NCBI GenBank assembly: GCA_030584185.1
Contig: CP129495.1
Coordinates: forward strand, 372,001 to 436,000
Direction: 5' to 3'
From: Acidimicrobiia bacterium
GTDB taxonomy: Bacteria; Actinomycetota; Acidimicrobiia; Spongiisociales; UBA11373
DNA length: 64,000 nucleotides
The number at the start of each line of letters is the position of its first letter. The first letter of the stretch is position 1. The notes under the pieces are model-generated. The model was not told the DNA's origin. It searched no databases and saw nothing but the letters and a program-made list of their open reading frames with translations. Shown piece after piece: positions 1 to 64,000 of this stretch. The position numbers and the translations under genes were made by a program.

Positions 1-420
1 ACCGAGCGGGGCGTAGCCGTCGACGGCGGCGAACCGGGCGACGCGCACCGTTCCGGGCTCGGCCGGGCCCGGGCCCCCGGCTTCGGGCAGGTAAGGGCGT
101 GCGGCGACCACCAGGCGCGCCGCCCAGGGGAGAGACCGGCGGATGTCGGAGGAACGGTACGGGCGCTTGAAGGTGAAGCCGAGATGCCCGCTCCTCCCCG
201 AAGCCACCGCCTCCTCGATCCCCCGGCGCGCACCGTGGAAAGGCTCGACACCGGTGACGCCGACGGCACTGCACCCATGGTCGGCGAGGGATCTCACCAC
301 CAGGCGGGCCAGGTCGGCAACATCGGGAGCGGGCGGGATGACACCACTGACCCTCGATGGGATGGCTGGGGACTCAGCCGATGCCGTCGTACACCCGTCA
401 CCGGGACCAGGCAGGCTCAT
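1..420 (-). CDS. Epoxyqueuosine reductase QueG-like, N-terminal part (runs off window)
   Basis: An open frame on the minus strand from ATG at 420 to the window edge gives about 140 residues. The pattern fits the N-terminus of QueG-type epoxyqueuosine reductases: a helix, a 'GCSAVGVT' strand, then 'RRSLPWAARLVVAARPY' and 'VARFAAVDGYAPL', matching the family's 'PGARSVIVLALNY...RYAWG.DYH' region. QueG is a cytosolic cobalamin and Fe-S enzyme of tRNA queuosine synthesis. The Fe-S cysteines would be beyond the window, so function rests on the N-terminus only. The first 25 or so residues look non-conserved, so the true start may be internal. It lies 20 nt downstream of the Cys-rich miniprotein gene. 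Confidence 0.6.
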   Translation of the reverse strand, partial: MSLPGPGDGCTTASAESPAIPSRVSGVIPPAPDVADLARLVVRSLADHGCSAVGVTGVEPFHGARRGIEEAVASGRSGHLGFTFKRPYRSSDIRRSLPWAARLVVAARPYLPEAGGPGPAEPGTVRVARFAAVDGYAPLG

Positions 421-426
421 CGGAGC

Positions 427-432
427 AGGCTA
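427..432 (-). promoter_or_regulatory. Leaderless -10 box TAGCCT for the QueG-like gene
   Basis: TAGCCT followed by 6 nt and then the ATG at 420, with no Shine-Dalgarno between. Confidence 0.45.
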
Positions 433-440
433 GGCACCGC

Positions 441-632
441 CTACTCGTTGACGGCGCGGCGCACCAGGCGCAGGCGCGGTACGAGACCGACCTCGGCGAG
501 GGCCTCGAGGGCGATCACCTGATGACGATCCACATCGACCGGGCCCGGCCATCGTTCGAGCAAGTGCCCGACGACGCAGTCGCCACATGCCTCGCTGTGC
601 TGCAGGGCGCACTCGTCGCAATCGATCCGCAT
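441..632 (-). CDS. Small four-cysteine protein, putative metal binding
   Basis: A 63-residue protein with cysteines at 5, 8, 16 and 19, arranged C-x2-C-x7-C-x2-C, which suggests a zinc or Fe-S knuckle. The rest has an acidic/hydrophobic helix ending in a basic tail. A strong Shine-Dalgarno (GGAGGAGG) sits 7 nt before the ATG, supporting this start. I recognise it as a small actinobacterial family of unknown function; no activity can be assigned. It precedes the QueG-like gene by 20 nt on the same strand, so the two may be cotranscribed. Confidence 0.7.
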   Translation of the reverse strand: MRIDCDECALQHSEACGDCVVGHLLERWPGPVDVDRHQVIALEALAEVGLVPRLRLVRRAVNE

Positions 633-706
633 CGATCTGCCTCCTCCTCGGCTGACAAGGGTGAAGGTAGGACGGAGGTGTGACGGATTTGGCGTTCACC
701 CGACCT

Positions 707-1939
707 TCAGCGGCGCTCCCGCTCCCAGTTCGCCACCGCGGTGGAGTACAGCGTCAAGGCTCCACGCTCGGCCGCCGCCTCCCGTACGGCGCGATCGTTG
801 GACACCACCACGACGCCAGGCGCCGCCATGGCCACGATCTCCTCGTCGGCGGTCACTCCCGGCTCGGTGAATCGAACGGTCACGCCCGGCACAGCATCGT
901 GCTCCGAAGCCTCGGAGGGTGAGTCGAACACGATTGTCACATGCCGCCGGCCGGCCGCCGACTGCAGCCTGCGGGCGACCAGCTCCACACGCCGCCTCAT
1001 CAGAGGCAGGTCCGGTTCGGTTCCATCCTCGATGAGGGCGAAGCCCAGGTTGTACCCATCGAGCACCAGATGGATTCGAGGGCGGTGAGAGAGGACCGCT
1101 GCCACCGCCTCTGCCTCTTCGGGCCCGACACCCGCGGGCAGCGAAGGCGGCACCTCCACGGGATGGGTGGCAACGCCGTGTGGCGGCTCACCCCGATCCC
1201 CCACCCCCGCCGCCATCTCCATCAGGTCGAGGCGACGCGCCAGCTCCAGGCCGGCCATGCCGAGGCCGGGCAGGATCTCGGGCGGCTCGATTCGCTCCTC
1301 CGCCTCACGACGCAGTCGGCGCTCGCGGTCGAGGGCGGTCCGCGCCTGGTCGTTGGCATCGACGAGGGCTGCGATCTCGGCGCGTAGACGATCGCCGTCC
1401 TTTGCTGCTCGCTGTTGCACGGCCAGGATCTCCGCCTTGAGAGCCTCCTCCCCCTTTCTCTCGGCGCGAACCGGAGCGCCCGCCTCTCGCCGCAGGGCAC
1501 GCTCCCGCGCCTCGGCATCCGCCAGCTTCTTGCGGGCGGCGGTCAGCTCCCGCTTCATCACGACCGCGCGCTCCTCGGAGGCGGCCCTCTTCTGGTCCGC
1601 ACCTTCGGCCTGGCGCACCCCCGCCGCCGCCCCAGCCTTCCAACCGAACTCGGCGAGCCTCAGCTCCCACCCCGGGGGCCGCACCAGAAGGAGCGCCGAC
1701 GCCTCTTCGGCTCCACCCTCCAGTGCCTTGCCGGCATCGGACCACTGCTCCAAGGCCTTCTCGCGCAGCCAGGTGTGCTCGTCGATCGCCTCGAGCAGGC
1801 GGATCTGGCGGGGAGGCGTGAGCTCGCCTCTGGCGACGACCTGAAGCGGCTGGGGCACCCGGTCGGGCTCCATCCGCGCCAGGGCGTCGCGTGCGGCCTC
1901 CAGGGCCCTGCGGTACAGGTGACGAGGTTGGAACCTCAT
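707..1939 (-). CDS. NYN (YacP/PIN-like) domain protein with coiled coil
   Basis: A 410-residue protein. Roughly residues 130-220 are a charged Ala/Arg/Glu-rich coiled coil. The C-terminal 120 residues form a YacP-like NYN ribonuclease domain: 'LVLDGYNLGF' (first catalytic Asp), 'VTIVFDSPSE', and 'GVVVVSNDRAVREAAAERGA' near the end. NYN domains are PIN-fold metal-dependent RNases, and the acidic residues expected at the strand ends are present. The N-terminal part resembles nothing I can name. The start is supported by a TAGCGT -10 box 6 nt upstream. The substrate is unknown; an RNA decay or processing role is inferred from the family. Confidence 0.75.
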   Translation of the reverse strand: MRFQPRHLYRRALEAARDALARMEPDRVPQPLQVVARGELTPPRQIRLLEAIDEHTWLREKALEQWSDAGKALEGGAEEASALLLVRPPGWELRLAEFGWKAGAAAGVRQAEGADQKRAASEERAVVMKRELTAARKKLADAEARERALRREAGAPVRAERKGEEALKAEILAVQQRAAKDGDRLRAEIAALVDANDQARTALDRERRLRREAEERIEPPEILPGLGMAGLELARRLDLMEMAAGVGDRGEPPHGVATHPVEVPPSLPAGVGPEEAEAVAAVLSHRPRIHLVLDGYNLGFALIEDGTEPDLPLMRRRVELVARRLQSAAGRRHVTIVFDSPSEASEHDAVPGVTVRFTEPGVTADEEIVAMAAPGVVVVSNDRAVREAAAERGALTLYSTAVANWERERR

Positions 1940-1945
1940 CGCCCG

Positions 1946-1951
1946 ACGCTA
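1946..1951 (-). promoter_or_regulatory. Leaderless -10 box TAGCGT for the NYN gene
   Basis: TAGCGT, 6-nt spacer, ATG at 1939. It forms a divergent pair with the promoter of the M1 peptidase gene 46 bp away. Confidence 0.5.
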
Positions 1952-1996
1952 TCACCCCGGAAGGGAGGCGGCTGATCTGGTAGCGCCGGCAGCGAG

Positions 1997-2002
1997 TATC
2001 TT
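1997..2002 (+). promoter_or_regulatory. Leaderless -10 box TATCTT for the M1 peptidase gene
   Basis: TATCTT, 7-nt spacer, ATG at 2010; no ribosome binding site is present. Confidence 0.5.
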
Positions 2003-2009
2003 CCGGCCG

Positions 2010-3479
2010 ATGCCCCGGCTCCCCCTTGCCATAGCGATGATGGCGCTCCTCGCCTCCTGCTCCACCGGTTCGAACGGTGCCGTCACGACCTCCCCGAGTC
2101 CGATGGCAACCTCGACCGTTCCCGTCACCGCCGGGGAGACAACCTCCACAACCGAGGTCACGCCCGGCGTCTCCGCCTCCGGTGTGGGCGACTCGTACTT
2201 CCCCCTCCTCGGCAGTCCCGGACTCGATGTCGACCACTACGCCATCACCCTCACCACCAGCCCCGACCTGTCGGCCATCGCAGCCGCCGAGACCGTGATC
2301 GAGGCCACAGCACTCACCGACCTGTCGGTGTTCACGCTCGATTTCGTCGGGCTGGAGATCGATGCTCTCACCGTCGACGGGACGGCGGCCGAGTACACAC
2401 GCGACCAGGAAGACCTGGTGATCACACTCCCGACGACCATCGGTGCCGGCGAGGGGTTCACGGTCGCCGTCGAGTACCACGGCACACCGGAGCTGCGCCT
2501 CCTCGAGTCGATCGGAATCGAAGCCGGATGGACCGTCGTCTCCGACGGGCTCTATGTCTTCGCCGAGCCCAATGCCGCACACACCTGGTTCCCCGGGAAC
2601 GACCACCCTTCCGACAAGGCGACGTTCACCATCACCGCCACCGTGCCCGATGGTCTGGTCGCCGTATCCAACGGCGAGCTGGTCTCCGAGTCGGCCGCAG
2701 GGGGAATGGCGACGTTCACCTGGGAGATGGACTCCCCGATGGCGACCTACCTGGCGCTGCTCGCGGTCTCCGAGTACCGCAGGGTCGAGTCCGAGGGCCC
2801 TGGCGGCATCATCCTGCGCGACTACCTCCCGGTCGACTTCGGCGACACCGTTCCCTCATCATTCCAGCGCACCGGCGAGATGATCTCACTCTTCGAGTCG
2901 TGGTTCGGGCCCTACCCGTTCGATCGCTACGGGCACGTGGTCGTGACCGGCTTCCCCGGGGCGATGGAGAACCAGACGATGAGCATGATGGGACGCCTCG
3001 CCCTCGACGAGTCGACCGTCGCCCACGAGCTGGCACATCAGTGGTACGGGGACAGCGTGTCTCCCTCGCGCTGGATGGACGTCTGGCTCAACGAGGGTTT
3101 CGCCACGTTCGCCGAGCTTCTCTGGCTGGAACACACGGAGGGGACGGCGGTCATGACCGCCTACGCATCCAGCCTCCACTCGGTCCTGGAACAGACGGCC
3201 GGGGCGATATCGGACCCGGGAGTGGCCAACCTTTTCGGGGCCGATGTCTACTGGCGAGGCGGCCTCACACTCCATGCACTCCGGGTGGAGGTGGGCGACG
3301 CCACGATGCGCCAGATACTCACCGAGTACCACGACCGGTACCGGTACGGAAACGCCACCACGGAGGATTTCATCGCCGTGGCCTCAGAGGTGGCGGGCCG
3401 CGACCTCGGCGAGTTCATCATGGACTGGCTGGATGCCCGCCGCATGCCGGCGTTCCCCGGGGGACCCTCCTCCGGTTAG
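2010..3479 (+). CDS. M1-family metallopeptidase lipoprotein
   Basis: A 489-residue zinc aminopeptidase of the gluzincin M1 family. The N-terminus is a lipoprotein signal, 'MALLASCSTG', with the lipobox Cys near residue 17, followed by a Thr/Ser-rich linker, so it should be anchored outside the membrane. The exopeptidase motif 'GAMEN' is at about residue 317. The zinc site 'HELAHQWYGD' is near residue 339, and the third ligand lies in 'NEGFATFAE' about 20 residues later. The length covers the beta-saddle and catalytic domains but not the large C-terminal domain of full M1 enzymes. It probably trims extracytoplasmic peptides; the substrate is unknown. Confidence 0.88.
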   Translation: MPRLPLAIAMMALLASCSTGSNGAVTTSPSPMATSTVPVTAGETTSTTEVTPGVSASGVGDSYFPLLGSPGLDVDHYAITLTTSPDLSAIAAAETVIEATALTDLSVFTLDFVGLEIDALTVDGTAAEYTRDQEDLVITLPTTIGAGEGFTVAVEYHGTPELRLLESIGIEAGWTVVSDGLYVFAEPNAAHTWFPGNDHPSDKATFTITATVPDGLVAVSNGELVSESAAGGMATFTWEMDSPMATYLALLAVSEYRRVESEGPGGIILRDYLPVDFGDTVPSSFQRTGEMISLFESWFGPYPFDRYGHVVVTGFPGAMENQTMSMMGRLALDESTVAHELAHQWYGDSVSPSRWMDVWLNEGFATFAELLWLEHTEGTAVMTAYASSLHSVLEQTAGAISDPGVANLFGADVYWRGGLTLHALRVEVGDATMRQILTEYHDRYRYGNATTEDFIAVASEVAGRDLGEFIMDWLDARRMPAFPGGPSSG

Positions 3480-3482
3480 CCT
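3477..3482 (+). promoter_or_regulatory. -10 box TAGCCT for gnd-zwf
   Basis: TAGCCT overlaps the stop codon of the peptidase gene and lies 23 nt before the gnd start, so this transcript would carry a short leader with the AAGGAG ribosome site at 3496-3501. Confidence 0.4.
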
Positions 3483-3505
3483 GACGGCCCATTCCAAGGA
3501 GCGTC

Positions 3506-4948
3506 GTGACCGCCGACGTCGGACTCATCGGCCTGGCCGTGATGGGTCAGAACCTCGCACTAAACCTCGCCGACAAGGGCTACTCGGTCGTGGTCCACAA
3601 TCGGACCACGACCAGAACCGCCGAGTTCCTGGCAGGACCGGCGGCAGGCCACACCGTCACCGGTGCCGACACCCTCGCCGACCTGGTGGCGGCGCTGGTG
3701 CGCCCGAGGCGGATCATCATGATGGTGAAATCGGGCCCGGCGGTCGATGCCGTCCTCGCTGGACTGACACCACTCGTGGCACCTGGCGACGTAATCGTCG
3801 ACGGAGGAAACAGCCACTATCTCGACACGGCGCGTCGGGTCGAAGAGATGGCGGCCAGGGGCATCGCCTTCATCGGGGCCGGAATCTCCGGCGGTGAAGA
3901 GGGAGCCCGTCACGGCCCCTCGATCATGCCCGGGGGCAACGCCGCCGGCTGGCCGCAGGTACGCGAGATGCTCCAGGCGATCGCCGCCAAGGTTGCCGAC
4001 GGCACACCGTGCTGTGACTGGGTGGGCCCCGGCGGGGCCGGTCACTTCGTCAAGATGGTCCACAACGGCATCGAGTACGGCGACATCCAACTGCTCGCCG
4101 AGGCGTACCACGTGATGCGCGCCGGGATGGGGCTCCCCCACACCGCCATGGCGGAGGTGTTCGCCGACTGGAACCGGGGCCGGCTCGACTCCTACCTGGT
4201 CGAGATCACTGCCGCCGTACTCGGCCATGAGGTCGACGGTGCACCCCTGGTCGAGTCGATCCTCGACGCCGCCGGGCAGAAGGGCACCGGACGGTGGACG
4301 GTCGAGGAGGGCCTGAGGGAGGGGCAGCCGGTGACTCTCGTCGCCGAGGCCGTGTTCGCCAGGGCGGTATCGTCGCTCATCGACGAGCGGCTCGTTGCCG
4401 AGGGCCGCTTCCCCGACGCGCCGGGCTCCATCGATTCCGGACCGGCGGCGATCGCCGACCTCGAGGCCGCCCTGTACGCATCCAAGGTGGTCGCGTACGC
4501 CCAGGGATTCATGCTGCTCGCCGCCGCATCCAGGGAGCACGGATGGCACCTCGACCTGGGGGGAATAGCACTGCTGTGGCGCCAGGGCTGCATCATCCGG
4601 GCCGCCTTCCTCGAGCCGATTCGGGACGCCTACCGCCATGAGCCCGGGCTGGCCAACCTCCTGCTGGCGCCGTACTTCACGGAGGCGGTGCGACACTCCC
4701 AGCCCGGCTGGCGCCGCACCGTGGCCGCGGCGGTGGGCGCCGGGATCCCCACGCCTGCCTACTCGTCGGCCCTGGCCTTCTTCGATTCGTACCGCTCGGG
4801 ACGCCTACCCGCCAACCTGATCCAGGCACTGCGCGACTACTTCGGCGCCCACACCTACGAACGCGTCGATCGCCCCCGGGGTGAGTTCTTCCACACCGAC
4901 TGGACCGGTCGCGGCGGAGAGGTCACCGCCGGCTCCTACGAGGCATGA
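3506..4948 (+). CDS. gnd: 6-phosphogluconate dehydrogenase, decarboxylating
   Basis: A 480-residue enzyme of the oxidative pentose phosphate pathway, converting 6-phosphogluconate to ribulose 5-phosphate with NADP reduction. The Rossmann motif 'GLAVMGQNLALNLADKGY' starts at residue 8. The substrate motifs 'GGNSHYLDT' and 'GISGGEEGARHGPSIMPGG', and the catalytic-Lys region 'GAGHFVKMVHNGIEYGD', are all intact. Length equals that of the long (E. coli type) family. The GTG start has AAGGAG 4 nt upstream. The stop overlaps the zwf start by 4 nt, so the two are cotranslated, which fits their sequential reactions. Confidence 0.96.
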   Translation: MTADVGLIGLAVMGQNLALNLADKGYSVVVHNRTTTRTAEFLAGPAAGHTVTGADTLADLVAALVRPRRIIMMVKSGPAVDAVLAGLTPLVAPGDVIVDGGNSHYLDTARRVEEMAARGIAFIGAGISGGEEGARHGPSIMPGGNAAGWPQVREMLQAIAAKVADGTPCCDWVGPGGAGHFVKMVHNGIEYGDIQLLAEAYHVMRAGMGLPHTAMAEVFADWNRGRLDSYLVEITAAVLGHEVDGAPLVESILDAAGQKGTGRWTVEEGLREGQPVTLVAEAVFARAVSSLIDERLVAEGRFPDAPGSIDSGPAAIADLEAALYASKVVAYAQGFMLLAAASREHGWHLDLGGIALLWRQGCIIRAAFLEPIRDAYRHEPGLANLLLAPYFTEAVRHSQPGWRRTVAAAVGAGIPTPAYSSALAFFDSYRSGRLPANLIQALRDYFGAHTYERVDRPRGEFFHTDWTGRGGEVTAGSYEA

Positions 4949-6378
4949 CCCACGACGCCCACCTGTTCGTGGTGTTCGGCGGCACCGGCGACCTCGCCCG
5001 CCGCAAGCTTCTGCCCGCCCTGTTTACGCTGCTCGCCGAGCCCGGCTGTCGCCTTCTCGGGGTGGCGGGGGCGGAGATGGACACCGACGAGTACCGGGTG
5101 TGGGTCGCCGGGGCGCTGATGGATGCCGGGGTCGAGGAGTCCGCGGCGAAGCGGTGGGCGCACGAGCGGGTCTGGTACCGGTCGGTGCCACGCCACTCGG
5201 AGTTGGACGCCGTGGCCGAACAGGTGGCCCGGATCGAATCCGATGGGGCCACCCGAGGCAACCGGGTCCTCTACCTGGCGCTGCCGCCTGCCGCCTTCGG
5301 CCCTACGATCGAACGGATCGGCCGTGCCGGACTGGCTCGGGGGGCAGGCTGGTGCCGGCTGGTGGTCGAGAAGCCGTTCGGAACCGACCTCGAGTCGGCG
5401 CAGACATTGAACGAGACCATCCACGACCACTTCGAAGAGGAGCAGGTCTACCGGATCGACCACTACCTGGGGAAGGAGACCGTCCAGAACCTCCTGGTGT
5501 TTCGCTTCGCCAACCCCCTGTTCGAATCCTCATGGAACCGGGACCGGGTTCAACGCGTCGAGATCACGGTCGCCGAGGAGCTCGATGCCTCGGAGAGGGG
5601 CGAGTACTACGACCGGACCGGGGTGATCGGCGACATGGTGCAGAGCCACCTCGCCCAGTTGCTCACGCTGGTCGCCATGGAGGCGCCGTCCACCTTCGCC
5701 GCCGACGCCGTTCGCGACGAGAAGGTGAAGGTGTTGCGCTCGATCCGCCACATCCCTGCCGGGGCCGTGGTTCTGGGTCAGTACGGAGCAGGAACGGGCG
5801 CCACGGCCCATACGCCCGGGTACCGCGCCCACGAGGGAGTGGCGTCCGACTCGCCCACACCCACCTACGCCGCCATCAAGGTCTGGATCGACAACTGGAG
5901 ATGGCAGGGCGTGCCGTTCCTGCTGAGGACCGGGAAGGCTATGGCGCGGCACCTCACCGAGATCGCCGTGGTCTTCCGCAGCCCGCCGGTTTGTCTGTTC
6001 CACTCCGTGGTCGACGACTGCCTCGGCGCCGGCGACGTGCTCCGACTCGTGCTCCAACCAGACGAGGGTTTCTCCCTCCACATCGATGTGAAGCGTCCCG
6101 GGAGCGCCACATCGGCTCAGCGCATCGCCCTCAGCTTCTCGTACGCCGAGGAGTTCGGCCGCATCCCCGAGGCGTACGAGACGCTGCTGGCAGACGTCGT
6201 CGAGGGCGACCAGACCCTCTTCGTGCGACACGACGAGGTGGAGGAGTCCTGGCGGCTGTTCGCTCCGCTGTCTCACCAGGACATGCCGCTTCATGGCTAC
6301 CAGGCCGGCTCGTGGGGACCCTCGGCAGCCGATGCGCTGATCGACAGCGGACCCAAGGGCTGGTTCGCCGAACACTGA
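4945..6378 (+). CDS. zwf: Glucose-6-phosphate 1-dehydrogenase
   Basis: A 477-residue enzyme that oxidises glucose 6-phosphate to 6-phosphogluconolactone, making NADPH. The N-terminal nucleotide motif 'GGTGDLARRKLLPAL' and the active-site signature 'RIDHYLGKETVQNLLVFRF' are complete. The ATG overlaps the gnd stop (ATGA), giving a gnd-zwf operon in the reverse of pathway order. No lactonase or OpcA gene follows; instead the transhydrogenase genes begin 36 bp downstream from their own promoter, so this 4.5-kb block is largely devoted to NADPH supply. Confidence 0.96.
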   Translation: MTHDAHLFVVFGGTGDLARRKLLPALFTLLAEPGCRLLGVAGAEMDTDEYRVWVAGALMDAGVEESAAKRWAHERVWYRSVPRHSELDAVAEQVARIESDGATRGNRVLYLALPPAAFGPTIERIGRAGLARGAGWCRLVVEKPFGTDLESAQTLNETIHDHFEEEQVYRIDHYLGKETVQNLLVFRFANPLFESSWNRDRVQRVEITVAEELDASERGEYYDRTGVIGDMVQSHLAQLLTLVAMEAPSTFAADAVRDEKVKVLRSIRHIPAGAVVLGQYGAGTGATAHTPGYRAHEGVASDSPTPTYAAIKVWIDNWRWQGVPFLLRTGKAMARHLTEIAVVFRSPPVCLFHSVVDDCLGAGDVLRLVLQPDEGFSLHIDVKRPGSATSAQRIALSFSYAEEFGRIPEAYETLLADVVEGDQTLFVRHDEVEESWRLFAPLSHQDMPLHGYQAGSWGPSAADALIDSGPKGWFAEH

Positions 6379-6400
6379 TCGGGACCCCTCCAGCAGCCGT

Positions 6401-6406
6401 TAGCCT
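6401..6406 (+). promoter_or_regulatory. Leaderless -10 box TAGCCT for pntAa
   Basis: TAGCCT, 8-nt spacer, ATG at 6415, inside the 36-bp gap after zwf. Confidence 0.5.
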
Positions 6407-6414
6407 TCCACCCG

Positions 6415-7533
6415 ATGCTGATCCGCATCCACCTCGAGGGCCGTCCGGGGGAACGACGCGTCGCCGTCGCCCCCCGCGAGGCGCGCCGTCTGGTGGAGAT
6501 GGGCAATCGGATCCTGGTTCCCGCCGGGGCCGGTGCCGGCGCCGCCTTTCCCGACGCCGACTACGTCGCCGCCGGAGCCGAAGTGTTCGCCGGTGCACCA
6601 CCACGGGCCGAACTGCTCCTCGGAGTGGGACCCCTCACCGCGGCCGACGTCGCCGGGGTCGAAGCCGCCGCGGGCTTCTTCGACCCGCTGGGAGACCCCG
6701 CCGGCATGGCAGCGGTGGCGGCAACGGGTGTCACCGCCCTGGCGATGGAACTCGTCCCCCGCACCACGCTCGCCCAGTCGATGGACGCCCTCTCCAGTCA
6801 GGCGACCGTCGCCGGCTATCAGGCTGTCCTCCTCGCCGCTTCGGTGCTTCCCCGAATGTTCCCGATGCTCATGACCGCTGCCGGCACGATCAGACCCGCC
6901 CGCGTACTGGTCCTCGGTGCCGGGGTCGCCGGCCTCCAGGCGATCGCCACGGCGCGCCGGCTGGGGGCGGTCGTCAGCGGATACGACATTCGGCCGGCGG
7001 CACGCGAACAGGTGGAGAGCCTCGGAGCACGGTTCGTGGGCGGGCCCGTCGAGGCTGCTGCCGAGGGTCAGGGCGGGTACGCCTCCGAGGTCGACGACGC
7101 CACCCGAAGCGCGCAGCAGGAGGCCCTGGCGGCCGCGGTGGCGGAGTCGGATGTGGTGATCACCACGGCACAGGTCCCGGGGCGGCGGGCGCCACTGCTG
7201 GTCACCGCCGCCATGGTCGAAGCGATGCGTCCCGGGGCAGTGGTGGTCGACCTGGCGGCCTCCACCGGCGGGAACTGCGAGGCGACCATCGCCGACGAAG
7301 CCGTCTCGGTGGGGATGGTCACAGTGCTGGGCCCGACAGATCTCGCCTCCGGTGCCGCCGGCGACGCCTCCGAGATGTACGGCCGGAACCTGGTGGCGCT
7401 GCTCGACCACCTGATCACGGATGGTGCCCTCGTCATCGATCCCGAGGATGAGATCGCAGCTGCGGTGTGCGTCACCCGCGACGGGTCCGTACAGGATCCC
7501 AGGGTGCTGGCGGCACTGGAGGGGGCACGCTGA
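6415..7533 (+). CDS. pntAa: NAD(P) transhydrogenase subunit alpha part 1
   Basis: A 372-residue soluble domain I of proton-translocating transhydrogenase, which binds NAD(H). It begins with the alanine-dehydrogenase-like segment 'GERRVAVAPREARRLVEMG' and has the Rossmann motif 'VLVLGAGVAGLQAIATARRLG' region near residues 163-182. The QDQ-type loop of domain I reads 'MDALSSQATVAGYQAV'. The alpha subunit is split, as in Rhodospirillum rubrum: membrane part pntAb follows in an ATGA overlap. With PntB it couples hydride transfer from NADH to NADP with proton flow. Confidence 0.93.
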   Translation: MLIRIHLEGRPGERRVAVAPREARRLVEMGNRILVPAGAGAGAAFPDADYVAAGAEVFAGAPPRAELLLGVGPLTAADVAGVEAAAGFFDPLGDPAGMAAVAATGVTALAMELVPRTTLAQSMDALSSQATVAGYQAVLLAASVLPRMFPMLMTAAGTIRPARVLVLGAGVAGLQAIATARRLGAVVSGYDIRPAAREQVESLGARFVGGPVEAAAEGQGGYASEVDDATRSAQQEALAAAVAESDVVITTAQVPGRRAPLLVTAAMVEAMRPGAVVVDLAASTGGNCEATIADEAVSVGMVTVLGPTDLASGAAGDASEMYGRNLVALLDHLITDGALVIDPEDEIAAAVCVTRDGSVQDPRVLAALEGAR

Positions 7534-7838
7534 TGCTCGATCCGCTGGTCGTCGGCGTGGTGGTGTTCGTGCTCGCCGCCTTCGTGGGGTTCGAGGTGAT
7601 CACCAAGGTGCCCCCCACCCTGCACACGCCGCTGATGTCCGGCTCCAACGCCATCTCCGGGATCAGCCTGGTCGGGGCACTTGTGGCCACCGGGATCGAG
7701 AACGACGCCCTCGCTTCGACGCTCGCCGTGGTGGCGGTGGCCGCAGCCACGGTCAACGTGGTGGGAGGCTTCCTGGTCACCGACCGGATGCTCGGGATGT
7801 TCCGCCGGCCCCGGAAGAACGACGGGGAGACCAGGTGA
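7533..7838 (+). CDS. pntAb: NAD(P) transhydrogenase subunit alpha part 2 (membrane)
   Basis: A 101-residue membrane protein with three or four hydrophobic helices. The signature 'GFEVITKVPPTLHTPLMSGS' between helices is typical of the PntA membrane segment. The ATG at 7533 overlaps the pntAa stop and the 3' end overlaps the pntB GTG start, so all three genes are translationally coupled. It forms half of the proton channel with the N-terminal helices of PntB. Confidence 0.93.
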   Translation: MLDPLVVGVVVFVLAAFVGFEVITKVPPTLHTPLMSGSNAISGISLVGALVATGIENDALASTLAVVAVAAATVNVVGGFLVTDRMLGMFRRPRKNDGETR

Positions 7839-9208
7839 GCGCCGAGACCCAGACGCTCCTCTACCTGGCTGCGGCGGTGGCGTTCATCGTCGGGCTCAAG
7901 CGCCTCGGCTCCCCTCGTACCGCCCGATCCGGCAACGCCGTGGCCGCCCTGGGAATGCTGCTCGCCGTGGTCGTCACCCTCGTCGACGCCGAGGTCTCGT
8001 GGGTCCTGGTGGGAGCCGGCATTGCCGTGGGGGCGGTCGTCGGAACGGTGCTCGCCGTCCGGGTCCAGATGACGGCCATGCCTCAGCTGGTGGCGGCGTT
8101 CAACGGCTTCGGTGGGCTCGCCTCCGCCCTGGTGGCCGGAGCCGAGTTCTCCCGCATCGGCGCCGTCGGTGCCCCGGTCGACGTGCTGGTCACCATGTCG
8201 CTCTCCGTCCTCATCGGGGCCATCACCTTCACCGGCAGCCTGGTCGCCTACGCCAAGCTCCAGGGCCTGATCGGCGGCTCCCCGATCACCTACCCGCTGC
8301 AGAAGCCGCTCAACCTGCTCCTCTTCCTCGCCGGCGCCGGGCTGTCGGCGTGGGTGGTCGCCGATGGGGCGGCCTGGGCGTTCTGGGCCACGGGCGGCAT
8401 CGCCTTGGTGCTCGGCATCCTGGCGGTGATCCCGATCGGTGGAGCGGACATGCCGGTGGTGATCGCCCTGCTCAACTCGCTCTCGGGCCTGGCTGCGGCG
8501 GCCGCCGGATTCGTCATCCAGAATCAAGCCCTCATCATCGGGGGCGCCCTGGTCGGAGCGTCCGGCCTGATCCTCACCAGTCTCATGACCGAGGCGATGA
8601 ATCGCTCTCTGGCCAACGTGCTGTTCGGGGCGTTCGGCGGCGGCGACGGCGGGGGCGGAGGCGCCGCAGCCGGCGGGGCAGCGCGCTCCACGACTCCCGA
8701 CGACCTGGCGATCGCGGTCGGTTTCGCCGAGACGGTCGTCGTCGTGCCCGGATACGGCCTCGCCGTGTCCCAGGCGCAGCACGACCTCCGCTCGGTCGCC
8801 ACCGCCCTCGAGCGCCGGGGCGTGAAGGTGCTCTACGGCATCCATCCCGTCGCCGGGCGCATGCCCGGGCACATGAACGTCCTGCTGGCGGAGGCCGACG
8901 TCCCCTACGACCAGCTGCTCGACCTCGACCAGACCAACGCCGTTCTCGGCCGCACCGACGTCGCCCTGGTGCTGGGGGCGAACGATGTGGTCAACCCGGC
9001 GGCACGCGACGATCCGGGCAGTCCGATCTACGGGATGCCCATCCTCGAGGTGGACCGTGCCCGGCTGGTGGTCGTGGTGAAGCGCTCCCTCTCTCCGGGC
9101 TTTGCCGGGATCGACAATCCGCTGTTCTACGCAGAAGGAACCCAGATGCTCTTCTCCGACGCCAAGAAGGCCCTGACCGACCTGGAAGCCGCACTCGAGA
9201 CCATCTGA
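7835..9208 (+). CDS. pntB: NAD(P) transhydrogenase subunit beta
   Basis: A 457-residue protein. Residues 1-260 hold about nine membrane helices; a Gly/Ala-rich hinge ('GGGDGGGGGAAAGGAA') separates them from the NADP-binding domain III, recognisable by 'VVVVPGYGLAVSQAQH' and 'GRMPGHMNVLLAEADVPYD'. The C-terminus 'LFYAEGTQMLFSDAKKAL' is the conserved end of PntB. The GTG start overlaps the pntAb stop. The hinge is longer and more glycine-rich than usual, which is probably harmless. Confidence 0.95.
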   Translation: MSAETQTLLYLAAAVAFIVGLKRLGSPRTARSGNAVAALGMLLAVVVTLVDAEVSWVLVGAGIAVGAVVGTVLAVRVQMTAMPQLVAAFNGFGGLASALVAGAEFSRIGAVGAPVDVLVTMSLSVLIGAITFTGSLVAYAKLQGLIGGSPITYPLQKPLNLLLFLAGAGLSAWVVADGAAWAFWATGGIALVLGILAVIPIGGADMPVVIALLNSLSGLAAAAAGFVIQNQALIIGGALVGASGLILTSLMTEAMNRSLANVLFGAFGGGDGGGGGAAAGGAARSTTPDDLAIAVGFAETVVVVPGYGLAVSQAQHDLRSVATALERRGVKVLYGIHPVAGRMPGHMNVLLAEADVPYDQLLDLDQTNAVLGRTDVALVLGANDVVNPAARDDPGSPIYGMPILEVDRARLVVVVKRSLSPGFAGIDNPLFYAEGTQMLFSDAKKALTDLEAALETI

Positions 9209-9810
9209 TGGAGTTCCGAGAGGCGCTCCGGCGCCGCCGGATGGTGAGGCGTCACACCGGTGAGCCGGTGCCTCCCGGCACCGCCGAGCGGGTCGCCGCC
9301 GCCGCACTTCGTGCTCCTTCGGCGGGATTCGCCCAGGGCGTGTCGGTGATCCTGGTCTCCGACAGGGAGCGGATCGCCGCCATCGCCGCCGCCTGCGGCG
9401 AGCCCGCCAACATCGGCCGCGGCCGGCAGCCCTGGCTGTCGACGGCCGGGGCGATCCTCGCCATATGCGTGGAGCCGGGGCGCTATCGAGATCGTTACGC
9501 CGAGCCCGGCAAGGACCCTGCCGCCCTCGAACCGATCCCCTGGTGGTGGGTGGACGCCGGGGCATCTCTCATGGGAGTCCTGCTCGCCGCCGTCGACGAG
9601 GGCCTGGCCGCCGGGTTCCTCGGCGGCCACGCCACCGGCGGTGCCCGCCCCTTGCTCGGCCTGCCGGAAGAGGCCCTCCTCGTCGGACTGGTGACTCTGG
9701 GACCGGGAGCAGATCACCCGCCGTCGTCATCACTGCGAAGGGGCCGTCGCCGGGGTGCCATCCATGTCGACCGCTGGTCCGAAACGGGTGATGCCGAGCC
9801 CGCCCGCTAG
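9208..9810 (+). CDS. Nitroreductase-family FMN protein
   Basis: A 200-residue protein that starts in an ATGA overlap with pntB. The opening 'REALRRRRMVRRHTGEPVP' and 'AALRAPSAGFAQG' correspond to the FMN-binding Arg/Ser region of nitroreductases ('RRSVRxFxxxPV...APSAxNxQ'). 'GASLMGVLLAAVDEGLAAGF' matches the helix before the glycine loop. The family reduces flavins, nitro compounds or F420-like substrates using NAD(P)H; substrate unknown. Its last bases form the TAGCCT motif preceding metK. Confidence 0.75.
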   Translation: MEFREALRRRRMVRRHTGEPVPPGTAERVAAAALRAPSAGFAQGVSVILVSDRERIAAIAAACGEPANIGRGRQPWLSTAGAILAICVEPGRYRDRYAEPGKDPAALEPIPWWWVDAGASLMGVLLAAVDEGLAAGFLGGHATGGARPLLGLPEEALLVGLVTLGPGADHPPSSSLRRGRRRGAIHVDRWSETGDAEPAR

Positions 9811-9828
9811 CCTGCCGTTTCGAACCTC

Positions 9829-9833
9829 GAGGT
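9829..9833 (+). promoter_or_regulatory. Ribosome binding site GAGGT that selects the ATT start of metK
   Basis: GAGGT lies 7 nt before ATT 9841. No ATG, GTG, TTG or CTG in frame lies between the upstream stop (TAG at 9808) and residue 13 of the conserved protein. Confidence 0.6.
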
Positions 9834-9840
9834 AGCCGCA

Positions 9841-11007
9841 ATTCGTCGTACGCTCTTCACCAGCGAGTCGGTCGCCATGGGCCATCCCGACAAGGCCTGC
9901 GACCAGGTCTCCGACGCCGTCCTCGACGCAGTCCTCGCCCAGGATCCGCAGGCGAGGGTCGCTTGCGAGGTGATGCTCGCCGCCGACTTCGCCGTGATCG
10001 CCGGCGAGGTGTCCTCGACTGCAGCGGTGGACCACGAGGCGATCGCACGCGAGACACTGCGCAAGATCGGTTACACCAAGGCGGCAGGATTCGATGCCGA
10101 TAGGGCACCGATCACGATCGCCATCCAGCGGCAGAGCCCGGACATCGCCCGCGGGGTCGATCGGGGCGCCGAGATGGGCGCCGGAGACCAGGGGATGATG
10201 TTCGGCTACGCCATGTCGGGCACGCCCTCGCTGATGCCCCTGCCGATAGTGCTCGCCCACGCCCTGGTGGAGCGCCAGGCAGCGGTGCGGATGTCCGGGG
10301 AGATCGCCGAACTCGGGCCCGACGCCAAGAGTCAGGTCACTGTCGCCTTCGAAGCAGGCGAGGTGACAGGCCTCGACTCCGTCGTCCTCTCCACCCAGCA
10401 CGGGCCGTCGTGGGACGACCGTCAGGACCTGCTCGCCGAGGAGGTGAGAGCGCGGATCCTGGAACCGGTGCTCGGCGAGCTGCTCGCCACCGAGACGCAG
10501 GTCATGGTCAACCCCACCGGGCAGTTCTCTATCGGCGGTCCTGCCAGCGACACCGGCCTCACCGGTCGCAAGATCATCGTCGACACCTATGGGGGTTGGG
10601 CGAGGCACGGGGGCGGCGCCTTCAGCGGGAAGGACGCCACCAAGGTCGACCGTTCGGCCTCCTACATGGCCCGTTACATCGCCAAGAACGTGGTGGCTGC
10701 CGGCCTGGCCAGGGAGTGCGAGGTCCGCCTCGGATACGTCATCGGCAGGCCCGAGCCGACGATGGTGACCCTGGACTGCAAGGGCACCACCGCTGCCGGG
10801 GTGGCCGAACAGGAGATCGAAAGCGCCCTGCGCGACGTGTTCGGGTCGCTGACCCCGCGTTCCATCATCGAGACCCTCGACCTGAGCAGGCCGATCTTCC
10901 TGCCCACGGCGTGCCACGGGCACTTCGGAAGGAACCCCGACCAACCGGCGGGGCACTTCCCATGGGAGCGAACCGACCGGGCGGCGGACCTGGCCGCCGC
11001 CTTCTGA
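9841..11007 (+). CDS. metK: S-adenosylmethionine synthetase, apparent ATT start
   Basis: A 388-residue enzyme that makes S-adenosylmethionine from ATP and methionine. All family motifs are present: 'LFTSESVAMGHPDKACDQVSD' region at the N-terminus (ATP site), the phosphate loop 'GGGAFSGKDATKVDRSA', and 'GAGDQGMMFGYA'. The first in-frame ATG (9877) would remove 'FTSESV', which every MetK needs. The reading frame is open to 9811 but offers no standard start; ATT at 9841 has GAGGT 7 nt upstream and gives the expected N-terminus (Met-Arg-Arg-Thr-Leu-Phe). ATT starts are known mainly from E. coli infC and pcnB, so this could limit expression or reflect a sequence error. Confidence 0.93.
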   Translation: MRRTLFTSESVAMGHPDKACDQVSDAVLDAVLAQDPQARVACEVMLAADFAVIAGEVSSTAAVDHEAIARETLRKIGYTKAAGFDADRAPITIAIQRQSPDIARGVDRGAEMGAGDQGMMFGYAMSGTPSLMPLPIVLAHALVERQAAVRMSGEIAELGPDAKSQVTVAFEAGEVTGLDSVVLSTQHGPSWDDRQDLLAEEVRARILEPVLGELLATETQVMVNPTGQFSIGGPASDTGLTGRKIIVDTYGGWARHGGGAFSGKDATKVDRSASYMARYIAKNVVAAGLARECEVRLGYVIGRPEPTMVTLDCKGTTAAGVAEQEIESALRDVFGSLTPRSIIETLDLSRPIFLPTACHGHFGRNPDQPAGHFPWERTDRAADLAAAF

Positions 11008-11050
11008 CCCGACACCCGATCGAGCCGCGGTGTGGGAGACGCCGACCTCC

Positions 11051-11056
11051 TAGTCT
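11051..11056 (+). promoter_or_regulatory. Leaderless -10 box TAGTCT for the betaine/choline ABC operon
   Basis: TAGTCT, 6-nt spacer, GTG start at 11063. Confidence 0.5.
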
Positions 11057-11062
11057 CGCCCG

Positions 11063-12184
11063 GTGGCGACCGAGGCCGTCGAACAGACACCGATGATCCG
11101 GCTGGCGGGGGTGGGAAAGGACTACCCCGGCAGCGACACGCCCGCCGTGACCGCCCTCGACCTGGATGTCGCCGAGGGTGAGATCGTCGTCCTGATCGGA
11201 CCTTCGGGGTGTGGGAAGACCACCACCCTCAAGATGATCAACCGCCTCGTCGAACCGACCCGGGGGCGGATCGAGGTCGCCGGCGAGGACGTGACCGCCC
11301 GCGCCGCCCCGGAGCTGAGGCGGAGCATCGGCTACGTGATCCAGCAGGTGGGTCTCTTCCCCCACCGCACGATCGGCGACAACGTGGCCACCGTGCCGCG
11401 CCTGCTCGGGTGGGATCGAAACCGGATCCGGGAGCGTGTCGCCGAGCTGATGGCACTCGTCGAGCTGAACCCGGATCTGATCCACCGCTTCCCGTCCGAG
11501 CTCTCCGGTGGCCAGCGGCAGCGGGTGGGAGTGGCGCGCGCCCTCGCCGCCGATCCGCCCGTGCTACTCATGGACGAGCCGTTCGGTGCCGTCGACCCCA
11601 TCGTGCGGGAGCGGCTCCAGGACGAGCTCTTGAGGCTGCAGCAGAGGCTGCACAAGACGATCGTCATGGTGACCCATGACCTCGACGAGGCGATCCGCCT
11701 GGGAGATCGCCTGGCGATCCTGGGAACCGGTGGAGCGCTGCATCAGTACGCCACGCCCGCCGAGATCCTCGAGCGGCCTGCAGACGGGTTCGTGGCCGGC
11801 TTCCTCGGGGACGAGCGAGGCCTGCGGCGGCTCTCGCTGATCCCGGTGTCCGCCATCCCCCTGGAGGTGGGGCCGGTGGTCGCTCCCGACGCCACGGCCG
11901 AGGCGGCACGCGCCTGCATGGAGCGCTACGACGTCGACTGGTTCGGTGTCGCCGACGGGAGCGGGCTGGCGGGTTGGGCGTGGGCATCCGATCTCCCGGC
12001 CACCGGCGGTCTGGGTTCGGTGTCGCTGCGGCCGTTCGCCACCCGCCTCGATCGAGCCGACTCGCTGCGACGAGCCCTCGACACCGTGATCGGGTCTCAC
12101 ACCCGCGTGGCTCCGGTGTTCGACGGCGACCGCTACCTGGGCATGGTCACCGCCGATGCGATAGCCCGCCAGGTGGCTTCATGA
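11063..12184 (+). CDS. Glycine betaine/choline-type ABC transporter ATPase with CBS-like tail
   Basis: A 373-residue ATPase of the OpuCA/ProV class. Walker A 'GPSGCGKTTTLKMINRL', signature 'LSGGQRQRVGVARALA' and Walker B 'VLLMDEPFGAVDP' are intact. The last 110 residues resemble a CBS pair, the module that senses ionic strength in OpuA-type importers, though it is divergent. The start is GTG at 11063 with a leaderless promoter. It heads a four-gene operon with two permeases (4-nt overlaps) and a binding protein. Import of an osmoprotectant or choline-like quaternary amine is inferred from the family; substrate is unproven. Confidence 0.88.
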   Translation: MATEAVEQTPMIRLAGVGKDYPGSDTPAVTALDLDVAEGEIVVLIGPSGCGKTTTLKMINRLVEPTRGRIEVAGEDVTARAAPELRRSIGYVIQQVGLFPHRTIGDNVATVPRLLGWDRNRIRERVAELMALVELNPDLIHRFPSELSGGQRQRVGVARALAADPPVLLMDEPFGAVDPIVRERLQDELLRLQQRLHKTIVMVTHDLDEAIRLGDRLAILGTGGALHQYATPAEILERPADGFVAGFLGDERGLRRLSLIPVSAIPLEVGPVVAPDATAEAARACMERYDVDWFGVADGSGLAGWAWASDLPATGGLGSVSLRPFATRLDRADSLRRALDTVIGSHTRVAPVFDGDRYLGMVTADAIARQVAS

Positions 12185-12855
12185 TCGGAGCCCTGTCAAG
12201 CGCCACACCGATACTCGACTGGGAGTGGATTCGGGGTCACTGGGACGACATCGGAGGACGGGTCGTCGAGCACCTCGCCCTCACCGGCATCGCCCTCGGC
12301 GTCGGACTGGCGGTCTCGCTGGCGTTGGCGGGCGCCATCTTGCGGTTCCCGGGTATGCGGGGGCCGATCACGTGGAGTGCCGGAGCCCTGTACACCATCC
12401 CCTCGCTGGCGCTGTTCGCCTTCCTGGTCCCGATGACCGGTTTCGGGATCCTCACCGCCGAGATCGGCCTGGTCTCCTATACGCTGCTGATCCTCACCCG
12501 CAACATCCTCGCCGGAATCGAAGGCGTCGACCCGGCGGTACGGGAGGCTGCCGAGGGGATGGGTTACGGCCCGCAGCGGCTCTTCTGGCGAGTGGAGCTC
12601 CCGCTGGCACTTCCGGTGGTCATCGCCGGGATTCGCGTGGCTGCGGTCACCACGATCGGCCTGGTGACCGTCACCGCCCTCATCGGTCAGGGTGGCCTCG
12701 GCTTCTTCATCCTCCGGGGCCTGAGCCGGTCCTTCGAGACCGAGATCATCGTCGGCACCGCGCTCTCGGTGGTGCTCGCCACCGGTGTCGATCTACTGCT
12801 TCTGGGCGCCGAGCGTTTGGCGACCCCCTGGGCGCGCAGGGGAAGGCCCGCATGA
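12181..12855 (+). CDS. Betaine/choline-type ABC permease 1
   Basis: A 224-residue inner-membrane permease (OpuCB/ProW-like, BPD family) with five or six hydrophobic segments. The cytoplasmic coupling loop reads 'REAAEGMGYGPQRLFWRVEL', the EAA motif that docks on the ATPase. The ATG at 12181 overlaps the ATPase stop. The second permease starts inside its last codons. Confidence 0.88.
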   Translation: MIGALSSATPILDWEWIRGHWDDIGGRVVEHLALTGIALGVGLAVSLALAGAILRFPGMRGPITWSAGALYTIPSLALFAFLVPMTGFGILTAEIGLVSYTLLILTRNILAGIEGVDPAVREAAEGMGYGPQRLFWRVELPLALPVVIAGIRVAAVTTIGLVTVTALIGQGGLGFFILRGLSRSFETEIIVGTALSVVLATGVDLLLLGAERLATPWARRGRPA

Positions 12856-13583
12856 TCGAGTTCATCGCCGACGTGGCGCGCTGGTTCGTCGACAACTGGG
12901 ACGGGTCGACCGGGTACCTGGTGCGGACATGGGAGCACATCGTGGTCTCGGGAACGGCGCTCCTGGCGGCAGCGGCGGTCTCCCTGCCCTTGGGGGCGTG
13001 GCTGGGCCACACCGGGCGGGGCGGGACGCTGGCGGTGAGCCTGGTGAACGTGGGTCGCGCCCTGCCGTCGTTCGGGATAATCGCTCTGGCCCTCCCGTTC
13101 ACCATCCGGCTGGCGGACGCCGTCCCCTTCATCGACAGCGGGCTCGGTTTCCTTCCTACGTTCGTGGCCCTGTTCGCCCTGGCACTGCCACCGATCTTCA
13201 CCAACACCCATGCCGGCATCAGATCGATCGAACCCGAGACGGTCGACGCAGCGCGGGGAATGGGAATGAGCGAGCGGCAGATCCTCCTCGAGGTGGAGCT
13301 CCCCATCGCATCGCCGGTGGTGCTGGCCGGCCTGCGAGTGACCGCCGTCCAGGTGGTGGCGACGGCCCCCCTCGGTGCCCTGGTTGCATACGGGGGGCTT
13401 GGACGCTTCATCATCGACGGGTTCGCCGTGCGCGATGGAGTGCAGATCTTTTCCGGTGCCGTCCTGGTGGCGCTGCTCAGTGTCCTCACCGAGGGCGCCT
13501 TCGTCCTTCTCGAACGCAGGTTGACGCCGCAAGGGGTGAAGCCCACGAGCCGGGCCGAGGCCTCCCCAGCCCTCCCCCACTGA
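12852..13583 (+). CDS. Betaine/choline-type ABC permease 2
   Basis: A 243-residue permease (OpuCD-like) with the EAA loop 'VDAARGMGMSERQILLEVEL'. It starts by ATGA overlap with permease 1. OpuC-type systems have two different permeases plus one ATPase and one binding protein, exactly the set found here. It is followed by a hairpin before the binding-protein gene. Confidence 0.88.
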   Translation: MIEFIADVARWFVDNWDGSTGYLVRTWEHIVVSGTALLAAAAVSLPLGAWLGHTGRGGTLAVSLVNVGRALPSFGIIALALPFTIRLADAVPFIDSGLGFLPTFVALFALALPPIFTNTHAGIRSIEPETVDAARGMGMSERQILLEVELPIASPVVLAGLRVTAVQVVATAPLGALVAYGGLGRFIIDGFAVRDGVQIFSGAVLVALLSVLTEGAFVLLERRLTPQGVKPTSRAEASPALPH

Positions 13584-13585
13584 AG

Positions 13586-13605
13586 CCTTCGGGAATGCCC
13601 GAAGG
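13586..13605 (+). terminator. Intercistronic hairpin between permease 2 and the binding protein
   Basis: CCTTCGGG, loop AATG, CCCGAAGG: a perfect 8-bp stem 3 nt after the permease stop, without a T-tract. It may be a weak terminator or a processing/stability element setting the ratio of binding protein to transporter. Confidence 0.45.
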
Positions 13606-13676
13606 TGCCCCACTGTTACAGCCCGGGGGCGCGGCCGCGCGGCCGGACCCATCACGACCAACGAGAGGAGCGACCC

Positions 13677-14591
13677 ATGCGGACAGGCATCCGCAGGCGG
13701 TCCGTCGGGGCGATGCTCGTCGCCGGAGTGCTGGTGTTGGGCGCTTGCGGCGACGGATCGGGTGACGGAACCGAGGAACGACCGACGATCACGGTCGGAT
13801 CCACCAACTTAGGAGAGCAGCTGATACTTGCCGAGATCTACGCCCAGGCCCTTGAAGGCGCCGGCTACCCGGTGGAGCGATCCTTCAACCTGGGATCTCG
13901 CGAAGTGGTCAACCCGGCCCTGCAGACCGGTCAGATCGACCTGATGGCCGAGTACACGGGATCCCTGCTCACCTTCAAGGGAGGCACTCCCTCGACCGAC
14001 CCTGACGAGACATTCGCCGCCCTCCAGGCCGCCATCGAACCCGACGGGCTGGTCGCCCTCGCCTACTCACCGGCCGAGGACAAGAACGGATTCGTGGTCA
14101 CCGCCGACACGGCGGCCCGTCTCGGCCTGACCAAGGTGAGCGACCTGCAGGCCCACAACGGCACCCTCGTCCTGGGCGGCCCCCCGGAGTGCCCGCAGCG
14201 GGAGTTCTGCCTGCTCGGGCTGGAGTCGGTGTACGGCCTCGAGTTCTCCGACTTCCGGCCGCTCGACGTCGGAGGCTCGCTCACGGTCGAGGCCCTCGAC
14301 GGTGGTGAGATCGACGTCGCATTGCTCTTCACCTCCGACGGCGTCATCGCCGCCCGCGGGTTCGTGCTCCTCGAGGACGACAAGCTCCTGCAGCCGTCGG
14401 AGAACGTGGTCCCGGTGCTGCGCCAGGAGATCGTGGAAGCCTACGGATCAGAGTTGACAGCCCTGCTCGACGCCGTGAGCGCCAAGATCACCACCGACGC
14501 CCTCAGCGAACTCAACAAGCGTTACGGCATCGACGCAGCCGACCCCGAAGACCTCGCCAGGGAGTGGCTCGAGGCCAACGGCTTCCTGTAG
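13677..14591 (+). CDS. Betaine/choline-type ABC substrate-binding lipoprotein
   Basis: A 304-residue OpuCC/OsmF-type binding protein. The signal 'GVLVLGACGDG' places the lipidated Cys at about residue 24. The mature protein starts with 'ITVGSTNLGEQLILAEIYAQ', then 'LQTGQIDLMAEYTGSLL', both diagnostic of the family. GAGAGGAG lies 6 nt before the ATG. It is the last gene of the importer operon, separated from the permeases by a 93-nt gap with a hairpin. Confidence 0.9.
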   Translation: MRTGIRRRSVGAMLVAGVLVLGACGDGSGDGTEERPTITVGSTNLGEQLILAEIYAQALEGAGYPVERSFNLGSREVVNPALQTGQIDLMAEYTGSLLTFKGGTPSTDPDETFAALQAAIEPDGLVALAYSPAEDKNGFVVTADTAARLGLTKVSDLQAHNGTLVLGGPPECPQREFCLLGLESVYGLEFSDFRPLDVGGSLTVEALDGGEIDVALLFTSDGVIAARGFVLLEDDKLLQPSENVVPVLRQEIVEAYGSELTALLDAVSAKITTDALSELNKRYGIDAADPEDLAREWLEANGFL

Positions 14592-14612
14592 ACGACCGAT
14601 CCCGCCCGCCAG

Positions 14613-14643
14613 AGGCGCCGGGGGCCGAGGGCCCTCGGCGCTT
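14613..14643 (+). terminator. Terminator hairpin after the ABC operon
   Basis: GCGCCG (14615-14620) pairs with CGGCGC (14636-14641); the interior contains a CCGAGGG/CCCTCGG palindrome, giving a long GC-rich hairpin. A short T-containing stretch follows. Confidence 0.5.
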
Positions 14644-14658
14644 CTGCGTCGGGTCCGG

Positions 14659-15516
14659 TTGGATGAGGGCTTGACGCCGACCATCATCCAGCCGGTGCCC
14701 TCGTCCAGCCCCAGTCGCTCGGATCCCATTCAAAGCCCGACCAACCCGCGGGTGAAGTCTCTCGTCAGGTTGCGCCAGAGGAGGGAACGCGACCGAACCG
14801 GCCGGTTTCTGGTCGAGGGGTTCCGGGAGCTGACCCGCGCCGCCGACTCCACCGTCGAGGTGGAGACGCTGTTCGTCTGCCCCGACCTCTATCTCGGAGA
14901 GGGGGAGGGCCGCCTCGTCGATCGGCTCGCCGTCTCCGGGGTGGAAGTGGTGGAGGTTGCCGAGACCCCTTTCCGCAAGGCCTCCTATCGGGACCGTCCC
15001 GAGGGTCTGCTGGCGGTGGCCCGCCAGTTCCCCACGAGCCTCAGTGCCCTCGACCTCTCCGGTCCGGCATTGGCCCTGGTGGCCGAGTCGATCGAGAAGC
15101 CGGGCAACCTGGGAACGATGTTGCGCACCGCCGACGCCGCCGCCTGCACCGGCGTCGTCGTCGCCGACCCGGCCACCGATCCCTTCAACCCCAACGTGGT
15201 TCGGGCGTCGCTGGGGACCCTGTTCAGCGTCCCCCTGGCCGTGGCGACCACCGGCGAGGCCGTGGAACACCTTCGCTCCTCCGGTGTGCGGATCCTGGTG
15301 GCGTCGCCCGATGCCGAACTCCCCCACTACCTCGCCGATCTCACCGGGCCGGTGGCGTTGGTGGTGGGAAGCGAGCAGTACGGCCTCAGCGACGCCTGGT
15401 TGGCGTCGGCCGACGAGCGGATCACGATCCCGATGCCCGGATCGGTGGACAGCCTCAACGCGGCGATGGCCGCTGGGATCCTTCTCTTCGAGGCCCTGCG
15501 CCAGCGCGCCGGCTAG
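14659..15516 (+). CDS. TrmH/SpoU-family RNA 2'-O-methyltransferase
   Basis: A 285-residue SPOUT methyltransferase. The N-terminal 'NPRVKSLVRLRQRRERDRTG' begins the substrate-binding domain of the rRNA (TsnR/RlmB) subgroup. The knot motifs follow: 'ESIEKPGNLGTMLRTADA' (motif 1), 'ALVVGSEQYGLS' (motif 2) and 'IPMPGSVDSLNAAMAA' (motif 3). It probably methylates a 2'-hydroxyl of 23S rRNA using S-adenosylmethionine. The start is uncertain: ATG 14659 has no Shine-Dalgarno, and conserved sequence begins about 25 residues in. It ends tail to tail with the cupin gene, sharing 4 nt. Confidence 0.88.
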   Translation: MDEGLTPTIIQPVPSSSPSRSDPIQSPTNPRVKSLVRLRQRRERDRTGRFLVEGFRELTRAADSTVEVETLFVCPDLYLGEGEGRLVDRLAVSGVEVVEVAETPFRKASYRDRPEGLLAVARQFPTSLSALDLSGPALALVAESIEKPGNLGTMLRTADAAACTGVVVADPATDPFNPNVVRASLGTLFSVPLAVATTGEAVEHLRSSGVRILVASPDAELPHYLADLTGPVALVVGSEQYGLSDAWLASADERITIPMPGSVDSLNAAMAAGILLFEALRQRAG

Positions 15517-15911
15517 TCGAGGACCGCCCGGTACTCGGCGTCGCTCACCTTGCGCGGCAGCCACTTGGTGGCTCCACCATGGGTGATGGAGAGGTGGATC
15601 ATCGGCGAGTCCGGCGGCGCCCCATGCCAGTGCACCACCCCTGCCGCGGCGTGAACGGCATCCCCCGGGCCGGCGACGACGGCGGGCTCTCCCTCCGCCT
15701 GGACCACCGCCCGACCCGCCACCACGTACAGGACCTGGCCTGCGGGGTGGCTGTGCCAGTCGCTGCGCGCTCCCGGTTCGAACGACACGCCCAGCACCGC
15801 CAGGTCGTCCTCGTCGTGGGGTTCGTGGTGCGATCCGAACCACACCCGCCCGGTGAAGTGCTCGTCACCGGCCGGCGACCAGTCGATCTCCTCTGCCCTG
15901 CGATGGGTCAA
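15513..15911 (-). CDS. Cupin-domain protein
   Basis: A 132-residue single-domain cupin. The metal motif is 'HSHPAGQVLYVVAGRAVVQ', with the second histidine motif around 'GVVHWHGAPPDS'. It resembles small quercetinase-like or carboxymuconolactone-associated cupins; no substrate can be named. TTG at 15911 is preferred because GAGGAGGAAGG lies directly upstream and a TACCAT box (15936-15941) lies further upstream. A longer frame begins at 15965 but would cross that promoter. Confidence 0.75.
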   Translation of the reverse strand: MTHRRAEEIDWSPAGDEHFTGRVWFGSHHEPHDEDDLAVLGVSFEPGARSDWHSHPAGQVLYVVAGRAVVQAEGEPAVVAGPGDAVHAAAGVVHWHGAPPDSPMIHLSITHGGATKWLPRKVSDAEYRAVLD

Positions 15912-15935
15912 CCTTCCTCCTCGAACGGGTCGGGC

Positions 15936-15941
15936 ATGGTA
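15936..15941 (-). promoter_or_regulatory. -10 box TACCAT for the cupin gene
   Basis: TACCAT, 24 nt before the TTG start, leaving room for the GAGGAGG ribosome site. Confidence 0.35.
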
Positions 15942-15975
15942 CCGGATGTCCTTGTCACCGAACACCTGTTCGTAC

Positions 15976-15981
15976 TACAGT
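15976..15981 (+). promoter_or_regulatory. -10 box TACAGT for the exonuclease/GIY-YIG gene
   Basis: TACAGT, 23 nt before the GTG start and divergent to the cupin promoter. Confidence 0.35.
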
Positions 15982-16004
15982 CGGTGGCCCGCGGGAGGAC
16001 CTCG

Positions 16005-17630
16005 GTGGCCACGATGGCCCAGCGCAGCTTTCAGGATCTCTCGGCTCCCCTCGCCGATGTCCCGTTCTGCGTGCTCGACATCGAGACCACCGGGTCGGCT
16101 CCGGGCGACCTGGGGATCACCGAGATCGCCGCCATCCGCTACCTGGGAGGATGCGAAACCGGAAGGTTCCAGACACTGGTCGACCCCGGGCTCCCGATAC
16201 CGCCGTTCATCACGGTTCTCACCGGCATCACCCACGCGCTCCTGGTCGGCGCCCCCAAGCTGGCCGAGGCGTTCCCGTCGTTCCTCGAGTTCCTCGGCGA
16301 CGCCGTCGTGGTTGGACACAACGTGCGGTTCGACATGTCCCACCTCCAGGCGGCCTCGGTCGCCCACGGCTACGGCCGGATCCCCAACCGCACCGTGGAC
16401 ACCCTGGGGATGGCGCGACGCCTCCTCGCCGGGGAGGTGCGCACCATGAAACTCGGGGCACTGGCCGCCTACCTGCGCTCCCCGGTCACCCCCACCCATC
16501 GCGCCCTGGCCGACGCCGAGGCCACCGCCCACGTCTTCTGGGAGCTGCTGGGGAGGGCGGGTGCGATCGGCGTCACCCATCTCGACGACCTCCTGGCGAT
16601 GCCAACGGCGCGGGGCAAGGCCGACTACCGCAAGATCGCCCTCACCGACCGGCTCCCGAGACGGCCCGGGGTCTACCTCTTTCGAGATCGGAAGGGTGAG
16701 GTGTTCTACGTCGGGAAGGCGCTCGACATCCGCTCCCGTGTCCGCTCCTACTTCTACGGAGACGACCGTCGGTCGGTGGCACAGATGCTGCGCGAGCTGG
16801 ACGCCGTCGACCACCAGGTGTGCGCCAACGAGATCGAGGCAGAGGTGACCGAGATCCGCCTCATCGCCGAACACCGTCCCCGGCACAATCGCCGATCGAA
16901 GCCGCCTCGCAGCCCGCATTTCGTGCGGCTCACGGCCGAAGAGTTCCCCAGGCTGTCTCTGGCGCGCACCATCGCCCCCGGCGCCCTGCTCCACCTGGGG
17001 CCCTTTCGCAGCGCCGCCGCCGGGCGAGCCGTCATCGAGGCACTATGGGATGCAACCAGGATTCGCCGCTGCTCCCATCCGCCGGGGAGCAGGACCGGTC
17101 CGTGCTCCTTCGCCCAGTTGGGACTGTCCCTCTGCCCGTGTGACGGCACGCTGCCCGCCGCCAGGTACCGACCGGTTGTGACCGGCCTGATCCGTGGTGT
17201 CACCGAGGATCCTTCGCTGCTGCTCGACCCGCTCGAAGCCCGCATCTCGTCCCTGGCACGACAGCGCCGGTTCGAGGAGGCCGCCTGGGTGAGGGACCGT
17301 CACCGCGCCCTGGCGACGGCGATCGAGCGGCGCCGCGCCTGGAGGTCGATGCAGCACGCGGGCCTGATGCGCGCCGAGGGTCCCGCCGGCGGGGCGATCA
17401 TCGATCACGGACACCTGGCGGGCGCCTGGGCTCCCGGAGACGGCCTGCCCCTCCCCACGATGGCGGCCGGCATTGCCCCCACCGAGATCCCGCGCACCAC
17501 CACCGAGGCCGAGGAGGCGCACCTGCTGTGGCGATGGCTCTACTCGGGCGGGGTGCGACTTGCCGATGCTTCTGCGTCGCTCTCGCTCCCGGCACGGCCG
17601 GTGCCGGGACTCACCCGCATCGCCGTGTGA
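16005..17630 (+). CDS. DEDD exonuclease-GIY-YIG nuclease fusion (UvrC/Cho-like)
   Basis: A 541-residue two-nuclease protein. Residues 15-185 are a DnaQ-type DEDDh 3'-5' exonuclease: 'FCVLDIETTG' (ExoI), 'HNVRFDMSHLQ' (ExoII), 'HRALADAEATAHVF' (ExoIII). Residues about 215-300 are a UvrC-type GIY-YIG domain: 'RPGVYLFRDRKGEVFYVGKA' then 'IRSRVRSYF' and the catalytic Glu in 'ANEIEAEVTEIRLI'. The C-terminal region carries a UVR-like helix pair ('RRFEEAAWVRDRH') but no RNase H half as in true UvrC. This fusion is known in Actinobacteria and is thought to act in DNA repair. GTG 16005 was chosen for the GGAGGA 5 nt upstream. Confidence 0.9.
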   Translation: MATMAQRSFQDLSAPLADVPFCVLDIETTGSAPGDLGITEIAAIRYLGGCETGRFQTLVDPGLPIPPFITVLTGITHALLVGAPKLAEAFPSFLEFLGDAVVVGHNVRFDMSHLQAASVAHGYGRIPNRTVDTLGMARRLLAGEVRTMKLGALAAYLRSPVTPTHRALADAEATAHVFWELLGRAGAIGVTHLDDLLAMPTARGKADYRKIALTDRLPRRPGVYLFRDRKGEVFYVGKALDIRSRVRSYFYGDDRRSVAQMLRELDAVDHQVCANEIEAEVTEIRLIAEHRPRHNRRSKPPRSPHFVRLTAEEFPRLSLARTIAPGALLHLGPFRSAAAGRAVIEALWDATRIRRCSHPPGSRTGPCSFAQLGLSLCPCDGTLPAARYRPVVTGLIRGVTEDPSLLLDPLEARISSLARQRRFEEAAWVRDRHRALATAIERRRAWRSMQHAGLMRAEGPAGGAIIDHGHLAGAWAPGDGLPLPTMAAGIAPTEIPRTTTEAEEAHLLWRWLYSGGVRLADASASLSLPARPVPGLTRIAV

Positions 17631-18601
17631 TCGAGGGCCTTCTCCAGGGTCGGCCGGTCGAGGTTTCCTCCCGACAGCACGACCACCACCGGCCCCTTGC
17701 CGGGAACCAACCCTGCGAGCAGGGCAGCCACACCCACCGCTCCGCCGGGCTCGACCACCAGGCGCAACCCGTCGAAGACGAGGCGTATCGCCACCAGCAC
17801 CGCCTCGTCGGTGACGGCGGCGGCACCTGCAAGGAGCCGCCGGTTCACCTCGAAGGTGATCTCGCCCGGCGTCGGGACCAAGAGGGCGTCGCATATCGTC
17901 ACCGGGCGGCCCTCCGCCGAGACCCGCTTCCTGGCGGCCAGCGACAGCACATGGTCGTCCCAACCCACCGGTTCCACTCCGAACAGGGAGGCCCCAGGAA
18001 GGTCGGTCTCGAGGGCGATGCCGATCCCTGCCGCCAGTCCGCCGCCACCGAGCGGGACCACGACCACCGGGTCCTCGATGCCTGCGGCGACACAGTCGGC
18101 GGCGATCTCGATCCCCACCGTTCCCTGGCCGGCGATGGTTCGGGGGTGGTCGTACGGCGGGATGAGCGTGGCCCCGGTCTCTCCGGCGATACCGGCGGCG
18201 ATCTCCTCCCGGCTCTCGGTGGCGCGGTCGTAGAGCACCACCTCGCCGCCATGGGAGCGGGTGCGCTCCAGCTTGACGCCCGGGGCATCGGCGGGCATGA
18301 CGATGGTGGCGGCGACCCCGAACCGGGCCGCCGCAGCCGCCACCCCCTGGGCGTGGTTGCCCGACGAGTAGGCGACGACCCCCCGCCTGCGCTCCTCCGG
18401 GCCGAGCAGGGTCAGGAAGTGGCAGGCTCCCCGGAACTTGAAGGAACCGGTGACCTGCAGCATCTCCGGCTTCACATGCACCGGCCGACCGACCGCCGCA
18501 GACAGGGTCGGGGCGTCGAGCAGTGGGGTCCGCACCGCCAGACCTGCGATGGAGGCGGTGGCGGCCCGCAGGTCATCGATCGTCGGCGGTGCCGCGGCCA
18601 T
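17540..18601 (-). CDS. Threonine/serine dehydratase, PLP-dependent
   Basis: A 353-residue fold-type II PLP enzyme. The Schiff-base Lys is in 'TGSFKFRGACHF', followed by the phosphate-binding 'SSGNHAQGVA' and the glycine loop 'VVPLGGGGLAAGI'. It lacks an ACT regulatory domain, so it fits the catabolic threonine ammonia-lyase/serine racemase group rather than biosynthetic IlvA. The gene runs 91 nt into the 3' end of the exonuclease/GIY-YIG gene from the opposite strand, an unusually long tail-to-tail overlap. It shares a 44-bp divergent promoter region with the Cdc48-like gene. Confidence 0.9.
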   Translation of the reverse strand: MAAAPPTIDDLRAATASIAGLAVRTPLLDAPTLSAAVGRPVHVKPEMLQVTGSFKFRGACHFLTLLGPEERRRGVVAYSSGNHAQGVAAAAARFGVAATIVMPADAPGVKLERTRSHGGEVVLYDRATESREEIAAGIAGETGATLIPPYDHPRTIAGQGTVGIEIAADCVAAGIEDPVVVVPLGGGGLAAGIGIALETDLPGASLFGVEPVGWDDHVLSLAARKRVSAEGRPVTICDALLVPTPGEITFEVNRRLLAGAAAVTDEAVLVAIRLVFDGLRLVVEPGGAVGVAALLAGLVPGKGPVVVVLSGGNLDRPTLEKALDHTAMRVSPGTGRAGSESDAEASASRTPPE

Positions 18602-18607
18602 CGGGCG

Positions 18608-18613
18608 ACGGTA
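18608..18613 (-). promoter_or_regulatory. Leaderless -10 box TACCGT for the threonine dehydratase gene
   Basis: TACCGT, 6-nt spacer, ATG at 18601. Confidence 0.5.
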
Positions 18614-18630
18614 GCGGACCGGCTCCGGGC

Positions 18631-18636
18631 TACGCT
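18631..18636 (+). promoter_or_regulatory. Leaderless -10 box TACGCT for the Cdc48-like gene
   Basis: TACGCT, 9-nt spacer, ATG at 18646; only 17 bp separate it from the divergent -10 box. Confidence 0.5.
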
Positions 18637-18645
18637 GCCGCGCCG

Positions 18646-20631
18646 ATGCGCCTCACCATCCGAACGGGCAGCGACCAGGTGGCCCGCGCCGACCGCGCCC
18701 TCCTCGCCGCCATGGGCTTGCCCGGAGGCGGCGTGGTACGGGTCGGCCGCACCCACGCCCTGGTGCGCCCGGGCGACACCGCCCATCCCAACGATCTGGT
18801 GCTCCCCGCCGACGTCGTGGCCAACTCGGGCGTCGCCGCCGGCACCTCCCTGGATGTGCCCCGGTCCAACCTTCCCGGGGCACGCCGGGTCGTGTTCGCG
18901 GGCGAGAGCCTCCCCGGCGACAGGCGACACCTGGCCCGGGCACTGCAGGGACGACCTCTCACCGCCGGCGACAGGCTCACCATCACCCCCGGAGAGGGAT
19001 CGACCCCTGTCGCTCTCGAGGTCCTGGAGGTGGATCCCGACGGCGCCGCCCTGGTCGGAGGCGGCACGCTCCTGCTCACGGCCGGCGACGGGGAGGGGTC
19101 GGCGCTCACCGCCCACGACCCCGGCCTGGTTCCCGGCGATGGGCCCACGACCGCCCAGGCCCTGGTCGCCGGGCTCGACTCTCAACTGGAGACCCTCTCC
19201 GGATGGCTGCGCCTGCTCACCGGAGCCGAGGCGCTCCCCAAGGCCTGGGGCCTCCCCAGGGTGGCCGGGGTCGTGCTTGAGGGGCCTTCCGGATGTGGCA
19301 AGTCCGAGCTGGTCGCCGTCGCCGCCGAACGCGCCGGCGCCACGGTCCAGGAGGTGACCGTCGACCTGGTCTTCAAGCCCGAGCGCCTGGTCGACGTCCT
19401 CGACCGGGCGGTGAAGGGATCCACCCCGCCGCACGTGCTGTTCGTCGACCGTCTCGATGCCGTGGCGGGCGCCGACGGCCTCTTCCGAACCCAGGCGGGG
19501 GCGATCATGCGCTGGTTCCTCGACGCCGTGGCCGACCGCGACGGTGTGGCCTGCGTGGTCGGCGTCACCTCGGCAGACGCCCTCGACCCGTCGGTGTCGG
19601 ATTCACCTCTGCTCCCGCGCACGCTGGCCGTTCCGCCGCCTGACCTGAAGCGGCGACGGATGCTCCTCGAGGCGGCCCTCGCCCGCGTGCCCCACGGCGA
19701 ACTCGACCTCGATGCCCTGGCGGCGCGCACCGCAGGCTTCTCCGGGGCCGACGTGGTCGCAGCCGTGGTGCATGCCTCTGCGCTCTCGGTGGGTCGAGGT
19801 GACCCCATCACCGACGATCTGCTCGGGGAGTCGATCGCCGCCACACCCCCCTCACTTGGCGCCCTTCCCGGCGGGGAGATCCCCGCCCACGGCTTCGAAG
19901 CCGTGGCCAACCTCACCGAGGTGAAGCAGCGACTCACCGAAGCCGTCATCTGGCCGATCACCGACCCGGGGCGCTTCGCCCGCCTCGGGATCGAACCTCC
20001 CCGCGGCCTCCTGCTCCACGGGCCTCCGGGTACCGGGAAGACCTTCGTCATCGGAGCCCTGGCCCACGAGTCGGGCGCCGCCTTCTTCCCGGTGAAGGGG
20101 GCCGAGTTGCTCGACAAGTACGTGGGCGAGTCGGAACGGGGCGTCCGGGAGATCTTCGCCCGGGCGCGGGCCGCGGCCCCCTCGATCCTCTTCTTCGACG
20201 AAGTCGACGCCCTGGCCCCGGTGCGGGGACGCAGCACGACCTCGGTCACCGACAGCGTGGTGGCGGCACTTCTGACCGAGATGGACGGCATCACCGGCCG
20301 CGGCGACGTCGTCGTCATCGGTGCCACCAACCGCATCGACCTGGTCGACCCCGCGCTGCTGCGACCGGGAAGGCTCGAGTCTCACATTCACCTGGGACTG
20401 CCGCCGACCGAGGCCCGCCGGGCACTGCTCGCCATCACCGACCTTCGTTTCGCCCCCGAGGTCGACCTCGACGCCCTGGCCGAGTCGACCGAGGGGCTCT
20501 CCTTCGCCGATCTCACCGGCCTGCTGCGTGAGGCGGCACTGCAGGCACTTCGCTCCGACCCGGCGGCGATGGCGGTGTCCACGGCCGACCTCGCCGCCGC
20601 CCGTTCGGCTCTCTCCGGAGGCGGGTCCTGA
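18646..20631 (+). CDS. Cdc48/VAT-like tandem AAA ATPase with degenerate first ring
   Basis: A 661-residue protein. Residues 1-170 resemble the double-psi barrel N-domain of Cdc48/VAT. D1 (about 185-420) keeps Walker A 'GPSGCGKS' near residue 213, but Walker B reads 'VLFVDRLDAV', with Arg where the catalytic Glu belongs, and no 'RPGR' arginine finger is present. D2 (about 430-650) is complete: 'GPPGTGKT', 'ILFFDEVDAL', 'GATNRIDLVDPALLRPGR'. Cdc48 rings unfold proteins or remodel complexes; here D2 would be the motor and D1 structural. ATG 18646 matches the conserved N-domain and a leaderless promoter. The downstream TlpA gene starts within its stop codon. Confidence 0.88.
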   Translation: MRLTIRTGSDQVARADRALLAAMGLPGGGVVRVGRTHALVRPGDTAHPNDLVLPADVVANSGVAAGTSLDVPRSNLPGARRVVFAGESLPGDRRHLARALQGRPLTAGDRLTITPGEGSTPVALEVLEVDPDGAALVGGGTLLLTAGDGEGSALTAHDPGLVPGDGPTTAQALVAGLDSQLETLSGWLRLLTGAEALPKAWGLPRVAGVVLEGPSGCGKSELVAVAAERAGATVQEVTVDLVFKPERLVDVLDRAVKGSTPPHVLFVDRLDAVAGADGLFRTQAGAIMRWFLDAVADRDGVACVVGVTSADALDPSVSDSPLLPRTLAVPPPDLKRRRMLLEAALARVPHGELDLDALAARTAGFSGADVVAAVVHASALSVGRGDPITDDLLGESIAATPPSLGALPGGEIPAHGFEAVANLTEVKQRLTEAVIWPITDPGRFARLGIEPPRGLLLHGPPGTGKTFVIGALAHESGAAFFPVKGAELLDKYVGESERGVREIFARARAAAPSILFFDEVDALAPVRGRSTTSVTDSVVAALLTEMDGITGRGDVVVIGATNRIDLVDPALLRPGRLESHIHLGLPPTEARRALLAITDLRFAPEVDLDALAESTEGLSFADLTGLLREAALQALRSDPAAMAVSTADLAAARSALSGGGS

Positions 20632-21110
20632 GACGCCTCGTATCCGCCACCACCCTGGCGCTCGTCCTGGGGGCGTGTGGCGCCGGCACCGGGTCACCCG
20701 ACGAGGTGCCCCCTCTGGAGCCGATCGACCCGGCGGCGATGGAGACCATCCTCGCCGCATCCGAGCGCCCGATGGTGGTCAACGTCTGGGCCTCGTGGTG
20801 TGCCCCGTGCCGTTCGGAGGCGCCGCTGCTCCGGACGGCGGCAGAACGCTGGGGCGACGAAATCCAGTTCTTCGGGATCGACGTGCGAGACGATCAGGCC
20901 GGCGCCAGGGCGTTCATCGCCGAGTTCGGTCTCGACGGCTTCGAGCACCGCTTCGACGCCACCGGAGCCGTGCCTGCCGCCCTCGGGGGCTCCGGCGTCC
21001 CCCTCACCTTCTTCTTCCGGTCCGGAGGCGAACTGGCCCATCTCCACCGCGGAGTGATCGACGAGCGAACCCTGGCACTGTGGATCGACGAGCTCCTGGC
21101 CGGCGGGTGA
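20628..21110 (+). CDS. TlpA-like thioredoxin-fold lipoprotein, CTG start
   Basis: A 160-residue protein with lipoprotein signal 'TTLALVLGACGAG' (lipobox Cys near residue 18) and a thioredoxin domain with active site 'WASWCAPCRSE' and cis-Pro loop 'GGSGVPLTFFF'. It should act outside the membrane as a disulfide reductase, plausibly keeping apocytochrome or CcmH thiols reduced. The signal peptide is only retained if translation starts at CTG 20628, which overlaps the stop of the Cdc48-like gene (CTGA) and has GGAGG 6 nt upstream. The first ATG/GTG-type start, at 20706, would delete the signal. It opens the cytochrome maturation region. Confidence 0.85.
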   Translation: MRRLVSATTLALVLGACGAGTGSPDEVPPLEPIDPAAMETILAASERPMVVNVWASWCAPCRSEAPLLRTAAERWGDEIQFFGIDVRDDQAGARAFIAEFGLDGFEHRFDATGAVPAALGGSGVPLTFFFRSGGELAHLHRGVIDERTLALWIDELLAGG

Positions 21111-21805
21111 TGGAGTTCGGGCTCCTGGCCGCCGCTGTGCTCGCCCTCGGGGCGCTGCGGCTGGCGCTGTTGCCCGAGGGGGCGGATGCGGGGCGCCTCT
21201 GGGACCTGGCGCTCACGGCGACGATCGCCGGTCTGGCGACGGGCCGGCTCGCCGCCATGGTCGCCTCGGGCGTGAATCCGCTCACCCATCCGCTGGACGT
21301 CCTGGTGGTCCGCGGTGGTGTGAGCACCGCCGCCGCCACGTTTGGTGCGCTGGCCATGGCGGCCTGGCGTTCCCGAGACGATCTCTGGGCGACCCTCGAC
21401 GCCCTGGCCGCCCCGGCCCTGTACGCGCTCGCCGGGTGGCATGCCGGGTGTGTCTTCACCGGATCCTGCCTGGGAACCGCCACCGACCTCCCCTGGGGCG
21501 TGGCCGCAACCGCAGGCAGCGTGCCGCGCCATCCCACGGAGGCCTACGCCGCCGTCCTCCTCCTGGTCGCCGCCACCGCGGTGTGGCTGCTCCGCCGGAA
21601 TGGTCGTACCCGTGCCGGGGTGCTGGTGTCTGCAGCCGCCGTCGCCGTCGCCGCCATCCGCCTGGCGACCGAGCCGCTCCGGGCCTCCTTCGGTTCGGGG
21701 CGCACCACCTCCTACGCCATCGGACTTGCCCTTTCGGTCGGCCTCCTCGCCTGGCGACGGTGGCGCCCAGACGGCTACGAGGGTGGACGGCTTCTCCCCC
21801 GCTGA
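21110..21805 (+). CDS. Lgt-like (prolipoprotein diacylglyceryl transferase family) membrane protein
   Basis: A 231-residue membrane protein with about seven hydrophobic helices. 'LVVRGGVSTAAATFGAL', 'GTATDLPWGVAATAG' and 'VPRHPTEAYAAVLL' match the Lgt pattern ('TDLPWG...RHPSQLYE'). The core Lgt motif GRxGNFxNxE is replaced by 'GWHAGCVFTGSCLG', so the essential Arg is missing and diacylglyceryl transfer is doubtful. It starts by ATGA overlap with the TlpA lipoprotein gene, suggesting a joint role. I regard it as an Lgt paralogue of unknown activity. Confidence 0.7.
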   Translation: MEFGLLAAAVLALGALRLALLPEGADAGRLWDLALTATIAGLATGRLAAMVASGVNPLTHPLDVLVVRGGVSTAAATFGALAMAAWRSRDDLWATLDALAAPALYALAGWHAGCVFTGSCLGTATDLPWGVAATAGSVPRHPTEAYAAVLLLVAATAVWLLRRNGRTRAGVLVSAAAVAVAAIRLATEPLRASFGSGRTTSYAIGLALSVGLLAWRRWRPDGYEGGRLLPR

Positions 21806-21815
21806 ACACCCCCCG

Positions 21816-21821
21816 TACACT
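21816..21821 (+). promoter_or_regulatory. Leaderless -10 box TACACT for ccmA
   Basis: TACACT, 9-nt spacer, ATG at 21831. Confidence 0.5.
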
Positions 21822-21830
21822 CCACGGCCG

Positions 21831-22475
21831 ATGACCGGCTCGCTGATCTCCCTCGAAGGCGTGGCACTGCGCCGAACCACGACCCTCATCCTGCGCGCCG
21901 TGGACCTCGAGGTGGCTCCCGGCGAGGCCGTCGGCCTCTTCGGTGCCAACGGCTCCGGCAAGACCACCCTGCTGCGTCTCATCGCCACGCTGGCAAGACC
22001 ATCGGCGGGCTCGGGCCGGATCCTGGGCGCACCCCTCGGTACGGGAGCGGTGGAAGCGGTCAGGCCTCGGATCGCCCTGATCGGCCACGAGCCGGCGCTG
22101 GCCCCATCGCTCACCCTCGCCGAGAACCTCCGCCTCTTCGCCAGGCTCTCGGGCGCCGAACCGGAGGCCGCGGCCCGGGCGCTGGACGAGGTCGGGTTGG
22201 CGGGCGCCGCCGGGCGCCGTGCCGACCAGTGTTCGAACGGGATGCGGCGCCGTGCCGAGTTCGCCCGGGTCGCCCTCACCGAGCCCGAGGTGCTGCTGCT
22301 CGACGAGGCGCACGTCGGCCTCGACCCGGCGGCGGCGACGCTGGTCGAGCGCACCGTCGCCGCCACCCTGGAGCGCGGCGGCTGCGCCATTGTCGTCTCC
22401 CACGAACGAGAGAGAGTGGCGCCGCTGATATCTCGGTCGGTTCTGCTCGTCGACGGGCGGCTGGAGGCGGCATGA
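21831..22475 (+). CDS. ccmA: Heme exporter/cytochrome c maturation ATPase CcmA
   Basis: A 214-residue ABC ATPase, the usual CcmA length. Walker A is 'GANGSGKTTLLRLIATL', the signature is 'CSNGMRRRAEFARVAL' (the SNGxRRR form typical of CcmA rather than LSGGQ), and Walker B is 'VLLLDEAHVGLDP'. With CcmB, CcmC and CcmD it releases holo-CcmE after heme loading. It heads a run of genes with 4-14-nt overlaps through 28030. Confidence 0.9.
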   Translation: MTGSLISLEGVALRRTTTLILRAVDLEVAPGEAVGLFGANGSGKTTLLRLIATLARPSAGSGRILGAPLGTGAVEAVRPRIALIGHEPALAPSLTLAENLRLFARLSGAEPEAAARALDEVGLAGAAGRRADQCSNGMRRRAEFARVALTEPEVLLLDEAHVGLDPAAATLVERTVAATLERGGCAIVVSHERERVAPLISRSVLLVDGRLEAA

Positions 22476-23125
22476 TCCGCCATGCCCTGACCCTCTTCCG
22501 CTTCCAACTGGTCGAGGAACGCCGCTCCGGCGAGGTGGCCATGGTCCTGACTCCCTTCGGTGCCGTGGCACTGCTGGTGGTGCCGATGGCCGTCGGGATC
22601 GACACTCCCCTATTGGATCGCATCGGCCCCGGGCTCTTCTGGGCCGTGGTGCTGCTGTTCGGCACCTTGGTCACCCAACGCCAGAGCGCCTTCCCCGACC
22701 GGGCGCGGCGAGACGCCCTCACCCTGCTCGGCGTCGACCCGGCGGCCCGCTTCGCCGCCTCGGCGGCCGCCGCCGCCATCCTCCTGCTCGCCTTCGAGGT
22801 GGCGATGGGGGTGGTGACCGTCTTTCTCTACGACCCGAAGGTCACCGGATGGTGGTGGATGGTGCTGCTCCTCCCGCTGGTGGCAGGTGGTCTGGGACTG
22901 TTGGGCACGCTGGCCGGAAGCGTGGCGACGGGCTTCAGGGGCGGGACGCTCGCCCCCCTGCTGGTGGTGCCGCTGGCGGTCCCGATGCTCCTCGGGGCGG
23001 CCCGAGCCACCGAAGGCTTGCAATCCGGCGACGGTATCCTGCGCTGGATCCTGCTGCTGGCGCTGATGGACTTGATCCTGGCCCTGGCAGGGGTGCTCAC
23101 CGCCCGCCCGCTGGAGGAGTCGTGA
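22472..23125 (+). CDS. ccmB: Heme exporter membrane protein CcmB
   Basis: A 217-residue integral membrane protein with six hydrophobic segments; 'FRFQLVEERRSGEVAMVLTP' at the N-terminus matches CcmB. It starts inside the ccmA stop (ATGA). It pairs with CcmA in the ABC complex that frees heme-loaded CcmE. Confidence 0.87.
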   Translation: MIRHALTLFRFQLVEERRSGEVAMVLTPFGAVALLVVPMAVGIDTPLLDRIGPGLFWAVVLLFGTLVTQRQSAFPDRARRDALTLLGVDPAARFAASAAAAAILLLAFEVAMGVVTVFLYDPKVTGWWWMVLLLPLVAGGLGLLGTLAGSVATGFRGGTLAPLLVVPLAVPMLLGAARATEGLQSGDGILRWILLLALMDLILALAGVLTARPLEES

Positions 23126-23826
23126 TCAGACCTCTCGACCTCGCCGCCGCCCTCACCCTGATGGCGGCCCTGGTCCTCGGCCTGGTGGTGCCGCCGGACG
23201 CCGTCCAGGGCGACCTGCAGCGGATCATGTACGTCCACGTGCCGTCGGCGTGGCTGGCGTACCTCGCCTTCGGGGTGACCCTGGTGGGCAGCATCGCCTG
23301 GCTGGTCACCCGCCGCATCGCTTGGGACCACATCGCCGGGGCGTCGGCCGAGATCGGCGTGGTGTTCACCGGGCTGGCGCTGGTGACCGGGAGCATCTGG
23401 GGTAAGCCGGTGTGGGGTGTGTGGTGGACCTGGGATGCCCGGCTGGTGCTGACGGCGGTGATGTTCTTCGTGTACCTGGGCTACCTGGCGCTGCGCCGGG
23501 CGATGGCCGAGCCAGCGCGGCGCGCCACCCGGGCGGCGGTGTTCGGCATCGTCGCCGCCGTACAGATCCCCCTGGTCCACTTCTCTGTGATCTGGTGGCG
23601 CGGACTGCACCAGCCACCGACGGTGCTGCGCCCCGACGACCCCCAGATCGACGGCCCACTTCTCGCCGCCCTCCTCGCCGCCGTCTTCGCCTTCACCGTC
23701 GCATACGCCGCCCTCTTAGGCCGCCGGCGGCACCTGGCCCGGTTGGAGGATGAACTGATGGCGCTCCCCGGAGCGAGCGAGCAGGTGGCCGGAGCCGCCA
23801 TCGCCGAACCCGGAGCGATGTCATGA
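23122..23826 (+). CDS. ccmC: Cytochrome c maturation heme-handling protein CcmC
   Basis: A 234-residue membrane protein of the heme-handling superfamily. The tryptophan-rich signature 'WGKPVWGVWWTWDARL' is intact, with histidines in 'YVHVPSAW' and 'PLVHFSVIWWRGLHQP' positioned as axial heme ligands. CcmC loads heme onto CcmE. The GTG start overlaps ccmB by 4 nt. The C-terminal tail is longer than usual and Ala/Glu-rich. Confidence 0.92.
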   Translation: MIRPLDLAAALTLMAALVLGLVVPPDAVQGDLQRIMYVHVPSAWLAYLAFGVTLVGSIAWLVTRRIAWDHIAGASAEIGVVFTGLALVTGSIWGKPVWGVWWTWDARLVLTAVMFFVYLGYLALRRAMAEPARRATRAAVFGIVAAVQIPLVHFSVIWWRGLHQPPTVLRPDDPQIDGPLLAALLAAVFAFTVAYAALLGRRRHLARLEDELMALPGASEQVAGAAIAEPGAMS

Positions 23827-23942
23827 GCGACTGGGGTTGGGTGGCGCTTGCCCAGGCGATCGTCTACGCGACGCTCGCCTCCTATGTGGTGAGCCTGGCG
23901 CTTCGCACCCGGAGGGCGACCAAGGCACTGGGGAAGCGATGA
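23823..23942 (+). CDS. ccmD: CcmD-like single-helix miniprotein
   Basis: A 39-residue protein beginning 'MSDWGWVALAQAIVYATLAS', with one membrane helix followed by an Arg/Lys-rich tail. It starts in an ATGA overlap with ccmC and ends in one with ccmE, exactly the position of ccmD in System I operons. CcmD aids release of holo-CcmE. Identification rests on size, topology and position, since CcmD sequences are poorly conserved. Confidence 0.8.
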   Translation: MSDWGWVALAQAIVYATLASYVVSLALRTRRATKALGKR

Positions 23943-24349
23943 GGCGGTACCGTCTGTTCATCGTCGCCACCGCCGGATTGGCAGTCGTGCTCATCGGGTT
24001 CCTGGTCGCCAACCTGGGGGAGAACCTGGTCTACTACCGCACCCCGTCCGAGGTGGCCGACGCCACCGAGCCCGGGCCCGACCGTTTCCGTCTCGGCGGC
24101 CAGGTGGTGCCCGGATCCATCGTCGAGAACGGTGCCACCATCCTCTTCGAGGTCGGTGACGGCAAGGAGATCGTCGCCGTGGAGCACTCGGGGGCCCCGC
24201 AGCAGCTGTTCCGGGAGGGGATCGGGGTGGTCGTCGAAGGGACCTGGGACGGAACGGTGTTCCGCTCAGACTCGATGATCATCAAGCACGACGAGCAGTA
24301 CCGCACCGAGGACGGCAGCGTGTACACCCCCGACTCGCACCAGCCGTGA
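23939..24349 (+). CDS. ccmE: Heme chaperone CcmE
   Basis: A 136-residue protein with an N-terminal anchor helix ('LFIVATAGLAVVLIGFLVA') and an OB-fold domain. 'FRLGGQVVPGSI' and 'GIGVVVEGTWDG' are family motifs. The covalent heme-binding His is in 'IIKHDEQYRTEDG', equivalent to His130 in E. coli 'LAKHDENY', so this is the His type, not the archaeal Cys type. It carries heme from CcmC to the CcmFH ligase on the outside of the membrane. Confidence 0.93.
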   Translation: MRRYRLFIVATAGLAVVLIGFLVANLGENLVYYRTPSEVADATEPGPDRFRLGGQVVPGSIVENGATILFEVGDGKEIVAVEHSGAPQQLFREGIGVVVEGTWDGTVFRSDSMIIKHDEQYRTEDGSVYTPDSHQP

Positions 24350-26313
24350 CCGCCGCGCTCGGCTTCTCGGCCCTGGTGACGGCGCTGGTCTCCGCAGTCG
24401 CGCTCGCCTTCACCGGTCTGCGCGCGTTCGCAGCAGGCGGAGGGCCGAGGGCTCGATTCCGCCTCCCGGTGTGGGGGCTGCTGGTTGGTGCAGCCGCCGC
24501 CATGGTGTGCCTCGAGTTCGCCCTCCTCACCGACGATTTCTCCATCGAGTACGTCGCCCGCAACCACAGCACCACTTCCCCGCTGCTGTTCACCATCGCA
24601 TCGGCCTGGGCGGCCCTCGAGGGGAGCATTGTGCTCTGGGGCCTGGTGCTCGCCGTCTTCACCGCCTGGGTGTACCGCACCGTCGGCGACGGAGACCGCA
24701 TCGGGGCGGCCGCCCTGGCGGTGATGGGCCTGGTTGCGGTGTTCTTCTTCGGGCTGATGCTCACCGCCGCCAACCCGTTCGCCACCATCTCGCCGGCGCC
24801 GGTCGAGGGCGCCGGGGCCAACCCGCTGCTGCAGAACCACCTGCTGATGGCGTTCCACCCCCCGATGCTGTACCTCGGATACGTGGGGCTGACCGCCCCC
24901 TTCGCCTTCGCCATTGCCGCACTGCTCGCCGGCGACGGCAGCACCGCCTGGCTGGAGCGCACCCGCCGCTGGACGCTGATCGCCTGGAGCTTCCTCACCC
25001 TGGGGATCCTCCTCGGGGGGTGGTGGTCGTACGAGGTGCTGGGATGGGGCGGGTACTGGGCCTGGGACCCCGTGGAGAACGCCTCCTTCCTCCCCTGGCT
25101 CACCGCCACCGCCTTCGTCCACTCGGCGATCGTGCAGCGTCGCCGGGGGATGCTCCAGGCGTGGAACGTGGCCCTGGTGATCGGGACCTTCGCCCTCACC
25201 ATCTTCGGCACCTTCCTCACCCGATCGGGGGTGGTCGCCTCGGTGCACTCCTTCACCCAGTCGGCGGTCGGGCCGGCCCTGCTCGGGTTCCTGGTGGTGG
25301 TGCTCGCCGCCGGGTTCGGGCTGTTCGCCTTCCGCGGCCATCTGGTGTCGTCCACACCGCGTCTCGACTCGCTGGTGAGCCGTGAAGGCGCCTTCCTGCT
25401 CAACAACCTGGCCCTGTCCATGTTCGCCTTCGTCGTGCTCCTCGGGACCATCTACCCGATGATCCTGGAGGCGTTCACCGGCGACCGGGTCTCGGTGGGG
25501 GCGCCCTGGTTCGACCGTGCCGCCATCCCGATCTCTCTGGTGCTCCTCTTCGCCGCAGGGATCGGGCCGGTGATGCCGTACCGCCATGCCCGGGGGACGG
25601 TGCTCTGGGAGCGTACGCGCGGGCCGCTGCAGTTCACGGCGGTCGCCTCCGTCGCCGCCGTGCTCGCCGGGCTGCGATCGGTGGCGGTGTTGCTCACCTT
25701 CGCCCTGGCCGCGTTCATGATCTCGACGATCGCCCGGCAGGCCCACGCCGCGGCACGCTCCCGGCCCGAGCGCTACTCCACGGCCGTGGCACGGCTCTAC
25801 GGCTCCGACCCCGGCTACTGGGGAGGGATGGTGTCCCACATCGGGGTCGCCCTGGTGGCGGTGGCGATCGCCTTCTCCGGCTCCTTCGACTCCCGCCAGA
25901 CCATCGAACTGGAGGTGGGTGCATCCGCCGATTTCGACGGGTACACCATCACCTATGAGGGCCCGTTCGCCCGCCAGGATCCGAACCGGACCCTGATCGG
26001 CGCCACCCTGGCCCTGGCGCGCGATGGACGTCACCTGGCCACGCTTCGACCCGCCCTCGCCCAGTACCCGAACCAGGTGCAGGCGATCCCCACACCGGCG
26101 GTGCGCACCGGGCTGCTAGAGGACGTGTACCTGTCCCTGGTCCGCATCGAGCCCGAGTCGGGGCGGGTCACGTTCGACGCCCACCGCTTCCCACTGATGT
26201 GGCTGCTGTGGAGTGGCGGCCTCCTGGTGGTGAGCGGCGGGTTGCTCTCGTTCACCGGCAGGAGGCGGCGTCGCGCCGTCTCGCTAGAGGGGGGTATCGG
26301 TGCCGCGGTCTGA
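24346..26313 (+). CDS. ccmF: Cytochrome c heme lyase subunit CcmF
   Basis: A 655-residue protein with about 14-15 membrane helices. The WWD heme motif 'WGGYWAWDPVENASFLPWL' is complete, preceded by 'GGWWSYEVLG', and conserved histidines occur around 'LMAFHPPMLYLGY' and 'FVHSAIVQRR'. CcmF with CcmH attaches heme to apocytochrome CxxCH. The GTG start overlaps ccmE by 4 nt. Size is normal for the family. Confidence 0.95.
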   Translation: MTAALGFSALVTALVSAVALAFTGLRAFAAGGGPRARFRLPVWGLLVGAAAAMVCLEFALLTDDFSIEYVARNHSTTSPLLFTIASAWAALEGSIVLWGLVLAVFTAWVYRTVGDGDRIGAAALAVMGLVAVFFFGLMLTAANPFATISPAPVEGAGANPLLQNHLLMAFHPPMLYLGYVGLTAPFAFAIAALLAGDGSTAWLERTRRWTLIAWSFLTLGILLGGWWSYEVLGWGGYWAWDPVENASFLPWLTATAFVHSAIVQRRRGMLQAWNVALVIGTFALTIFGTFLTRSGVVASVHSFTQSAVGPALLGFLVVVLAAGFGLFAFRGHLVSSTPRLDSLVSREGAFLLNNLALSMFAFVVLLGTIYPMILEAFTGDRVSVGAPWFDRAAIPISLVLLFAAGIGPVMPYRHARGTVLWERTRGPLQFTAVASVAAVLAGLRSVAVLLTFALAAFMISTIARQAHAAARSRPERYSTAVARLYGSDPGYWGGMVSHIGVALVAVAIAFSGSFDSRQTIELEVGASADFDGYTITYEGPFARQDPNRTLIGATLALARDGRHLATLRPALAQYPNQVQAIPTPAVRTGLLEDVYLSLVRIEPESGRVTFDAHRFPLMWLLWSGGLLVVSGGLLSFTGRRRRRAVSLEGGIGAAV

Positions 26314-26770
26314 GCGCACTCGAAACCTGGTTGCGGTGGCGCTGATCACCGCCTCCCTGGCCGTGATCGCCTGGGTGCTGGCGACGACTCCCGCCGCCGA
26401 CGAGGACCGGGTTCACGCCCTCGCCACAAGGCTGAAGTGCCCGGTGTGCGAGAGCGAGTCGATCGCCGATTCCCCAGCCGAGCTGTCGCGGGAGCTGTAC
26501 GCCCTCATCGAGGAGCGCGTCGATCAGGGATGGAGCGACGACGAGATCGTCGCCTTCTTCGTCTCCACCTACGGGGAGGAGGTGCTGCTCGACCCGCCTG
26601 GTGACGCCCGCACCGCACTGCTTTGGGTGCTCCCGCTGGTGGCTGCCGGGATCGGGGTGGCCCTGGTGCTGGGAAGGAGCCGCCGCGCCGAGGCAGCCGC
26701 TCTGACCGAAGAGGAGCGCGCCCGGGTCGCCCGGGCGCTCGAGGAGAGGCGACGACGTGAAGCACGATGA
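26300..26770 (+). CDS. ccmH: Cytochrome c maturation thiol reductase CcmH
   Basis: A 156-residue protein with an N-terminal helix, a CcmH domain with redox motif 'LKCPVCESESIADSPAEL' (LRCxxCQ type), and a C-terminal helix ('LLWVLPLVAAGIGVALVLG') followed by a charged tail. CcmH reduces apocytochrome cysteines before heme ligation. The GTG start lies 14 nt inside the end of ccmF. Confidence 0.92.
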   Translation: MPRSERTRNLVAVALITASLAVIAWVLATTPAADEDRVHALATRLKCPVCESESIADSPAELSRELYALIEERVDQGWSDDEIVAFFVSTYGEEVLLDPPGDARTALLWVLPLVAAGIGVALVLGRSRRAEAAALTEEERARVARALEERRRREAR

Positions 26771-27491
26771 GGCCGGACTCGCCGAGGAACGACGCGACCG
26801 GGCGCTCGACGAGCTCATCGCCCTGGAGGCGCAAGTCGAAGTGGGAGAGATCACTCCGGATCAGGCGGTCACGCTGCGGGCCCGATACGAAGCGGAGGCG
26901 GCGGCCGCCCTGCGCCACCTTGATGCCGCTGCGACGGCGCCGCCCGCGACGGGCCGCTCCGGCCGGAGGGTTGCCGCCGGCGTGATCGCATTCCTCGGAC
27001 TGGCGGCCCTGGTCACCGTTGGCCTGGTGGTGGCGGTCCGTCCCGGTTCGACCCCCACCACACCGAGCACCATCGACCTGGCATCGGTTTCGACAGAGGA
27101 GATGGAGGCGGTGGTGGCGGCCAACCCCGCGGTCCTGGGGATGCGCCTCGCCCTCGCCCGGCGCTACGTGGAGGCCGGGGAGTTCTCTGCCGCCCTCCCC
27201 CACTACCTGTACATTCTGGAGCGGGAGAACAACCCCGAGGCGCTGATGTACCTCGGATGGATGACCTACCTCTCCGGAGACGCCGCAACCGGGGTCTCGC
27301 TGCTCGAGGAGAGCCTCGAGCTTGCACCCGATGACGCCCTCGCCACCTGGTTCCTGGCCAATGCCCTTTATCACGGCCTCGGGGACGAGGAGGCGGCGCT
27401 TCCCCTCCTCGAAGCGGTGATCGCCTCGGGTGCCGCTCCCGAGGACGTCGTGGCCGAGGCCCGCCGCATGATCGAGGAGGCCGCAGAGTGA
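26757..27491 (+). CDS. TPR protein, CcmI-like
   Basis: A 244-residue protein: an N-terminal charged coiled segment (about 1-55), one membrane helix (about 65-90), then three tetratricopeptide-like repeats such as 'ALARRYVEAGEFSAALPHYL' and 'EALMYLGWMTYLSGD'. CcmI proteins (the C-terminal part of E. coli CcmH) have this helix-TPR layout and hold apocytochrome c. The GTG start overlaps ccmH by 14 nt. The assignment is from architecture and position. Confidence 0.75.
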   Translation: MKHDEAGLAEERRDRALDELIALEAQVEVGEITPDQAVTLRARYEAEAAAALRHLDAAATAPPATGRSGRRVAAGVIAFLGLAALVTVGLVVAVRPGSTPTTPSTIDLASVSTEEMEAVVAANPAVLGMRLALARRYVEAGEFSAALPHYLYILERENNPEALMYLGWMTYLSGDAATGVSLLEESLELAPDDALATWFLANALYHGLGDEEAALPLLEAVIASGAAPEDVVAEARRMIEEAAE

Positions 27492-28030
27492 CCCGACGCA
27501 CCTGGCTGGTCCTGCTGGTGGGGGTGATCGTCACCGCCGGCGCCGCTGTTGTGTTCGCCTCGCGCTTCGGAACCGACCCGACACTCGCCCCGTCGCCACT
27601 GATCGGAAAGCCGGCGCCGGAGGGTGCCATCGACCTGGTGGAGAGCAACGAGGCCCTGTCGCTCGCCGACCTGCGAGGAAGCATCGTGGTGGTCAACTTC
27701 TGGGCACCGTGGTGCATCCCTTGCCGGGCGGAGCACGCCGTCCTGGTGGCGGCCGCCGAGACCTACGGCCCGGCCGGGGTGGAGGTGATCGGTGTGGTGT
27801 ACCAGTCGGACGAGCCTGCGGTGATCGAGTTCCTCGACGAGTTCGGGAGGGCGTATCCGGTGGGAATGGACGCCCGCTCCCGCCTGGCGATCGGCTTCGG
27901 GGTGCGCGGGGTTCCCGAGACCTTCTTCGTCGACCGGGATGGGCTGGTGTACGGGAAGGTGACCGGGGCGGTCGACACCGCCATCATCACCGCCACCCTC
28001 GACGCCATGCTCCTGGAGCAACCAGGCTGA
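27488..28030 (+). CDS. CcmG/TlpA-type thiol-disulfide oxidoreductase
   Basis: A 180-residue membrane-anchored thioredoxin-fold protein: helix at 5-25, then 'VVVNFWAPWCIPCRAEH' (active site WCIPC) and 'GVRGVPETFFVDRDG' (cis-Pro loop; the GVxGxPETF form is typical of CcmG/DsbE). It should reduce CcmH or apocytochrome c. It is the last gene of the ccm run and starts in a GTGA overlap with the TPR gene. Confidence 0.9.
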   Translation: MTRRTWLVLLVGVIVTAGAAVVFASRFGTDPTLAPSPLIGKPAPEGAIDLVESNEALSLADLRGSIVVVNFWAPWCIPCRAEHAVLVAAAETYGPAGVEVIGVVYQSDEPAVIEFLDEFGRAYPVGMDARSRLAIGFGVRGVPETFFVDRDGLVYGKVTGAVDTAIITATLDAMLLEQPG

Positions 28031-28039
28031 CCGGGCACC

Positions 28040-28045
28040 TATATT
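28040..28045 (+). promoter_or_regulatory. Leaderless -10 box TATATT for the PPOX-fold gene
   Basis: TATATT, 6-nt spacer, ATG at 28052; the closest match to TATAAT in the window. Confidence 0.55.
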
Positions 28046-28051
28046 CCCGGG

Positions 28052-28495
28052 ATGCCGCGACTCACACCGGAAGAGGTCGAGGAGTTCCTGGCCGGGCCCC
28101 ATGTCGCCGTACTCTCCGTGAGCAGACAGGTGAAAGGTCCGATCGCGGTACCGGTTTGGTACGACTGGGACGGCACCGCCTTTCGTGTGATCACCTTCCC
28201 CGACTCGGTTCACGGTCGGCTGATCCAGGCCATCGGACGGGCCACCATCACCTGCCACGAAGAGCGCTACGGCGAAGACGACAGCCTGGAGCGATACGTC
28301 GTCGCCGAAGGCCCCACCGAGTTCACCGAAGAGCAGATCGAGCCGGTCGTGATGCGGATCAGGGATCGCTACTACCGCAACGCTCGCCGCCGGGAGTGGG
28401 TGGAGCGCCCGTTGGCCGGGATGACCACCAGCCAGCGGGTTGCAATCCTCACCCCGGAGCGGATGTCGGGGTTCGAGTGGGCCGACGCCCTGTGA
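28052..28495 (+). CDS. Pyridoxamine 5'-phosphate oxidase-fold flavin/F420 protein
   Basis: A 147-residue split-barrel protein. The order 'VAVLSVSRQVKGPIAVPVWYDWDG' across residues 18-42 and 'FRVITFPDSVHGRLIQ' is typical of small PPOX-class proteins that bind FMN or F420 in Actinobacteria. No substrate can be assigned. A strong leaderless promoter precedes it. It converges on the selenoprotein gene with a shared terminator. Confidence 0.78.
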   Translation: MPRLTPEEVEEFLAGPHVAVLSVSRQVKGPIAVPVWYDWDGTAFRVITFPDSVHGRLIQAIGRATITCHEERYGEDDSLERYVVAEGPTEFTEEQIEPVVMRIRDRYYRNARRREWVERPLAGMTTSQRVAILTPERMSGFEWADAL

Positions 28496-28496
28496 G

Positions 28497-28520
28497 CGGC
28501 TAGCCGATTGCGGCTAGCCG
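28497..28520. terminator. Bidirectional terminator between convergent genes
   Basis: CGGCTAGCCG, loop ATTG, CGGCTAGCCG: a 10-bp stem. It lies just after the PPOX stop on the plus strand and covers the stop codon of the selenoprotein gene on the minus strand, so it serves both. Confidence 0.65.
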
Positions 28521-29141
28521 GTCGAGCTCGGCGCGCAGCGCCTCCTCGCCCACCGCCCCGAACCATCCGCCCACGATCACGTCGTCACCGGAGATCAGCA
28601 CCGAGGCCGGCTGCCCGGGAATGGCGTACAGGGCCCACAGATCGTCCGAGTAGCCCCAGAGGATCCGGGAGGGGTCGAACCAGTCGCCCACCCTTGTTCG
28701 CGACGCCTCGAGGCTGCTACGACCGGCGACGGCGAGGAAGGTGATCCGATCCTGGTACTCCGATGCGACCGCATCGATGACGGGCAACTCCCGCCGGCAG
28801 GTTGTTCACCACTCCGCCCAGAACACCATGTACACCGGCTTCTGCTCATCGGAAAGCGTGAAGGTCCCGCCCTCGCCGAGCGCCAGTGTGAAGTCGGGAG
28901 CGCCGGGACCCTCAGGCGCCTGCGTGGTGGGCGTTTCGCCAACGGTGACGGCGGTGGTCGTGGTGTCGACTCCGGGAACCGCCGAACCGGGCCCGGTGAT
29001 GGAGACTTCCACCATCGTGGTGGTGGACACGGGCGCCATCGCACCATCGGAGGCGTCGTCACCGCAGGCGGCGGCGATCAGGACGAGTGCCAGGAACGCG
29101 GTCGCGGATCGCATGGGACGGTCAACGCCCAGGCGCCACAT
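28500..29141 (-). CDS. Probable selenocysteine-containing TlpA-like lipoprotein (UxxC)
   Basis: Read through one TGA, this is a 213-residue protein. The N-terminus is a lipoprotein signal ('FLALVLIAAACGDD') and a Thr-rich linker; then comes a thioredoxin fold 'PVYMVFWAEW-TGA-TTCRRELPVIDA'. The TGA (28806-28808, residue 112) replaces the first Cys of the WCxxC motif, and the frame stays open for 101 more codons that complete the fold, including the cis-Pro loop 'AIPGQPASVLI'. The CcmG-like protein at 27488 aligns across the site as 'WAPWCIPCRAE'. Two hairpins follow the TGA. A TGC to TGA mutation or read error is the alternative. The start could also be ATG 29114. It lies 15 nt after gcdH, likely in one operon. 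Confidence 0.75.
28761..28795 (-). other. Candidate bacterial SECIS hairpins downstream of the TGA
   Basis: Hairpin 1 begins 11 nt after the TGA: GGCGGG, loop AGTTG, CCCGTC (6 bp, one G-U). Hairpin 2 begins 30 nt after it: CGATGC, loop GGTC, GCATCG (6 perfect bp). The loops lie 16 and 35 nt from the TGA. The GGU-type loop of hairpin 2 recalls the E. coli fdhF element, while hairpin 1 has the more usual distance. I cannot tell which would bind SelB. Confidence 0.45.
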
Positions 29142-29156
29142 CCTGTTCCCGGCGGA

Positions 29157-30344
29157 TCAGTCGAAGGCGCTGATACCGGTGAGGGCCTGGCCGAGAATGA
29201 GGGTGTGCACCTCGTTGGTCCCCTCGTAGGTGAACACCGACTCCAGGTTGTTCATGTGGCGGATCACCGGGTACTCCAGGGTGATCCCGTTTGCGCCGAG
29301 GATCCCCCGGGCGGTACGGGCCACCTCCATGGCGGTGCGCACGTTGTCCATCTTGCCCAGCGAGATGTGGGTGGAGGAGAGGGTTCCGGCATCCTTCATC
29401 CGTCCCAGGTGCAGCGCCACCAGGAACATCCGGTTGCTGGCCACCATCATGTCCACCAGCTGCTTCTGGACGAGCTGATAGGAGGCGATCGGCTTGCCGA
29501 ACACCACCCGTTCCCGGGCGTAGTCGAGGGCGGTCTCGTAGCAGGCCCGGGCAGAGCCGACCACCCCGAAGGAGATCCCGAAGCGCGCCTCGTTGAGGCA
29601 GGAGAGCGGTCCCTTCAGGCCCACCACCCCGGGGAGCATCGCCCCTTCGGGCAGCACTACGTCGTCGAGAACCAGCTCCGAGGTGATCGAGGCGCGCAGT
29701 GAGATCTTCTTGTGGATGTCGTTGGCCGTGAAGCCGGGGGTGTCGGTGGGAACCACGAACCCGCGGATGCCGTCCTCGGTGCGGGCCCACACGATCGCCA
29801 CGTCGGCGATCCCGCCGTTGGTGATCCACATCTTGGTGCCGTTGAGCACCCAGTCGGAACCCTTGCGCCGGGCGGTGGTCCGCATGGACGACGGGTCGCT
29901 GCCGGCGTCGGGCTCGGTGAGTCCGAAACAGCCGATCGCCTCACCGGCGGCCATGCGGGGCAGCCACTCCTGCTTCTGCTCCTCCGAGCCGAAGGCGTGG
30001 ATGGGGAACATGGCCAGGGAGCCCTGCACGCTGACGAAGGAACGGGCCCCGGCGTCGCCGTACTCCAGCTCCATGCATGCCAGCCCGTACGCCACCGACG
30101 AGGTTCCGGCACAGCCGTAGCCCTGGAGGTGCATCCCCAGCATCCCCAGCCGCCCCATCTCCGGAGCCAGTTCCTTGGGGAATGTGCCCGCCTCGAACCA
30201 GTCACCCACCTCGGGAAGGATGCGGTCGGCGACGAAGGTGCGCACGGTGTCGCGGATGAGTCGTTCCTCGTCGTCGAGCAGGGCGTCTAGGGCGAGGAAG
30301 TCCTTGGGGTCGGGGCGTCCCGGAGTCACAGGCTGGTTGGACAT
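29157..30344 (-). CDS. Glutaryl-CoA dehydrogenase-like acyl-CoA dehydrogenase
   Basis: A 395-residue FAD enzyme. 'CFGLTEPDAGSDPSSM' and 'WITNGGIADVAIVWA' form the flavin and substrate clefts, and the catalytic Glu lies in 'YEGTNEVHTLILGQALTGI', which closely matches the glutaryl-CoA dehydrogenase ending ('YEGTHDIHTLILGRAITG'). The family converts glutaryl-CoA to crotonyl-CoA and CO2 in lysine/tryptophan breakdown. ATG 30344 gives the normal length. It stands before the selenoprotein gene. Specificity is inferred from this signature; another short-chain substrate is possible. Confidence 0.85.
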   Translation of the reverse strand: MSNQPVTPGRPDPKDFLALDALLDDEERLIRDTVRTFVADRILPEVGDWFEAGTFPKELAPEMGRLGMLGMHLQGYGCAGTSSVAYGLACMELEYGDAGARSFVSVQGSLAMFPIHAFGSEEQKQEWLPRMAAGEAIGCFGLTEPDAGSDPSSMRTTARRKGSDWVLNGTKMWITNGGIADVAIVWARTEDGIRGFVVPTDTPGFTANDIHKKISLRASITSELVLDDVVLPEGAMLPGVVGLKGPLSCLNEARFGISFGVVGSARACYETALDYARERVVFGKPIASYQLVQKQLVDMMVASNRMFLVALHLGRMKDAGTLSSTHISLGKMDNVRTAMEVARTARGILGANGITLEYPVIRHMNNLESVFTYEGTNEVHTLILGQALTGISAFD

Positions 30345-30384
30345 GCCTCCATTGTGGCAGGCGGCGAGTATCGCTCCGGCGCCC

Positions 30385-30642
30385 TCAGGCCGATCGGCGG
30401 GCGAGCCGGCGGCGATCCCGTTCGGTCGCCCCGCCCCAGATGCCGTACCTGATCCGGGCCTCGATGGCCCAGTCGAGGCACTCTCCCTGGACGGGACACC
30501 CGCGACAGACCCGGATCGCCTCCCCGGCCCCCGCATCGTCGGTGGGGAAGAAGACATCGGGATCGACGCTCCGGCACGAGGCGTAGGCGGCCCACGGCCG
30601 CTCGTCGAGATCGAGCAGGACCAGATCGGTGGGGAACGTCAT
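30385..30642 (-). CDS. WhiB-family Fe-S transcription regulator
   Basis: An 85-residue Wbl protein, restricted to Actinobacteria and their phages. The four cluster cysteines are at 23, 46, 49 and 55 (C-x22-C-x2-C-x5-C), and the beta-turn 'GIWGGATERDRRRL' with a basic tail follows, as in WhiB-type regulators that bind [4Fe-4S] and contact the principal sigma factor. AAGGGA lies 4 nt before the ATG. It is a marker of phylum. Its target genes cannot be read from the sequence. Confidence 0.95.
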   Translation of the reverse strand: MTFPTDLVLLDLDERPWAAYASCRSVDPDVFFPTDDAGAGEAIRVCRGCPVQGECLDWAIEARIRYGIWGGATERDRRRLARRSA

Positions 30643-30725
30643 CTCATCCCTTCTCGCCGGCTTTCCACTCAGACGAAGCCGGTGCCGTTTCGGTTCCCGA
30701 CAGGGATTGGGCTACGCGACCCGAG

Positions 30726-30731
30726 TACAAT
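30726..30731 (+). promoter_or_regulatory. -10 box TACAAT before the GGCT-like gene
   Basis: TACAAT, 31 nt before the GTG at 30763, which has AGGAG 6 nt upstream. Confidence 0.4.
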
Positions 30732-30762
30732 CGGTGTCCCGTCGCAGACTCAGGAGAGGCTG

Positions 30763-31194
30763 GTGCTGTACTTCGCCTACGACGCCAACATCGACCCCGA
30801 ACGGCTGGCCGGCGTGGCCCCGGGGGCTTCGTTCCAGTTCATCGCCCACCTGCCCGAGTGGAAGCTGGAGTACACGATTCCCAACGGCTCGGGCGGCCTG
30901 CCATCGGTCCGTCCCCTCCCCGGCAACACCGTCTGGGGAGCCGTGTTCGCCCTCGGTGGCGCCGACCTGAAGAAGATCGATGCCGCCGAAGCGGAAGAGG
31001 GACGGGTCCGGGCCACGACCCAGGCCATGGACCGTGAGGGCCGCCGCCATGAGGTGGTCACCCACGTGGGAAGCAACGGCCACGGCGAGTCGCTGCAGCC
31101 CGAGGCCGGGTACCTGCGGCTCATGGTCAACGGCGGCCGCCACTGGCATCTCCCCACAGGATGGGTCGCCTCCCTCGAGGAGCATCTGTCCTGA
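30763..31194 (+). CDS. Gamma-glutamylcyclotransferase-like protein
   Basis: A 143-residue protein. The opening 'LYFAYDANIDPERLAGVAPGA' region matches the GGCT/AIG2 fold start ('YFAYGSNMxPxxL..R.PGA'), with 'VWGAVFALGGADLKKIDAAE' corresponding to the strand and helix carrying the active-site Glu. The usual YGSN is YDAN here, so the substrate loop differs and gamma-glutamyl cleavage is not certain. GTG 30763 was chosen for the AGGAG. It ends 46 nt before rnpB. Confidence 0.65.
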   Translation: MLYFAYDANIDPERLAGVAPGASFQFIAHLPEWKLEYTIPNGSGGLPSVRPLPGNTVWGAVFALGGADLKKIDAAEAEEGRVRATTQAMDREGRRHEVVTHVGSNGHGESLQPEAGYLRLMVNGGRHWHLPTGWVASLEEHLS

Positions 31195-31210
31195 TCCAGC
31201 ACCGGGAACA

Positions 31211-31237
31211 TTGCACGGCCCGGTGATGTCATACTGA
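31211..31237 (+). promoter_or_regulatory. Possible rnpB promoter
   Basis: TTGCAC (31211-31216) and a CATACT/TACTGA element (31230-31237) with a shorter than ideal spacing of 13-15 nt, ending just before the RNA's first stem. Placement is tentative. Confidence 0.35.
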
Positions 31238-31240
31238 TGA

Positions 31241-31601
31241 CGAGTCCGCCGGGCGGCCGCGGTCGGCTTCGGCCGGTCGAGGAAAGTCCGGACTCCACAG
31301 GGCACGGTGCTGGGTAACGCCCAGGCGGGGCGACCCGACGGAAAGTGCAGCAGAGAGCAGACCGCCGATGGCCTTCGGGCACAGGCAAGGGTGAAACGGT
31401 GGTGTAAGAGACCACCAGCGTCCCGGGTGACCGGGCGGATCGGCAAACCCCACCGGGAGCAAGGCCGAGCAGGGACAGGGTGGCCCGCCCGTTACGTCCC
31501 GGGTAGGCCGCATCGAGCCCGACCGGCAACGGCGGGCCCAGACAGATGGCCGCCGCCGACCCTTCGGGGCCGGCACAGAATCCGGCTTACAGGCGGACTC
31601 G
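31241..31601 (+). ncRNA. rnpB: RNase P RNA (bacterial type A)
   Basis: Catalytic RNA of RNase P, about 361 nt. The P1 helix pairs CGAGTCCGCC (31241-31250) with GGCGGACTCG (31592-31601). Conserved core elements are visible: GAGGAAAGTCCGGACTCCAC from about 31273, the 'AGTGCAGCAGAGAGCAGACC' block, 'GGGTGAAACGGTGGTGTAAG', and the final ACAGAATCCGGCTTAC before the P1 3' strand. It processes tRNA 5' ends with the RnpA protein, not found here. A strong terminator follows. Its last 60 or so nt are repeated at 33398. Confidence 0.96.
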
Positions 31602-31631
31602 AAACTCGTGAGGGCCCCTTCGGGGGCCCTC
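31549..31631 (+). repeat. Direct repeat copy 1: rnpB 3' end plus terminator
   Basis: This 83-nt stretch aligns without gaps to 33398-33480, with 7 mismatches (76/83 identical). Copy 1 is the functional one, being continuous with rnpB and having a perfect terminator stem. Confidence 0.9.
31610..31631 (+). terminator. rnpB terminator
   Basis: GAGGGCCCC, TTCG tetraloop, GGGGCCCTC: a perfect 9-bp stem 8 nt after the RNA's P1 helix. Confidence 0.85.
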
Positions 31632-31669
31632 ACCTGTTCGGTGGGGGCGCCGCCGACACCGCCGGGGTC

Positions 31670-33349
31670 ATGGGTGGATCCGCTCCTGCCACCCTCGACG
31701 AGCTGGCGTCGACGGAACGCCAGGTCATGACGGAGGTGCTCGAGCGCTCGGGCGTCACGGCCAGCCTCGGAGCCGACCGCTGGGCCGAATTCGAGGCCTT
31801 CCTCTACGCCGCGGTCGCCGGGACCACATCCGATTTGGGCCTGGTCGCCGCCCCGTTGCCTGCGACCGCTTCCGAGGTGGCGGCCGCCGGCCCGGTCGTG
31901 GCCATCCCCGCGGTCATCTCCCGCCTGGTCCCGGCGGCGGCCACCCGGGCTGGCGAGGGAGTGATCGGGTTCGTCCTCGCCTTGCCGATGGTGCAGGCGG
32001 TGGTGACCGGCTCGCTCGGCGACGGGGCGAGCCTTGAGGTCGCCGAGACCCACGAATCCGAACAGGGTGGTGAGCGCTCGGTCGGCACCGTCACCGGCAC
32101 GATCTCGTTCAGCCATTCGGGCTCGCGGATCGTCTCCAGCGTCGACCTCGCGATCCAGATCGACGTCTACGACGGCTCGGGCCGCCTGCTACGCAGCGTG
32201 ACCTTCCGCAGCATCGGCACCGTCGAGATCGACATGTGCCCCGACGAGAACGGTGCGATTCGCGGGCATGGCTCGCTCACGATGACCGGGAGCAGCAGCG
32301 GGGGTGCGTCGGGATTGGCCACGGCAACCTCCGACGCAGATGTGACGATCACGGGGATGGTGGATCCGGACGCCTACCTGCAGTCGGTGGAGATCGAGGC
32401 AGCGGCCTCCGACGACACCCAGTCGGGGACGGATCCCGCCGAGACGACCGCCGTCGAGTTCGACGGCGCGATGACGATGGGGCCACAGGGCGGGATCGAC
32501 GGCCATCAGATCACCCGCGACACCGGCCGGATCGTGCGACGGGCCCCGTCGGCGTCGCAGGCTCAGCTCGACTCGATGAGCGATCGCGCCGCCCAACTGA
32601 TCGGCGGGATCCTCGATGCCCTGGCCCGCTCGGCACAGGAGCAGTGGCGCGGCGGGGCATGCCTCGAGATCCGTTCCACCGAGAGCAGCCGCGACGTCCG
32701 CCCGTCGGAACAGGTTCAGTTCACCGCCAGCCTCCACCACCTGGTGGAAGGCAACGAGCTGGACAAGCCGATCTCGGTCGCCTTCAGCGGACGGGCGTCG
32801 CTCGACCCGGTCGATTCCGCCGTCCCGGCGCCGGTGTTGCTGTCGTTCCTCGCCGGCAGCCAGTCGGAAGACATCGGGACCGTTCACCTCCAGAGCACCT
32901 CCAACCGCGGCATCGCCTCCCTGGAGGTCACCTTCCGGGTGGTTGTCCCGGGTTGGAAGATCGACCAGATCTTCTCCGGTGGTCAGGTGGTCGGCCAGAA
33001 GTGTGGAGACCCTACCGGCACGTGGGTGGCCGAGGGAACCTATGAACGCGTCGGCATGACCGGCCACCAGACCTGGACGATGGGGATCGACGCCGACGCC
33101 GGGTCCGGCGAATTCACATATGTCGACCTCGCCCAAGGTGCACCGGGCGGCGTCGTGACCGTGTACATGGAAGGTCTGGCGATCGGCACGGTGACCCTGA
33201 CGATCGACCCCGACGGGATGGCGCGCATGCACATGACAGAGACCGAACACTCGTACTGGTCGTGGACTTCGGTCGGTGGACAGGGCTACGAGGTGGGGGC
33301 CGAGCTCGCCGAGTACGACCTCATCTGGGAGCCGGACAGCACCTGCTGA
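31670..33349 (+). CDS. Hypothetical protein lying between two rnpB 3' ends
   Basis: A 559-residue protein I do not recognise. Residues 1-110 are Ala/Val/Leu-rich and probably helical. The rest is strand-rich with alternating Thr/Ser/Val ('GTVTGTISFSHSGSRIV', 'GHGSLTMTGSSSGG') and a final domain starting 'CGDPTGTWVAEGTYE', which looks like an extracellular beta-barrel or jelly-roll. Only a few cysteines occur. The composition suggests a secreted protein, yet there is no signal peptide: the frame runs upstream straight through the rnpB terminator. ATG 31670 has no ribosome site. The 5' end may have been cut off when the rnpB repeat formed. Confidence 0.6.
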   Translation: MGGSAPATLDELASTERQVMTEVLERSGVTASLGADRWAEFEAFLYAAVAGTTSDLGLVAAPLPATASEVAAAGPVVAIPAVISRLVPAAATRAGEGVIGFVLALPMVQAVVTGSLGDGASLEVAETHESEQGGERSVGTVTGTISFSHSGSRIVSSVDLAIQIDVYDGSGRLLRSVTFRSIGTVEIDMCPDENGAIRGHGSLTMTGSSSGGASGLATATSDADVTITGMVDPDAYLQSVEIEAAASDDTQSGTDPAETTAVEFDGAMTMGPQGGIDGHQITRDTGRIVRRAPSASQAQLDSMSDRAAQLIGGILDALARSAQEQWRGGACLEIRSTESSRDVRPSEQVQFTASLHHLVEGNELDKPISVAFSGRASLDPVDSAVPAPVLLSFLAGSQSEDIGTVHLQSTSNRGIASLEVTFRVVVPGWKIDQIFSGGQVVGQKCGDPTGTWVAEGTYERVGMTGHQTWTMGIDADAGSGEFTYVDLAQGAPGGVVTVYMEGLAIGTVTLTIDPDGMARMHMTETEHSYWSWTSVGGQGYEVGAELAEYDLIWEPDSTC

Positions 33350-33397
33350 CACACCGCCTGCGCCGCGGCGTCGGTGCCGGGCCAACCCAGCCGGATC

Positions 33398-33480
33398 GCC
33401 GCCGCCGACCCTTCGGGGCCGGTGCAGATTCCGGCTCACAGGCGGACTCGAAGCTCGTGCGGGCCCCTTCGGGGACCCTC
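33398..33480 (+). repeat. Direct repeat copy 2: decaying rnpB 3' end relic
   Basis: It repeats 31549-31631 with 7 substitutions, including changes in the conserved ACAGAATCCGGCTTAC segment and two that break the terminator stem. It contains the P1 3' strand GGCGGACTCG but no 5' part of rnpB, so it cannot make RNase P. The interval between the copies is 1,766 bp. It may still act as a weak terminator for the hypothetical gene. Confidence 0.9.
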
Positions 33481-33534
33481 ACCCGCGGATGCCCTAACAT
33501 CCCGCAGCCCGCATCCACCAAGGAGCCCCCTCGC

Positions 33535-34092
33535 ATGATCCGCCGGAGCCTGACGGTCCTGGTCGCCCTCACCATCCTCGCAACGGCTTGTGGCGACGAC
33601 CGGGGGGGAGATGCCACCACCTCGACACCCACATTCGCTGCCACCACCACCGCTCAGGCCGAGCCGACGACCGGCACCAGCGACACCTCCGGACCGGCGG
33701 CCGGCGTAGACGCATCCGGTCGGGTGACCGTGGCGGCGACGGTGCTGGCGTTCCTGTTCGACACCGTCGTGCTGTGGGGTGAGGCCGCCCTTGACGGATC
33801 GAGTCTCGCCGAAGGGATCACCACCGTGTATCCGATCCGGGTACGCGGAGCGGCTGTCGAGGCGGACCCCGAAGGCATCTCCATGGCGATAATGGCCACC
33901 GACGACAAGTCACCCGCCTCCGGCGACAACCCCTGGCTGGTGGCGTTCGCCGTGGTCGACGAATCCGGTACCTGCAAGGCCGGGGTCGTGGCAGGCTTCC
34001 CGGCCCCGAACACCCCTACAGAGGTCACCATTCCTGCCGGCACCGCCTGCTCGGCGGCGAACGCCGTGGCGCTCTTGAACTACGGCGACTGA
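33535..34092 (+). CDS. Hypothetical lipoprotein
   Basis: A 185-residue protein with lipoprotein signal 'LVALTILATACGDD' (Cys near 21), a Thr/Ala/Pro-rich stalk to about residue 60, and a globular domain of unknown type with two cysteines ('GTCKAGV', 'GTACSAA') that could form a disulfide. AAGGAG lies 11 nt before the ATG and TAACAT (33494-33499) is a possible -10. Function unknown. Confidence 0.75.
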   Translation: MIRRSLTVLVALTILATACGDDRGGDATTSTPTFAATTTAQAEPTTGTSDTSGPAAGVDASGRVTVAATVLAFLFDTVVLWGEAALDGSSLAEGITTVYPIRVRGAAVEADPEGISMAIMATDDKSPASGDNPWLVAFAVVDESGTCKAGVVAGFPAPNTPTEVTIPAGTACSAANAVALLNYGD

Positions 34093-34152
34093 GGTTTCCT
34101 CGACGGACCACCCACCCACTACGCTCCCGCCGACGCATTCCCGGAGAGCACC

Positions 34153-34578
34153 ATGTTCCACCGCAGGCGCAGATCCACCGTGGCGGCCCTGGGCCGCCTG
34201 GTGAGCCTGGCCGGATTGGGTTCGGCGGTCGCCGGAGCCGTGGCGTGGGCAACGGTGAGCTCCCGCCTGGCCGGCGAGAAGATCGTGGTCCCCGACGGGG
34301 CGCCGCACCTCGGCGGCCGGCCGGTGCGAGGGCCGCTGACGGCGTTCGCTCAGGCCGAGGCGATCAACGGCATCGCCATGAAGGCGACCGGGGGCCGCGT
34401 CTACGCCGAGCTCGACCAGGACGACCCCGCCGCCGAGACCGCCCGCGTGGCATCGTTCCTGCGCGCCTCCCTCTTCACCTCGGTTCTGGCCTTCGGCGTG
34501 GCAGCAGGCCAGATGGCCGTCGGCCTGGTACTGATGCTGATCGGAAAGGCACTCAGAGAGACCGGAGACCGCCTGTGA
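34153..34578 (+). CDS. Hypothetical membrane protein, two-helix
   Basis: A 141-residue protein with a basic N-terminus, one hydrophobic segment at about 15-38, a 60-residue exposed domain containing 'EKIVVPDGAPHLGGRPVRGP', and a second helix near 112-133. The layout and motif match a common actinobacterial family of unknown function, sometimes mislabelled as a dioxygenase. GGAGAG lies 4 nt before the ATG, and TACGCT (34120-34125) is a possible -10. Confidence 0.72.
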   Translation: MFHRRRRSTVAALGRLVSLAGLGSAVAGAVAWATVSSRLAGEKIVVPDGAPHLGGRPVRGPLTAFAQAEAINGIAMKATGGRVYAELDQDDPAAETARVASFLRASLFTSVLAFGVAAGQMAVGLVLMLIGKALRETGDRL

Positions 34579-34621
34579 ATCGAGGCGGAAACCCTTCGCG
34601 CCCACCCGGCGTCGAAACGCC

Positions 34622-34921
34622 ATGAACCACGACCAACCGCAACGAACCCGCCTCGGCCGCATCGTCTACGACACCGTCCTCGGCATCCTCGCCGGATTCG
34701 CCCTCGGTTTCTTCGCCTGGATGGTCGCCGACCGTGTCGGTTCGGGAGGACTCTCGGCCTGGCCGTTCACAGGGGCCGGCCTATTCCTCGGGGTGATCCT
34801 GGTCCGAGCGTGGTCGGGACGCCGTCGAGGCGGAAAGTGGGTCCACCTGCTGTGGATCCCGGTGATCTTGTTCGCCGCCCTGATGACCATGGTGATCATC
34901 GCCCTGCGCAGCTGGAACTGA
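34622..34921 (+). CDS. Small three-helix membrane protein
   Basis: A 99-residue protein with a short charged N-terminus and three hydrophobic segments (about 16-36, 46-63, 72-94) separated by 'SGRRRGGKW'. No family recognised. It starts 43 nt after the preceding membrane protein gene, probably in the same transcript, and ends at a strong terminator. Confidence 0.65.
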   Translation: MNHDQPQRTRLGRIVYDTVLGILAGFALGFFAWMVADRVGSGGLSAWPFTGAGLFLGVILVRAWSGRRRGGKWVHLLWIPVILFAALMTMVIIALRSWN

Positions 34922-34923
34922 CG

Positions 34924-34955
34924 CGAGAGAGGCGCCCCGCAGGGCGCCTCTCTCG
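34924..34955. terminator. Bidirectional terminator
   Basis: CGAGAGAGGCGCCC, loop CGCA, GGGCGCCTCTCTCG: a perfect 14-bp stem between the small membrane protein gene and the convergent aquaporin gene. Confidence 0.85.
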
Positions 34956-34975
34956 ATCGTCGAAGCCGGTACCGG

Positions 34976-35658
34976 CTACATCATCTCCTTGATGTCGTCC
35001 CGAAGGTCGGTATCCCCGGTGACGATCACCTTGTACAGCACCCAGGCGAGCACGGCCCCCACACCCGGGCCGGCGATGTAGATCCAGATGTCGGCGAACT
35101 CGCCGCCGACGATCGCCGGCGCCAGCGACCGGGCCGGGTTCACCGAAGCCCCGGTGAACCCGAGACCGATGAAGTGGACGGCACTCAGCGTGAGACCGAT
35201 CCCGAGATACCTCGAGTACGAGGTGCTCTTCGCCATCACCAGGACCGTCATCACGAACACCATCGTCAGCAACGCCTCGCCGACGAAGCCGCCGAAGGTG
35301 TCCACGTAGGCCGTGTTGACCGAGGTGATGGTGGCCGCCACGGCATCCTTGCTGATGACCCAGGCGAGCGCCAGGCTCGCCAGGACGCCACCCACCACCT
35401 GGGCTCCCCAGTAGCCGACCATGTCGCCCAGCGACATCCTCTTGTCGAGGAACATCCCGAGCGACACCGCCGGGTTGAAGTGGCCGCCGGATACCCGCCC
35501 ACCGTGTAGAGAGCGGCCGTCAGCGCCAATCCGAACGCCAGCGCGATCTCGACGATCCCGCCACCGGCCACGCCGGCCGCCAGGATGGCACCGGTTCCGA
35601 TCCCAACCAGCACGAACGTGCCGTAGGCCTCGGCGGCGTACTTCTGCCAATTGCCCAT
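34976..35658 (-). pseudogene. Aquaporin/glycerol facilitator, frameshifted
   Basis: Two overlapping frames together make one MIP channel of about 227 residues. The first encodes 'MGNWQKYAAEAYGTFVLVG' through 'TAALYTVGG'; the second resumes at 'VSGGHFNPAVSLGMFLDKR' with the first NPA box and continues through the second, 'GASVNPARSLAPAIVGG'. The break is in a G-run (CCCGCCC on the plus strand, 35494-35500). Adding one G restores 'YTVGGVSGGHFNPAV', a perfect family match. A ribosome site AAGGGAG precedes the ATG at 35658. Everything else is intact, so a sequencing indel or a very recent mutation is likely. Confidence 0.85.
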
Positions 35659-35775
35659 TCAGGACTCCCTTCCTGTCTTCCGTCCCGATCTCCGACGGGC
35701 GGCAGCGGTCGAGCCGCCACTACCCGCTCGGTTTGCACCAATATGACCCCCGCAACCGACCGGGGGTGACGCGCC

Positions 35776-36762
35776 ATGACCGAGTTCTTCTACTTCTGCG
35801 GACATGAGCAGTGGCAGCCCGAGACCCTGGTACGCCATGGTGTCCTCGCCGAGGAGGCCGGGTTCGACGGGCTGGTGGTCTCCGAGCACTTCCATCCCTG
35901 GGTGGATGACCACTCGGCGGCGGGGTTCGCCTTCGCCACCATCGGGGCGATGGCACAGGCCACCTCAAGGGTTCGCATCGCCACCGGGGTCACCACTCCC
36001 CTGTTCCGCTACCACCCGGGTGTCGTCGCCCAGGCGGCAGCCACGCTCGATCGGCTCTCCGGCGGACGGTTCGACCTGGGCGTCGGTACCGGGGAGAACA
36101 TCAACGAGGGACCTCTGGGATACGACTTCCCCGGCTACGCCGAGCGGGCGGGACGGATGCGCGAGGCCCTGGAGATCATGCGGCGCCTCCTCGACGGTGA
36201 GAAGCTCACCTACGAGGGGCGCTGGTACCGCACCGACCGCGCCCGCCTCTACTCGCCCCCCCTGCGGCACCTGCCCATCTGGATGGCGGCCGGCGGCCCC
36301 AAGTCGGCGGCGCTCGCCGCCGAATGGGCCGACGGGATCATCACCAGCGTCAAGGTCCCGGCCGACACCTTCGAGCAGGTCATCAGCCCGGCCCGTGCGG
36401 CCGCCGCTGCCGCCGACCGTCCGGCGCCACGCATCCTCGCCACCCGCTGGTCGCTGCACGCCGCCTCCGAAGAGGAGGCCTGGGCGGCGCTCACCTCGTG
36501 GCGGGGGCTGCGAGCCCCGGGACGCCTGGAGGCGGTCGACCCCATGGATCTGAGGATCACGGCCGACGAGATGCCCCGGGAAGAGATCCTGGGGAGGTAC
36601 GCCATCGTCGCCGACGCCGACGCCATCGTCGCCACCTACCGCGAGCTCGTCGAGGATGTCCACGCCGACGTGGTCACCTTCCAGATCGCCTCGATGGACC
36701 AGGAGGCGACGATCCGCATGCTCGGAGCCGAGGTCCTCCCTCGCCTGCGAGCCATGGGCTGA
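35776..36762 (+). CDS. F420-dependent oxidoreductase, G6PDH-like LLM family
   Basis: A 328-residue luciferase-like TIM barrel. 'EEAGFDGLVVSEHFHPWVD' at residues 26-44 and 'LGVGTGENINEGPLG' near 108 are typical of the F420-dependent glucose-6-phosphate dehydrogenase-like group, where the latter loop contacts the cofactor. Members transfer hydride between F420 and sugar phosphates, alcohols or unknown substrates. It is evidence that the host makes F420. The substrate is unknown. Confidence 0.85.
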   Translation: MTEFFYFCGHEQWQPETLVRHGVLAEEAGFDGLVVSEHFHPWVDDHSAAGFAFATIGAMAQATSRVRIATGVTTPLFRYHPGVVAQAAATLDRLSGGRFDLGVGTGENINEGPLGYDFPGYAERAGRMREALEIMRRLLDGEKLTYEGRWYRTDRARLYSPPLRHLPIWMAAGGPKSAALAAEWADGIITSVKVPADTFEQVISPARAAAAAADRPAPRILATRWSLHAASEEEAWAALTSWRGLRAPGRLEAVDPMDLRITADEMPREEILGRYAIVADADAIVATYRELVEDVHADVVTFQIASMDQEATIRMLGAEVLPRLRAMG

Positions 36763-36768
36763 TCCGTT

Positions 36769-37752
36769 TCAGGAGGGCGCCAAGGCCTCCAACGCGGAGG
36801 CCACCCCGGCGGCGTCGGGGGCGAGCAGGTTGAGCGCGGCCACGTCGAGCCCCGAGGCGGCGTACTGCTCCAACCGGTCCCGGATCGCCCCGATCGGTCC
36901 CACCACCGCAACCCGATCCACCACCTCGTCGTGCAGCGCCGCCGCCACACCCGCCCGGTCCCCGGCGGCGAAGGCGCCAGCCACCGCCTCAGCCTCCTCC
37001 TCGTGACCGAGGGAGCGCAGGAACCGGTTGTACACCGGTTGGGCGAAGTACGGCCCGAACCCGGCCCGGATGGCGTTGCGTCCGGCCGCGACGTCGTCGG
37101 TTGGCACCACGTGGAGCCGGGCCATCATTCGAAAGCCCCCGGTCAGGTCCCTCCCGGTGGCGGCGGCGCCGGCCATCACCGACTCCCGCTGGACGGGGAT
37201 CATCTCGGGCGGGGTGAGGTTGAGGCACACGCCGTCGGCCACGGCACCGGCCACGGCAAGCATCCCCGGGCCGAGCGCCCCCACGAAGAGCCTCACCGGA
37301 CCGGCCGGAGGCGATGTGAGACCGAAGCGGCGGATTCGGTGGAATCGCCCCTCGAACCCACTGTCTCCGGCCAGCAGGGCCCGTGTGGCCACCACCGCCT
37401 CCCGCACTCGTCCAAGAGGAGGATCGAACGGGGCGTCGTGCCAGGAGGAGACGATGAACTCGGAGGACGACCCGATCCCCAGTGCGATCGGACGGCCTGC
37501 CGCAGCCTGGCTCAGGGTTGCGGCGCCCATCGCCAGGAGCGCCGGCGACCGCGTGGATGCGGGAACCACCGCCACCCCCAGTCCTATTCGGCGGGTGCGC
37601 GTCGCGATCGCCCCCAGAAGGGCAAACGCCTCGGGCCCGGCGACCTCGGCAGCCCAGGCGGCTCCGTAGCCGTGCTTCTCGGCAAGAACACAGAGATCGA
37701 CGAGGTCGGTGACCGTTACCCCGGGGGTGGTGGGGCTGAACGCAAGCTCCAT
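36769..37752 (-). CDS. F420-dependent LLM-class oxidoreductase
   Basis: A 327-residue luciferase-like monooxygenase-family protein of the F420 type: N-terminal 'VTDLVDLCVLAEKHGYGAAW', 'RIGLGVAVVPASTRSPALLA' (F420 phosphate region), and 'GIGSSSEFIVSSWHDAPF'. It resembles MerR/Mer-like reductases of Actinobacteria. The two LLM genes converge with 6 nt between their stops but are distant in sequence. Leaderless start at 37752. Confidence 0.83.
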   Translation of the reverse strand: MELAFSPTTPGVTVTDLVDLCVLAEKHGYGAAWAAEVAGPEAFALLGAIATRTRRIGLGVAVVPASTRSPALLAMGAATLSQAAAGRPIALGIGSSSEFIVSSWHDAPFDPPLGRVREAVVATRALLAGDSGFEGRFHRIRRFGLTSPPAGPVRLFVGALGPGMLAVAGAVADGVCLNLTPPEMIPVQRESVMAGAAATGRDLTGGFRMMARLHVVPTDDVAAGRNAIRAGFGPYFAQPVYNRFLRSLGHEEEAEAVAGAFAAGDRAGVAAALHDEVVDRVAVVGPIGAIRDRLEQYAASGLDVAALNLLAPDAAGVASALEALAPS

Positions 37753-37758
37753 GCCGCA

Positions 37759-37764
37759 ACGCTA
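37759..37764 (-). promoter_or_regulatory. Leaderless -10 box TAGCGT for the LLM gene
   Basis: TAGCGT, 6-nt spacer, ATG at 37752. Confidence 0.5.
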
Positions 37765-37787
37765 TCAGGAGCCCATCCACGAGGCCC

Positions 37788-37793
37788 TAGCAT
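37788..37793 (+). promoter_or_regulatory. Leaderless -10 box TAGCAT for the TauE half 1 gene
   Basis: TAGCAT, 7-nt spacer, GTG at 37801; divergent from the LLM promoter 23 bp away. Confidence 0.5.
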
Positions 37794-37800
37794 CGCCCCG

Positions 37801-38160
37801 GTGTCCACGACCCTGCGCGCCGCCCTCCTCGGCATCGTCGCTGGCGTCGTCAGCGGCCTCTTCGGAGTCGGCGGCGGGCTGGTGATGGTGCCCGGACTTG
37901 TGCTGTTCTTGTCCTTCGACCAGCACCGTGCCCACGGCACTTCGGTGGCCGCCATCGTCGCCTCCGCCTCGGCGGCGCTCATCCCGTTCACGATCGACAG
38001 CGACGTCGAGTGGGCCACGGCCGGCTACCTGCTGATCGGTGCCCTCGCCGGCGCGTTCGTCGGCGCCCGCATAATCGGTCGGATCCCGGCCGTCTGGTTG
38101 GCACGGGCATTCGTCACCCTGGCACTGGTCTCGGCGATCCGCCTGGGGATCGGCTCGTGA
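37801..38160 (+). CDS. TauE/SafE-family permease, N-terminal half gene
   Basis: A 119-residue membrane protein with four hydrophobic helices and the TauE repeat motif 'GLFGVGGGLVMVPGLVLF'. Normal TauE/SafE anion exporters are about 250 residues with two such halves in one chain. Here the second half is a separate gene starting in a GTGA overlap, so the two products probably associate. The gene has its own leaderless promoter. Transported ion unknown; sulfite or sulfonates are usual for the family. Confidence 0.82.
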   Translation: MSTTLRAALLGIVAGVVSGLFGVGGGLVMVPGLVLFLSFDQHRAHGTSVAAIVASASAALIPFTIDSDVEWATAGYLLIGALAGAFVGARIIGRIPAVWLARAFVTLALVSAIRLGIGS

Positions 38161-38528
38161 CGGTGCTCGCCCTCATCGTTATCGGCCTGGTGGCCGGGTC
38201 TCTGGCGGCGACGCTGGGTGTGGGCGGCGGCATCGTCTACGTTCCCGCCCTGGTCGCCCTCTTCTCGTTCGCCCAGCACGACGCCCAGGGAACTTCGCTG
38301 GCGGTGATCGTGCCCACGACGATCGTCGCCGGCTACTTGCATGCGCGAGCCGGACGGGTCCACTGGCCGACGACGCTCATACTCGGCCTGGGCGGGGTGG
38401 CCGGAGGCCTCCTCGGCGCGCGGATCGCCATCGAGCTCGACGGGCTGGTGCTGCGCCGGATGTTCGCCGTGTTCCTGGTGCTCATGGCATGGCGGATGCT
38501 CGGAAAGACCAAGCACAGCAGCCACTAG
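38157..38528 (+). CDS. TauE/SafE-family permease, C-terminal half gene
   Basis: A 123-residue membrane protein repeating the motif as 'ATLGVGGGIVYVPALVALF', plus 'AQGTSLAVIVPTTIVAGYLH'. The GTG lies inside the stop of the first half, in a different frame, so the split is not a simple point stop. It ends tail to tail with the YdjM-like gene, sharing 4 nt. Confidence 0.82.
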   Translation: MTVLALIVIGLVAGSLAATLGVGGGIVYVPALVALFSFAQHDAQGTSLAVIVPTTIVAGYLHARAGRVHWPTTLILGLGGVAGGLLGARIAIELDGLVLRRMFAVFLVLMAWRMLGKTKHSSH

Positions 38529-39049
38529 GACAGGGCGATCCGCCCGTCCTCGATGAACCCTCTGATGCCGCCGGCGCCGGCTAGATGACGGCGCCACAGC
38601 AGCACCAGGTAGCCGGCCCCGACCGCTTCTCCCAGCCAGACCAGCGGAGAGGAGAGCATGCCCCGCAGCAGGGCCGGGAAGTCGGACCCGGCGACCTTGG
38701 GGAAGTCCAGCCCGAACAGCGGCCAGAGGAACGCCTCGGGACTCAGCCAGACGCCGTCCAGCAAGAGGTGCACGAAGAGGCCGATCACCAGGCCGATCCA
38801 CTGCTTGCGGTGATCCCCTCCCCGCCTTGTGGCCACCATCACGATCGTCAGTCCGACCACCGGGAACAACAGCGAGTGCGCCCACAGCCGATGGGTGCGG
38901 AAGGTCTCGTTGAACAGGATCGAACCGAAAGGCTTGTCGATCAGGTCGGGCAGGATCGACCCGGCGAGCACCCACCGCAGGTCCATGCGGGGATCCCTGA
39001 ACACATAACGGACGATGAGCACCGTCATCCCCAGGTGCCACAGGATCAC
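38525..39049 (-). CDS. YdjM-like membrane-bound putative metal hydrolase
   Basis: A 174-residue membrane protein with about four helices. 'GSILPDLIDKPFG', 'THRLWAHSLLFP' and 'HLLLDGVWLSP' match the DUF457/YdjM pattern of His/Asp residues near the membrane face, from which metal-dependent phospholipid-related hydrolysis has been proposed. No substrate is known. It overlaps the RNase HI gene by 4 nt. Confidence 0.78.
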   Translation of the reverse strand: MILWHLGMTVLIVRYVFRDPRMDLRWVLAGSILPDLIDKPFGSILFNETFRTHRLWAHSLLFPVVGLTIVMVATRRGGDHRKQWIGLVIGLFVHLLLDGVWLSPEAFLWPLFGLDFPKVAGSDFPALLRGMLSSPLVWLGEAVGAGYLVLLWRRHLAGAGGIRGFIEDGRIALS

Positions 39050-39459
39050 GCGAGGCCCTCCCCGTCCAGGGCGGCGTTGGCCAGGGCATCGGCGCGGGTG
39101 TTTTGTTCACGCGGCACGTGCCTCAGTCGAGCCGAGCCGATGCGAGCGAGCAGGCCCACCGCTTGACGCTGGAGCGGCTTGAGGCCGGGGGCCTTCACCC
39201 GGTACTCCCCGGAGATCTGCTTCACCAGCAGCAGGCTGTCGAGCCGGACCTCCAGGTCGTCGATGCCGGCGTCGATGGCCGCTTCGAGACCCGCGATCAG
39301 ACCCCGGTACTCGGCGACGTTGTTGGTGGCGACTCCGATGGCCCGACCGCCCTCTACGAGGACCTCGCCGCCGGGGGTGAGCAGCGAGAACCCGTATGAG
39401 GCGAGCCCGGGGTTTCCCCGCGAGGCGCCGTCGCAGTACAGGACATGCGTTCCCCTCAT
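39046..39459 (-). CDS. RNase HI family protein
   Basis: A 137-residue RNase H. Catalytic acidic residues are visible: Asp10 in 'YCDGASRGNPG', Glu in 'NNVAEYRGLIAGLEAA', Asp in 'VRLDSLLLVKQI' and Asp in 'NTRADALANAAL'. It removes RNA from RNA-DNA hybrids. The ATG at 39459 overlaps the zinc-ribbon gene stop. The same pair (Rv2228c-Rv2229c) occurs in Mycobacterium, but here the phosphatase domain fused to Rv2228c is absent. Confidence 0.9.
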   Translation of the reverse strand: MRGTHVLYCDGASRGNPGLASYGFSLLTPGGEVLVEGGRAIGVATNNVAEYRGLIAGLEAAIDAGIDDLEVRLDSLLLVKQISGEYRVKAPGLKPLQRQAVGLLARIGSARLRHVPREQNTRADALANAALDGEGLA

Positions 39460-40175
39460 CGGGGGACCAGGATCCGACGGCAGTGGATGCAGCGGGGAGG
39501 TTCCTCCTTGAGCACCTGAACCTCCTCCGCCGCCGAGAGGCGCAGGTGACATCCAGAACAGGTGCGCTCGACGAGGGCGGCGGCGGCCACACCTTCCTTC
39601 GATGGTCGGATCTCCTCGTACAGGGCAATCAGCTCGGGATCGATGGTGGGCACCAACACGGCCTTCTCCGCCTCGAGACGGGCGATGTCGGCGTCGATCT
39701 CCTTCCAGGCGGCGCCTATCTCGGTCTCCAACTGCGACTTCTCGACGGTGATCCGGTCACGCTCCGAGGTCATCTGCTCCAGGCTCGCCGACTCAGACTG
39801 CTGCCGTTCGAGGAGCGCCAGGGCCTCATCCTCCCGGGTGGAGATCCTCTTGCGCAGCATCTCCACCTCGTCGCGCAGGTGGGTGGCGTCCCGCGCTGAG
39901 AGCCCACCGGCGTAGAGGCGGCTCTCCTCGCGCCTGAGCTTGTCCTCGTCGAAACCCATCTCGCCTTCCACCCGGTCCTCGGCAAGAGAGAGATCGCGCA
40001 GCCGCGACTCGGCCTCGCCGATCGCCGACGCCAGCTTCTCGAGGCGAACATGAGCGGTCCGAAACCGCGCCAGGGCGGAAAGGCCGTTGCGACGCTCCAA
40101 CAGCCGATCGATGGCACTGTCGAGGCGCTGCAACTCGAGGAGGTCCTCCAAACTGCGCATCTCCTCCAATGGCAC
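39456..40175 (-). CDS. Coiled-coil protein with C4 zinc ribbon (CT398/Rv2229c-like)
   Basis: A 239-residue protein: a long antiparallel coiled coil (about 10-180) followed by a zinc ribbon with 'RTCSGCHLRL' and 'RCIHCRRIL'. Proteins of this kind are thought to be nucleic-acid or export-apparatus adaptors, without a settled function. The start is unclear among GTG 40175, TTG 40169 (AGGAG 5 nt upstream) and ATG 40160. A TAGCCT box lies at 40197-40202. Confidence 0.85.
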   Translation of the reverse strand: MPLEEMRSLEDLLELQRLDSAIDRLLERRNGLSALARFRTAHVRLEKLASAIGEAESRLRDLSLAEDRVEGEMGFDEDKLRREESRLYAGGLSARDATHLRDEVEMLRKRISTREDEALALLERQQSESASLEQMTSERDRITVEKSQLETEIGAAWKEIDADIARLEAEKAVLVPTIDPELIALYEEIRPSKEGVAAAALVERTCSGCHLRLSAAEEVQVLKEEPPRCIHCRRILVPR

Positions 40176-40324
40176 TCCTGGCCGGCGGCTTGGGAAGGCT
40201 AACCGTCACCGGCCGCCTGTCGGCCGCTCCCGGACGGCTAGCGTCGACTCCGGGAGACCCCTCACACCATGACGCCAGCGATCGAGTCCCCTCGCACGAC
40301 CCGCACCTGCCGGACGCCCAACCG

Positions 40325-40657
40325 ATGACGGTCCTCTACGACCTGGTCGTCGGCCTGCTCCTCGGGTCACTGGCGTGGCTGGCGGTGGTGCTCGCCATCG
40401 GTCTGGTTCCGGCGGCGGCCGCCCGCCTCCTCCCCGATCCGCCAGCCCACCAGACCGCGCTGCGAGGGGCCTTGGTGGGCGCTCTGCTGGCAGTGGGCAT
40501 CGCCGACCGTCTCGGGCTGCCCGACCCGACGGCGCTCCTGGTGGCAGGGAGACGACTCATCCCGCTGTGGGCGCTCGCAGGAGCCGTGGCAGGCGTGGCG
40601 TCGACGGTGATCAGCCGCCGGGTTCGCCGGCAGGCGCCTCCGGTCGCGGGAGGATGA
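40325..40657 (+). CDS. Small membrane protein
   Basis: A 110-residue protein with three hydrophobic segments (about 5-28, 45-62, 78-98) and a basic tail. No family recognised. There is no ribosome site, but a 19-codon leader frame from ATG 40269 ends in an ATGA overlap with this start, so translation may be coupled. The last 47 nt overlap the heme ATPase gene on the other strand. Confidence 0.5.
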   Translation: MTVLYDLVVGLLLGSLAWLAVVLAIGLVPAAAARLLPDPPAHQTALRGALVGALLAVGIADRLGLPDPTALLVAGRRLIPLWALAGAVAGVASTVISRRVRRQAPPVAGG

Positions 40658-41396
40658 CCGGCGAGCCGTCGCGCGGGTGGGCGATCACGTCCACCCGCTG
40701 GCCGTAGACAGTCTGCAGCGCATCCGCCGTCAGTACCTCGGATGGGGCGCCGATCGAGTGGAGCCTCCCTTCGGCGAGCAGGGCCACCCGGTCGGCGTGA
40801 CGGCCGGCCAGGTTCAGATCGTGGAGCACCACCATGATCGCCGCCCCGCTCTCCGCCAGGCCCCGGAGAACACCCATCACCAGCTCCTGGTGGCGCAGGT
40901 CGAGGGTGGCGGTCGGCTCGTCGAGGAACAACACCGGGGTCTCCTGGGCAAGCACTCGCGCCATGGCGACGCGGGTCTGCTCGCCGCCGCTGAGCGTCGG
41001 GTACGACCGGTCGGCCAGGTGCGTGGTGTCGGTGGCGCCCATCGCCTCGGCCACCGCCGCGGTGTCGTCGCCGTCGGGTGCGGCGTACCGTCCCATCATC
41101 ACAACGTCCAGGCAGCGAAAGGCGAACCCGAGCACCGACTGCTGAGGCAACACCGCCCGGCGACGGGCACGTTCCAGAGGGTGCAGCGTCGCCAGGTCGT
41201 CCCCGAGGATCCACACCGATCCGGCGCTCGGCTCCCACTCGCCGCTCAGCACCCGAACCAGAGACGTCTTTCCGGCACCGTTCGGCCCGACAACCGCCAC
41301 GACCTCTCCCGGCTGCAGCACCAGATCGACATCGCGCAGGAGCTGCCGCCCCTCGACGCCGAGTCCGACTCCCCTGACCGTCACCGCGGCGGTCAA
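40611..41396 (-). CDS. hmuV: Heme/iron ABC transporter ATPase (HmuV-like)
   Basis: A 261-residue ATPase. Walker A 'GPNGAGKTSLVRVLSGEW', signature 'LSGGEQTRVAMARVLAQE', Walker B 'VLFLDEPTATLDLRHQ' and the HmuV-like 'AVLPQQSVLGFAFRCLDVVMMGR' region are present; the D-loop form DLRHQ is characteristic of HmuV. It starts at TTG 41396, in a TTGA overlap with the permease stop, with GGAGG 6 nt upstream. Last gene of the hmuTUV-type operon. Confidence 0.85.
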   Translation of the reverse strand: MTAAVTVRGVGLGVEGRQLLRDVDLVLQPGEVVAVVGPNGAGKTSLVRVLSGEWEPSAGSVWILGDDLATLHPLERARRRAVLPQQSVLGFAFRCLDVVMMGRYAAPDGDDTAAVAEAMGATDTTHLADRSYPTLSGGEQTRVAMARVLAQETPVLFLDEPTATLDLRHQELVMGVLRGLAESGAAIMVVLHDLNLAGRHADRVALLAEGRLHSIGAPSEVLTADALQTVYGQRVDVIAHPRDGSPVILPRPEAPAGEPGG

Positions 41397-42430
41397 CCCC
41401 AGCCTCCCTGCTCTCGTCGGGTGCGGCGCAGCAGCCACAGGAAGGCTGGGCCGCCGACCAGGGCGGTGAGCAGGCCGACGGGAACCTCGAGCGGAGAGGC
41501 CACTGTTCGGGCGAGGGTGTCGGCCCCGACCACCAGAGCGGCACCCCCGATCGCCGACGCCGGCAACAGCAGACGGTGGCCCGGCCCGGCCCCCAGGCGG
41601 ATGGCGTGGGGCACCAGGAGGCCGACGAAGCCGATCACTCCTGCGGCGGCGACAGTGGCGCCGACGACGGCAGTGGAGAGGAGCAGCACTCGCCTGCGGG
41701 TGGCTTCGACGTCGACCCCCAGGTGGTAGGCCTCCCGCTCGCCGAGCAACACCAGATCGAGGCGCCTCCCCTCTCCTGGGAGCAGGACGAGCCCGACCAG
41801 GACGAATGGGACCGTGATCCCGAGCAGGCCCCAGGTGGATACTCCCAGTCCGCCTAGCGAGTAGAAGAGCGGGGTGCCCAGACGGGGGTCGTCGGCGAGC
41901 ACGCTGAGAAAGCCCGCCAGGGCGCCGCCCAATGCGGCGACGGCGATCCCGGCGAGGATCAGCGTGACCACCTCGGTGCGGCCCTGATGGCGGGCCAGGG
42001 TGTAGACGGCTGCGCCCGCGGCGAGTCCACCGACGAAGGCGCCAATCGGGCCGGCGATGGTCCCCACCGCCCCCTCCAGAGCCAGGATTCCAAGGGCCGA
42101 ACCGGCGGCGGCACCGCTGGAGATCCCGATCAGCTGGGGGTCGGCCAGCGGGTTGCGAAAGATCCCCTGGAGTGCCGCCCCGGCCATGCCCAGACCGGCG
42201 CCGACCGTCACACCGAGCAGCACCCGGGGGAGCCGGATCGACCAGAGCACGGCGTCCTGCTGGGAGGTGAACCCGCTGCCCTCGACGCCGGCGTGTTCCA
42301 GCAGGATCGACACCACCTGTCGCGGCGAGATGGAGACCGCTCCGGTCCCGAGAGACACCACGATCAAGGCGACGAGGAGCACCCCCAGACCGGTGAGTAG
42401 GGCAGGCGGCGAGATCCGCCGCGGGCTCAC
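41393..42430 (-). CDS. hmuU: Heme/iron ABC permease (FecCD family, HmuU-like)
   Basis: A 345-residue permease with about nine or ten helices. The FecCD signature 'GAALQGIFRNPLADPQLIG' is complete, followed by 'SSGAAAGSALGI'. The family imports heme, siderophores or B12; hemin is inferred from the partner types. It overlaps both neighbours by 4 nt. Confidence 0.87.
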   Translation of the reverse strand: MSPRRISPPALLTGLGVLLVALIVVSLGTGAVSISPRQVVSILLEHAGVEGSGFTSQQDAVLWSIRLPRVLLGVTVGAGLGMAGAALQGIFRNPLADPQLIGISSGAAAGSALGILALEGAVGTIAGPIGAFVGGLAAGAAVYTLARHQGRTEVVTLILAGIAVAALGGALAGFLSVLADDPRLGTPLFYSLGGLGVSTWGLLGITVPFVLVGLVLLPGEGRRLDLVLLGEREAYHLGVDVEATRRRVLLLSTAVVGATVAAAGVIGFVGLLVPHAIRLGAGPGHRLLLPASAIGGAALVVGADTLARTVASPLEVPVGLLTALVGGPAFLWLLRRTRREQGGWG

Positions 42431-43362
42431 CCTTCGATCTCCGGGTGCAGGGCGCGCACCAACAGATCTGCCAGCACACCGGTGCGCGGCCCCATCCCCA
42501 GCAAGAGCAGATCCTCGTACACCAGGACCCGACCCGACTGCCCTGCCGGGGTCTGGGCAATCCCGGGCAGCTGCAGGAACCCCTCCAACCCGCCCCGCTG
42601 TTCGAACCCACGCTCGGCGGTGATGATCACGTCCGGGGCCGCCGCCACCATCGCCTCGGGGGTCAGCGGCACGAACCCGTCGGCCCCGGCAGGAGGCCCG
42701 ACATCTTCGGCGCCAAGAGCAGCGATCACCCCCTCGAATACGGTGTTCTCACCGAGCAGGAGGACGGTGTCACGAGAAGCCACGTACACCACCGCCACCC
42801 TCGGACGGCTGGTGGCGGTGGCGGCCAGAGCCACGGCGGCGTCGATCTCTGCCTGGACCTCGCTCGCCAGGCGATCACCTTCGGTGGGGACCCCGAGGAC
42901 TTCGGCCACGGCGCGGATCTTCTCGGCCGGGGCGTCCAGTCCCGAGTACCGCGGGAACAGCACCACCGGCACACCGGCACCGCGCACCTGGGCGATCACC
43001 TCCGGCGGCGATGCGTCCAGGTCTCCGATCACCAGGGTCGGCTCCAGAGCCAGGATCGGCTCTGCGAGCAGACGGAACTCGACCCCCACCTTGGGGAGTA
43101 CCCGCATCTCTTCCTTGGGGTACACCGACGAGAGGTCGACACCGACCAGGTTCTCTCCGAGTCCCAGTGCCCACACCATCTCGCTGAAGTCCCCGCTGAC
43201 CGAGACGATGCGCGACACGTCGGTCACGGTCGAGGTCACCCCGTCTGGACCCGCGTAGATGGACACCGGATCGCCGGCAGTCGTCGTGGCGGCGTCGGAA
43301 CCGCCGCATGCGGCCATCGCAAGCGCCAAGAGCATCACCAGGCGCACCAACCCCATTCGCAT
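42427..43362 (-). CDS. hmuT: Heme/iron ABC substrate-binding lipoprotein (HmuT-like)
   Basis: A 311-residue class III binding protein. Lipoprotein signal 'LLALAMAACGGS' with Cys near 19, then the N-lobe 'RIVSVSGDFSEMVWALGLGE' and 'EPTLVIGDLDASPPEV', as in HmuT/BtuF. ATG 43362 was chosen because a TAGCGT box lies 7 nt upstream; longer upstream frames would cross it. It is the first gene of the importer. Confidence 0.85.
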   Translation of the reverse strand: MRMGLVRLVMLLALAMAACGGSDAATTTAGDPVSIYAGPDGVTSTVTDVSRIVSVSGDFSEMVWALGLGENLVGVDLSSVYPKEEMRVLPKVGVEFRLLAEPILALEPTLVIGDLDASPPEVIAQVRGAGVPVVLFPRYSGLDAPAEKIRAVAEVLGVPTEGDRLASEVQAEIDAAVALAATATSRPRVAVVYVASRDTVLLLGENTVFEGVIAALGAEDVGPPAGADGFVPLTPEAMVAAAPDVIITAERGFEQRGGLEGFLQLPGIAQTPAGQSGRVLVYEDLLLLGMGPRTGVLADLLVRALHPEIEG

Positions 43363-43369
43363 GGAACGT

Positions 43370-43375
43370 ACGCTA
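43370..43375 (-). promoter_or_regulatory. Leaderless -10 box TAGCGT for hmuT
   Basis: TAGCGT, 7-nt spacer, ATG at 43362. No obvious iron-regulator palindrome was seen next to it. Confidence 0.5.
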
Positions 43376-43459
43376 TCGGCATGGACCTTCGACGCCGTGT
43401 CGACATGGGAATGGGGGCCAGGTGCCGGTGGTTGGTCGGCGTGAAGGAAGGAAACCGCA

Positions 43460-43867
43460 ATGGACGACATCGCCACCCTGCTCCACCAGCCCGGCTCCAC
43501 GGTCGCCGTGGTGGGGGCGACCGACGATGAGAGCAAGTACGGCAACAAGATCTACCGCGACCTCAAGGCGAAGGGATTCACCGTGTTCGCGGTGAACCCG
43601 GGCCGAGACACCGTGGACGGGGACCCATGTTGGCCGACACTGTCCTCCCTCCCCGAGCCGCCGACCATCGTCGACATCGTCGTGCCCCCCGCACTGACCC
43701 TCGAGGTCCTCAAGGAGTGCGACCGGCTCGGCCTGCGCAACGTCTGGGTGCAGCCGGGGGCCGCCGACGAGGCGGTGCGTGAGTTCGTTGCCGCCCACGA
43801 CTTCAACGCCCTCGTCGACGCATGCATCATGGTGCACTCCCGCGCAGTCGGCACCGGGTCCTCCTGA
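43460..43867 (+). CDS. CoA-binding Rossmann protein (YccU-like)
   Basis: A 135-residue single-domain protein with the CoA-binding motif 'VAVVGATDDESKYGNKIYRD' at residues 15-34 and 'VNPGRDTVDGDPCWPTLSSL'. It matches YccU-type proteins, related to the N-terminal domain of ADP-forming acyl-CoA synthetase but without a catalytic part. GGAAGG lies 7 nt before the ATG. Role unknown. Confidence 0.88.
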   Translation: MDDIATLLHQPGSTVAVVGATDDESKYGNKIYRDLKAKGFTVFAVNPGRDTVDGDPCWPTLSSLPEPPTIVDIVVPPALTLEVLKECDRLGLRNVWVQPGAADEAVREFVAAHDFNALVDACIMVHSRAVGTGSS

Positions 43868-43886
43868 CGGGAAGGCCTCCGTCCCC

Positions 43887-43892
43887 TACTCT
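43887..43892 (+). promoter_or_regulatory. -10 box TACTCT for the glutamate dehydrogenase gene
   Basis: TACTCT, 30 nt before the TTG start; the leader contains the AAGGGG ribosome site. Confidence 0.4.
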
Positions 43893-43922
43893 CCAGGGTC
43901 TCGCCGGCGACAAGGGGACGAG

Positions 43923-45224
43923 TTGCAGTCTGAGGTCCTCAACCCGCATCGGATAGCCCGCATCCAGTTCGACCGGGCGGCCTCTCTGATCGACACCCCG
44001 CAGGGATGGGGCGGCATGGACGAGTGGCTGTTCCAGCCGGAGCAGACCTTGATGGTGACGATTCCGGTGGTGATGGACGACGGGGTGGTGCGCACCTTTC
44101 GCGGCTACCGGGTGATCCACAACACGGTGCGCGGCCCCGGCAAGGGCGGCATCCGCTTCCATCCGGCGGTGAACGAGGACGAGGTCAGGGCCCTCGCCAC
44201 CTGGATGACCTGGAAATGCGCCGTGGTGGGCGTTCCCTTCGGCGGGGCCAAAGGCGGAGTCTGCTGCGACCCGACCACGCTGTCGACCGACGAACGGCGA
44301 CGGATCACCCGCAGGTTCATCGCCGCCCTCGGCGACAACATCGGACCCCACACCGACATCCCTGCGCCGGACCCGTACACCGACTCGCAGACCATGGCCT
44401 GGATCTACGACACGTACTCGATGATGCACCCCGGCCGCAACACGCTGCCGGTCGTCACCGGAAAGCCCCTCGACATCGGAGGCATCGTGGGCAGGACCAC
44501 CGCCACCGGGCGCGGCGTGTTCCTCGCCACCCGCCACTTCCTGGAGATCGGGGGGCTGCCCGGACTGGAATCGCTCGAAAGCGCCGCCGTCGCCATCCAG
44601 GGCTTCGGCAACGCCGGCAGGCACAGCGCGGCGTTCTTCGCCGAGGCCGGGGCTCGAATCGTGGCGGTGAGCGACACGCGGGGAACGGTCGTCAACGGGT
44701 CGGGAATCGACGTCGCCGCCGTCATCGCCCACAAGGACGAGACCGGAGCCGTCGCCGGCGCTCCCGGCACCGAGACCATGCCCCCCGAGGCCGCCCTCGA
44801 GGCCGACTGCGACATCCTGATCCCGGCGGCCATGGAGAACCAGATCACGGCGGCCAACGCCGACTCGGTGAAGGCGCGTCTCGTCGTTGAGGCCGCCAAC
44901 GGACCGACCACACCGGCCGCAGACCGGATCCTGGCCGGTCGCGGGGTGGCGGTCCTTCCCGACATCCTGGCCAACGCCGGCGGCGTGGTGGTGTCGTACT
45001 TCGAGTGGGTGCAGAACCTCCAGAACGAGGAGTGGGACGAGGACCGCGTGGAGCAGGGTCTGGCGAAGCGGATGCGACGGGCGACCGAATCGGTGGTGGA
45101 ACGCCTGGCCACCCTGCCCGCTCCGACGGGCGGTGAACCGGGGCCGGACCTGAGGGTGGCGGCAACGGCCCGAGCCGTAGAACGCACCCGAGCCACCGCC
45201 GAGGAGCGCGGCGTCTGGCCCTGA
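43923..45224 (+). CDS. Glutamate dehydrogenase (Glu/Leu/Phe dehydrogenase family)
   Basis: A 433-residue enzyme linking glutamate and 2-oxoglutarate. 'GPGKGGIRFHPAVN', 'TWKCAVVGVPFGGAKGGV' (catalytic Lys in GGAKGG) and 'APDPYTDSQTMAWIYD' are intact, and the Rossmann motif is 'AIQGFGNAGRHSA'. The length fits the short hexameric type. TTG 43923 was chosen because AAGGGGACGAG is directly upstream and a longer frame would cross the promoter. It may feed the nitrogen released by the adjacent amine catabolism genes (inference). Confidence 0.92.
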   Translation: MQSEVLNPHRIARIQFDRAASLIDTPQGWGGMDEWLFQPEQTLMVTIPVVMDDGVVRTFRGYRVIHNTVRGPGKGGIRFHPAVNEDEVRALATWMTWKCAVVGVPFGGAKGGVCCDPTTLSTDERRRITRRFIAALGDNIGPHTDIPAPDPYTDSQTMAWIYDTYSMMHPGRNTLPVVTGKPLDIGGIVGRTTATGRGVFLATRHFLEIGGLPGLESLESAAVAIQGFGNAGRHSAAFFAEAGARIVAVSDTRGTVVNGSGIDVAAVIAHKDETGAVAGAPGTETMPPEAALEADCDILIPAAMENQITAANADSVKARLVVEAANGPTTPAADRILAGRGVAVLPDILANAGGVVVSYFEWVQNLQNEEWDEDRVEQGLAKRMRRATESVVERLATLPAPTGGEPGPDLRVAATARAVERTRATAEERGVWP

Positions 45225-45230
45225 CGGATC

Positions 45231-46586
45231 TCAGCCGACCGGAAGGCGGTCGAGGATCGCCTGCCGGATCCGGGCACGCCGCCCGCCCTCTTCCGAGTGA
45301 TCGATCGACTCGGTGAGACGCCGACCCAGGTTGACGCCGACCCAGCGCAACGGCTCCGGCTCCCATCGCCGGGCCCGATGCCCCACCCAGGGCAGCGAGA
45401 GCAGGTCGCTGTCGGCACCTGTGATCAGGTCGCTCACGGTTCGGCCCATCAGGTTGGCGGTAGCCACCCCCTGGCCCACATAGTTTCCCACGGCCACCAG
45501 CGACCCCTCGGCGGAAATCGACGGGCGCCAATCCCGAGGAATGGCGAGCGGGCCTCCCCACTCCCCCTCGTACCGCACTCCACCGAGCGCCGGGAACAGG
45601 TCGGCGAGCGTCATCCGCAGGAACTCGAAGGTCGCAGCGTTGCGATCGAAACCAGGCTCGATACGCGACCCGTAGTGGTACGGGGCGCCCCGGCCACCGA
45701 AGGCGATTCGTCCATCTGCCGTCCGCTGCCCGTAGATGATCATGTGGCGGCCATCGGAGAAGGTCTCCCGCTGGGCCAGGCCGATCTCCTCCCAGGCGGC
45801 TTCCGGCAGCGGCTCGGTCACCACCATCAACGAGTACACCGGGATGGCCCGTCGGCGACGACCAGGCAGTCGCACCCCGTAGGCCTCGGTGGCGAGAACA
45901 ACCCGGTCGGCCCGGATCCGGCCACCCGGGGTCTCCACGCCCCCTGCAACGGGGACGCCGGGCGTCCCTTCGAAGATGCGTACCCCGCGCCTTTCCACGG
46001 CCGCAGCCAGGCCCAGCACCAGCCGGGCCGGGTCCAGCGCCGCGCAGTGCGGTGTGTACGAGGCCCCGTGGTTGCGGGATGTGTTGAGTCTGCGTCGTGC
46101 CTCAACGGGCTCCAGCCAGAGTCCGTCGTGGTCGCTGAACCCCGCCGAGTGCTTCAACTCGAGCGATGCCTTGAGCCGGGCGACGTGGGCGGGTCGCGTT
46201 GCGGTCACGATGGTGCCCCCCCGTGCCCAGTCGCAGTCGATCGCCTCGCTCTGCAGCACCCTCTCGAACTCGTCGAGGGTCGAGATCATCTGGCGATAGG
46301 TTCGGGCTGCCCCGTCACGGGTCTTCGGATCGGCGAGCATCCGGTCCAACCCGGCCACCTTGGCCGAGGCCCATCCGCCGTTGCGTCCCGAAGCCCCGAA
46401 TCCCACGAAGTGGCTGTCGATCACAGCCACCCGAAGGCCGGGGTCGGCAAGGGCCAGGTAGTAGGCGGACCACAACCCGGTGTAGCCGGCGCCGATGATG
46501 CAGACGTCGAAGTCGGTGTCTCCGCTCAGGCCGGGCCTGATGGGTCTATCCAGACGGTCCATCCAGTAGGACACGCCGACGGTCAT
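45231..46586 (-). CDS. FAD-dependent amine oxidoreductase (PuuB/DAO-like)
   Basis: A 451-residue protein. The FAD motif 'CIIGAGYTGLWSAYYLA' begins near residue 28, followed by 'FGASGRNGGWASA', the loop found in gamma-glutamylputrescine oxidase and related DAO-family enzymes; 'VAVGNYVGQGVATANLMGR' closes the FAD site. It would oxidise an amine to an aldehyde with peroxide release. It overlaps the adjacent aldehyde dehydrogenase by 4 nt, which would oxidise that aldehyde. Substrate unproven. Confidence 0.85.
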   Translation of the reverse strand: MTVGVSYWMDRLDRPIRPGLSGDTDFDVCIIGAGYTGLWSAYYLALADPGLRVAVIDSHFVGFGASGRNGGWASAKVAGLDRMLADPKTRDGAARTYRQMISTLDEFERVLQSEAIDCDWARGGTIVTATRPAHVARLKASLELKHSAGFSDHDGLWLEPVEARRRLNTSRNHGASYTPHCAALDPARLVLGLAAAVERRGVRIFEGTPGVPVAGGVETPGGRIRADRVVLATEAYGVRLPGRRRRAIPVYSLMVVTEPLPEAAWEEIGLAQRETFSDGRHMIIYGQRTADGRIAFGGRGAPYHYGSRIEPGFDRNAATFEFLRMTLADLFPALGGVRYEGEWGGPLAIPRDWRPSISAEGSLVAVGNYVGQGVATANLMGRTVSDLITGADSDLLSLPWVGHRARRWEPEPLRWVGVNLGRRLTESIDHSEEGGRRARIRQAILDRLPVG

Positions 46587-48025
46587 CCGAACCACCAGGG
46601 CTTCACCTCGGGCTCCACGTTCCAGTGAACGTGCTTGGGGTAGGTGTAGGCATCGAGCCCCTCGATGCCCAGCTCCCGGGCGGCGCCACTCGCCCGAACC
46701 CCTCCGAACGGGGCGGCCGGGTTGTCTACCACTCCCTCGTTGACCCACAGGTTCCCCACCGGGAGCGTGTCATAGGATCGCTTGACCAGACGAGCATCCC
46801 CGGTGTAGATCGATGCCCCCAGGCCGTAGGGCGTGTCGGCGGCCAGGGCGAAGGCATCGTCGGGCTCGTCGAAGGCCATGACCGGCAGCACCGGTCCGAA
46901 GGTCTCCTCGTTCATCAGGCTCATCGTGTGGTCGACGTCGGCCACCAGAGCGGGTGAGAGCCAGAACCCGGGATCCTGCCGGTCGCCTCCGACGACGACA
47001 CGGGCCCCGGCCTCTTCGGCCTGCCGGATGTGGGCGATGACGCGGGCGCGGCCGGCCTCGGTGCGCATCGGCCCCACCTCGGTCGCCGGATCGAAAGGGT
47101 CACCGACACGGATTCGAGCGGTCGCTGCTGCGGCCGCCTCGACGAACTCGGCGTACCTGCTGCGGGCGACGTAGACGCGCTCGGTGGAGGTGCACACCTG
47201 GCCGGTGTTGAGGAAGGACGACCAAACCACCCCAGGAACGGCCACTTCGAGATCGGCGTCGGCGAAGACGATCGCCGGGTCCTTGCCCCCCAGTTCCAGG
47301 AGCACCGGTCGCGTCAGCATGGCGCACGCCTCCCCGATGGCCCGCCCGGCCGAGGTCGATCCGGTGAAGGCGACCAGATCCACTTCGGATGCGTTGACCA
47401 GCCACTCCCCCACCTCCCTCCCCCCGACCACGGCGTTGACCACCCCGGGCGGGGTCACCTCGGCGAGCAGGCCCGCCAGGAACTGCGTGGTGCGTGTCGT
47501 CTCCGGAGCACCCTTCAACACCACCGTGTTGCCGGCGGCGAGTGCCGGCGCCACTTTGTGCACCATCAGGGCCAGGGGGTAGTTGTAGGGAGCGATGGCG
47601 GCCACGACGCCGTACGGCGATCGGAGCACCAGCGACAGCTGTCCGGGATCGTTTGACGGGACCACCCGGCCCCGGTGGTGGCGGGCGAGGTGGGCATACT
47701 GGCGTAGCACGAACGCGGTCCAAGCCACGTACACCCGATTGCGGGTGATGGCGCGGCCGGTATCGGCAGTCACCAGGGCGAGCAGTTCCTCCGACCTCGC
47801 CTCGACCAGGTCGGCAGCAGCCAGGAGGGCGTCGCTCCGGGTCTGCTGGGCGGCGTCACGCCAGGCCGGGAATGCGGCGCGGGCGGCGGCGACAGCGGCG
47901 ACGACCTGTTCCTCGCCCGCCGATGCGATCGTGGCCGTCGGTTCGCCTCGTACGGGATCGATCACATCGAACGAGGGACCCGATCCGGTGAGGCTCTCCC
48001 CAGCGATGATCAGACGGTCGTGCAT
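46583..48025 (-). CDS. NAD(P)-dependent aldehyde dehydrogenase
   Basis: A 480-residue ALDH. General base in 'VLLELGGKDPAIVF', catalytic Cys in 'NTGQVCTSTERVYV', and cofactor segment 'PYNYPLALMVHKVAPALAAG' are intact. ATG 48025 is preferred over the GTG 6 nt upstream because TACGAT lies 9 nt before it. It forms a two-gene unit with the amine oxidase, consistent with amine to carboxylate oxidation. Confidence 0.92.
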   Translation of the reverse strand: MHDRLIIAGESLTGSGPSFDVIDPVRGEPTATIASAGEEQVVAAVAAARAAFPAWRDAAQQTRSDALLAAADLVEARSEELLALVTADTGRAITRNRVYVAWTAFVLRQYAHLARHHRGRVVPSNDPGQLSLVLRSPYGVVAAIAPYNYPLALMVHKVAPALAAGNTVVLKGAPETTRTTQFLAGLLAEVTPPGVVNAVVGGREVGEWLVNASEVDLVAFTGSTSAGRAIGEACAMLTRPVLLELGGKDPAIVFADADLEVAVPGVVWSSFLNTGQVCTSTERVYVARSRYAEFVEAAAAATARIRVGDPFDPATEVGPMRTEAGRARVIAHIRQAEEAGARVVVGGDRQDPGFWLSPALVADVDHTMSLMNEETFGPVLPVMAFDEPDDAFALAADTPYGLGASIYTGDARLVKRSYDTLPVGNLWVNEGVVDNPAAPFGGVRASGAARELGIEGLDAYTYPKHVHWNVEPEVKPWWFG

Positions 48026-48034
48026 CGGCACCGG

Positions 48035-48040
48035 ATCGTA
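48035..48040 (-). promoter_or_regulatory. Leaderless -10 box TACGAT for the ALDH-amine oxidase unit
   Basis: TACGAT, 9-nt spacer, ATG at 48025. Confidence 0.5.
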
Positions 48041-48069
48041 ACGGGGCTAATCGACCCTCCGAACGCGCC

Positions 48070-48096
48070 GGGAGGGCGGGACCAGCCCGCCCTCCC
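48070..48096 (-). terminator. Terminator of the Lys-rich peptide gene
   Basis: An 11-bp perfect stem GGGAGGGCGGG / CCCGCCCTCCC with a 5-nt loop, 16 nt after the peptide's stop codon. Confidence 0.75.
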
Positions 48097-48112
48097 CGAC
48101 ATCGCGTCAGCG

Positions 48113-48205
48113 CTACTTCTTCTTCGCGCCCTTGGCCGCAGGCTTCTTGGCCGCGCCGGCCTTGGGGGCGGCGGGCTTCTTCGCGGGCTTCTTGGCAGTC
48201 GCCAT
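48113..48205 (-). CDS. Lysine/alanine-rich 30-residue basic peptide
   Basis: A 30-codon gene beginning 'MATAKKPAKKPAAPKAG' and ending 'KGAKKK'. It contains 11 lysines plus Ala, Pro and Gly only (one Thr), with repeats of AKKPA. This resembles histone H1-like tails and HU/HctB-type basic domains, so nucleic-acid binding is plausible. AAGGA lies 5 nt before the ATG and a perfect terminator follows the stop, which argues for a real, separately expressed gene despite its size. Confidence 0.7.
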   Translation of the reverse strand: MATAKKPAKKPAAPKAGAAKKPAAKGAKKK

Positions 48206-48314
48206 CGTCATCCTTCTCTCGACTCCTCCGCTGTAGAAGGAGTGCCCATGCCCCTCGCGGGGCCGTTGCCGGAATGTCTAATCACGGAAGGCCCGCAGGT
48301 CCACGCCATCCCGA

Positions 48315-48431
48315 GGCAGAACCCTGCCAACTTGGTGACCGCCCAAGGCACCATGCTGGCGCCCCACGACACCTCCAGGGCGGCCATCGGCCAGCACCCC
48401 AGAGCGTGCCGGTCGCTGGCAGGACCCTGCC
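48315..48431. repeat. Two near-identical inverted repeats upstream of the LuxR-type gene
   Basis: GGCAGAACCCTGCC (48315-48328) and GGCAGGACCCTGCC (48418-48431) differ at one base and are 103 bp apart, and a half site (AACCCTGCC) lies at 48451-48459 beside the -10 box. They could be operators. The rest of the 48206-48460 gap shows no gene I can support. Confidence 0.4.
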
Positions 48432-48460
48432 GTGACGGGGCACGACCCTGAACCCTGCCC

Positions 48461-48466
48461 TATCCT
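48461..48466 (+). promoter_or_regulatory. Leaderless -10 box TATCCT for the LuxR-type gene
   Basis: TATCCT, 8-nt spacer, ATG at 48475. Confidence 0.5.
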
Positions 48467-48474
48467 CATCGCTC

Positions 48475-49053
48475 ATGGCCTCAGTCGCCATAGTCGACTC
48501 CGCCGCCTCCTACCGAGCCGGACTCGCGGCGGCACTCGCCGCTGCCCGCCACTCCCCCGTCGCCGAGGCCGACCTCGCCGAGGCGGTGGTCGTCACGGTG
48601 CACATGCCCGATGCCTGTCACCTGCTCGACACCCTGGTGGAAGAGGGCAAGGTGGTGGTGGCACTGCTTCCCGACCCCTCCCCGGCCAGCCACGCCCATG
48701 CCCTGTCCCATGGCGTCGCCGGCACGGCGGAGTGGGAGGCCGATCCGGCCGAGATCGTCCGGATCGTCACCGACGCCATCGCCGGGTGGTGTCGGCTGCC
48801 GGGTCCGGTCGCCACGGCGCTTGCCTCGGAGTGGCCGGGTGCGCACCTTCCCCGCCCGGACGTCACCTCCGACGAGGTGTCGTGGCTCGTGGACCTGGCG
48901 GCGGGAAAGACGGTGTCACGCCTCGCCGACGACTCCGGGTTCTCCGAACGCGCGATGTTTCGACGCCTGCACGAGTTGTACACCCGCCTCGGGGTGAACG
49001 GCCGCGCCGAGGCCATCCTCGCCGCCGAGCGCCTCGGGTTGCTGGACGCCTGA
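48475..49053 (+). CDS. LuxR/NarL-like regulator with degenerate receiver
   Basis: A 192-residue protein. The N-terminus 'VAIVDSAASYRAGLAAALA' follows the receiver strand-helix pattern, but the expected acidic pair is D-S, and the phospho-acceptor strand reads 'AVVVTVHMPDA', with Thr where the Asp belongs. The C-terminal 60 residues form a helix-turn-helix: 'LAAGKTVSRLADDSGFSERA' and 'LHELYTRLGVNGRAEAI', as in LuxR/NarL proteins. It is therefore probably not phosphorylated. No kinase is adjacent. The upstream inverted repeats may be its own sites. Confidence 0.72.
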   Translation: MASVAIVDSAASYRAGLAAALAAARHSPVAEADLAEAVVVTVHMPDACHLLDTLVEEGKVVVALLPDPSPASHAHALSHGVAGTAEWEADPAEIVRIVTDAIAGWCRLPGPVATALASEWPGAHLPRPDVTSDEVSWLVDLAAGKTVSRLADDSGFSERAMFRRLHELYTRLGVNGRAEAILAAERLGLLDA

Positions 49054-49083
49054 CCGCCGCGCTCGACCCCACCCTGCCCGATC

Positions 49084-50712
49084 TCAGGCGGTGCGATGGA
49101 CGATCTCGCCGCCCACGATGGTGAGATCGACCCCGATCCGCCAGAACTCGTCCTCTTCGAACGGATTCCCACCCAACACCACCAGATCGGCCATCACCCC
49201 GACCCCGATGGTGCCGCGGTCGGAATCGAGATGGTTGGCGTACGCCGACCCTGCGGTGAACCCGACGAGGGCATCGGCGATGGTGATCGCCTGGTCGGGA
49301 AGGAACGCAGGAGCGTCGGCATCGCCGATCACGCTTCGCGTCACGGCGACGTACGCCTGTTGCATGACGTCGGGGGTGGACACCGACCAGTCGCTCCCCA
49401 TCGCCAGCGTGGCTCCGGCGCGCAGCAGGTCTCCGAACGGGTACTGGTGCCGGGACCGCTCCTCTCCGAGGAAAGGGATGGTGAGCTCGGTCATGGCCGC
49501 CTCGTTGCATGCCCACAGAGGCTGCGCGTCCACGACGACACCAAGTCTGCGGAAGCGGGGGACATCGTCGGGATGAACCACCTGCAGATGGGCGATGAGG
49601 GGTCGCACGTCGCTCCAGCCGAGCGTGCGGCGTCCCTGCTCCACCGCGTTCAGGGCGTTTCGCACCGCGGCGTCGCCCAAGGCGTGGAAGTGGGGCTGAA
49701 AGCCCCGTCGCATCACCTCGGTGACGATCTCACCCAGATTGTCGGGATCGATGAAGTCGATGCCGGCGTTGCCGGTGGGCCTGCCGTCGCCGCCCAGATA
49801 AGGCTCCAGCATCCTGGCGGTGAAGTTCTCGCACACCCCGTCGAGCATCAGCTTCACCGACCCGGCTCGATAACGACCACCAGATTCGGCGCGCATCTCC
49901 TCGAACCGATCCAGCTGTTCCATGCCCGACTCCGGTGACCACCACAGTGCGCCTCGGACCGAGGCGATCAGGCGGCCGTCGCCTGCCGTCTTCAGGTAGG
50001 AGTCGTGCAGTTCCTGGGTGACGATGGCGTCCTGCCAGGCGGTGATCCCCAGCGAGAGCAGATGTCGCTGGCCCTCGAGCAGCGCCCGCTCCCGATCTGC
50101 CGAGGACTCCGGAGGCACCACCCGCTCCACGATGTCCATGGCGCCCTCCTGGAGGGTCCCCTGGGGCGTGCCGTCAGGGAGCCGCTCGATGCGACCGTCG
50201 GCGGGGTCGGCGGTGCCGGCTGCTATCCCGGCCAGGTTCAAGGCGGCGTGGTTGGCCCAGCCTGCATGGCCGTCGGCAACCCTCAGGTAGGCGGGCCGAT
50301 CCGGAACCAGCCGGTCGAGGAGGTCGGCGGACGGCATGCCGCCCGGGTACCAGGGGAACTGCCAGCCGCCGCCGGTCACCCACGGCTCCTCGGGGTGCTC
50401 CGCTGCGTAGCGAACGATGCGCTCCTCCGCCTCGGCGGGCCCGGCGGCGTCGCTCAGGTCACAGGTGAGCATCGTGCGGCCGCCATGGTGGGGATGGACG
50501 TGCGCATCCTGAAACCCGGGGCAGACCAAGCGGCCGGCCAGGTCGACCACCTCGGTGGAGGGGCCGATGAGAACACCCACCTCCCCGTCCCCGCCGACCG
50601 CGACAACTCTTCCGTCGGCGACCGCCACCGCCGAGGCGATCGAGCGCGCCGGATCGGAGCGGAACACCGCTCCGCCCGTGAGCACCAGATCGGCCGGCCG
50701 GGTCATGGACAT
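49084..50712 (-). CDS. YtcJ-like amidohydrolase
   Basis: A 542-residue metal-dependent hydrolase. 'VCPGFQDAHVHPHHGG' holds the HxH metal motif; 'VKLMLDGVCENFTARMLEPY' and 'HFHALGDAAVRNALNAVEQ' are typical of the YtcJ/AepA group; 'LAMGSDWSVSTPDVMQ' carries the final Asp. The substrate is unknown (amide or formamide bonds are usual). It follows the potD terminator by only 8 nt, so it may be expressed by read-through of the polyamine operon. Confidence 0.85.
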   Translation of the reverse strand: MSMTRPADLVLTGGAVFRSDPARSIASAVAVADGRVVAVGGDGEVGVLIGPSTEVVDLAGRLVCPGFQDAHVHPHHGGRTMLTCDLSDAAGPAEAEERIVRYAAEHPEEPWVTGGGWQFPWYPGGMPSADLLDRLVPDRPAYLRVADGHAGWANHAALNLAGIAAGTADPADGRIERLPDGTPQGTLQEGAMDIVERVVPPESSADRERALLEGQRHLLSLGITAWQDAIVTQELHDSYLKTAGDGRLIASVRGALWWSPESGMEQLDRFEEMRAESGGRYRAGSVKLMLDGVCENFTARMLEPYLGGDGRPTGNAGIDFIDPDNLGEIVTEVMRRGFQPHFHALGDAAVRNALNAVEQGRRTLGWSDVRPLIAHLQVVHPDDVPRFRRLGVVVDAQPLWACNEAAMTELTIPFLGEERSRHQYPFGDLLRAGATLAMGSDWSVSTPDVMQQAYVAVTRSVIGDADAPAFLPDQAITIADALVGFTAGSAYANHLDSDRGTIGVGVMADLVVLGGNPFEEDEFWRIGVDLTIVGGEIVHRTA

Positions 50713-50719
50713 GGCGCGT

Positions 50720-50749
50720 GAGTGGCGCCCGCCGCGGCGGGCGCCACTC
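50720..50749 (-). terminator. Perfect 30-nt palindrome after potD
   Basis: A 13-bp stem GAGTGGCGCCCGC / GCGGGCGCCACTC with a CGCG loop, 15 nt after the potD stop and 8 nt before the amidohydrolase start. Confidence 0.75.
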
Positions 50750-50763
50750 GTCGCCGCTTCTGC

Positions 50764-51849
50764 CTAGCTCTTCGCCTCTGCCAGCTTGTCGGTGAAGTTG
50801 ATCTCGTAGTCACCGGTGTCGGTGATCACCTCGAGCTTCGCCGTCAGCGTGTCCTCGTAGAACTCGACCACTTCCTCGTCGAGGAACGGGGTGGCCGCCT
50901 CGTTGGGGCTGCCGTAGTAGTTCCAGTTGGTGAGGGCGGCGCCGTTCTCGGCGTCGAGCAGCCAGTCGATGAACGTGTGCGCAGTGCACGGGGCGTTCGA
51001 GTTGGCCGGGATCGCCATGTTGTCGATCCACAGGGTGGCCCCTTCTTCTGGCAGGACGTAGACGAAGTCGTCGGGGTTCTCGGCCTCGCCGATCACCACG
51101 ATCATGTTGCCCGAGTAGCCGTGGGCGATCGCGACCTCGCCGTTCACCAGGTTCTCGTCGTACTGGTCCGAGTCGAAGGTGGCGATGTTCGCCTTGGCGT
51201 TCTTGATCAGCTGGGCGGCCTCATCCAGGTGGTCGATGTTGGTGTCGTTGAGCGAGTAGCCCAGGTACTCCAGGGCGGCGCCCATCGTCTCCCTGGGGTC
51301 GTTGAGCAGCGAGACACCCACCGGGTACTTGCTGGTGATCTCGGTGTCGAAGACCAGCGCCCACGAGGGCACGAAGTCGTCCCCGACCATGGTGAGGTTC
51401 ACCCCGAGGCCCGTGGTCCCGTACTGGTAGGCGACCGAGAAATCGCCGGTCGGGTCGTAGGGCTGAGTGCGGAAGCTCTCCGCAAGGTTGCCGTAGTTGG
51501 TGAGGGCTTCCTTGTCGAGCTTCATCAGGAGGCCCTCGTCGATCATGATCTTGATCATGTAGTCCGAGGGAACGACCAGGTCGTAGACGACTCCCGACTG
51601 GAGCTGGGCGAGCATCGCCTCGTTGGACTCGTAGAACGACTCGACCACGTCGACCCCGTACTCGGTTTCGAAGGCCGCGATCAGATCGGGGTCCATGTAC
51701 TCCGACCAGTTGTAGAAGTTGAGGTCGCCATCGGTCTGGCCTGCGGTGCAGTCCCCGACTGCGACGGTGTCTCCGCCGTCGTCACCACATGCGGTGGCCA
51801 CCAGCATCAGGATGGCCACCAGGCCGACGGCCCTGGGCATTCTCTTCAT
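50764..51849 (-). CDS. potD: Spermidine/putrescine-type ABC binding lipoprotein
   Basis: A 361-residue PotD/PotF-type protein. Lipoprotein signal 'ILMLVATACGDDG', then 'DLNFYNWSEYMDPDLIAAFE', the hallmark start of polyamine-binding proteins, followed by 'VVESFYESNEAMLAQLQSG' and 'YDLVVPSDYMIKIM'. It binds a polyamine or related cation outside the cell. AAGGGAG precedes the ATG. Last gene of the potABCD set, 30 nt after potC. The exact ligand cannot be read from the sequence. Confidence 0.9.
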   Translation of the reverse strand: MKRMPRAVGLVAILMLVATACGDDGGDTVAVGDCTAGQTDGDLNFYNWSEYMDPDLIAAFETEYGVDVVESFYESNEAMLAQLQSGVVYDLVVPSDYMIKIMIDEGLLMKLDKEALTNYGNLAESFRTQPYDPTGDFSVAYQYGTTGLGVNLTMVGDDFVPSWALVFDTEITSKYPVGVSLLNDPRETMGAALEYLGYSLNDTNIDHLDEAAQLIKNAKANIATFDSDQYDENLVNGEVAIAHGYSGNMIVVIGEAENPDDFVYVLPEEGATLWIDNMAIPANSNAPCTAHTFIDWLLDAENGAALTNWNYYGSPNEAATPFLDEEVVEFYEDTLTAKLEVITDTGDYEINFTDKLAEAKS

Positions 51850-51879
51850 TCCGTGTCTCCCTTGGCTCCATCGTCAGTT

Positions 51880-52752
51880 TCAGAGCGTGGCGTCACCGTC
51901 GGGTGCCGCCGCAGCGATCACCTTACTCCCGGCACCCCTCTGGAGGCCGAGCGAAACGGCGATCAGCACCATCGAAGCAAGCAACATGACCGTGCTCACG
52001 GCGTTGATGAGCGGGGTGACCCCCCGCCTCACCAAGCCGAACACGTAGACCGGCAGGGTCGTGGCCCCCGGCCCTGCCACGAACGACGTGACCACCACGT
52101 CGTCGAGGGAAAGCGTCAGCGCCAGGAGTGCCCCGCCGAGCACGCCAGGGAGGATCAGTGGGAGAGTCACCCGGCGAAACGCCTGCCAGCGGCCTGCGTA
52201 GAGGTCGGCTGCTGCCTCCTCCAGACGGGGATCCAACTGGCCGAGCCGGGCACGCACCACCACCGCCACGAACGAGATGTTGAACGCGATGTGGCTCAAG
52301 GAGATGGTTCCCAGCCCGAAGGATGGGCTCCACCCGACCGCCCCCTCCAGCATGGTGAAGGTCTGGGCGAAGAAGAGCAGCATCATCACCGCCATGGTCA
52401 CGTCGGGGATGATGATCGGGAGGTACACCAGCCCGTCGTAGACCCGCTGCCCCCGGAACCGGAAACGCTCCAAGGCCAGGGCGGTTGTCGTGCCCAGGAC
52501 CGTCGAGACCACCGTCGAGATGGCGGCGACGATGAGCGAGTTGCGCACCGCGTTCATCACCGGAGCCGAAGCGAACACCTCCCGGTACCAACGAAGCGAC
52601 GGCTCGGTCCAGATGCCGACGTTGCTGTTGTCGTTGAACGAGAACACCACGAGCAGCAGGATCGGGGCGTAGAAGAAGACGAAAACCAACCCGGCGTGGG
52701 ATGCCATCACCCTCTCCACCGGGCTCTTGGGCCGTAGGCCGACGGCGCTCAT
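51880..52752 (-). CDS. potC: Polyamine-type ABC permease PotC
   Basis: A 290-residue permease with six helices and the EAA loop 'EEAAADLYAGRWQAFRRVTL'. 'VVFSFNDNSNVGIW' near residue 35 is typical of PotC. Its ATG overlaps the potB stop. It should form the membrane channel with PotB. Confidence 0.9.
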   Translation of the reverse strand: MSAVGLRPKSPVERVMASHAGLVFVFFYAPILLLVVFSFNDNSNVGIWTEPSLRWYREVFASAPVMNAVRNSLIVAAISTVVSTVLGTTTALALERFRFRGQRVYDGLVYLPIIIPDVTMAVMMLLFFAQTFTMLEGAVGWSPSFGLGTISLSHIAFNISFVAVVVRARLGQLDPRLEEAAADLYAGRWQAFRRVTLPLILPGVLGGALLALTLSLDDVVVTSFVAGPGATTLPVYVFGLVRRGVTPLINAVSTVMLLASMVLIAVSLGLQRGAGSKVIAAAAPDGDATL

Positions 52753-53642
52753 AGGTTCTTGGCTCCGGAGCGGAAGTACACGACGGTGGCGGCGAGCATC
52801 ACGGCCATCAGGCCGAAGGAGAGCGCCGCCCCGAACGGCTGATTGCGGGCGGCGAGGAACTGGCTGACGATGTAGTCGCCGAGCAGCGTGGTGCGTGCCC
52901 CCCCGAGGATGGCCGGCGTGACGTAGGCGCCGAGGGCCGGGATGAACACCAGGATCGACCCGGCGACCACGCCAGGTCGGGAGAGAGGCCAGGTCACCTT
53001 GCGAAACGCCGTCCAGCCGTCGGCGTAGAGATCGCGGGCCGCCTCGACCAGGCTCCAGTCCATCCGCTCCAGGGCGGCGTACAGCGGCAGAACCATGAAC
53101 GGCATGAACCCGTACACCAACCCGATGAGCACCGCCGTGTTGGTGAAGAGCAGCCGGATCGGCTCGCCCCCGAGGGCCTGGGAGAGCTGGGAGAGCGGTC
53201 CGTCGCTGCCCAGGAGCACCTTCCAGGCATAGGTGCGAACCAGGAAGTTGGACCAGAACGGGATCATCACCAGCACCAGGAGGAGGTTGCGCACCACCGG
53301 ACGCCGGGTGGCGATGAAGTAGGCGAATGGATACGACACCAGCAGGCAGATCACCGTCGTCGCCACCGCCAGAGTCAGCGAACGCAGGGCGATCTGACCC
53401 ACCAGCGGGTCCCACAGTCGCCGGTACGAGTCGAGGTTGAGGTCGGAGAGGGTGGTGCGCCCGGTGCTGGTGCGAGTGCCGAACGAGTACACGAACACGA
53501 TCACCAGCGGGACGGCGAAGAACAGCATCAGGTAGAACCATGAGGGCAGGGCGATCAGGAACCCGCGTCGAGCCTCGGCCCGCCGAGATGCCGCCTCCAA
53601 CTCGGGGCGAGCGGTCTCGGTCGTATCAGGTGGCGCCGTCAT
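52749..53642 (-). CDS. potB: Polyamine-type ABC permease PotB
   Basis: A 297-residue permease with six helices and the EAA loop 'VEAARDLYADGWTAFRKVTW'. A 30-residue charged N-terminus precedes the first helix. Starts in an ATGA overlap with potA. Confidence 0.9.
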   Translation of the reverse strand: MTAPPDTTETARPELEAASRRAEARRGFLIALPSWFYLMLFFAVPLVIVFVYSFGTRTSTGRTTLSDLNLDSYRRLWDPLVGQIALRSLTLAVATTVICLLVSYPFAYFIATRRPVVRNLLLVLVMIPFWSNFLVRTYAWKVLLGSDGPLSQLSQALGGEPIRLLFTNTAVLIGLVYGFMPFMVLPLYAALERMDWSLVEAARDLYADGWTAFRKVTWPLSRPGVVAGSILVFIPALGAYVTPAILGGARTTLLGDYIVSQFLAARNQPFGAALSFGLMAVMLAATVVYFRSGAKNL

Positions 53643-54739
53643 CCGCCCACGACCGTGGAAGCCTCCGGGTCCCAGGTGACCACCGTCTGCTCCCCCACCT
53701 CGTACAGCTCGACCCCGGGCCGGTTCTCCTCCTTGGCCTCGATCACGCCGGCCGGGGTGTCCACGTCGTAGTAGAAGACGTCGCCGAAGTAGGTGCGCCG
53801 GATGACGGTGCCGGGAAGCCGGTTGAGCCCGTCCGGAATGGCCTCGTCCGGGTCGTAGAGCTCGAAGCGCTCGGGGCGGATCGCCACCGTCACCTCCTCG
53901 CCCGGCGCCCCGACCCCCGACCCGGCGACCACCAGGCCGCCGAGAAGGCGCACCGACCCACCGTCGACGACGGTCGCCGGCAGCAGGTTGATCTCGCCGA
54001 TGAAGTCGGCGACGAACCGTGAGCCGGGGTGCTCGTAGATCTCCTGGGGCGTGCCCACCTGGAGCAGCCGCCCTTCGTTCATCACCCCGATGCGGTCGCT
54101 CATGGTGAGCGCCTCCTCCTGATCGTGGGTGACGTAGATGAAGGTGATGCCGACGCGAGCCTGAAGGTCCTTGAGCTCGACCTGCATCGCCTGGCGGAGC
54201 TTGAGGTCGAGGGCGCCCAGCGGCTCGTCCAGGAGCAGCACCTCGGGCTCGTTCACCAGCGCACGCGCCAGGGCGACACGCTGCTGCTGCCCCCCCGAAA
54301 GCTGCGACGGGGTGGCGTCGGCGCGATGGCTGAGCTGCACCATGTCCAGCGCACGGCTCACCTTCTCGCCGATCTCGCCGCGCGGCGTCTTGCGCATCAG
54401 CAGGCCGAAACCGACGTTCTCCGCCACGGTCATGTGCGGGAACAGGGCGTACGACTGGAACACCGTGTTGACCGGCCGGCGGTTGGGCGGCTGCAGAGCC
54501 ATCTCCACGCCGTGGATCAGCAGCGACCCCTCGGTGGGGAACTCGAACCCGGCGATCATTCGCAGCGTGGTCGTCTTCCCACAGCCGCTGGGCCCGAGGA
54601 GCGAGAAGAACTCGCCGTCGGCCACAGCCAGGTCGAGGCGGTCGACCGCCACCACATGCCCGAATCTCTTGGTGACGCCTTCGAGGCGCACCGCCTCGAA
54701 GGGGGCGGTCGGGGTCGCGGGGATGATGGTGTCAGGCAA
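53639..54739 (-). CDS. potA: Polyamine-type ABC ATPase PotA
   Basis: A 366-residue ATPase. Walker A 'GPSGCGKTTTLRMIAGFE', 'NTVFQSYALFPHMTVAENV', signature 'LSGGQQQRVALARALVNE', Walker B 'VLLLDEPLGALDLKLR', and a C-terminal TOBE domain ('VTVAIRPERFELYDP'). TTG 54739 is preferred: GGAGG lies 7 nt upstream and it overlaps the aminotransferase stop; ATG 54760 in the same frame is an alternative. Confidence 0.92.
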   Translation of the reverse strand: MPDTIIPATPTAPFEAVRLEGVTKRFGHVVAVDRLDLAVADGEFFSLLGPSGCGKTTTLRMIAGFEFPTEGSLLIHGVEMALQPPNRRPVNTVFQSYALFPHMTVAENVGFGLLMRKTPRGEIGEKVSRALDMVQLSHRADATPSQLSGGQQQRVALARALVNEPEVLLLDEPLGALDLKLRQAMQVELKDLQARVGITFIYVTHDQEEALTMSDRIGVMNEGRLLQVGTPQEIYEHPGSRFVADFIGEINLLPATVVDGGSVRLLGGLVVAGSGVGAPGEEVTVAIRPERFELYDPDEAIPDGLNRLPGTVIRRTYFGDVFYYDVDTPAGVIEAKEENRPGVELYEVGEQTVVTWDPEASTVVGG

Positions 54740-56102
54740 CCGCCCGCCTCCCGGTGACATCCGAGGCGAACGACTCGAACACCGCCACGTAGTGGTCGAG
54801 CTCGGCATCGGTGTGGGCGATCGACAGGGTCCACTGCTCGTCACCACCCGGTGTCATGAACACTCCCTCGGTCATGTGGTACAGCCACGCCAGATAGTTG
54901 AGTTCCTCGTCGAAGTGCTCCAGGTAGGAGCGGTAGTCGACCACCCGCTCACGAGCGAACATGACGCAGCCCTTGGAGGACATCCCCGTGGTGTAGGCGG
55001 GCAGGCCGAAGCGGTCGCAGACGGCGGCGCAGCCCTCCAGGATCCGCCTACCGGCGGCCTCTAGCCGTGCGTAGGCGGCAGCGTCGAGCACCCGGGTGAG
55101 GGTGGCCTCGGCGGCGGCCATGGTCAGCGGGTTCCCGTTGAAGGTTCCCACCTGGGTCACCTTGCCCTCGGTCACCAGAGCCATGATCTCCTCGGTGCCC
55201 AGGATCGCCCCGATCGGAGTCCCGCCCCCGGTCGCCTTGGCCAGCGCCACCAGGTCGGGCACCACGCCGAAGCGCTCCACGGCGCCGCCGGGGGCGATGG
55301 TGCATCCGGTCTTCACCTCGTCGAACACCAGGACCACCCCGTGGCGGGCGGTGATCTCGCGCACTGCCGCCAGGTACCCCGGCAGCGGCTCGACCACTCC
55401 GATGTTGAGCATCATCGGCTCGATGATCATCGTGCCGATGCCGGGATCGGAGCGCAACGCCGCCTCCAGGGCGTCTGGGTCGTTGAACGGAACCACGGTC
55501 ACCAGGTCGACCACCGCCTGCGGGATGCCTGCGCTCTGTGGCACCCTGGCCGGGCTGTGGCGGGGCCCGATCTTCCCGGGATCGGGGTGCACCGAGACCA
55601 TCACCGAATCGTGATGTCCGTGGTAGGTGCCTTCGATCTTGACCACGCCGTCACGGCCGGTGAAGGCCCGCCCGAGGCGGATGGCGTCGAGAGTGGCCTC
55701 GGTGCCCGAGTTGGCGAACCGCACCTTGGGCAGACCGAAACGGCGCGAGAGCTCCCTGGCCACCCGCACCGCCGCCTCGCCGGGGGCGGCGAAGTGGGTG
55801 CCCCGCCGGGCGGCGCCGGCGATGGCCTCGGCGATCACCGGATGGGCGTGGCCGGTCACCATCACGCCGAACCCGTTGTGGAAGTCGGTGTATTGGTTTC
55901 CATCCACGTCCCACACGCGGGAACCCTCTCCGTGGGTCACGTAGATCGGGTGCGGCGGCTGATCCTGAAACGACGAGGGCACGCCTGCCGGAAGCACCTG
56001 CCGAGCCTCTTCGAGCAGTGCGCGCGATGCCGTGGTGCGGCCGGCCAGCGCCGACAGCCGGCGTTCCCTCAGTGCGGCGATCCGATCGCGATCCAGGCTC
56101 AT
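54732..56102 (-). CDS. Class III (GSA-type) PLP aminotransferase
   Basis: A 456-residue fold-type I enzyme related to glutamate-1-semialdehyde aminomutase. '[19 protein letters not shown]' binds phosphate, '[10 protein letters not shown]' holds the PLP-contacting Asp, and the Schiff-base Lys is in '[18 protein letters not shown]'. It is not likely to be hemL, since it lies in an operon between an aldehyde dehydrogenase and potA; a polyamine or omega-amine transaminase is more plausible (inference). Confidence 0.83.
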
Positions 56103-57538
56103 TGCTTGATCAGGACGTGCTTGCTGATCGTGTAGTCGAGGACCGCCTCCTCCGACATGTCCTTGCCGAAACCGGACTGTTTGAACCCGCCGTGGGGGAA
56201 CTCGGAGGTGATCGGCAGGTGATCGTTGATCCACACCGTTCCGAACTCGAGGGCGGCAGCCACGCGCATCGCCCGTCCCACGTCCCGGGTCCACACCGAG
56301 GCCGCCAGGCCGTAGAGCACGTCGTTCCCGAAGCCGATCGCCTGTTCCTCCCCATCGAATGGCAGCATCACCAGTACCGGGCCGAACACCTCGTTCTGTA
56401 CGATCTCGGAGTCCTGAGCGGCGTCGGCGATGACCGTCGGAGCGAAGTAGTGGCCCTTCTCCAGGCCCACCGGGGTGCCGCCACCGACGACGACGCGCGC
56501 CCCCTGGGCCGCGGCGCGCTCCACGAACCCGGCAACCCGCTCCTTCTGACGGCCTGAGATCAGTGGGCCCATCGCGGCCTCGGGATCGTAGGGCCCACCC
56601 ACCTTGACTTCGGCCATGGCGGCGGCCACCGCGTCCACCGCCTCGTCAAAGCGGCTTCGCTCCACGTAGACGCGGGTCGCCGCCGTGCAGTCCTGGCCGG
56701 AGTTGAACGTGGCGCCGAGGGTCGCCCCGGCGGCGAGCGCCTCTACGTCCGCGTCGTCGAACACCAGCAAGGGAGCCTTGCCTCCCAGCTCGAGGTGGAC
56801 CCGCTTCAGGGTCTCGGCGGCGGTGGCCATCACCTTCTTCCCGGCGGGGGTGGACCCGGTGAGCGACACCATGCGGACATCCGGATGCTCGACGATCCAC
56901 TGCCCTACTTCGTTTCCCCCGGTGACCACGTTGAGCACCCCGTCCGGGATGCCAGCCTCCTTGGCCAACTCGGCCAGCATCAGCGTGGTACGCGGCGTGG
57001 TCGGCGCCGGCTTGAGCACGATGGTGCACCCTGCAGCCAGTGCCGGCCCGATCTTCCACACCGCCATGTTGAGCGGATAGTTCCACGGGGTGATCTGCCC
57101 CACCACACCCACCGGCTCGCGCCGCAGCATCGAGGTGTAGCCCTTGAGGAAGTCGCCGGCGGCGGTGCCGGCTGTGCTGCGGGCGGCAGCGGCGAAGAAC
57201 TTCAGGTTGTCCACCGAGAAGGCGACATCGTTCTCCAGGCTCATCGACTGGTACGGCTTTCCGGTGTCCTCGCTCTCCACCTTGGCGAACTCGGCCCCGC
57301 GCTCGTCCAGCATCCGGGCCAGGGTGTGGATCGCCTCCGAGCGCTCGCCGGGGCTGATGCGTGACCAACGGCCGTCGTAGAAGGCGCGATGAGCCGCCGC
57401 CACCGCCGCGCCCACGTCCTCGGGCGAGGCCTCGGTGACCTGGTCCACGACTTCCTCGGTGGCCGGGTTCTCCAGATCGGCGGTGCCACCACCCCGGCCG
57501 TCTCTCCACCCGCCATCGATCCACAGCTTCCAGGCCAC
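56099..57538 (-). CDS. Aminoaldehyde dehydrogenase-like ALDH
   Basis: A 479-residue ALDH most like gamma-aminobutyraldehyde/betaine aldehyde dehydrogenases: '[20 protein letters not shown]', base Glu in '[18 protein letters not shown]', catalytic Cys in '[15 protein letters not shown]', and C-terminal '[14 protein letters not shown]'. With the downstream aminotransferase it would turn putrescine into GABA (inference). The GTG start has GGGAGG 5 nt upstream; TAGGTT (57572-57577) is a candidate -10 for the whole six-gene operon. Confidence 0.88.
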
Positions 57539-57571
57539 GGCTGCCTCCCTCGTGCTCGATCCGCCGCCGAA

Positions 57572-57577
57572 AACCTA
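57572..57577 (-). promoter_or_regulatory. -10 box TAGGTT for the ALDH-aminotransferase-potABCD operon
   Basis: TAGGTT, 33 nt before the GTG; the leader holds the GGGAGG ribosome site. No clear -35 seen. Confidence 0.35.
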
Positions 57578-57628
57578 ACGCGTCGCGAGCCGTCGCGTCG
57601 TGTCCCGGAGTCTGTTTTCGATCAGGTT

Positions 57629-57841
57629 TCAGGTCGCGGGGCGTCGGAGGATCGACACCAGCACATGGCCGACCGGATGGGTCGGGACCGGCTGCAGCGC
57701 CACGAACTCCCACCCGTCGCCACCCATCCGGTTGGCGTAGTCCTCGAGACGCTTGATCTCGGCGATCCGGTTCTCGTCGGTCCACCGCTCGGTGGTCGCA
57801 AACTGTTTGATGCTGTACTCCCAAGCCACTGCCGCCTCCAT
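57629..57841 (-). CDS. DUF4177-like small protein
   Basis: A 70-residue protein: 'WEYSIKQFATTERW' then 'LEDYANRMGGDGWEFVALQP', matching the pattern of DUF4177 proteins (an N-terminal strand and a later G-x-x-G-W-E-x-V motif). Function unknown. ATG 57841 gives the compact domain; the frame is open further upstream to 57886. It stands alone between the ALDH operon and the histidine kinase gene. Confidence 0.65.
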   Translation of the reverse strand: MEAAVAWEYSIKQFATTERWTDENRIAEIKRLEDYANRMGGDGWEFVALQPVPTHPVGHVLVSILRRPAT

Positions 57842-58007
57842 GGTCGATGTGGTCGGCACGCTAACCACCGGGAACTCCGCTCCCAAGCAATGTGGTTACC
57901 GGTATCGCGGTGGGTACCCTCCCACCCAACGACTCCACCCGCCGGCACCGGTCAAGACCCTCAAGCCCATGTCCGATAGATCGGTGGCTCAGGCTCGAGG
58001 CTCATCG

Positions 58008-60119
58008 ATGAACAACACCGCATCGGTTTCGACTTATCACCGGCTCTCCCGCGTGCTCCACGCCTCGCGGGCGATCGGATCGGCAACCGCCATGGTGCTG
58101 CTGGCGGCGGCGTCGCTGCTCTGGGACTGGCCACCAGGCCTGGTGGCTGCGGCTGCAGTGACGCCGCTGCTGATCGACTCGATGGTTCGAGTCCGCCATC
58201 CGGGAGCCAGCGCCGCCCCCTCCCTGATGCTCGACGCCACGGTGGTCTCGCTGGCAATCGCCCTCACCAGACCGCCTTTCGCCGCCCTGCTGGCTCCCCT
58301 GGCGGTGAGTGCCGCCCTTGCTCCGCTGGTCATGTCCGGCATCAGGGCCGCTCTGGTCGCCGGCTACGCCATGCTCGCCGTCGGCGGCACGACGGTCCTG
58401 GTCGATCGGGTGTTGGAGCCGGCGACATGGTCTGCCGGGGAGGCGGCCCTGCTGACCATCATCTCCTTCGTCGTGTTCGTCCCCTACCTGGGCCGGGTGG
58501 CGCTCGAGGCGACCCGGGACGAGGCGCGTCGCGCCCGGTATCGCTCCGACCTCGAGGCGCGCGAGGAGCGGCTGAGGACCCTCTTCGAGGGCCTTCCCGT
58601 CGGGGCGTACCGAACCGCCCTCGACGGCACCATCCTCGAAGCCAACCCGGCCCTGGTGTCCCTGCTCGGCTATTCGGACCGGGAGTCGCTGGTGGGGCAG
58701 TCGGCCCTGGTGACCTACGCCTCCCCGGCCGATCGCGCCGCCTGGGCGGCGAGCACCGACGAGACCGGCTCCCTGCCTGCCGTACTGCACCGGATGCGGC
58801 GGCGCGACGGCACCCAGATGTGGGTGCGCGACAGTGCCCGAGCCGTCACCGACGCCCAGGGCAGCGTGCTCTACTTCGAGGGCACCCTGGAGGACGTCAC
58901 CGAGGAGGGACGCCGGCAGGCCTACGAGAGAGCGATCTTCGCCCTGTCGCGCGGCCTGCTCACAGAACGCACCCAGGAGGCGATCCGGGCAGGGCTCGAC
59001 GAGCTCCTCCTCGCCGCCGAGGTCACGTCGGTGTTCGTGGAGCGCAACTCGGAGCACCCGGTGCTGGGGCCGTGCTCATCGCTGGTCTACGAGGCCGACG
59101 CCGAGGATCTGGTCGTCGACTACGACCGCTGGACCATGACGCCCTGGGCCGACATGCCCCAGGCCTTCGCCCATCTCTCCCAGGGCCTCCCGTTCTCCTT
59201 CGATGTCACCCAGCTGGACGGCCCGGAGCGAGCCCTCTACGCGGGTGTCGCTACCAAGCGCGAGCTGGACGTCCCCATCTTCATCGGCGAGCGATGGGTG
59301 GGCCTGGTGGGGCTGACCGACAGCACCGGCAGCCGGGAGTGGGACGAGCGCGACGTGAGGCTCCTGCAGACCGTCGCCGAGATGATCGGCGCCTCGTGGG
59401 AGCGCGATGCGCAGCAGGAGCGTCTGGAGCAGCTGGTGCGAGCCAAGGACGAGTTCGTCGCCTCGGTGAGCCATGAGCTTCGCACGCCCCTGACGGCGGT
59501 CGTGGGGGCGGCCAGCCTCCTCCACTCCGAGACCGACCTCGCCGACTCCGATCGGGAGGAGCTCACCGCCCTTCTCGCCGCCCAGAGCACCGAGGTGGCA
59601 CACATCGTCGAGGACCTGCTGGTGGCGGCGCGCGCCGACATCGGCCGGGTGGCGGTGGCCGCCCGCCAGTTCGACCTTCCCGTGTTGGTCGGTGCCGTGG
59701 TCGGTGCCCTGCCCGGCCCGGATCGGGACGCCGTGACGCTTGACATCCAGGCTCTTGAGGCCTGGGGCGATCCGACGCGGGTCCGCCAGGTGCTGCGCAA
59801 CCTGCTCACCAACGCCTTCCGCTACGGGGGAGGCAAGGTCGCGGTGCGGGCTTCCGTCGTCAGCGGCGAGGTCAGGGTCGATGTGTGCGACGACGGGCCT
59901 GGTATCCCCGAGCACCTCCGGGAGAAGGTGTTCGAGCCGTACGAGCGTGCCCACGACATCGCCACCCAACCGGCGTCGGTCGGTCTCGGCTTGACCATCT
60001 CCCGCCAGTTGGCCCGGCTGATGGGAGGTGACATCGTCTACTCGTACGAGGGTGGCGTGAGCACCTTCACCTTCACCCTTCCCGCCAAGGCTCCCGCCGA
60101 TACGCCGGCGGACGGCTGA
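58008..60119 (+). CDS. Membrane PAS-GAF histidine kinase
   Basis: A 703-residue sensor kinase. Residues 20-160 hold about five hydrophobic helices; about 175-295 is a PAS domain ('LRTLFEGLPVGAYRTALDG'); about 310-470 a GAF-like domain; then HisKA with phospho-His in 'ASVSHELRTPLTAVVGAASL', and HATPase_c with 'LRNLLTNAFRYGGG' (N box), 'DDGPGIPEHL' and 'GLGLTISRQLARLMGG'. ATG 58008 has GAGG 7 nt upstream; ATG 57969 is an in-frame alternative. No response regulator lies beside it, so it is an orphan here. The signal is unknown. Confidence 0.9.
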   Translation: MNNTASVSTYHRLSRVLHASRAIGSATAMVLLAAASLLWDWPPGLVAAAAVTPLLIDSMVRVRHPGASAAPSLMLDATVVSLAIALTRPPFAALLAPLAVSAALAPLVMSGIRAALVAGYAMLAVGGTTVLVDRVLEPATWSAGEAALLTIISFVVFVPYLGRVALEATRDEARRARYRSDLEAREERLRTLFEGLPVGAYRTALDGTILEANPALVSLLGYSDRESLVGQSALVTYASPADRAAWAASTDETGSLPAVLHRMRRRDGTQMWVRDSARAVTDAQGSVLYFEGTLEDVTEEGRRQAYERAIFALSRGLLTERTQEAIRAGLDELLLAAEVTSVFVERNSEHPVLGPCSSLVYEADAEDLVVDYDRWTMTPWADMPQAFAHLSQGLPFSFDVTQLDGPERALYAGVATKRELDVPIFIGERWVGLVGLTDSTGSREWDERDVRLLQTVAEMIGASWERDAQQERLEQLVRAKDEFVASVSHELRTPLTAVVGAASLLHSETDLADSDREELTALLAAQSTEVAHIVEDLLVAARADIGRVAVAARQFDLPVLVGAVVGALPGPDRDAVTLDIQALEAWGDPTRVRQVLRNLLTNAFRYGGGKVAVRASVVSGEVRVDVCDDGPGIPEHLREKVFEPYERAHDIATQPASVGLGLTISRQLARLMGGDIVYSYEGGVSTFTFTLPAKAPADTPADG

Positions 60120-60123
60120 GCCT

Positions 60124-60708
60124 TCACGCCACCTCTCCCCCTGCGGCGGCGACTCGCTGCAACGCTCGCTCCCCATCGCCTGGCTGCAGGTCGACGGCGG
60201 CCACGCAGCCGGTGGGCACGATCACCTCCCACCCGGCGGCCAAGCCGTCCAGTGCGGTCTCCGCCACGCAGTAGTCGGTGGCCAGCCCCACCACCACCAG
60301 CCGAGCGATCCGATGCTCCCGCAGGAGCCCGGCGAGGGCGGTGGGCACGGTCTCTCCGGTCACCGGATGGCGCATGGTGAACCCGGAGTAACCGTCCTCG
60401 CCGCCGGCGCCCTTGTGGACGACCGGCCCGATCACCGGTAGCGCCGGGTGGAACTCGGCGCCCCAGGTACCGGCCACGCAGTGGACCGGCCAGATGCCGC
60501 CGTCCTTGGCGAAGTGCGGGGTGTCGGGTGGATGCCAGTCGGCGGTGTACACCACCGGTGCGCCGGCGTCTGCAGCCCGCCAGATCTCGGCGCCCACGGC
60601 GGCGACGACGGCCTCGGCACCCTGCACGTAGAGGCTGCCGCGCGGGTCGGCGAAGTCATTCTGCACGTCGACCACCACCAGGGCGGTCTCCGGGTCGTAC
60701 TCGACCAT
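60124..60708 (-). CDS. pncA: Nicotinamidase/isochorismatase-family hydrolase
   Basis: A 194-residue cysteine hydrolase. Asp14 in 'VVVDVQNDFADP', Lys in 'VVHKGAGGEDGYSGF', and nucleophile Cys in 'VGLATDYCVAETALDG' form the PncA triad; metal ligands occur in 'ADWHPPDTPHF'. It converts nicotinamide to nicotinate for NAD salvage. It is divergent from pncB, which uses that product, making the assignment firm. Confidence 0.93.
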   Translation of the reverse strand: MVEYDPETALVVVDVQNDFADPRGSLYVQGAEAVVAAVGAEIWRAADAGAPVVYTADWHPPDTPHFAKDGGIWPVHCVAGTWGAEFHPALPVIGPVVHKGAGGEDGYSGFTMRHPVTGETVPTALAGLLREHRIARLVVVGLATDYCVAETALDGLAAGWEVIVPTGCVAAVDLQPGDGERALQRVAAAGGEVA

Positions 60709-60714
60709 GACCGG

Positions 60715-60720
60715 AGCCTA
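60715..60720 (-). promoter_or_regulatory. Leaderless -10 box TAGGCT for pncA
   Basis: TAGGCT, 6-nt spacer, ATG at 60708. Confidence 0.5.
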
Positions 60721-60745
60721 TCGCCGGGTGACGGCACCGGGTGGG

Positions 60746-60751
60746 TAGCCT
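60746..60751 (+). promoter_or_regulatory. Leaderless -10 box TAGCCT for pncB
   Basis: TAGCCT, 7-nt spacer, GTG at 60759; 25 bp from the pncA box. Confidence 0.5.
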
Positions 60752-60758
60752 CGGCGAC

Positions 60759-62312
60759 GTGGACCGACCCCAGCCACCAGACGCCGGCGCCCTAATCGTC
60801 GACCTCTACGAGCTCACGATGGCCCGGCTCTACTTCGAAGAGGGCCTGCACGAGACGCAGGCACTGTTCGAGCACTCCTTCCGCACCCACCCCGACTACG
60901 GAACCCACCAGGCGGGGTACTGCATCCACGCCGGCGTGGCCGACCTCCTCGACTGGATGGCGCGATTCGCCTTCACCCCCCGGGATCTCGAATACCTGGC
61001 CACCCTGACCGACCCCGGGGGTCGGCGACTGTTCGATTCCGCCTTCCTGAACTGGCTGGGCGGCATCGATCTCGATGGGGTGATGCTGAGCACCGTCCCC
61101 GAAGGCCGGGTGGTCCACGCCGGGGTCACCCTCACCATGGTGGAGGGACCGCTCGCCGTCGCCCAGATCATGGAGACGGCGTTGCTCAACCGGCTCGCCT
61201 ACCCGACCCTGATCGCCACCAAAGCGAGCCTGGTCGCCGAGAGCGCCCGGGGCAGGCCGGTCTTCGAGTTCGGAGTGAGGCGCGGCCCTTCCGACGGGGC
61301 GGCGGCAGGCACCCGGGCGGCACTGATCGGAGGGGCCACCTCCACCTCGTTCGTCGGGGCGGCTCGGGACGCTGGCGTGGCCCCGTCCGGAACCCACGCC
61401 CACTCGATGGTGCAGGTTTCGATGGCTCTCGGCCTGGGCGAGGTCGAAGCCTTCCGCGCCTACTCCCGCCTCTACCCCGACTCCTGCCTGCTCCTGGTCG
61501 ACACCGTGGACACCCTGGAGAGCGGGGTGCCCAACGCCATTCGCGTGTTCCAGGAGCTTCGAGCGGCCGGGCACGAGCCGGTCGGCATTCGCCTCGACTC
61601 GGGAGACCTGGCACACCTGGCGGTGCGGTCCGCCCGCATGCTCGACGACGCCGGGTTCGGCGACACGACGATCGTCCTCTCCGGAGGCCTCGACGAGCTC
61701 GCCATCTGGCAGATCATGACCCAGATCGAGCAGGAGGCGGGGAGTTACGGGATGGAACCCGAGGCGCTGATAGCCCGGCTGGCGTTCGGCGTCGGAACCA
61801 GTCTGATCACCTCGCAGGGGGCACCCTCCCTGGACGCCGTGTACAAGCTGGTGGCGCTGCGCCGCGACGGCGCCTGGCTGCCGGCGGTGAAGGTGTCGGA
61901 GACGCCCCGCAAGACGGTGATCCCGGGACGCAAGCAGGTGGTGCGAATCTACGACGGCAGGGGGCGAGCCACGGCCGACGTCATGGCCCTCGAGGACGAG
62001 GACCTCTCCGCAGCCGCGACGATCGAGTTGCGTCACCTGCACGAGCAGGACGTGATGCGGGTCCTGTCCCGGAACGAGATCGGGAAGATCGAGCGGCTCC
62101 CGGTGCTCGCCTGGGCTGAGGGACGCCGGGTGATGGCTCCCGAGCCCATCGAGGTTCTCCGACGGCGACGGAACGACGACCTGGAACGACTGGATCCCGG
62201 CGTGCGCCGCATGATGCACCCCCACATCCACCACGTGTCGCTCACCCGCGCCCTCTGGGACCTCCGGCAGCAGACGGTGGCGGCTGCCCTGGGCGCCACG
62301 CCACCGGACTGA
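60759..62312 (+). CDS. pncB: Nicotinate phosphoribosyltransferase
   Basis: A 517-residue enzyme making nicotinate mononucleotide from nicotinate and PRPP. N-terminal 'LIVDLYELTMARLYFEEGLH', 'FEFGVRRGPSDGAAAGTRAA' and 'GIRLDSGDLAHLAVRSARML' are family motifs, the last covering the phosphoribosyl site; 'GTHAHSMVQVSMALG' carries the conserved His. GTG 60759 is chosen over a longer frame because of the -10 box 7 nt upstream. The C-terminus is longer than in many homologues. Confidence 0.93.
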   Translation: MDRPQPPDAGALIVDLYELTMARLYFEEGLHETQALFEHSFRTHPDYGTHQAGYCIHAGVADLLDWMARFAFTPRDLEYLATLTDPGGRRLFDSAFLNWLGGIDLDGVMLSTVPEGRVVHAGVTLTMVEGPLAVAQIMETALLNRLAYPTLIATKASLVAESARGRPVFEFGVRRGPSDGAAAGTRAALIGGATSTSFVGAARDAGVAPSGTHAHSMVQVSMALGLGEVEAFRAYSRLYPDSCLLLVDTVDTLESGVPNAIRVFQELRAAGHEPVGIRLDSGDLAHLAVRSARMLDDAGFGDTTIVLSGGLDELAIWQIMTQIEQEAGSYGMEPEALIARLAFGVGTSLITSQGAPSLDAVYKLVALRRDGAWLPAVKVSETPRKTVIPGRKQVVRIYDGRGRATADVMALEDEDLSAAATIELRHLHEQDVMRVLSRNEIGKIERLPVLAWAEGRRVMAPEPIEVLRRRRNDDLERLDPGVRRMMHPHIHHVSLTRALWDLRQQTVAAALGATPPD

Positions 62313-62396
62313 GTCTCACCCTCCTCTCATCGCATCCTGAGGGTCCGATCAGATGGGCATGTCATCGTGCCGGTCATCGACAGGAGGTTCCAGACC

Positions 62397-62972
62397 ATGA
62401 AGAAGACGATCGCCCTCGCCGTACTGATGGCCGTGACCGTCGTCGCCTGTGGCGGCGACGGTGGCGCCGCGGGAGGCGTGGCCAGCATCGACGACCCGGC
62501 GGCGGTGACCACCACCGCTGCGGACCAGGCGGCCGCCGCCGCCGAGGAGGCGGCCCTCGAGTTCACCGAGTGCCTGCGCGACGAGGGCCTCGACGTGGAC
62601 GATCCCGTGTTCGACGAGAACGGGAGTTGGGACTTCCGCAGCCAGCTCGGCATGAGCCAGGGGCGGCCCGACGAGGCCACCCGGGCCGCCCTCGACGCCT
62701 GCCGCCCGCTCCTGGAGGGTGTGGTCACCAGTTTCGAGAGGGAGGACCTGACCGAGTTCGAGGACGACCTCCTGGCGTTCGCCCAGTGCATGCGTGATGA
62801 GGGCATCGACTGGCCCGACCCCGATCTCACCGCCATCGGATCCGGAGGCGGCGAAGGTGGGGGGCGCCCGTTCGGCGACTCCGCGATCGACATGGAGGAC
62901 CCCGAGGTCCAGGCGGCGATCGACGCCTGCCGGGTCGAGTTCTCGTTCGGTCCGAGCGGGGAAGGATCCTGA
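62397..62972 (+). CDS. Lipoprotein with two CMRDEG-type repeats
   Basis: A 191-residue lipoprotein: signal 'VLMAVTVVACGGDG' with Cys near 18. It contains a repeated motif, 'FTECLRDEGLDVDDP' and 'FAQCMRDEGIDWPDPDL', and 'ALDACRPLL'/'AIDACRVEF' after each, so the mature part is a tandem duplication. This family is common in Actinobacteria next to MacAB-like efflux genes; function unknown. GGAGG lies 9 nt before the ATG. The next gene starts 1 nt after its stop codon. Confidence 0.82.
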   Translation: MKKTIALAVLMAVTVVACGGDGGAAGGVASIDDPAAVTTTAADQAAAAAEEAALEFTECLRDEGLDVDDPVFDENGSWDFRSQLGMSQGRPDEATRAALDACRPLLEGVVTSFEREDLTEFEDDLLAFAQCMRDEGIDWPDPDLTAIGSGGGEGGGRPFGDSAIDMEDPEVQAAIDACRVEFSFGPSGEGS

Positions 62973-64000
62973 ATGAGCAAGCGACTCATCCTCACCCTCG
63001 GCGCCTCCATCGCCGTGGTGGCGATCACCGGCGCCGCGGTCATCTACACCAACGGTGGCGGCGGATCAGCCGAGCCGGCGGACACCTCGAATCTGGAGAC
63101 GGTCCAGGTACGCGACATGGTCGAGGTGACCACCCTCGCCGGAACCCTCGGGTTCCCGGAGAGCGACCCGGTGGCGGCACGGGCCAACGGCACTGTCACC
63201 GCCGTGGCCGAGGGTGGTGCCCTCGTCGTCGAAGGGGACCAGTTGTTCGCCGTCGACGGCGAGCCGGTGGTGCTCCTGCTGGGGGCGCTGCCCGCCTACC
63301 GCGACCTGGGTCTCGACCCCGTGCTGCACCCGGTCGCCCCGGGGCGGCAGGGAACGGTCACCTCACTCCCCGCGGCGGGCGACTTGATCCCCTTCGGAGG
63401 CGAGCTGCTTCGCATCGACGATGTCCCGGTGATCCTCCTCGAGGGCGATGTGCCTGCTTGGCGCGTCCTGCGCAACGGCAGCACCGGACGCGACGTGGAG
63501 CAGTTGGAGGCGGCCCTGGTCTCCCTGGGCTACGACCCCGACGCCACGGTCGTCGTCGACGAGGAGTTCACCGCGGCCACCGAGGCGATGGTCCGGGAGT
63601 GGCAGGAGGCCTCCGGCCTCGAAGTGGATGGGCGGTTCACCCCCGGTGACGCCGTGTTCCTCCCCGGTCCCGCTGAGATCGAGCAGGTCCAGGCGAGCGT
63701 CGGGACATTCGCCTCCCCGACTGCGCCGATTCTCACCGCCCAGGTGGGCGCCGAGCCGATCGAAGGCGACGACGTGCGCCAGCTTCAGGAGGCCTTGGTG
63801 AGGCTGGGCCACGAAGTCCCGGTCTCCGGGGTGTTCGACGAGGCGACCAGGACGGCGGTGACGGCATGGCAGCGCGCCGTGGGCGCCGAGCCCGACGGCG
63901 TCGTCCACCTGGGTGAGGTGGTGTTTCTCCCGGAGCCGGTCCGGGTGACCGACGCCCTGGTGACGGTGGGCCGCCCGGTGAGCAACGGGACCCCGGTGCT
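62973..64000 (+). CDS. Peptidoglycan-binding/HlyD-like adaptor, N-terminal part (runs off window)
   Basis: The open frame from ATG 62973 continues past the window for at least 342 residues. One N-terminal membrane helix ('LTLGASIAVVAITGAAVIY') precedes a lipoyl/barrel-hybrid-like region with 'VAPGRQGTVTSLPAAGDLI', then two PG_binding_1 modules: 'DVEQLEAALVSLGYDPDA' and 'DVRQLQEALVRLGHEVPVSG'. The layout matches the actinobacterial adaptor of MacAB-type ABC efflux systems, so ABC transporter genes are expected just downstream. AAGGA lies 6 nt before the ATG. Confidence 0.8.
   Translation, partial: MSKRLILTLGASIAVVAITGAAVIYTNGGGGSAEPADTSNLETVQVRDMVEVTTLAGTLGFPESDPVAARANGTVTAVAEGGALVVEGDQLFAVDGEPVVLLLGALPAYRDLGLDPVLHPVAPGRQGTVTSLPAAGDLIPFGGELLRIDDVPVILLEGDVPAWRVLRNGSTGRDVEQLEAALVSLGYDPDATVVVDEEFTAATEAMVREWQEASGLEVDGRFTPGDAVFLPGPAEIEQVQASVGTFASPTAPILTAQVGAEPIEGDDVRQLQEALVRLGHEVPVSGVFDEATRTAVTAWQRAVGAEPDGVVHLGEVVFLPEPVRVTDALVTVGRPVSNGTPV

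Follow-up and report, generated by a model that had tools for sequence, protein, structure and literature searches.

A gene on the minus strand (28500..29114) of the window, a stretch of 64,000 nucleotides from contig CP129495.1 of an Acidimicrobiia bacterium, almost certainly encodes a genuine selenoprotein, in which the UGA at 28808-28806 specifies selenocysteine (Sec). The computed support comes from conservation of the codon, covariation of a SECIS hairpin, the decoding machinery of the source genome and the predicted fold, and Sec would accordingly be expected at this position in vivo. The predicted product is a TlpA/ResA-like thioredoxin lipoprotein of 204 amino acids with Sec at residue 103 (U103). 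As the standard code ends the gene early at the TGA, conventional gene finders would shorten or overlook it throughout the order.

The initial annotation, which gave no strand, had placed a TGA at the first active-site Cys codon of a frame open on both sides, with a lipoprotein signal and linker before it and an undecayed thioredoxin fold with a cis-Pro loop after it, and this description was borne out in each respect. The TGA (28806..28808) lies on the minus strand within WAEW-U-TTC, and the frame extends from either of two in-frame ATGs, at 29141 and 29114, through a TAG stop at 28502-28500, the start at 29114 being better supported since orthologues align from there. With the TGA read as Sec, the protein comprises MRSATAFLALVLIAAAC, a T/P/G-rich linker and a thioredoxin domain. 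The lipoprotein signal peptide (29064..29114, minus strand) was recognised from its sequence and carries the lipobox cysteine C17, invariant in 10 aligned orthologues; the product is therefore predicted to be exported and lipid-anchored at C17. The thioredoxin domain (about residues 67-204; 28503..28916, minus strand) contains the active-site stretch VFWAEW-U-TTCRRELP and the cis-Pro loop Q168-P169, and orthologues show little or no variation at U103-xx-C106-xx-E109 or at Q168-P169. The Pfam families AhpC-TSA, Thioredoxin and Redoxin all score above cut-off. Compared with orthologues from its own family (f1), the window protein shows 27-43% identity in the linker, and 68-89% before and 55-75% after Sec within the thioredoxin domain, indicating that coding beyond the TGA is conserved.

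Comparison analysis across the order revealed a highly conserved TGA. The protein is present in 98 of 138 genomes (E <= 1e-30), among which 93 have TGA at exactly this codon and five have Cys only. The comparison of homologues proposed in the initial annotation returned only TGA, TGC or TGT at the site in all orthologue loci read, within the motif WAEW[U/C]xxC, and a conserved in-frame UGA is thereby seen at a redox-active position occupied by Cys in homologues; where an orthologue frame holds a second TGA, as some do, this either terminates the gene or precedes its start. Chance is excluded by the recurrence of this TGA in 93 genomes. Its retention by relatives across the order marks a genuine family of selenium enzymes rather than a broken gene. 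The named relatives are uncultured MAGs, labelled mostly Acidimicrobiia or Actinomycetota, and in searches within the class, high-scoring members of the family came from a single order.

The distribution of the two codon forms largely follows that of the decoding machinery. Within f1, the eight orthologues with TGA all come from genomes with both SelB and tRNA-Sec, and the two with TGC come from genomes (G001 and G012, 97 and 96% complete) with neither. Over the whole order, SelB was detected in 83 of the 93 TGA genomes; five of the other 10 have tRNA-Sec (G020, G046, G065, G073 and G098) and five are only 56-77% complete. SelB is absent from four of the five Cys-only genomes, the exception being G136. 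The association between the TGA form and SelB (Fisher p 0.0013) is descriptive, as the genomes are related, and the phylogenetically independent Sec/Cys pairs, none of which is opposite in direction, are too few for a formal covariation test. At least four Sec/Cys changes are needed on a tree of 82 sequences with modest support and unknown root; two of them fall within f1 and coincide with absent machinery, and for these the sequences are more simply read as Cys derived from Sec. Cys copies also occur in G136 (L064/L148) and G052 (L063/L150) although SelB and tRNA-Sec are present. In one genus, three tandem WAEWUxxC copies were observed, each with its own TGA (L143 and L165 in G105 and G109; also in G108 and G110).

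The initial annotation had also suggested a search for selA, selB, selD and tRNA-Sec, and all four were found in the source genome, a single contig of 2.21 Mb that is 96.5% complete (completeness values throughout being tool estimates). The tRNA-Sec matches RF01852 above the gathering score (57.9 bits) and is called as tRNA-SeC with anticodon tca by ARAGORN; SelB (336.6 bits, the match spanning the whole frame) is adjoined by SelA (396.2 bits), and SelD (385.4 bits) has a TGA of its own within the motif GAGUACK. Thus selA, selB, selC and selD reside in the same genome as the bacterial selenoprotein gene. The tRNA-Sec genes of G000, G003, G004, G007, G008, G011, G077, G082, G084 and G085 score only 57-60 bits against about 68-80 bits for most of the order, and the low scorers are therefore divergent tRNA-Sec genes, belonging to part of f1 and a few genomes of family f7. 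The selD of the source genome (G000:C1:1115946-1116872) is a TGA gene whose hairpin has a GGUC loop; the majority of SelD genes in the order also carry TGA, a few being without it (G008, G121, G122 and G134), and the TGA-bearing ones mostly have an RGU-loop hairpin about 33 nt after the TGA.

A hairpin immediately downstream of the TGA appears to be selected across the family. Two 6-bp hairpins starting 11 and 30 nt after the TGA, the second with a GGTC loop, had been noted in the initial annotation; both exist as described, and as SECIS elements the first proved to be selected family-wide and the second to be formed only in a subset of 15 sequences. Hairpin 1 (28779..28795, minus strand; GGCGGG-AGUUG-CCCGUC) pairs positions 11-16 with 22-27 after the TGA around an AGUUG loop, and is marked by conserved pairing, compensatory changes and synonymous constraint. 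Standard pairs account for 96.7% of cells in 75 sequences, compared with 41.1-67.3% when the pairing is slid by 1-3 columns, and changes on both sides of the stem number 22 vs 5.2 in shuffles, with pair 11-27 occurring as G-C, A-U, C-G, U-A and G-U. Excess synonymous identity peaks sharply across codons +4 to +10 and rises less at +2 and +20. Of 76 TGA genes, 58 use TTG for Leu +7 (vs 12% elsewhere in those genes) and 71 use CCC for Pro +8, and CGG encodes Arg +5 in 72 of 74, a codon pattern absent from Cys orthologues. The predicted MFE of the hairpin is <= -7.5 in 73 of the 76 TGA genes (mean -10.5), whereas Cys orthologues range from -0.5 to -5.3. In a few aligned sequences (e.g., L098 and L078) the hairpin is broken or shifted.

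Published bacterial SECIS elements have a loop of 3-9 nt, a stem of 4-16 bp, G at loop position 1 or 2, a spacing of 16-37 nt and an MFE <= -7.5 (PMC13188914). Hairpin 1 of the window gene falls within these limits, with a 5-nt loop carrying G in second place, a 6-bp stem, a spacing of 16 nt (the edge of the published range) and an MFE of -10.1, and it covaries as well, which answers the call for a SECIS prediction made at the outset. The MFE of the isolated 60 nt is not unusual (z -0.99), and the significance of the hairpin therefore derives from comparison alone. RNAalifold recovers only its outer three pairs, and no Rfam family scored above the gathering score in the hairpin region. When a SECIS model was built from the family, window gene included, this gene was the sole confident match in the source genome; another match, of 17.8 bits at G000:C1:1204566, falls in a frame that makes no sense as coding and was taken as chance. 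The SECIS of Escherichia coli fdhF is likewise a small stem-loop directly after the UGA with a G-U motif in its loop; unlike it, most members of the present family have an AGUU loop at 16 nt, and the window gene adds GGUC at 35 nt.

Hairpin 2 (28761..28776, minus strand; CGAUGC-GGUC-GCAUCG) pairs positions 30-35 with 40-45 after the TGA. It was rejected as a family-wide SECIS, as only 50.9% of cells are paired and synonymous constraint is absent in 61 of 76 sequences. All 15 sequences that encode the peptide DAVAS, which belong to f1 and to part of f7 and include the window gene, form it. In this subset the stem covaries (GAT..GCA vs GAC..GCG), the loop reads either GGUC or AGUU, and the codons are constrained (TCG in 15 and GCA in 12 of 15). 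Outside the subset, 60 of 61 sequences retain AGUU in the loop of hairpin 1, vs four of 15 within it (Fisher p 3e-9, the sequences being non-independent), the other 11 having lost it by synonymous change. It may be, and we suggest this tentatively, that the SelB-binding RGUY loop, which most lineages carry in the hairpin at +11 to +27, was relocated to the hairpin at +30 to +45 within one orthologous gene, the window gene perhaps keeping both loops as an intermediate or a double SECIS. A related hypothesis would be that one loop motif is used at two distances, in this gene and in SelD.

These data allow other explanations of the TGA to be weighed. With only one genome to judge from, a genuine TGA would be indistinguishable from a nonsense mutation or sequencing error in a broken Cys thioredoxin gene, but the same TGA is present in 93 genomes from several families and separate assemblies, with conserved coding after it; this recurrence already refutes a broken gene, to which we attach a vanishingly small probability. 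UGA might instead be read as Trp (code 4), or stop readthrough, which exists in principle, might insert Cys or Trp. Several orthologues, however, use TGA as their ordinary terminator, relatives without Sec at the site have Cys in every case and never Trp, and both SelB and the SECIS-like hairpin go with the TGA form, so that decoding without Sec is very improbable. An equally slight chance is given to a regulated stop, with a short form made under scarce selenium and having its own role: decoding of UGA varies with the supply of selenium, but such a form would hold only the signal, the linker and a fragment of the fold, and the linker is poorly conserved (27-43%).

As for the function of the selenoprotein, an AlphaFold2 model computed from 49 orthologues has a mean pLDDT of 85.9, with 94-98 over most of the thioredoxin domain. 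The best matches among solved folds are ResA (target TM 0.83-0.89, 20-23% identity; 0.88, target-normalised, for 2f9s/1st9), DsbE-like and CcmG proteins. A thioredoxin fold, a WCxxC-type site and a cis-Pro are all present, as in TlpA/ResA-like oxidoreductases. The protein resembles ResA, CcmG and TlpA in its fold, in its active site with a following Glu, in its cis-Pro and in its predicted anchoring outside the cytoplasm, and differs from them in having Sec as the first active-site residue and only about 20-23% identity to ResA. The C-xx-C-xx-E spacing of U103/C106/E109 equals that of Cys74/Cys77/Glu80 in ResA, which puts E109 at the spacing of Glu80.

On the basis of the fold and neighbourhood, a role as a reductase linked to cytochrome c or to other extracytoplasmic disulfides is moderately probable. 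An oxidase, an isomerase, or a reductase of peroxide or selenium compounds at the cell surface is a less likely but still serious alternative, as DsbF and pneumococcal Etrx lipoproteins are among the fold matches besides ResA and Sec often helps enzymes to withstand over-oxidation. The closest folds are nevertheless ResA, DsbE and CcmG-like proteins, and E109 at the Glu80 spacing and the CcmG/TlpA gene neighbours also argue against such a role. In the favoured overall reading, the UGA would be decoded by SelA, SelB, SelD and tRNA-Sec of the genome under the direction of the AGUU-loop hairpin at +11 to +27, as family-wide, and in the window clade of an additional hairpin with a GGUC or AGUU loop at +30 to +45. 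The product, a ResA/TlpA-type thioredoxin with a U103-xx-C106 site, would be exported and anchored by lipid at C17, and would most likely act outside the cytoplasm as a selenol-disulfide reductase. Its selenolate would attack a substrate disulfide, C106 would resolve the mixed selenyl-sulfide thus formed, and the selenoprotein would be re-reduced by an electron carrier in the membrane. The direction of catalysis would thus be reductive; a plausible client is either a component of cytochrome c maturation or the Cys thioredoxin encoded nearby.

The genomic context includes two Cys homologues in or beside a ccm cluster, as the initial annotation had stated. A CcmG/DsbE-like Cys thioredoxin (27488..28030, plus strand) lies on the opposite strand downstream of the selenoprotein gene, and a TlpA lipoprotein lies within the stop-to-stop frame 20532-21110. 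The cytochrome c maturation genes (22229..27491, plus strand) are ccmB, ccmE, ccmF, ccmH, a TPR/CcmI-like gene and one that is probably ccmC, to judge from its sequence. An opposite-strand Cys thioredoxin is found within a few kilobases in 39 of 79 loci; it is either CcmG from the ccm cluster or a TlpA lipoprotein, the latter mostly accompanied by an Lgt-like gene. This arrangement suggests a reductase for extracytoplasmic disulfides tied to cytochrome c maturation; ccm linkage itself was found at some loci only. A PPOX/F420-type flavin oxidoreductase-like protein (28052..28495, plus strand; a sub-threshold match) is not conserved beside the gene, and the upstream acyl-CoA dehydrogenase on the same strand (29157..30557, minus) is a neighbour in 11 of 79 loci. 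Similar peptides, e.g., 'ARTSFESAC.P.S.PAPKGRRR', recur in translations of window positions 31200-34000, which suggests a repeated DNA element.

A 2026 inventory lists 119 prokaryotic selenoprotein families or subfamilies, including UxxC proteins of TlpA-like, Prx-like, DsbG-like and thioredoxin types (PMC13188914). No NCBIfam model (June 2026) reached its cut-off on the window protein. The best was ResA NF002854, at 42.6 bits vs a cut-off of 170, although the protein would probably work like ResA. The Rcas_1661 family thioredoxin-like (seleno)lipoprotein NF041057, DsbG-like in the inventory (PMC13188914), is also a thioredoxin-like lipoprotein with UxxC, and scored 23.7 bits vs 190. The ResA-like WAxxUGC motif-containing protein NF041054 similarly has Sec after WAxx, but with UGC rather than UxxC, and scored 25.2 bits vs 300. 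A thiol-disulfide isomerase-like selenoprotein from the Sargasso Sea (PMC1088965), listed as cd02966 with UxxC (PMC13188914) and represented by MGB1650493.1, resembles the window protein in combining a TlpA/ResA-type fold with UxxC, as far as a comparison by description goes. No paper joining Acidimicrobiia with a selenoprotein of this kind was found in the literature, whose coverage was incomplete. The window protein and its orthologues thus apparently form a subfamily, not yet described, within a known kind of selenoprotein (UxxC TlpA-like), unless they coincide with the Sargasso set.

These results point to an actinobacterial order that has kept selenocysteine for a surface thioredoxin. The search for further TGA genes in the source genome covered a few families (AhpC/TSA and formate dehydrogenase); formate dehydrogenase had no match above cut-off, and the AhpC/TSA family contributed no further gene with a TGA. 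As no TGA gene besides SelD was seen in these families, the window protein may be a principal user for which the Sec machinery is kept. Paired Sec/Cys orthologues, the loss of selB in some lineages and the presence of two SECIS-like hairpins within a single gene make the family a test bed for why Sec is retained and how SECIS elements move. More distant sister lipoproteins of the thioredoxin type (L167-L176), found elsewhere in the order and class, have TGA at the same position, within the motifs WAPHU[PS][TI]C, WAPWUGSC or WAPFUSVC, and appear from their sequences to make up another selenoprotein group of the class, related to the first; several of these genes have a strong hairpin right after the TGA.
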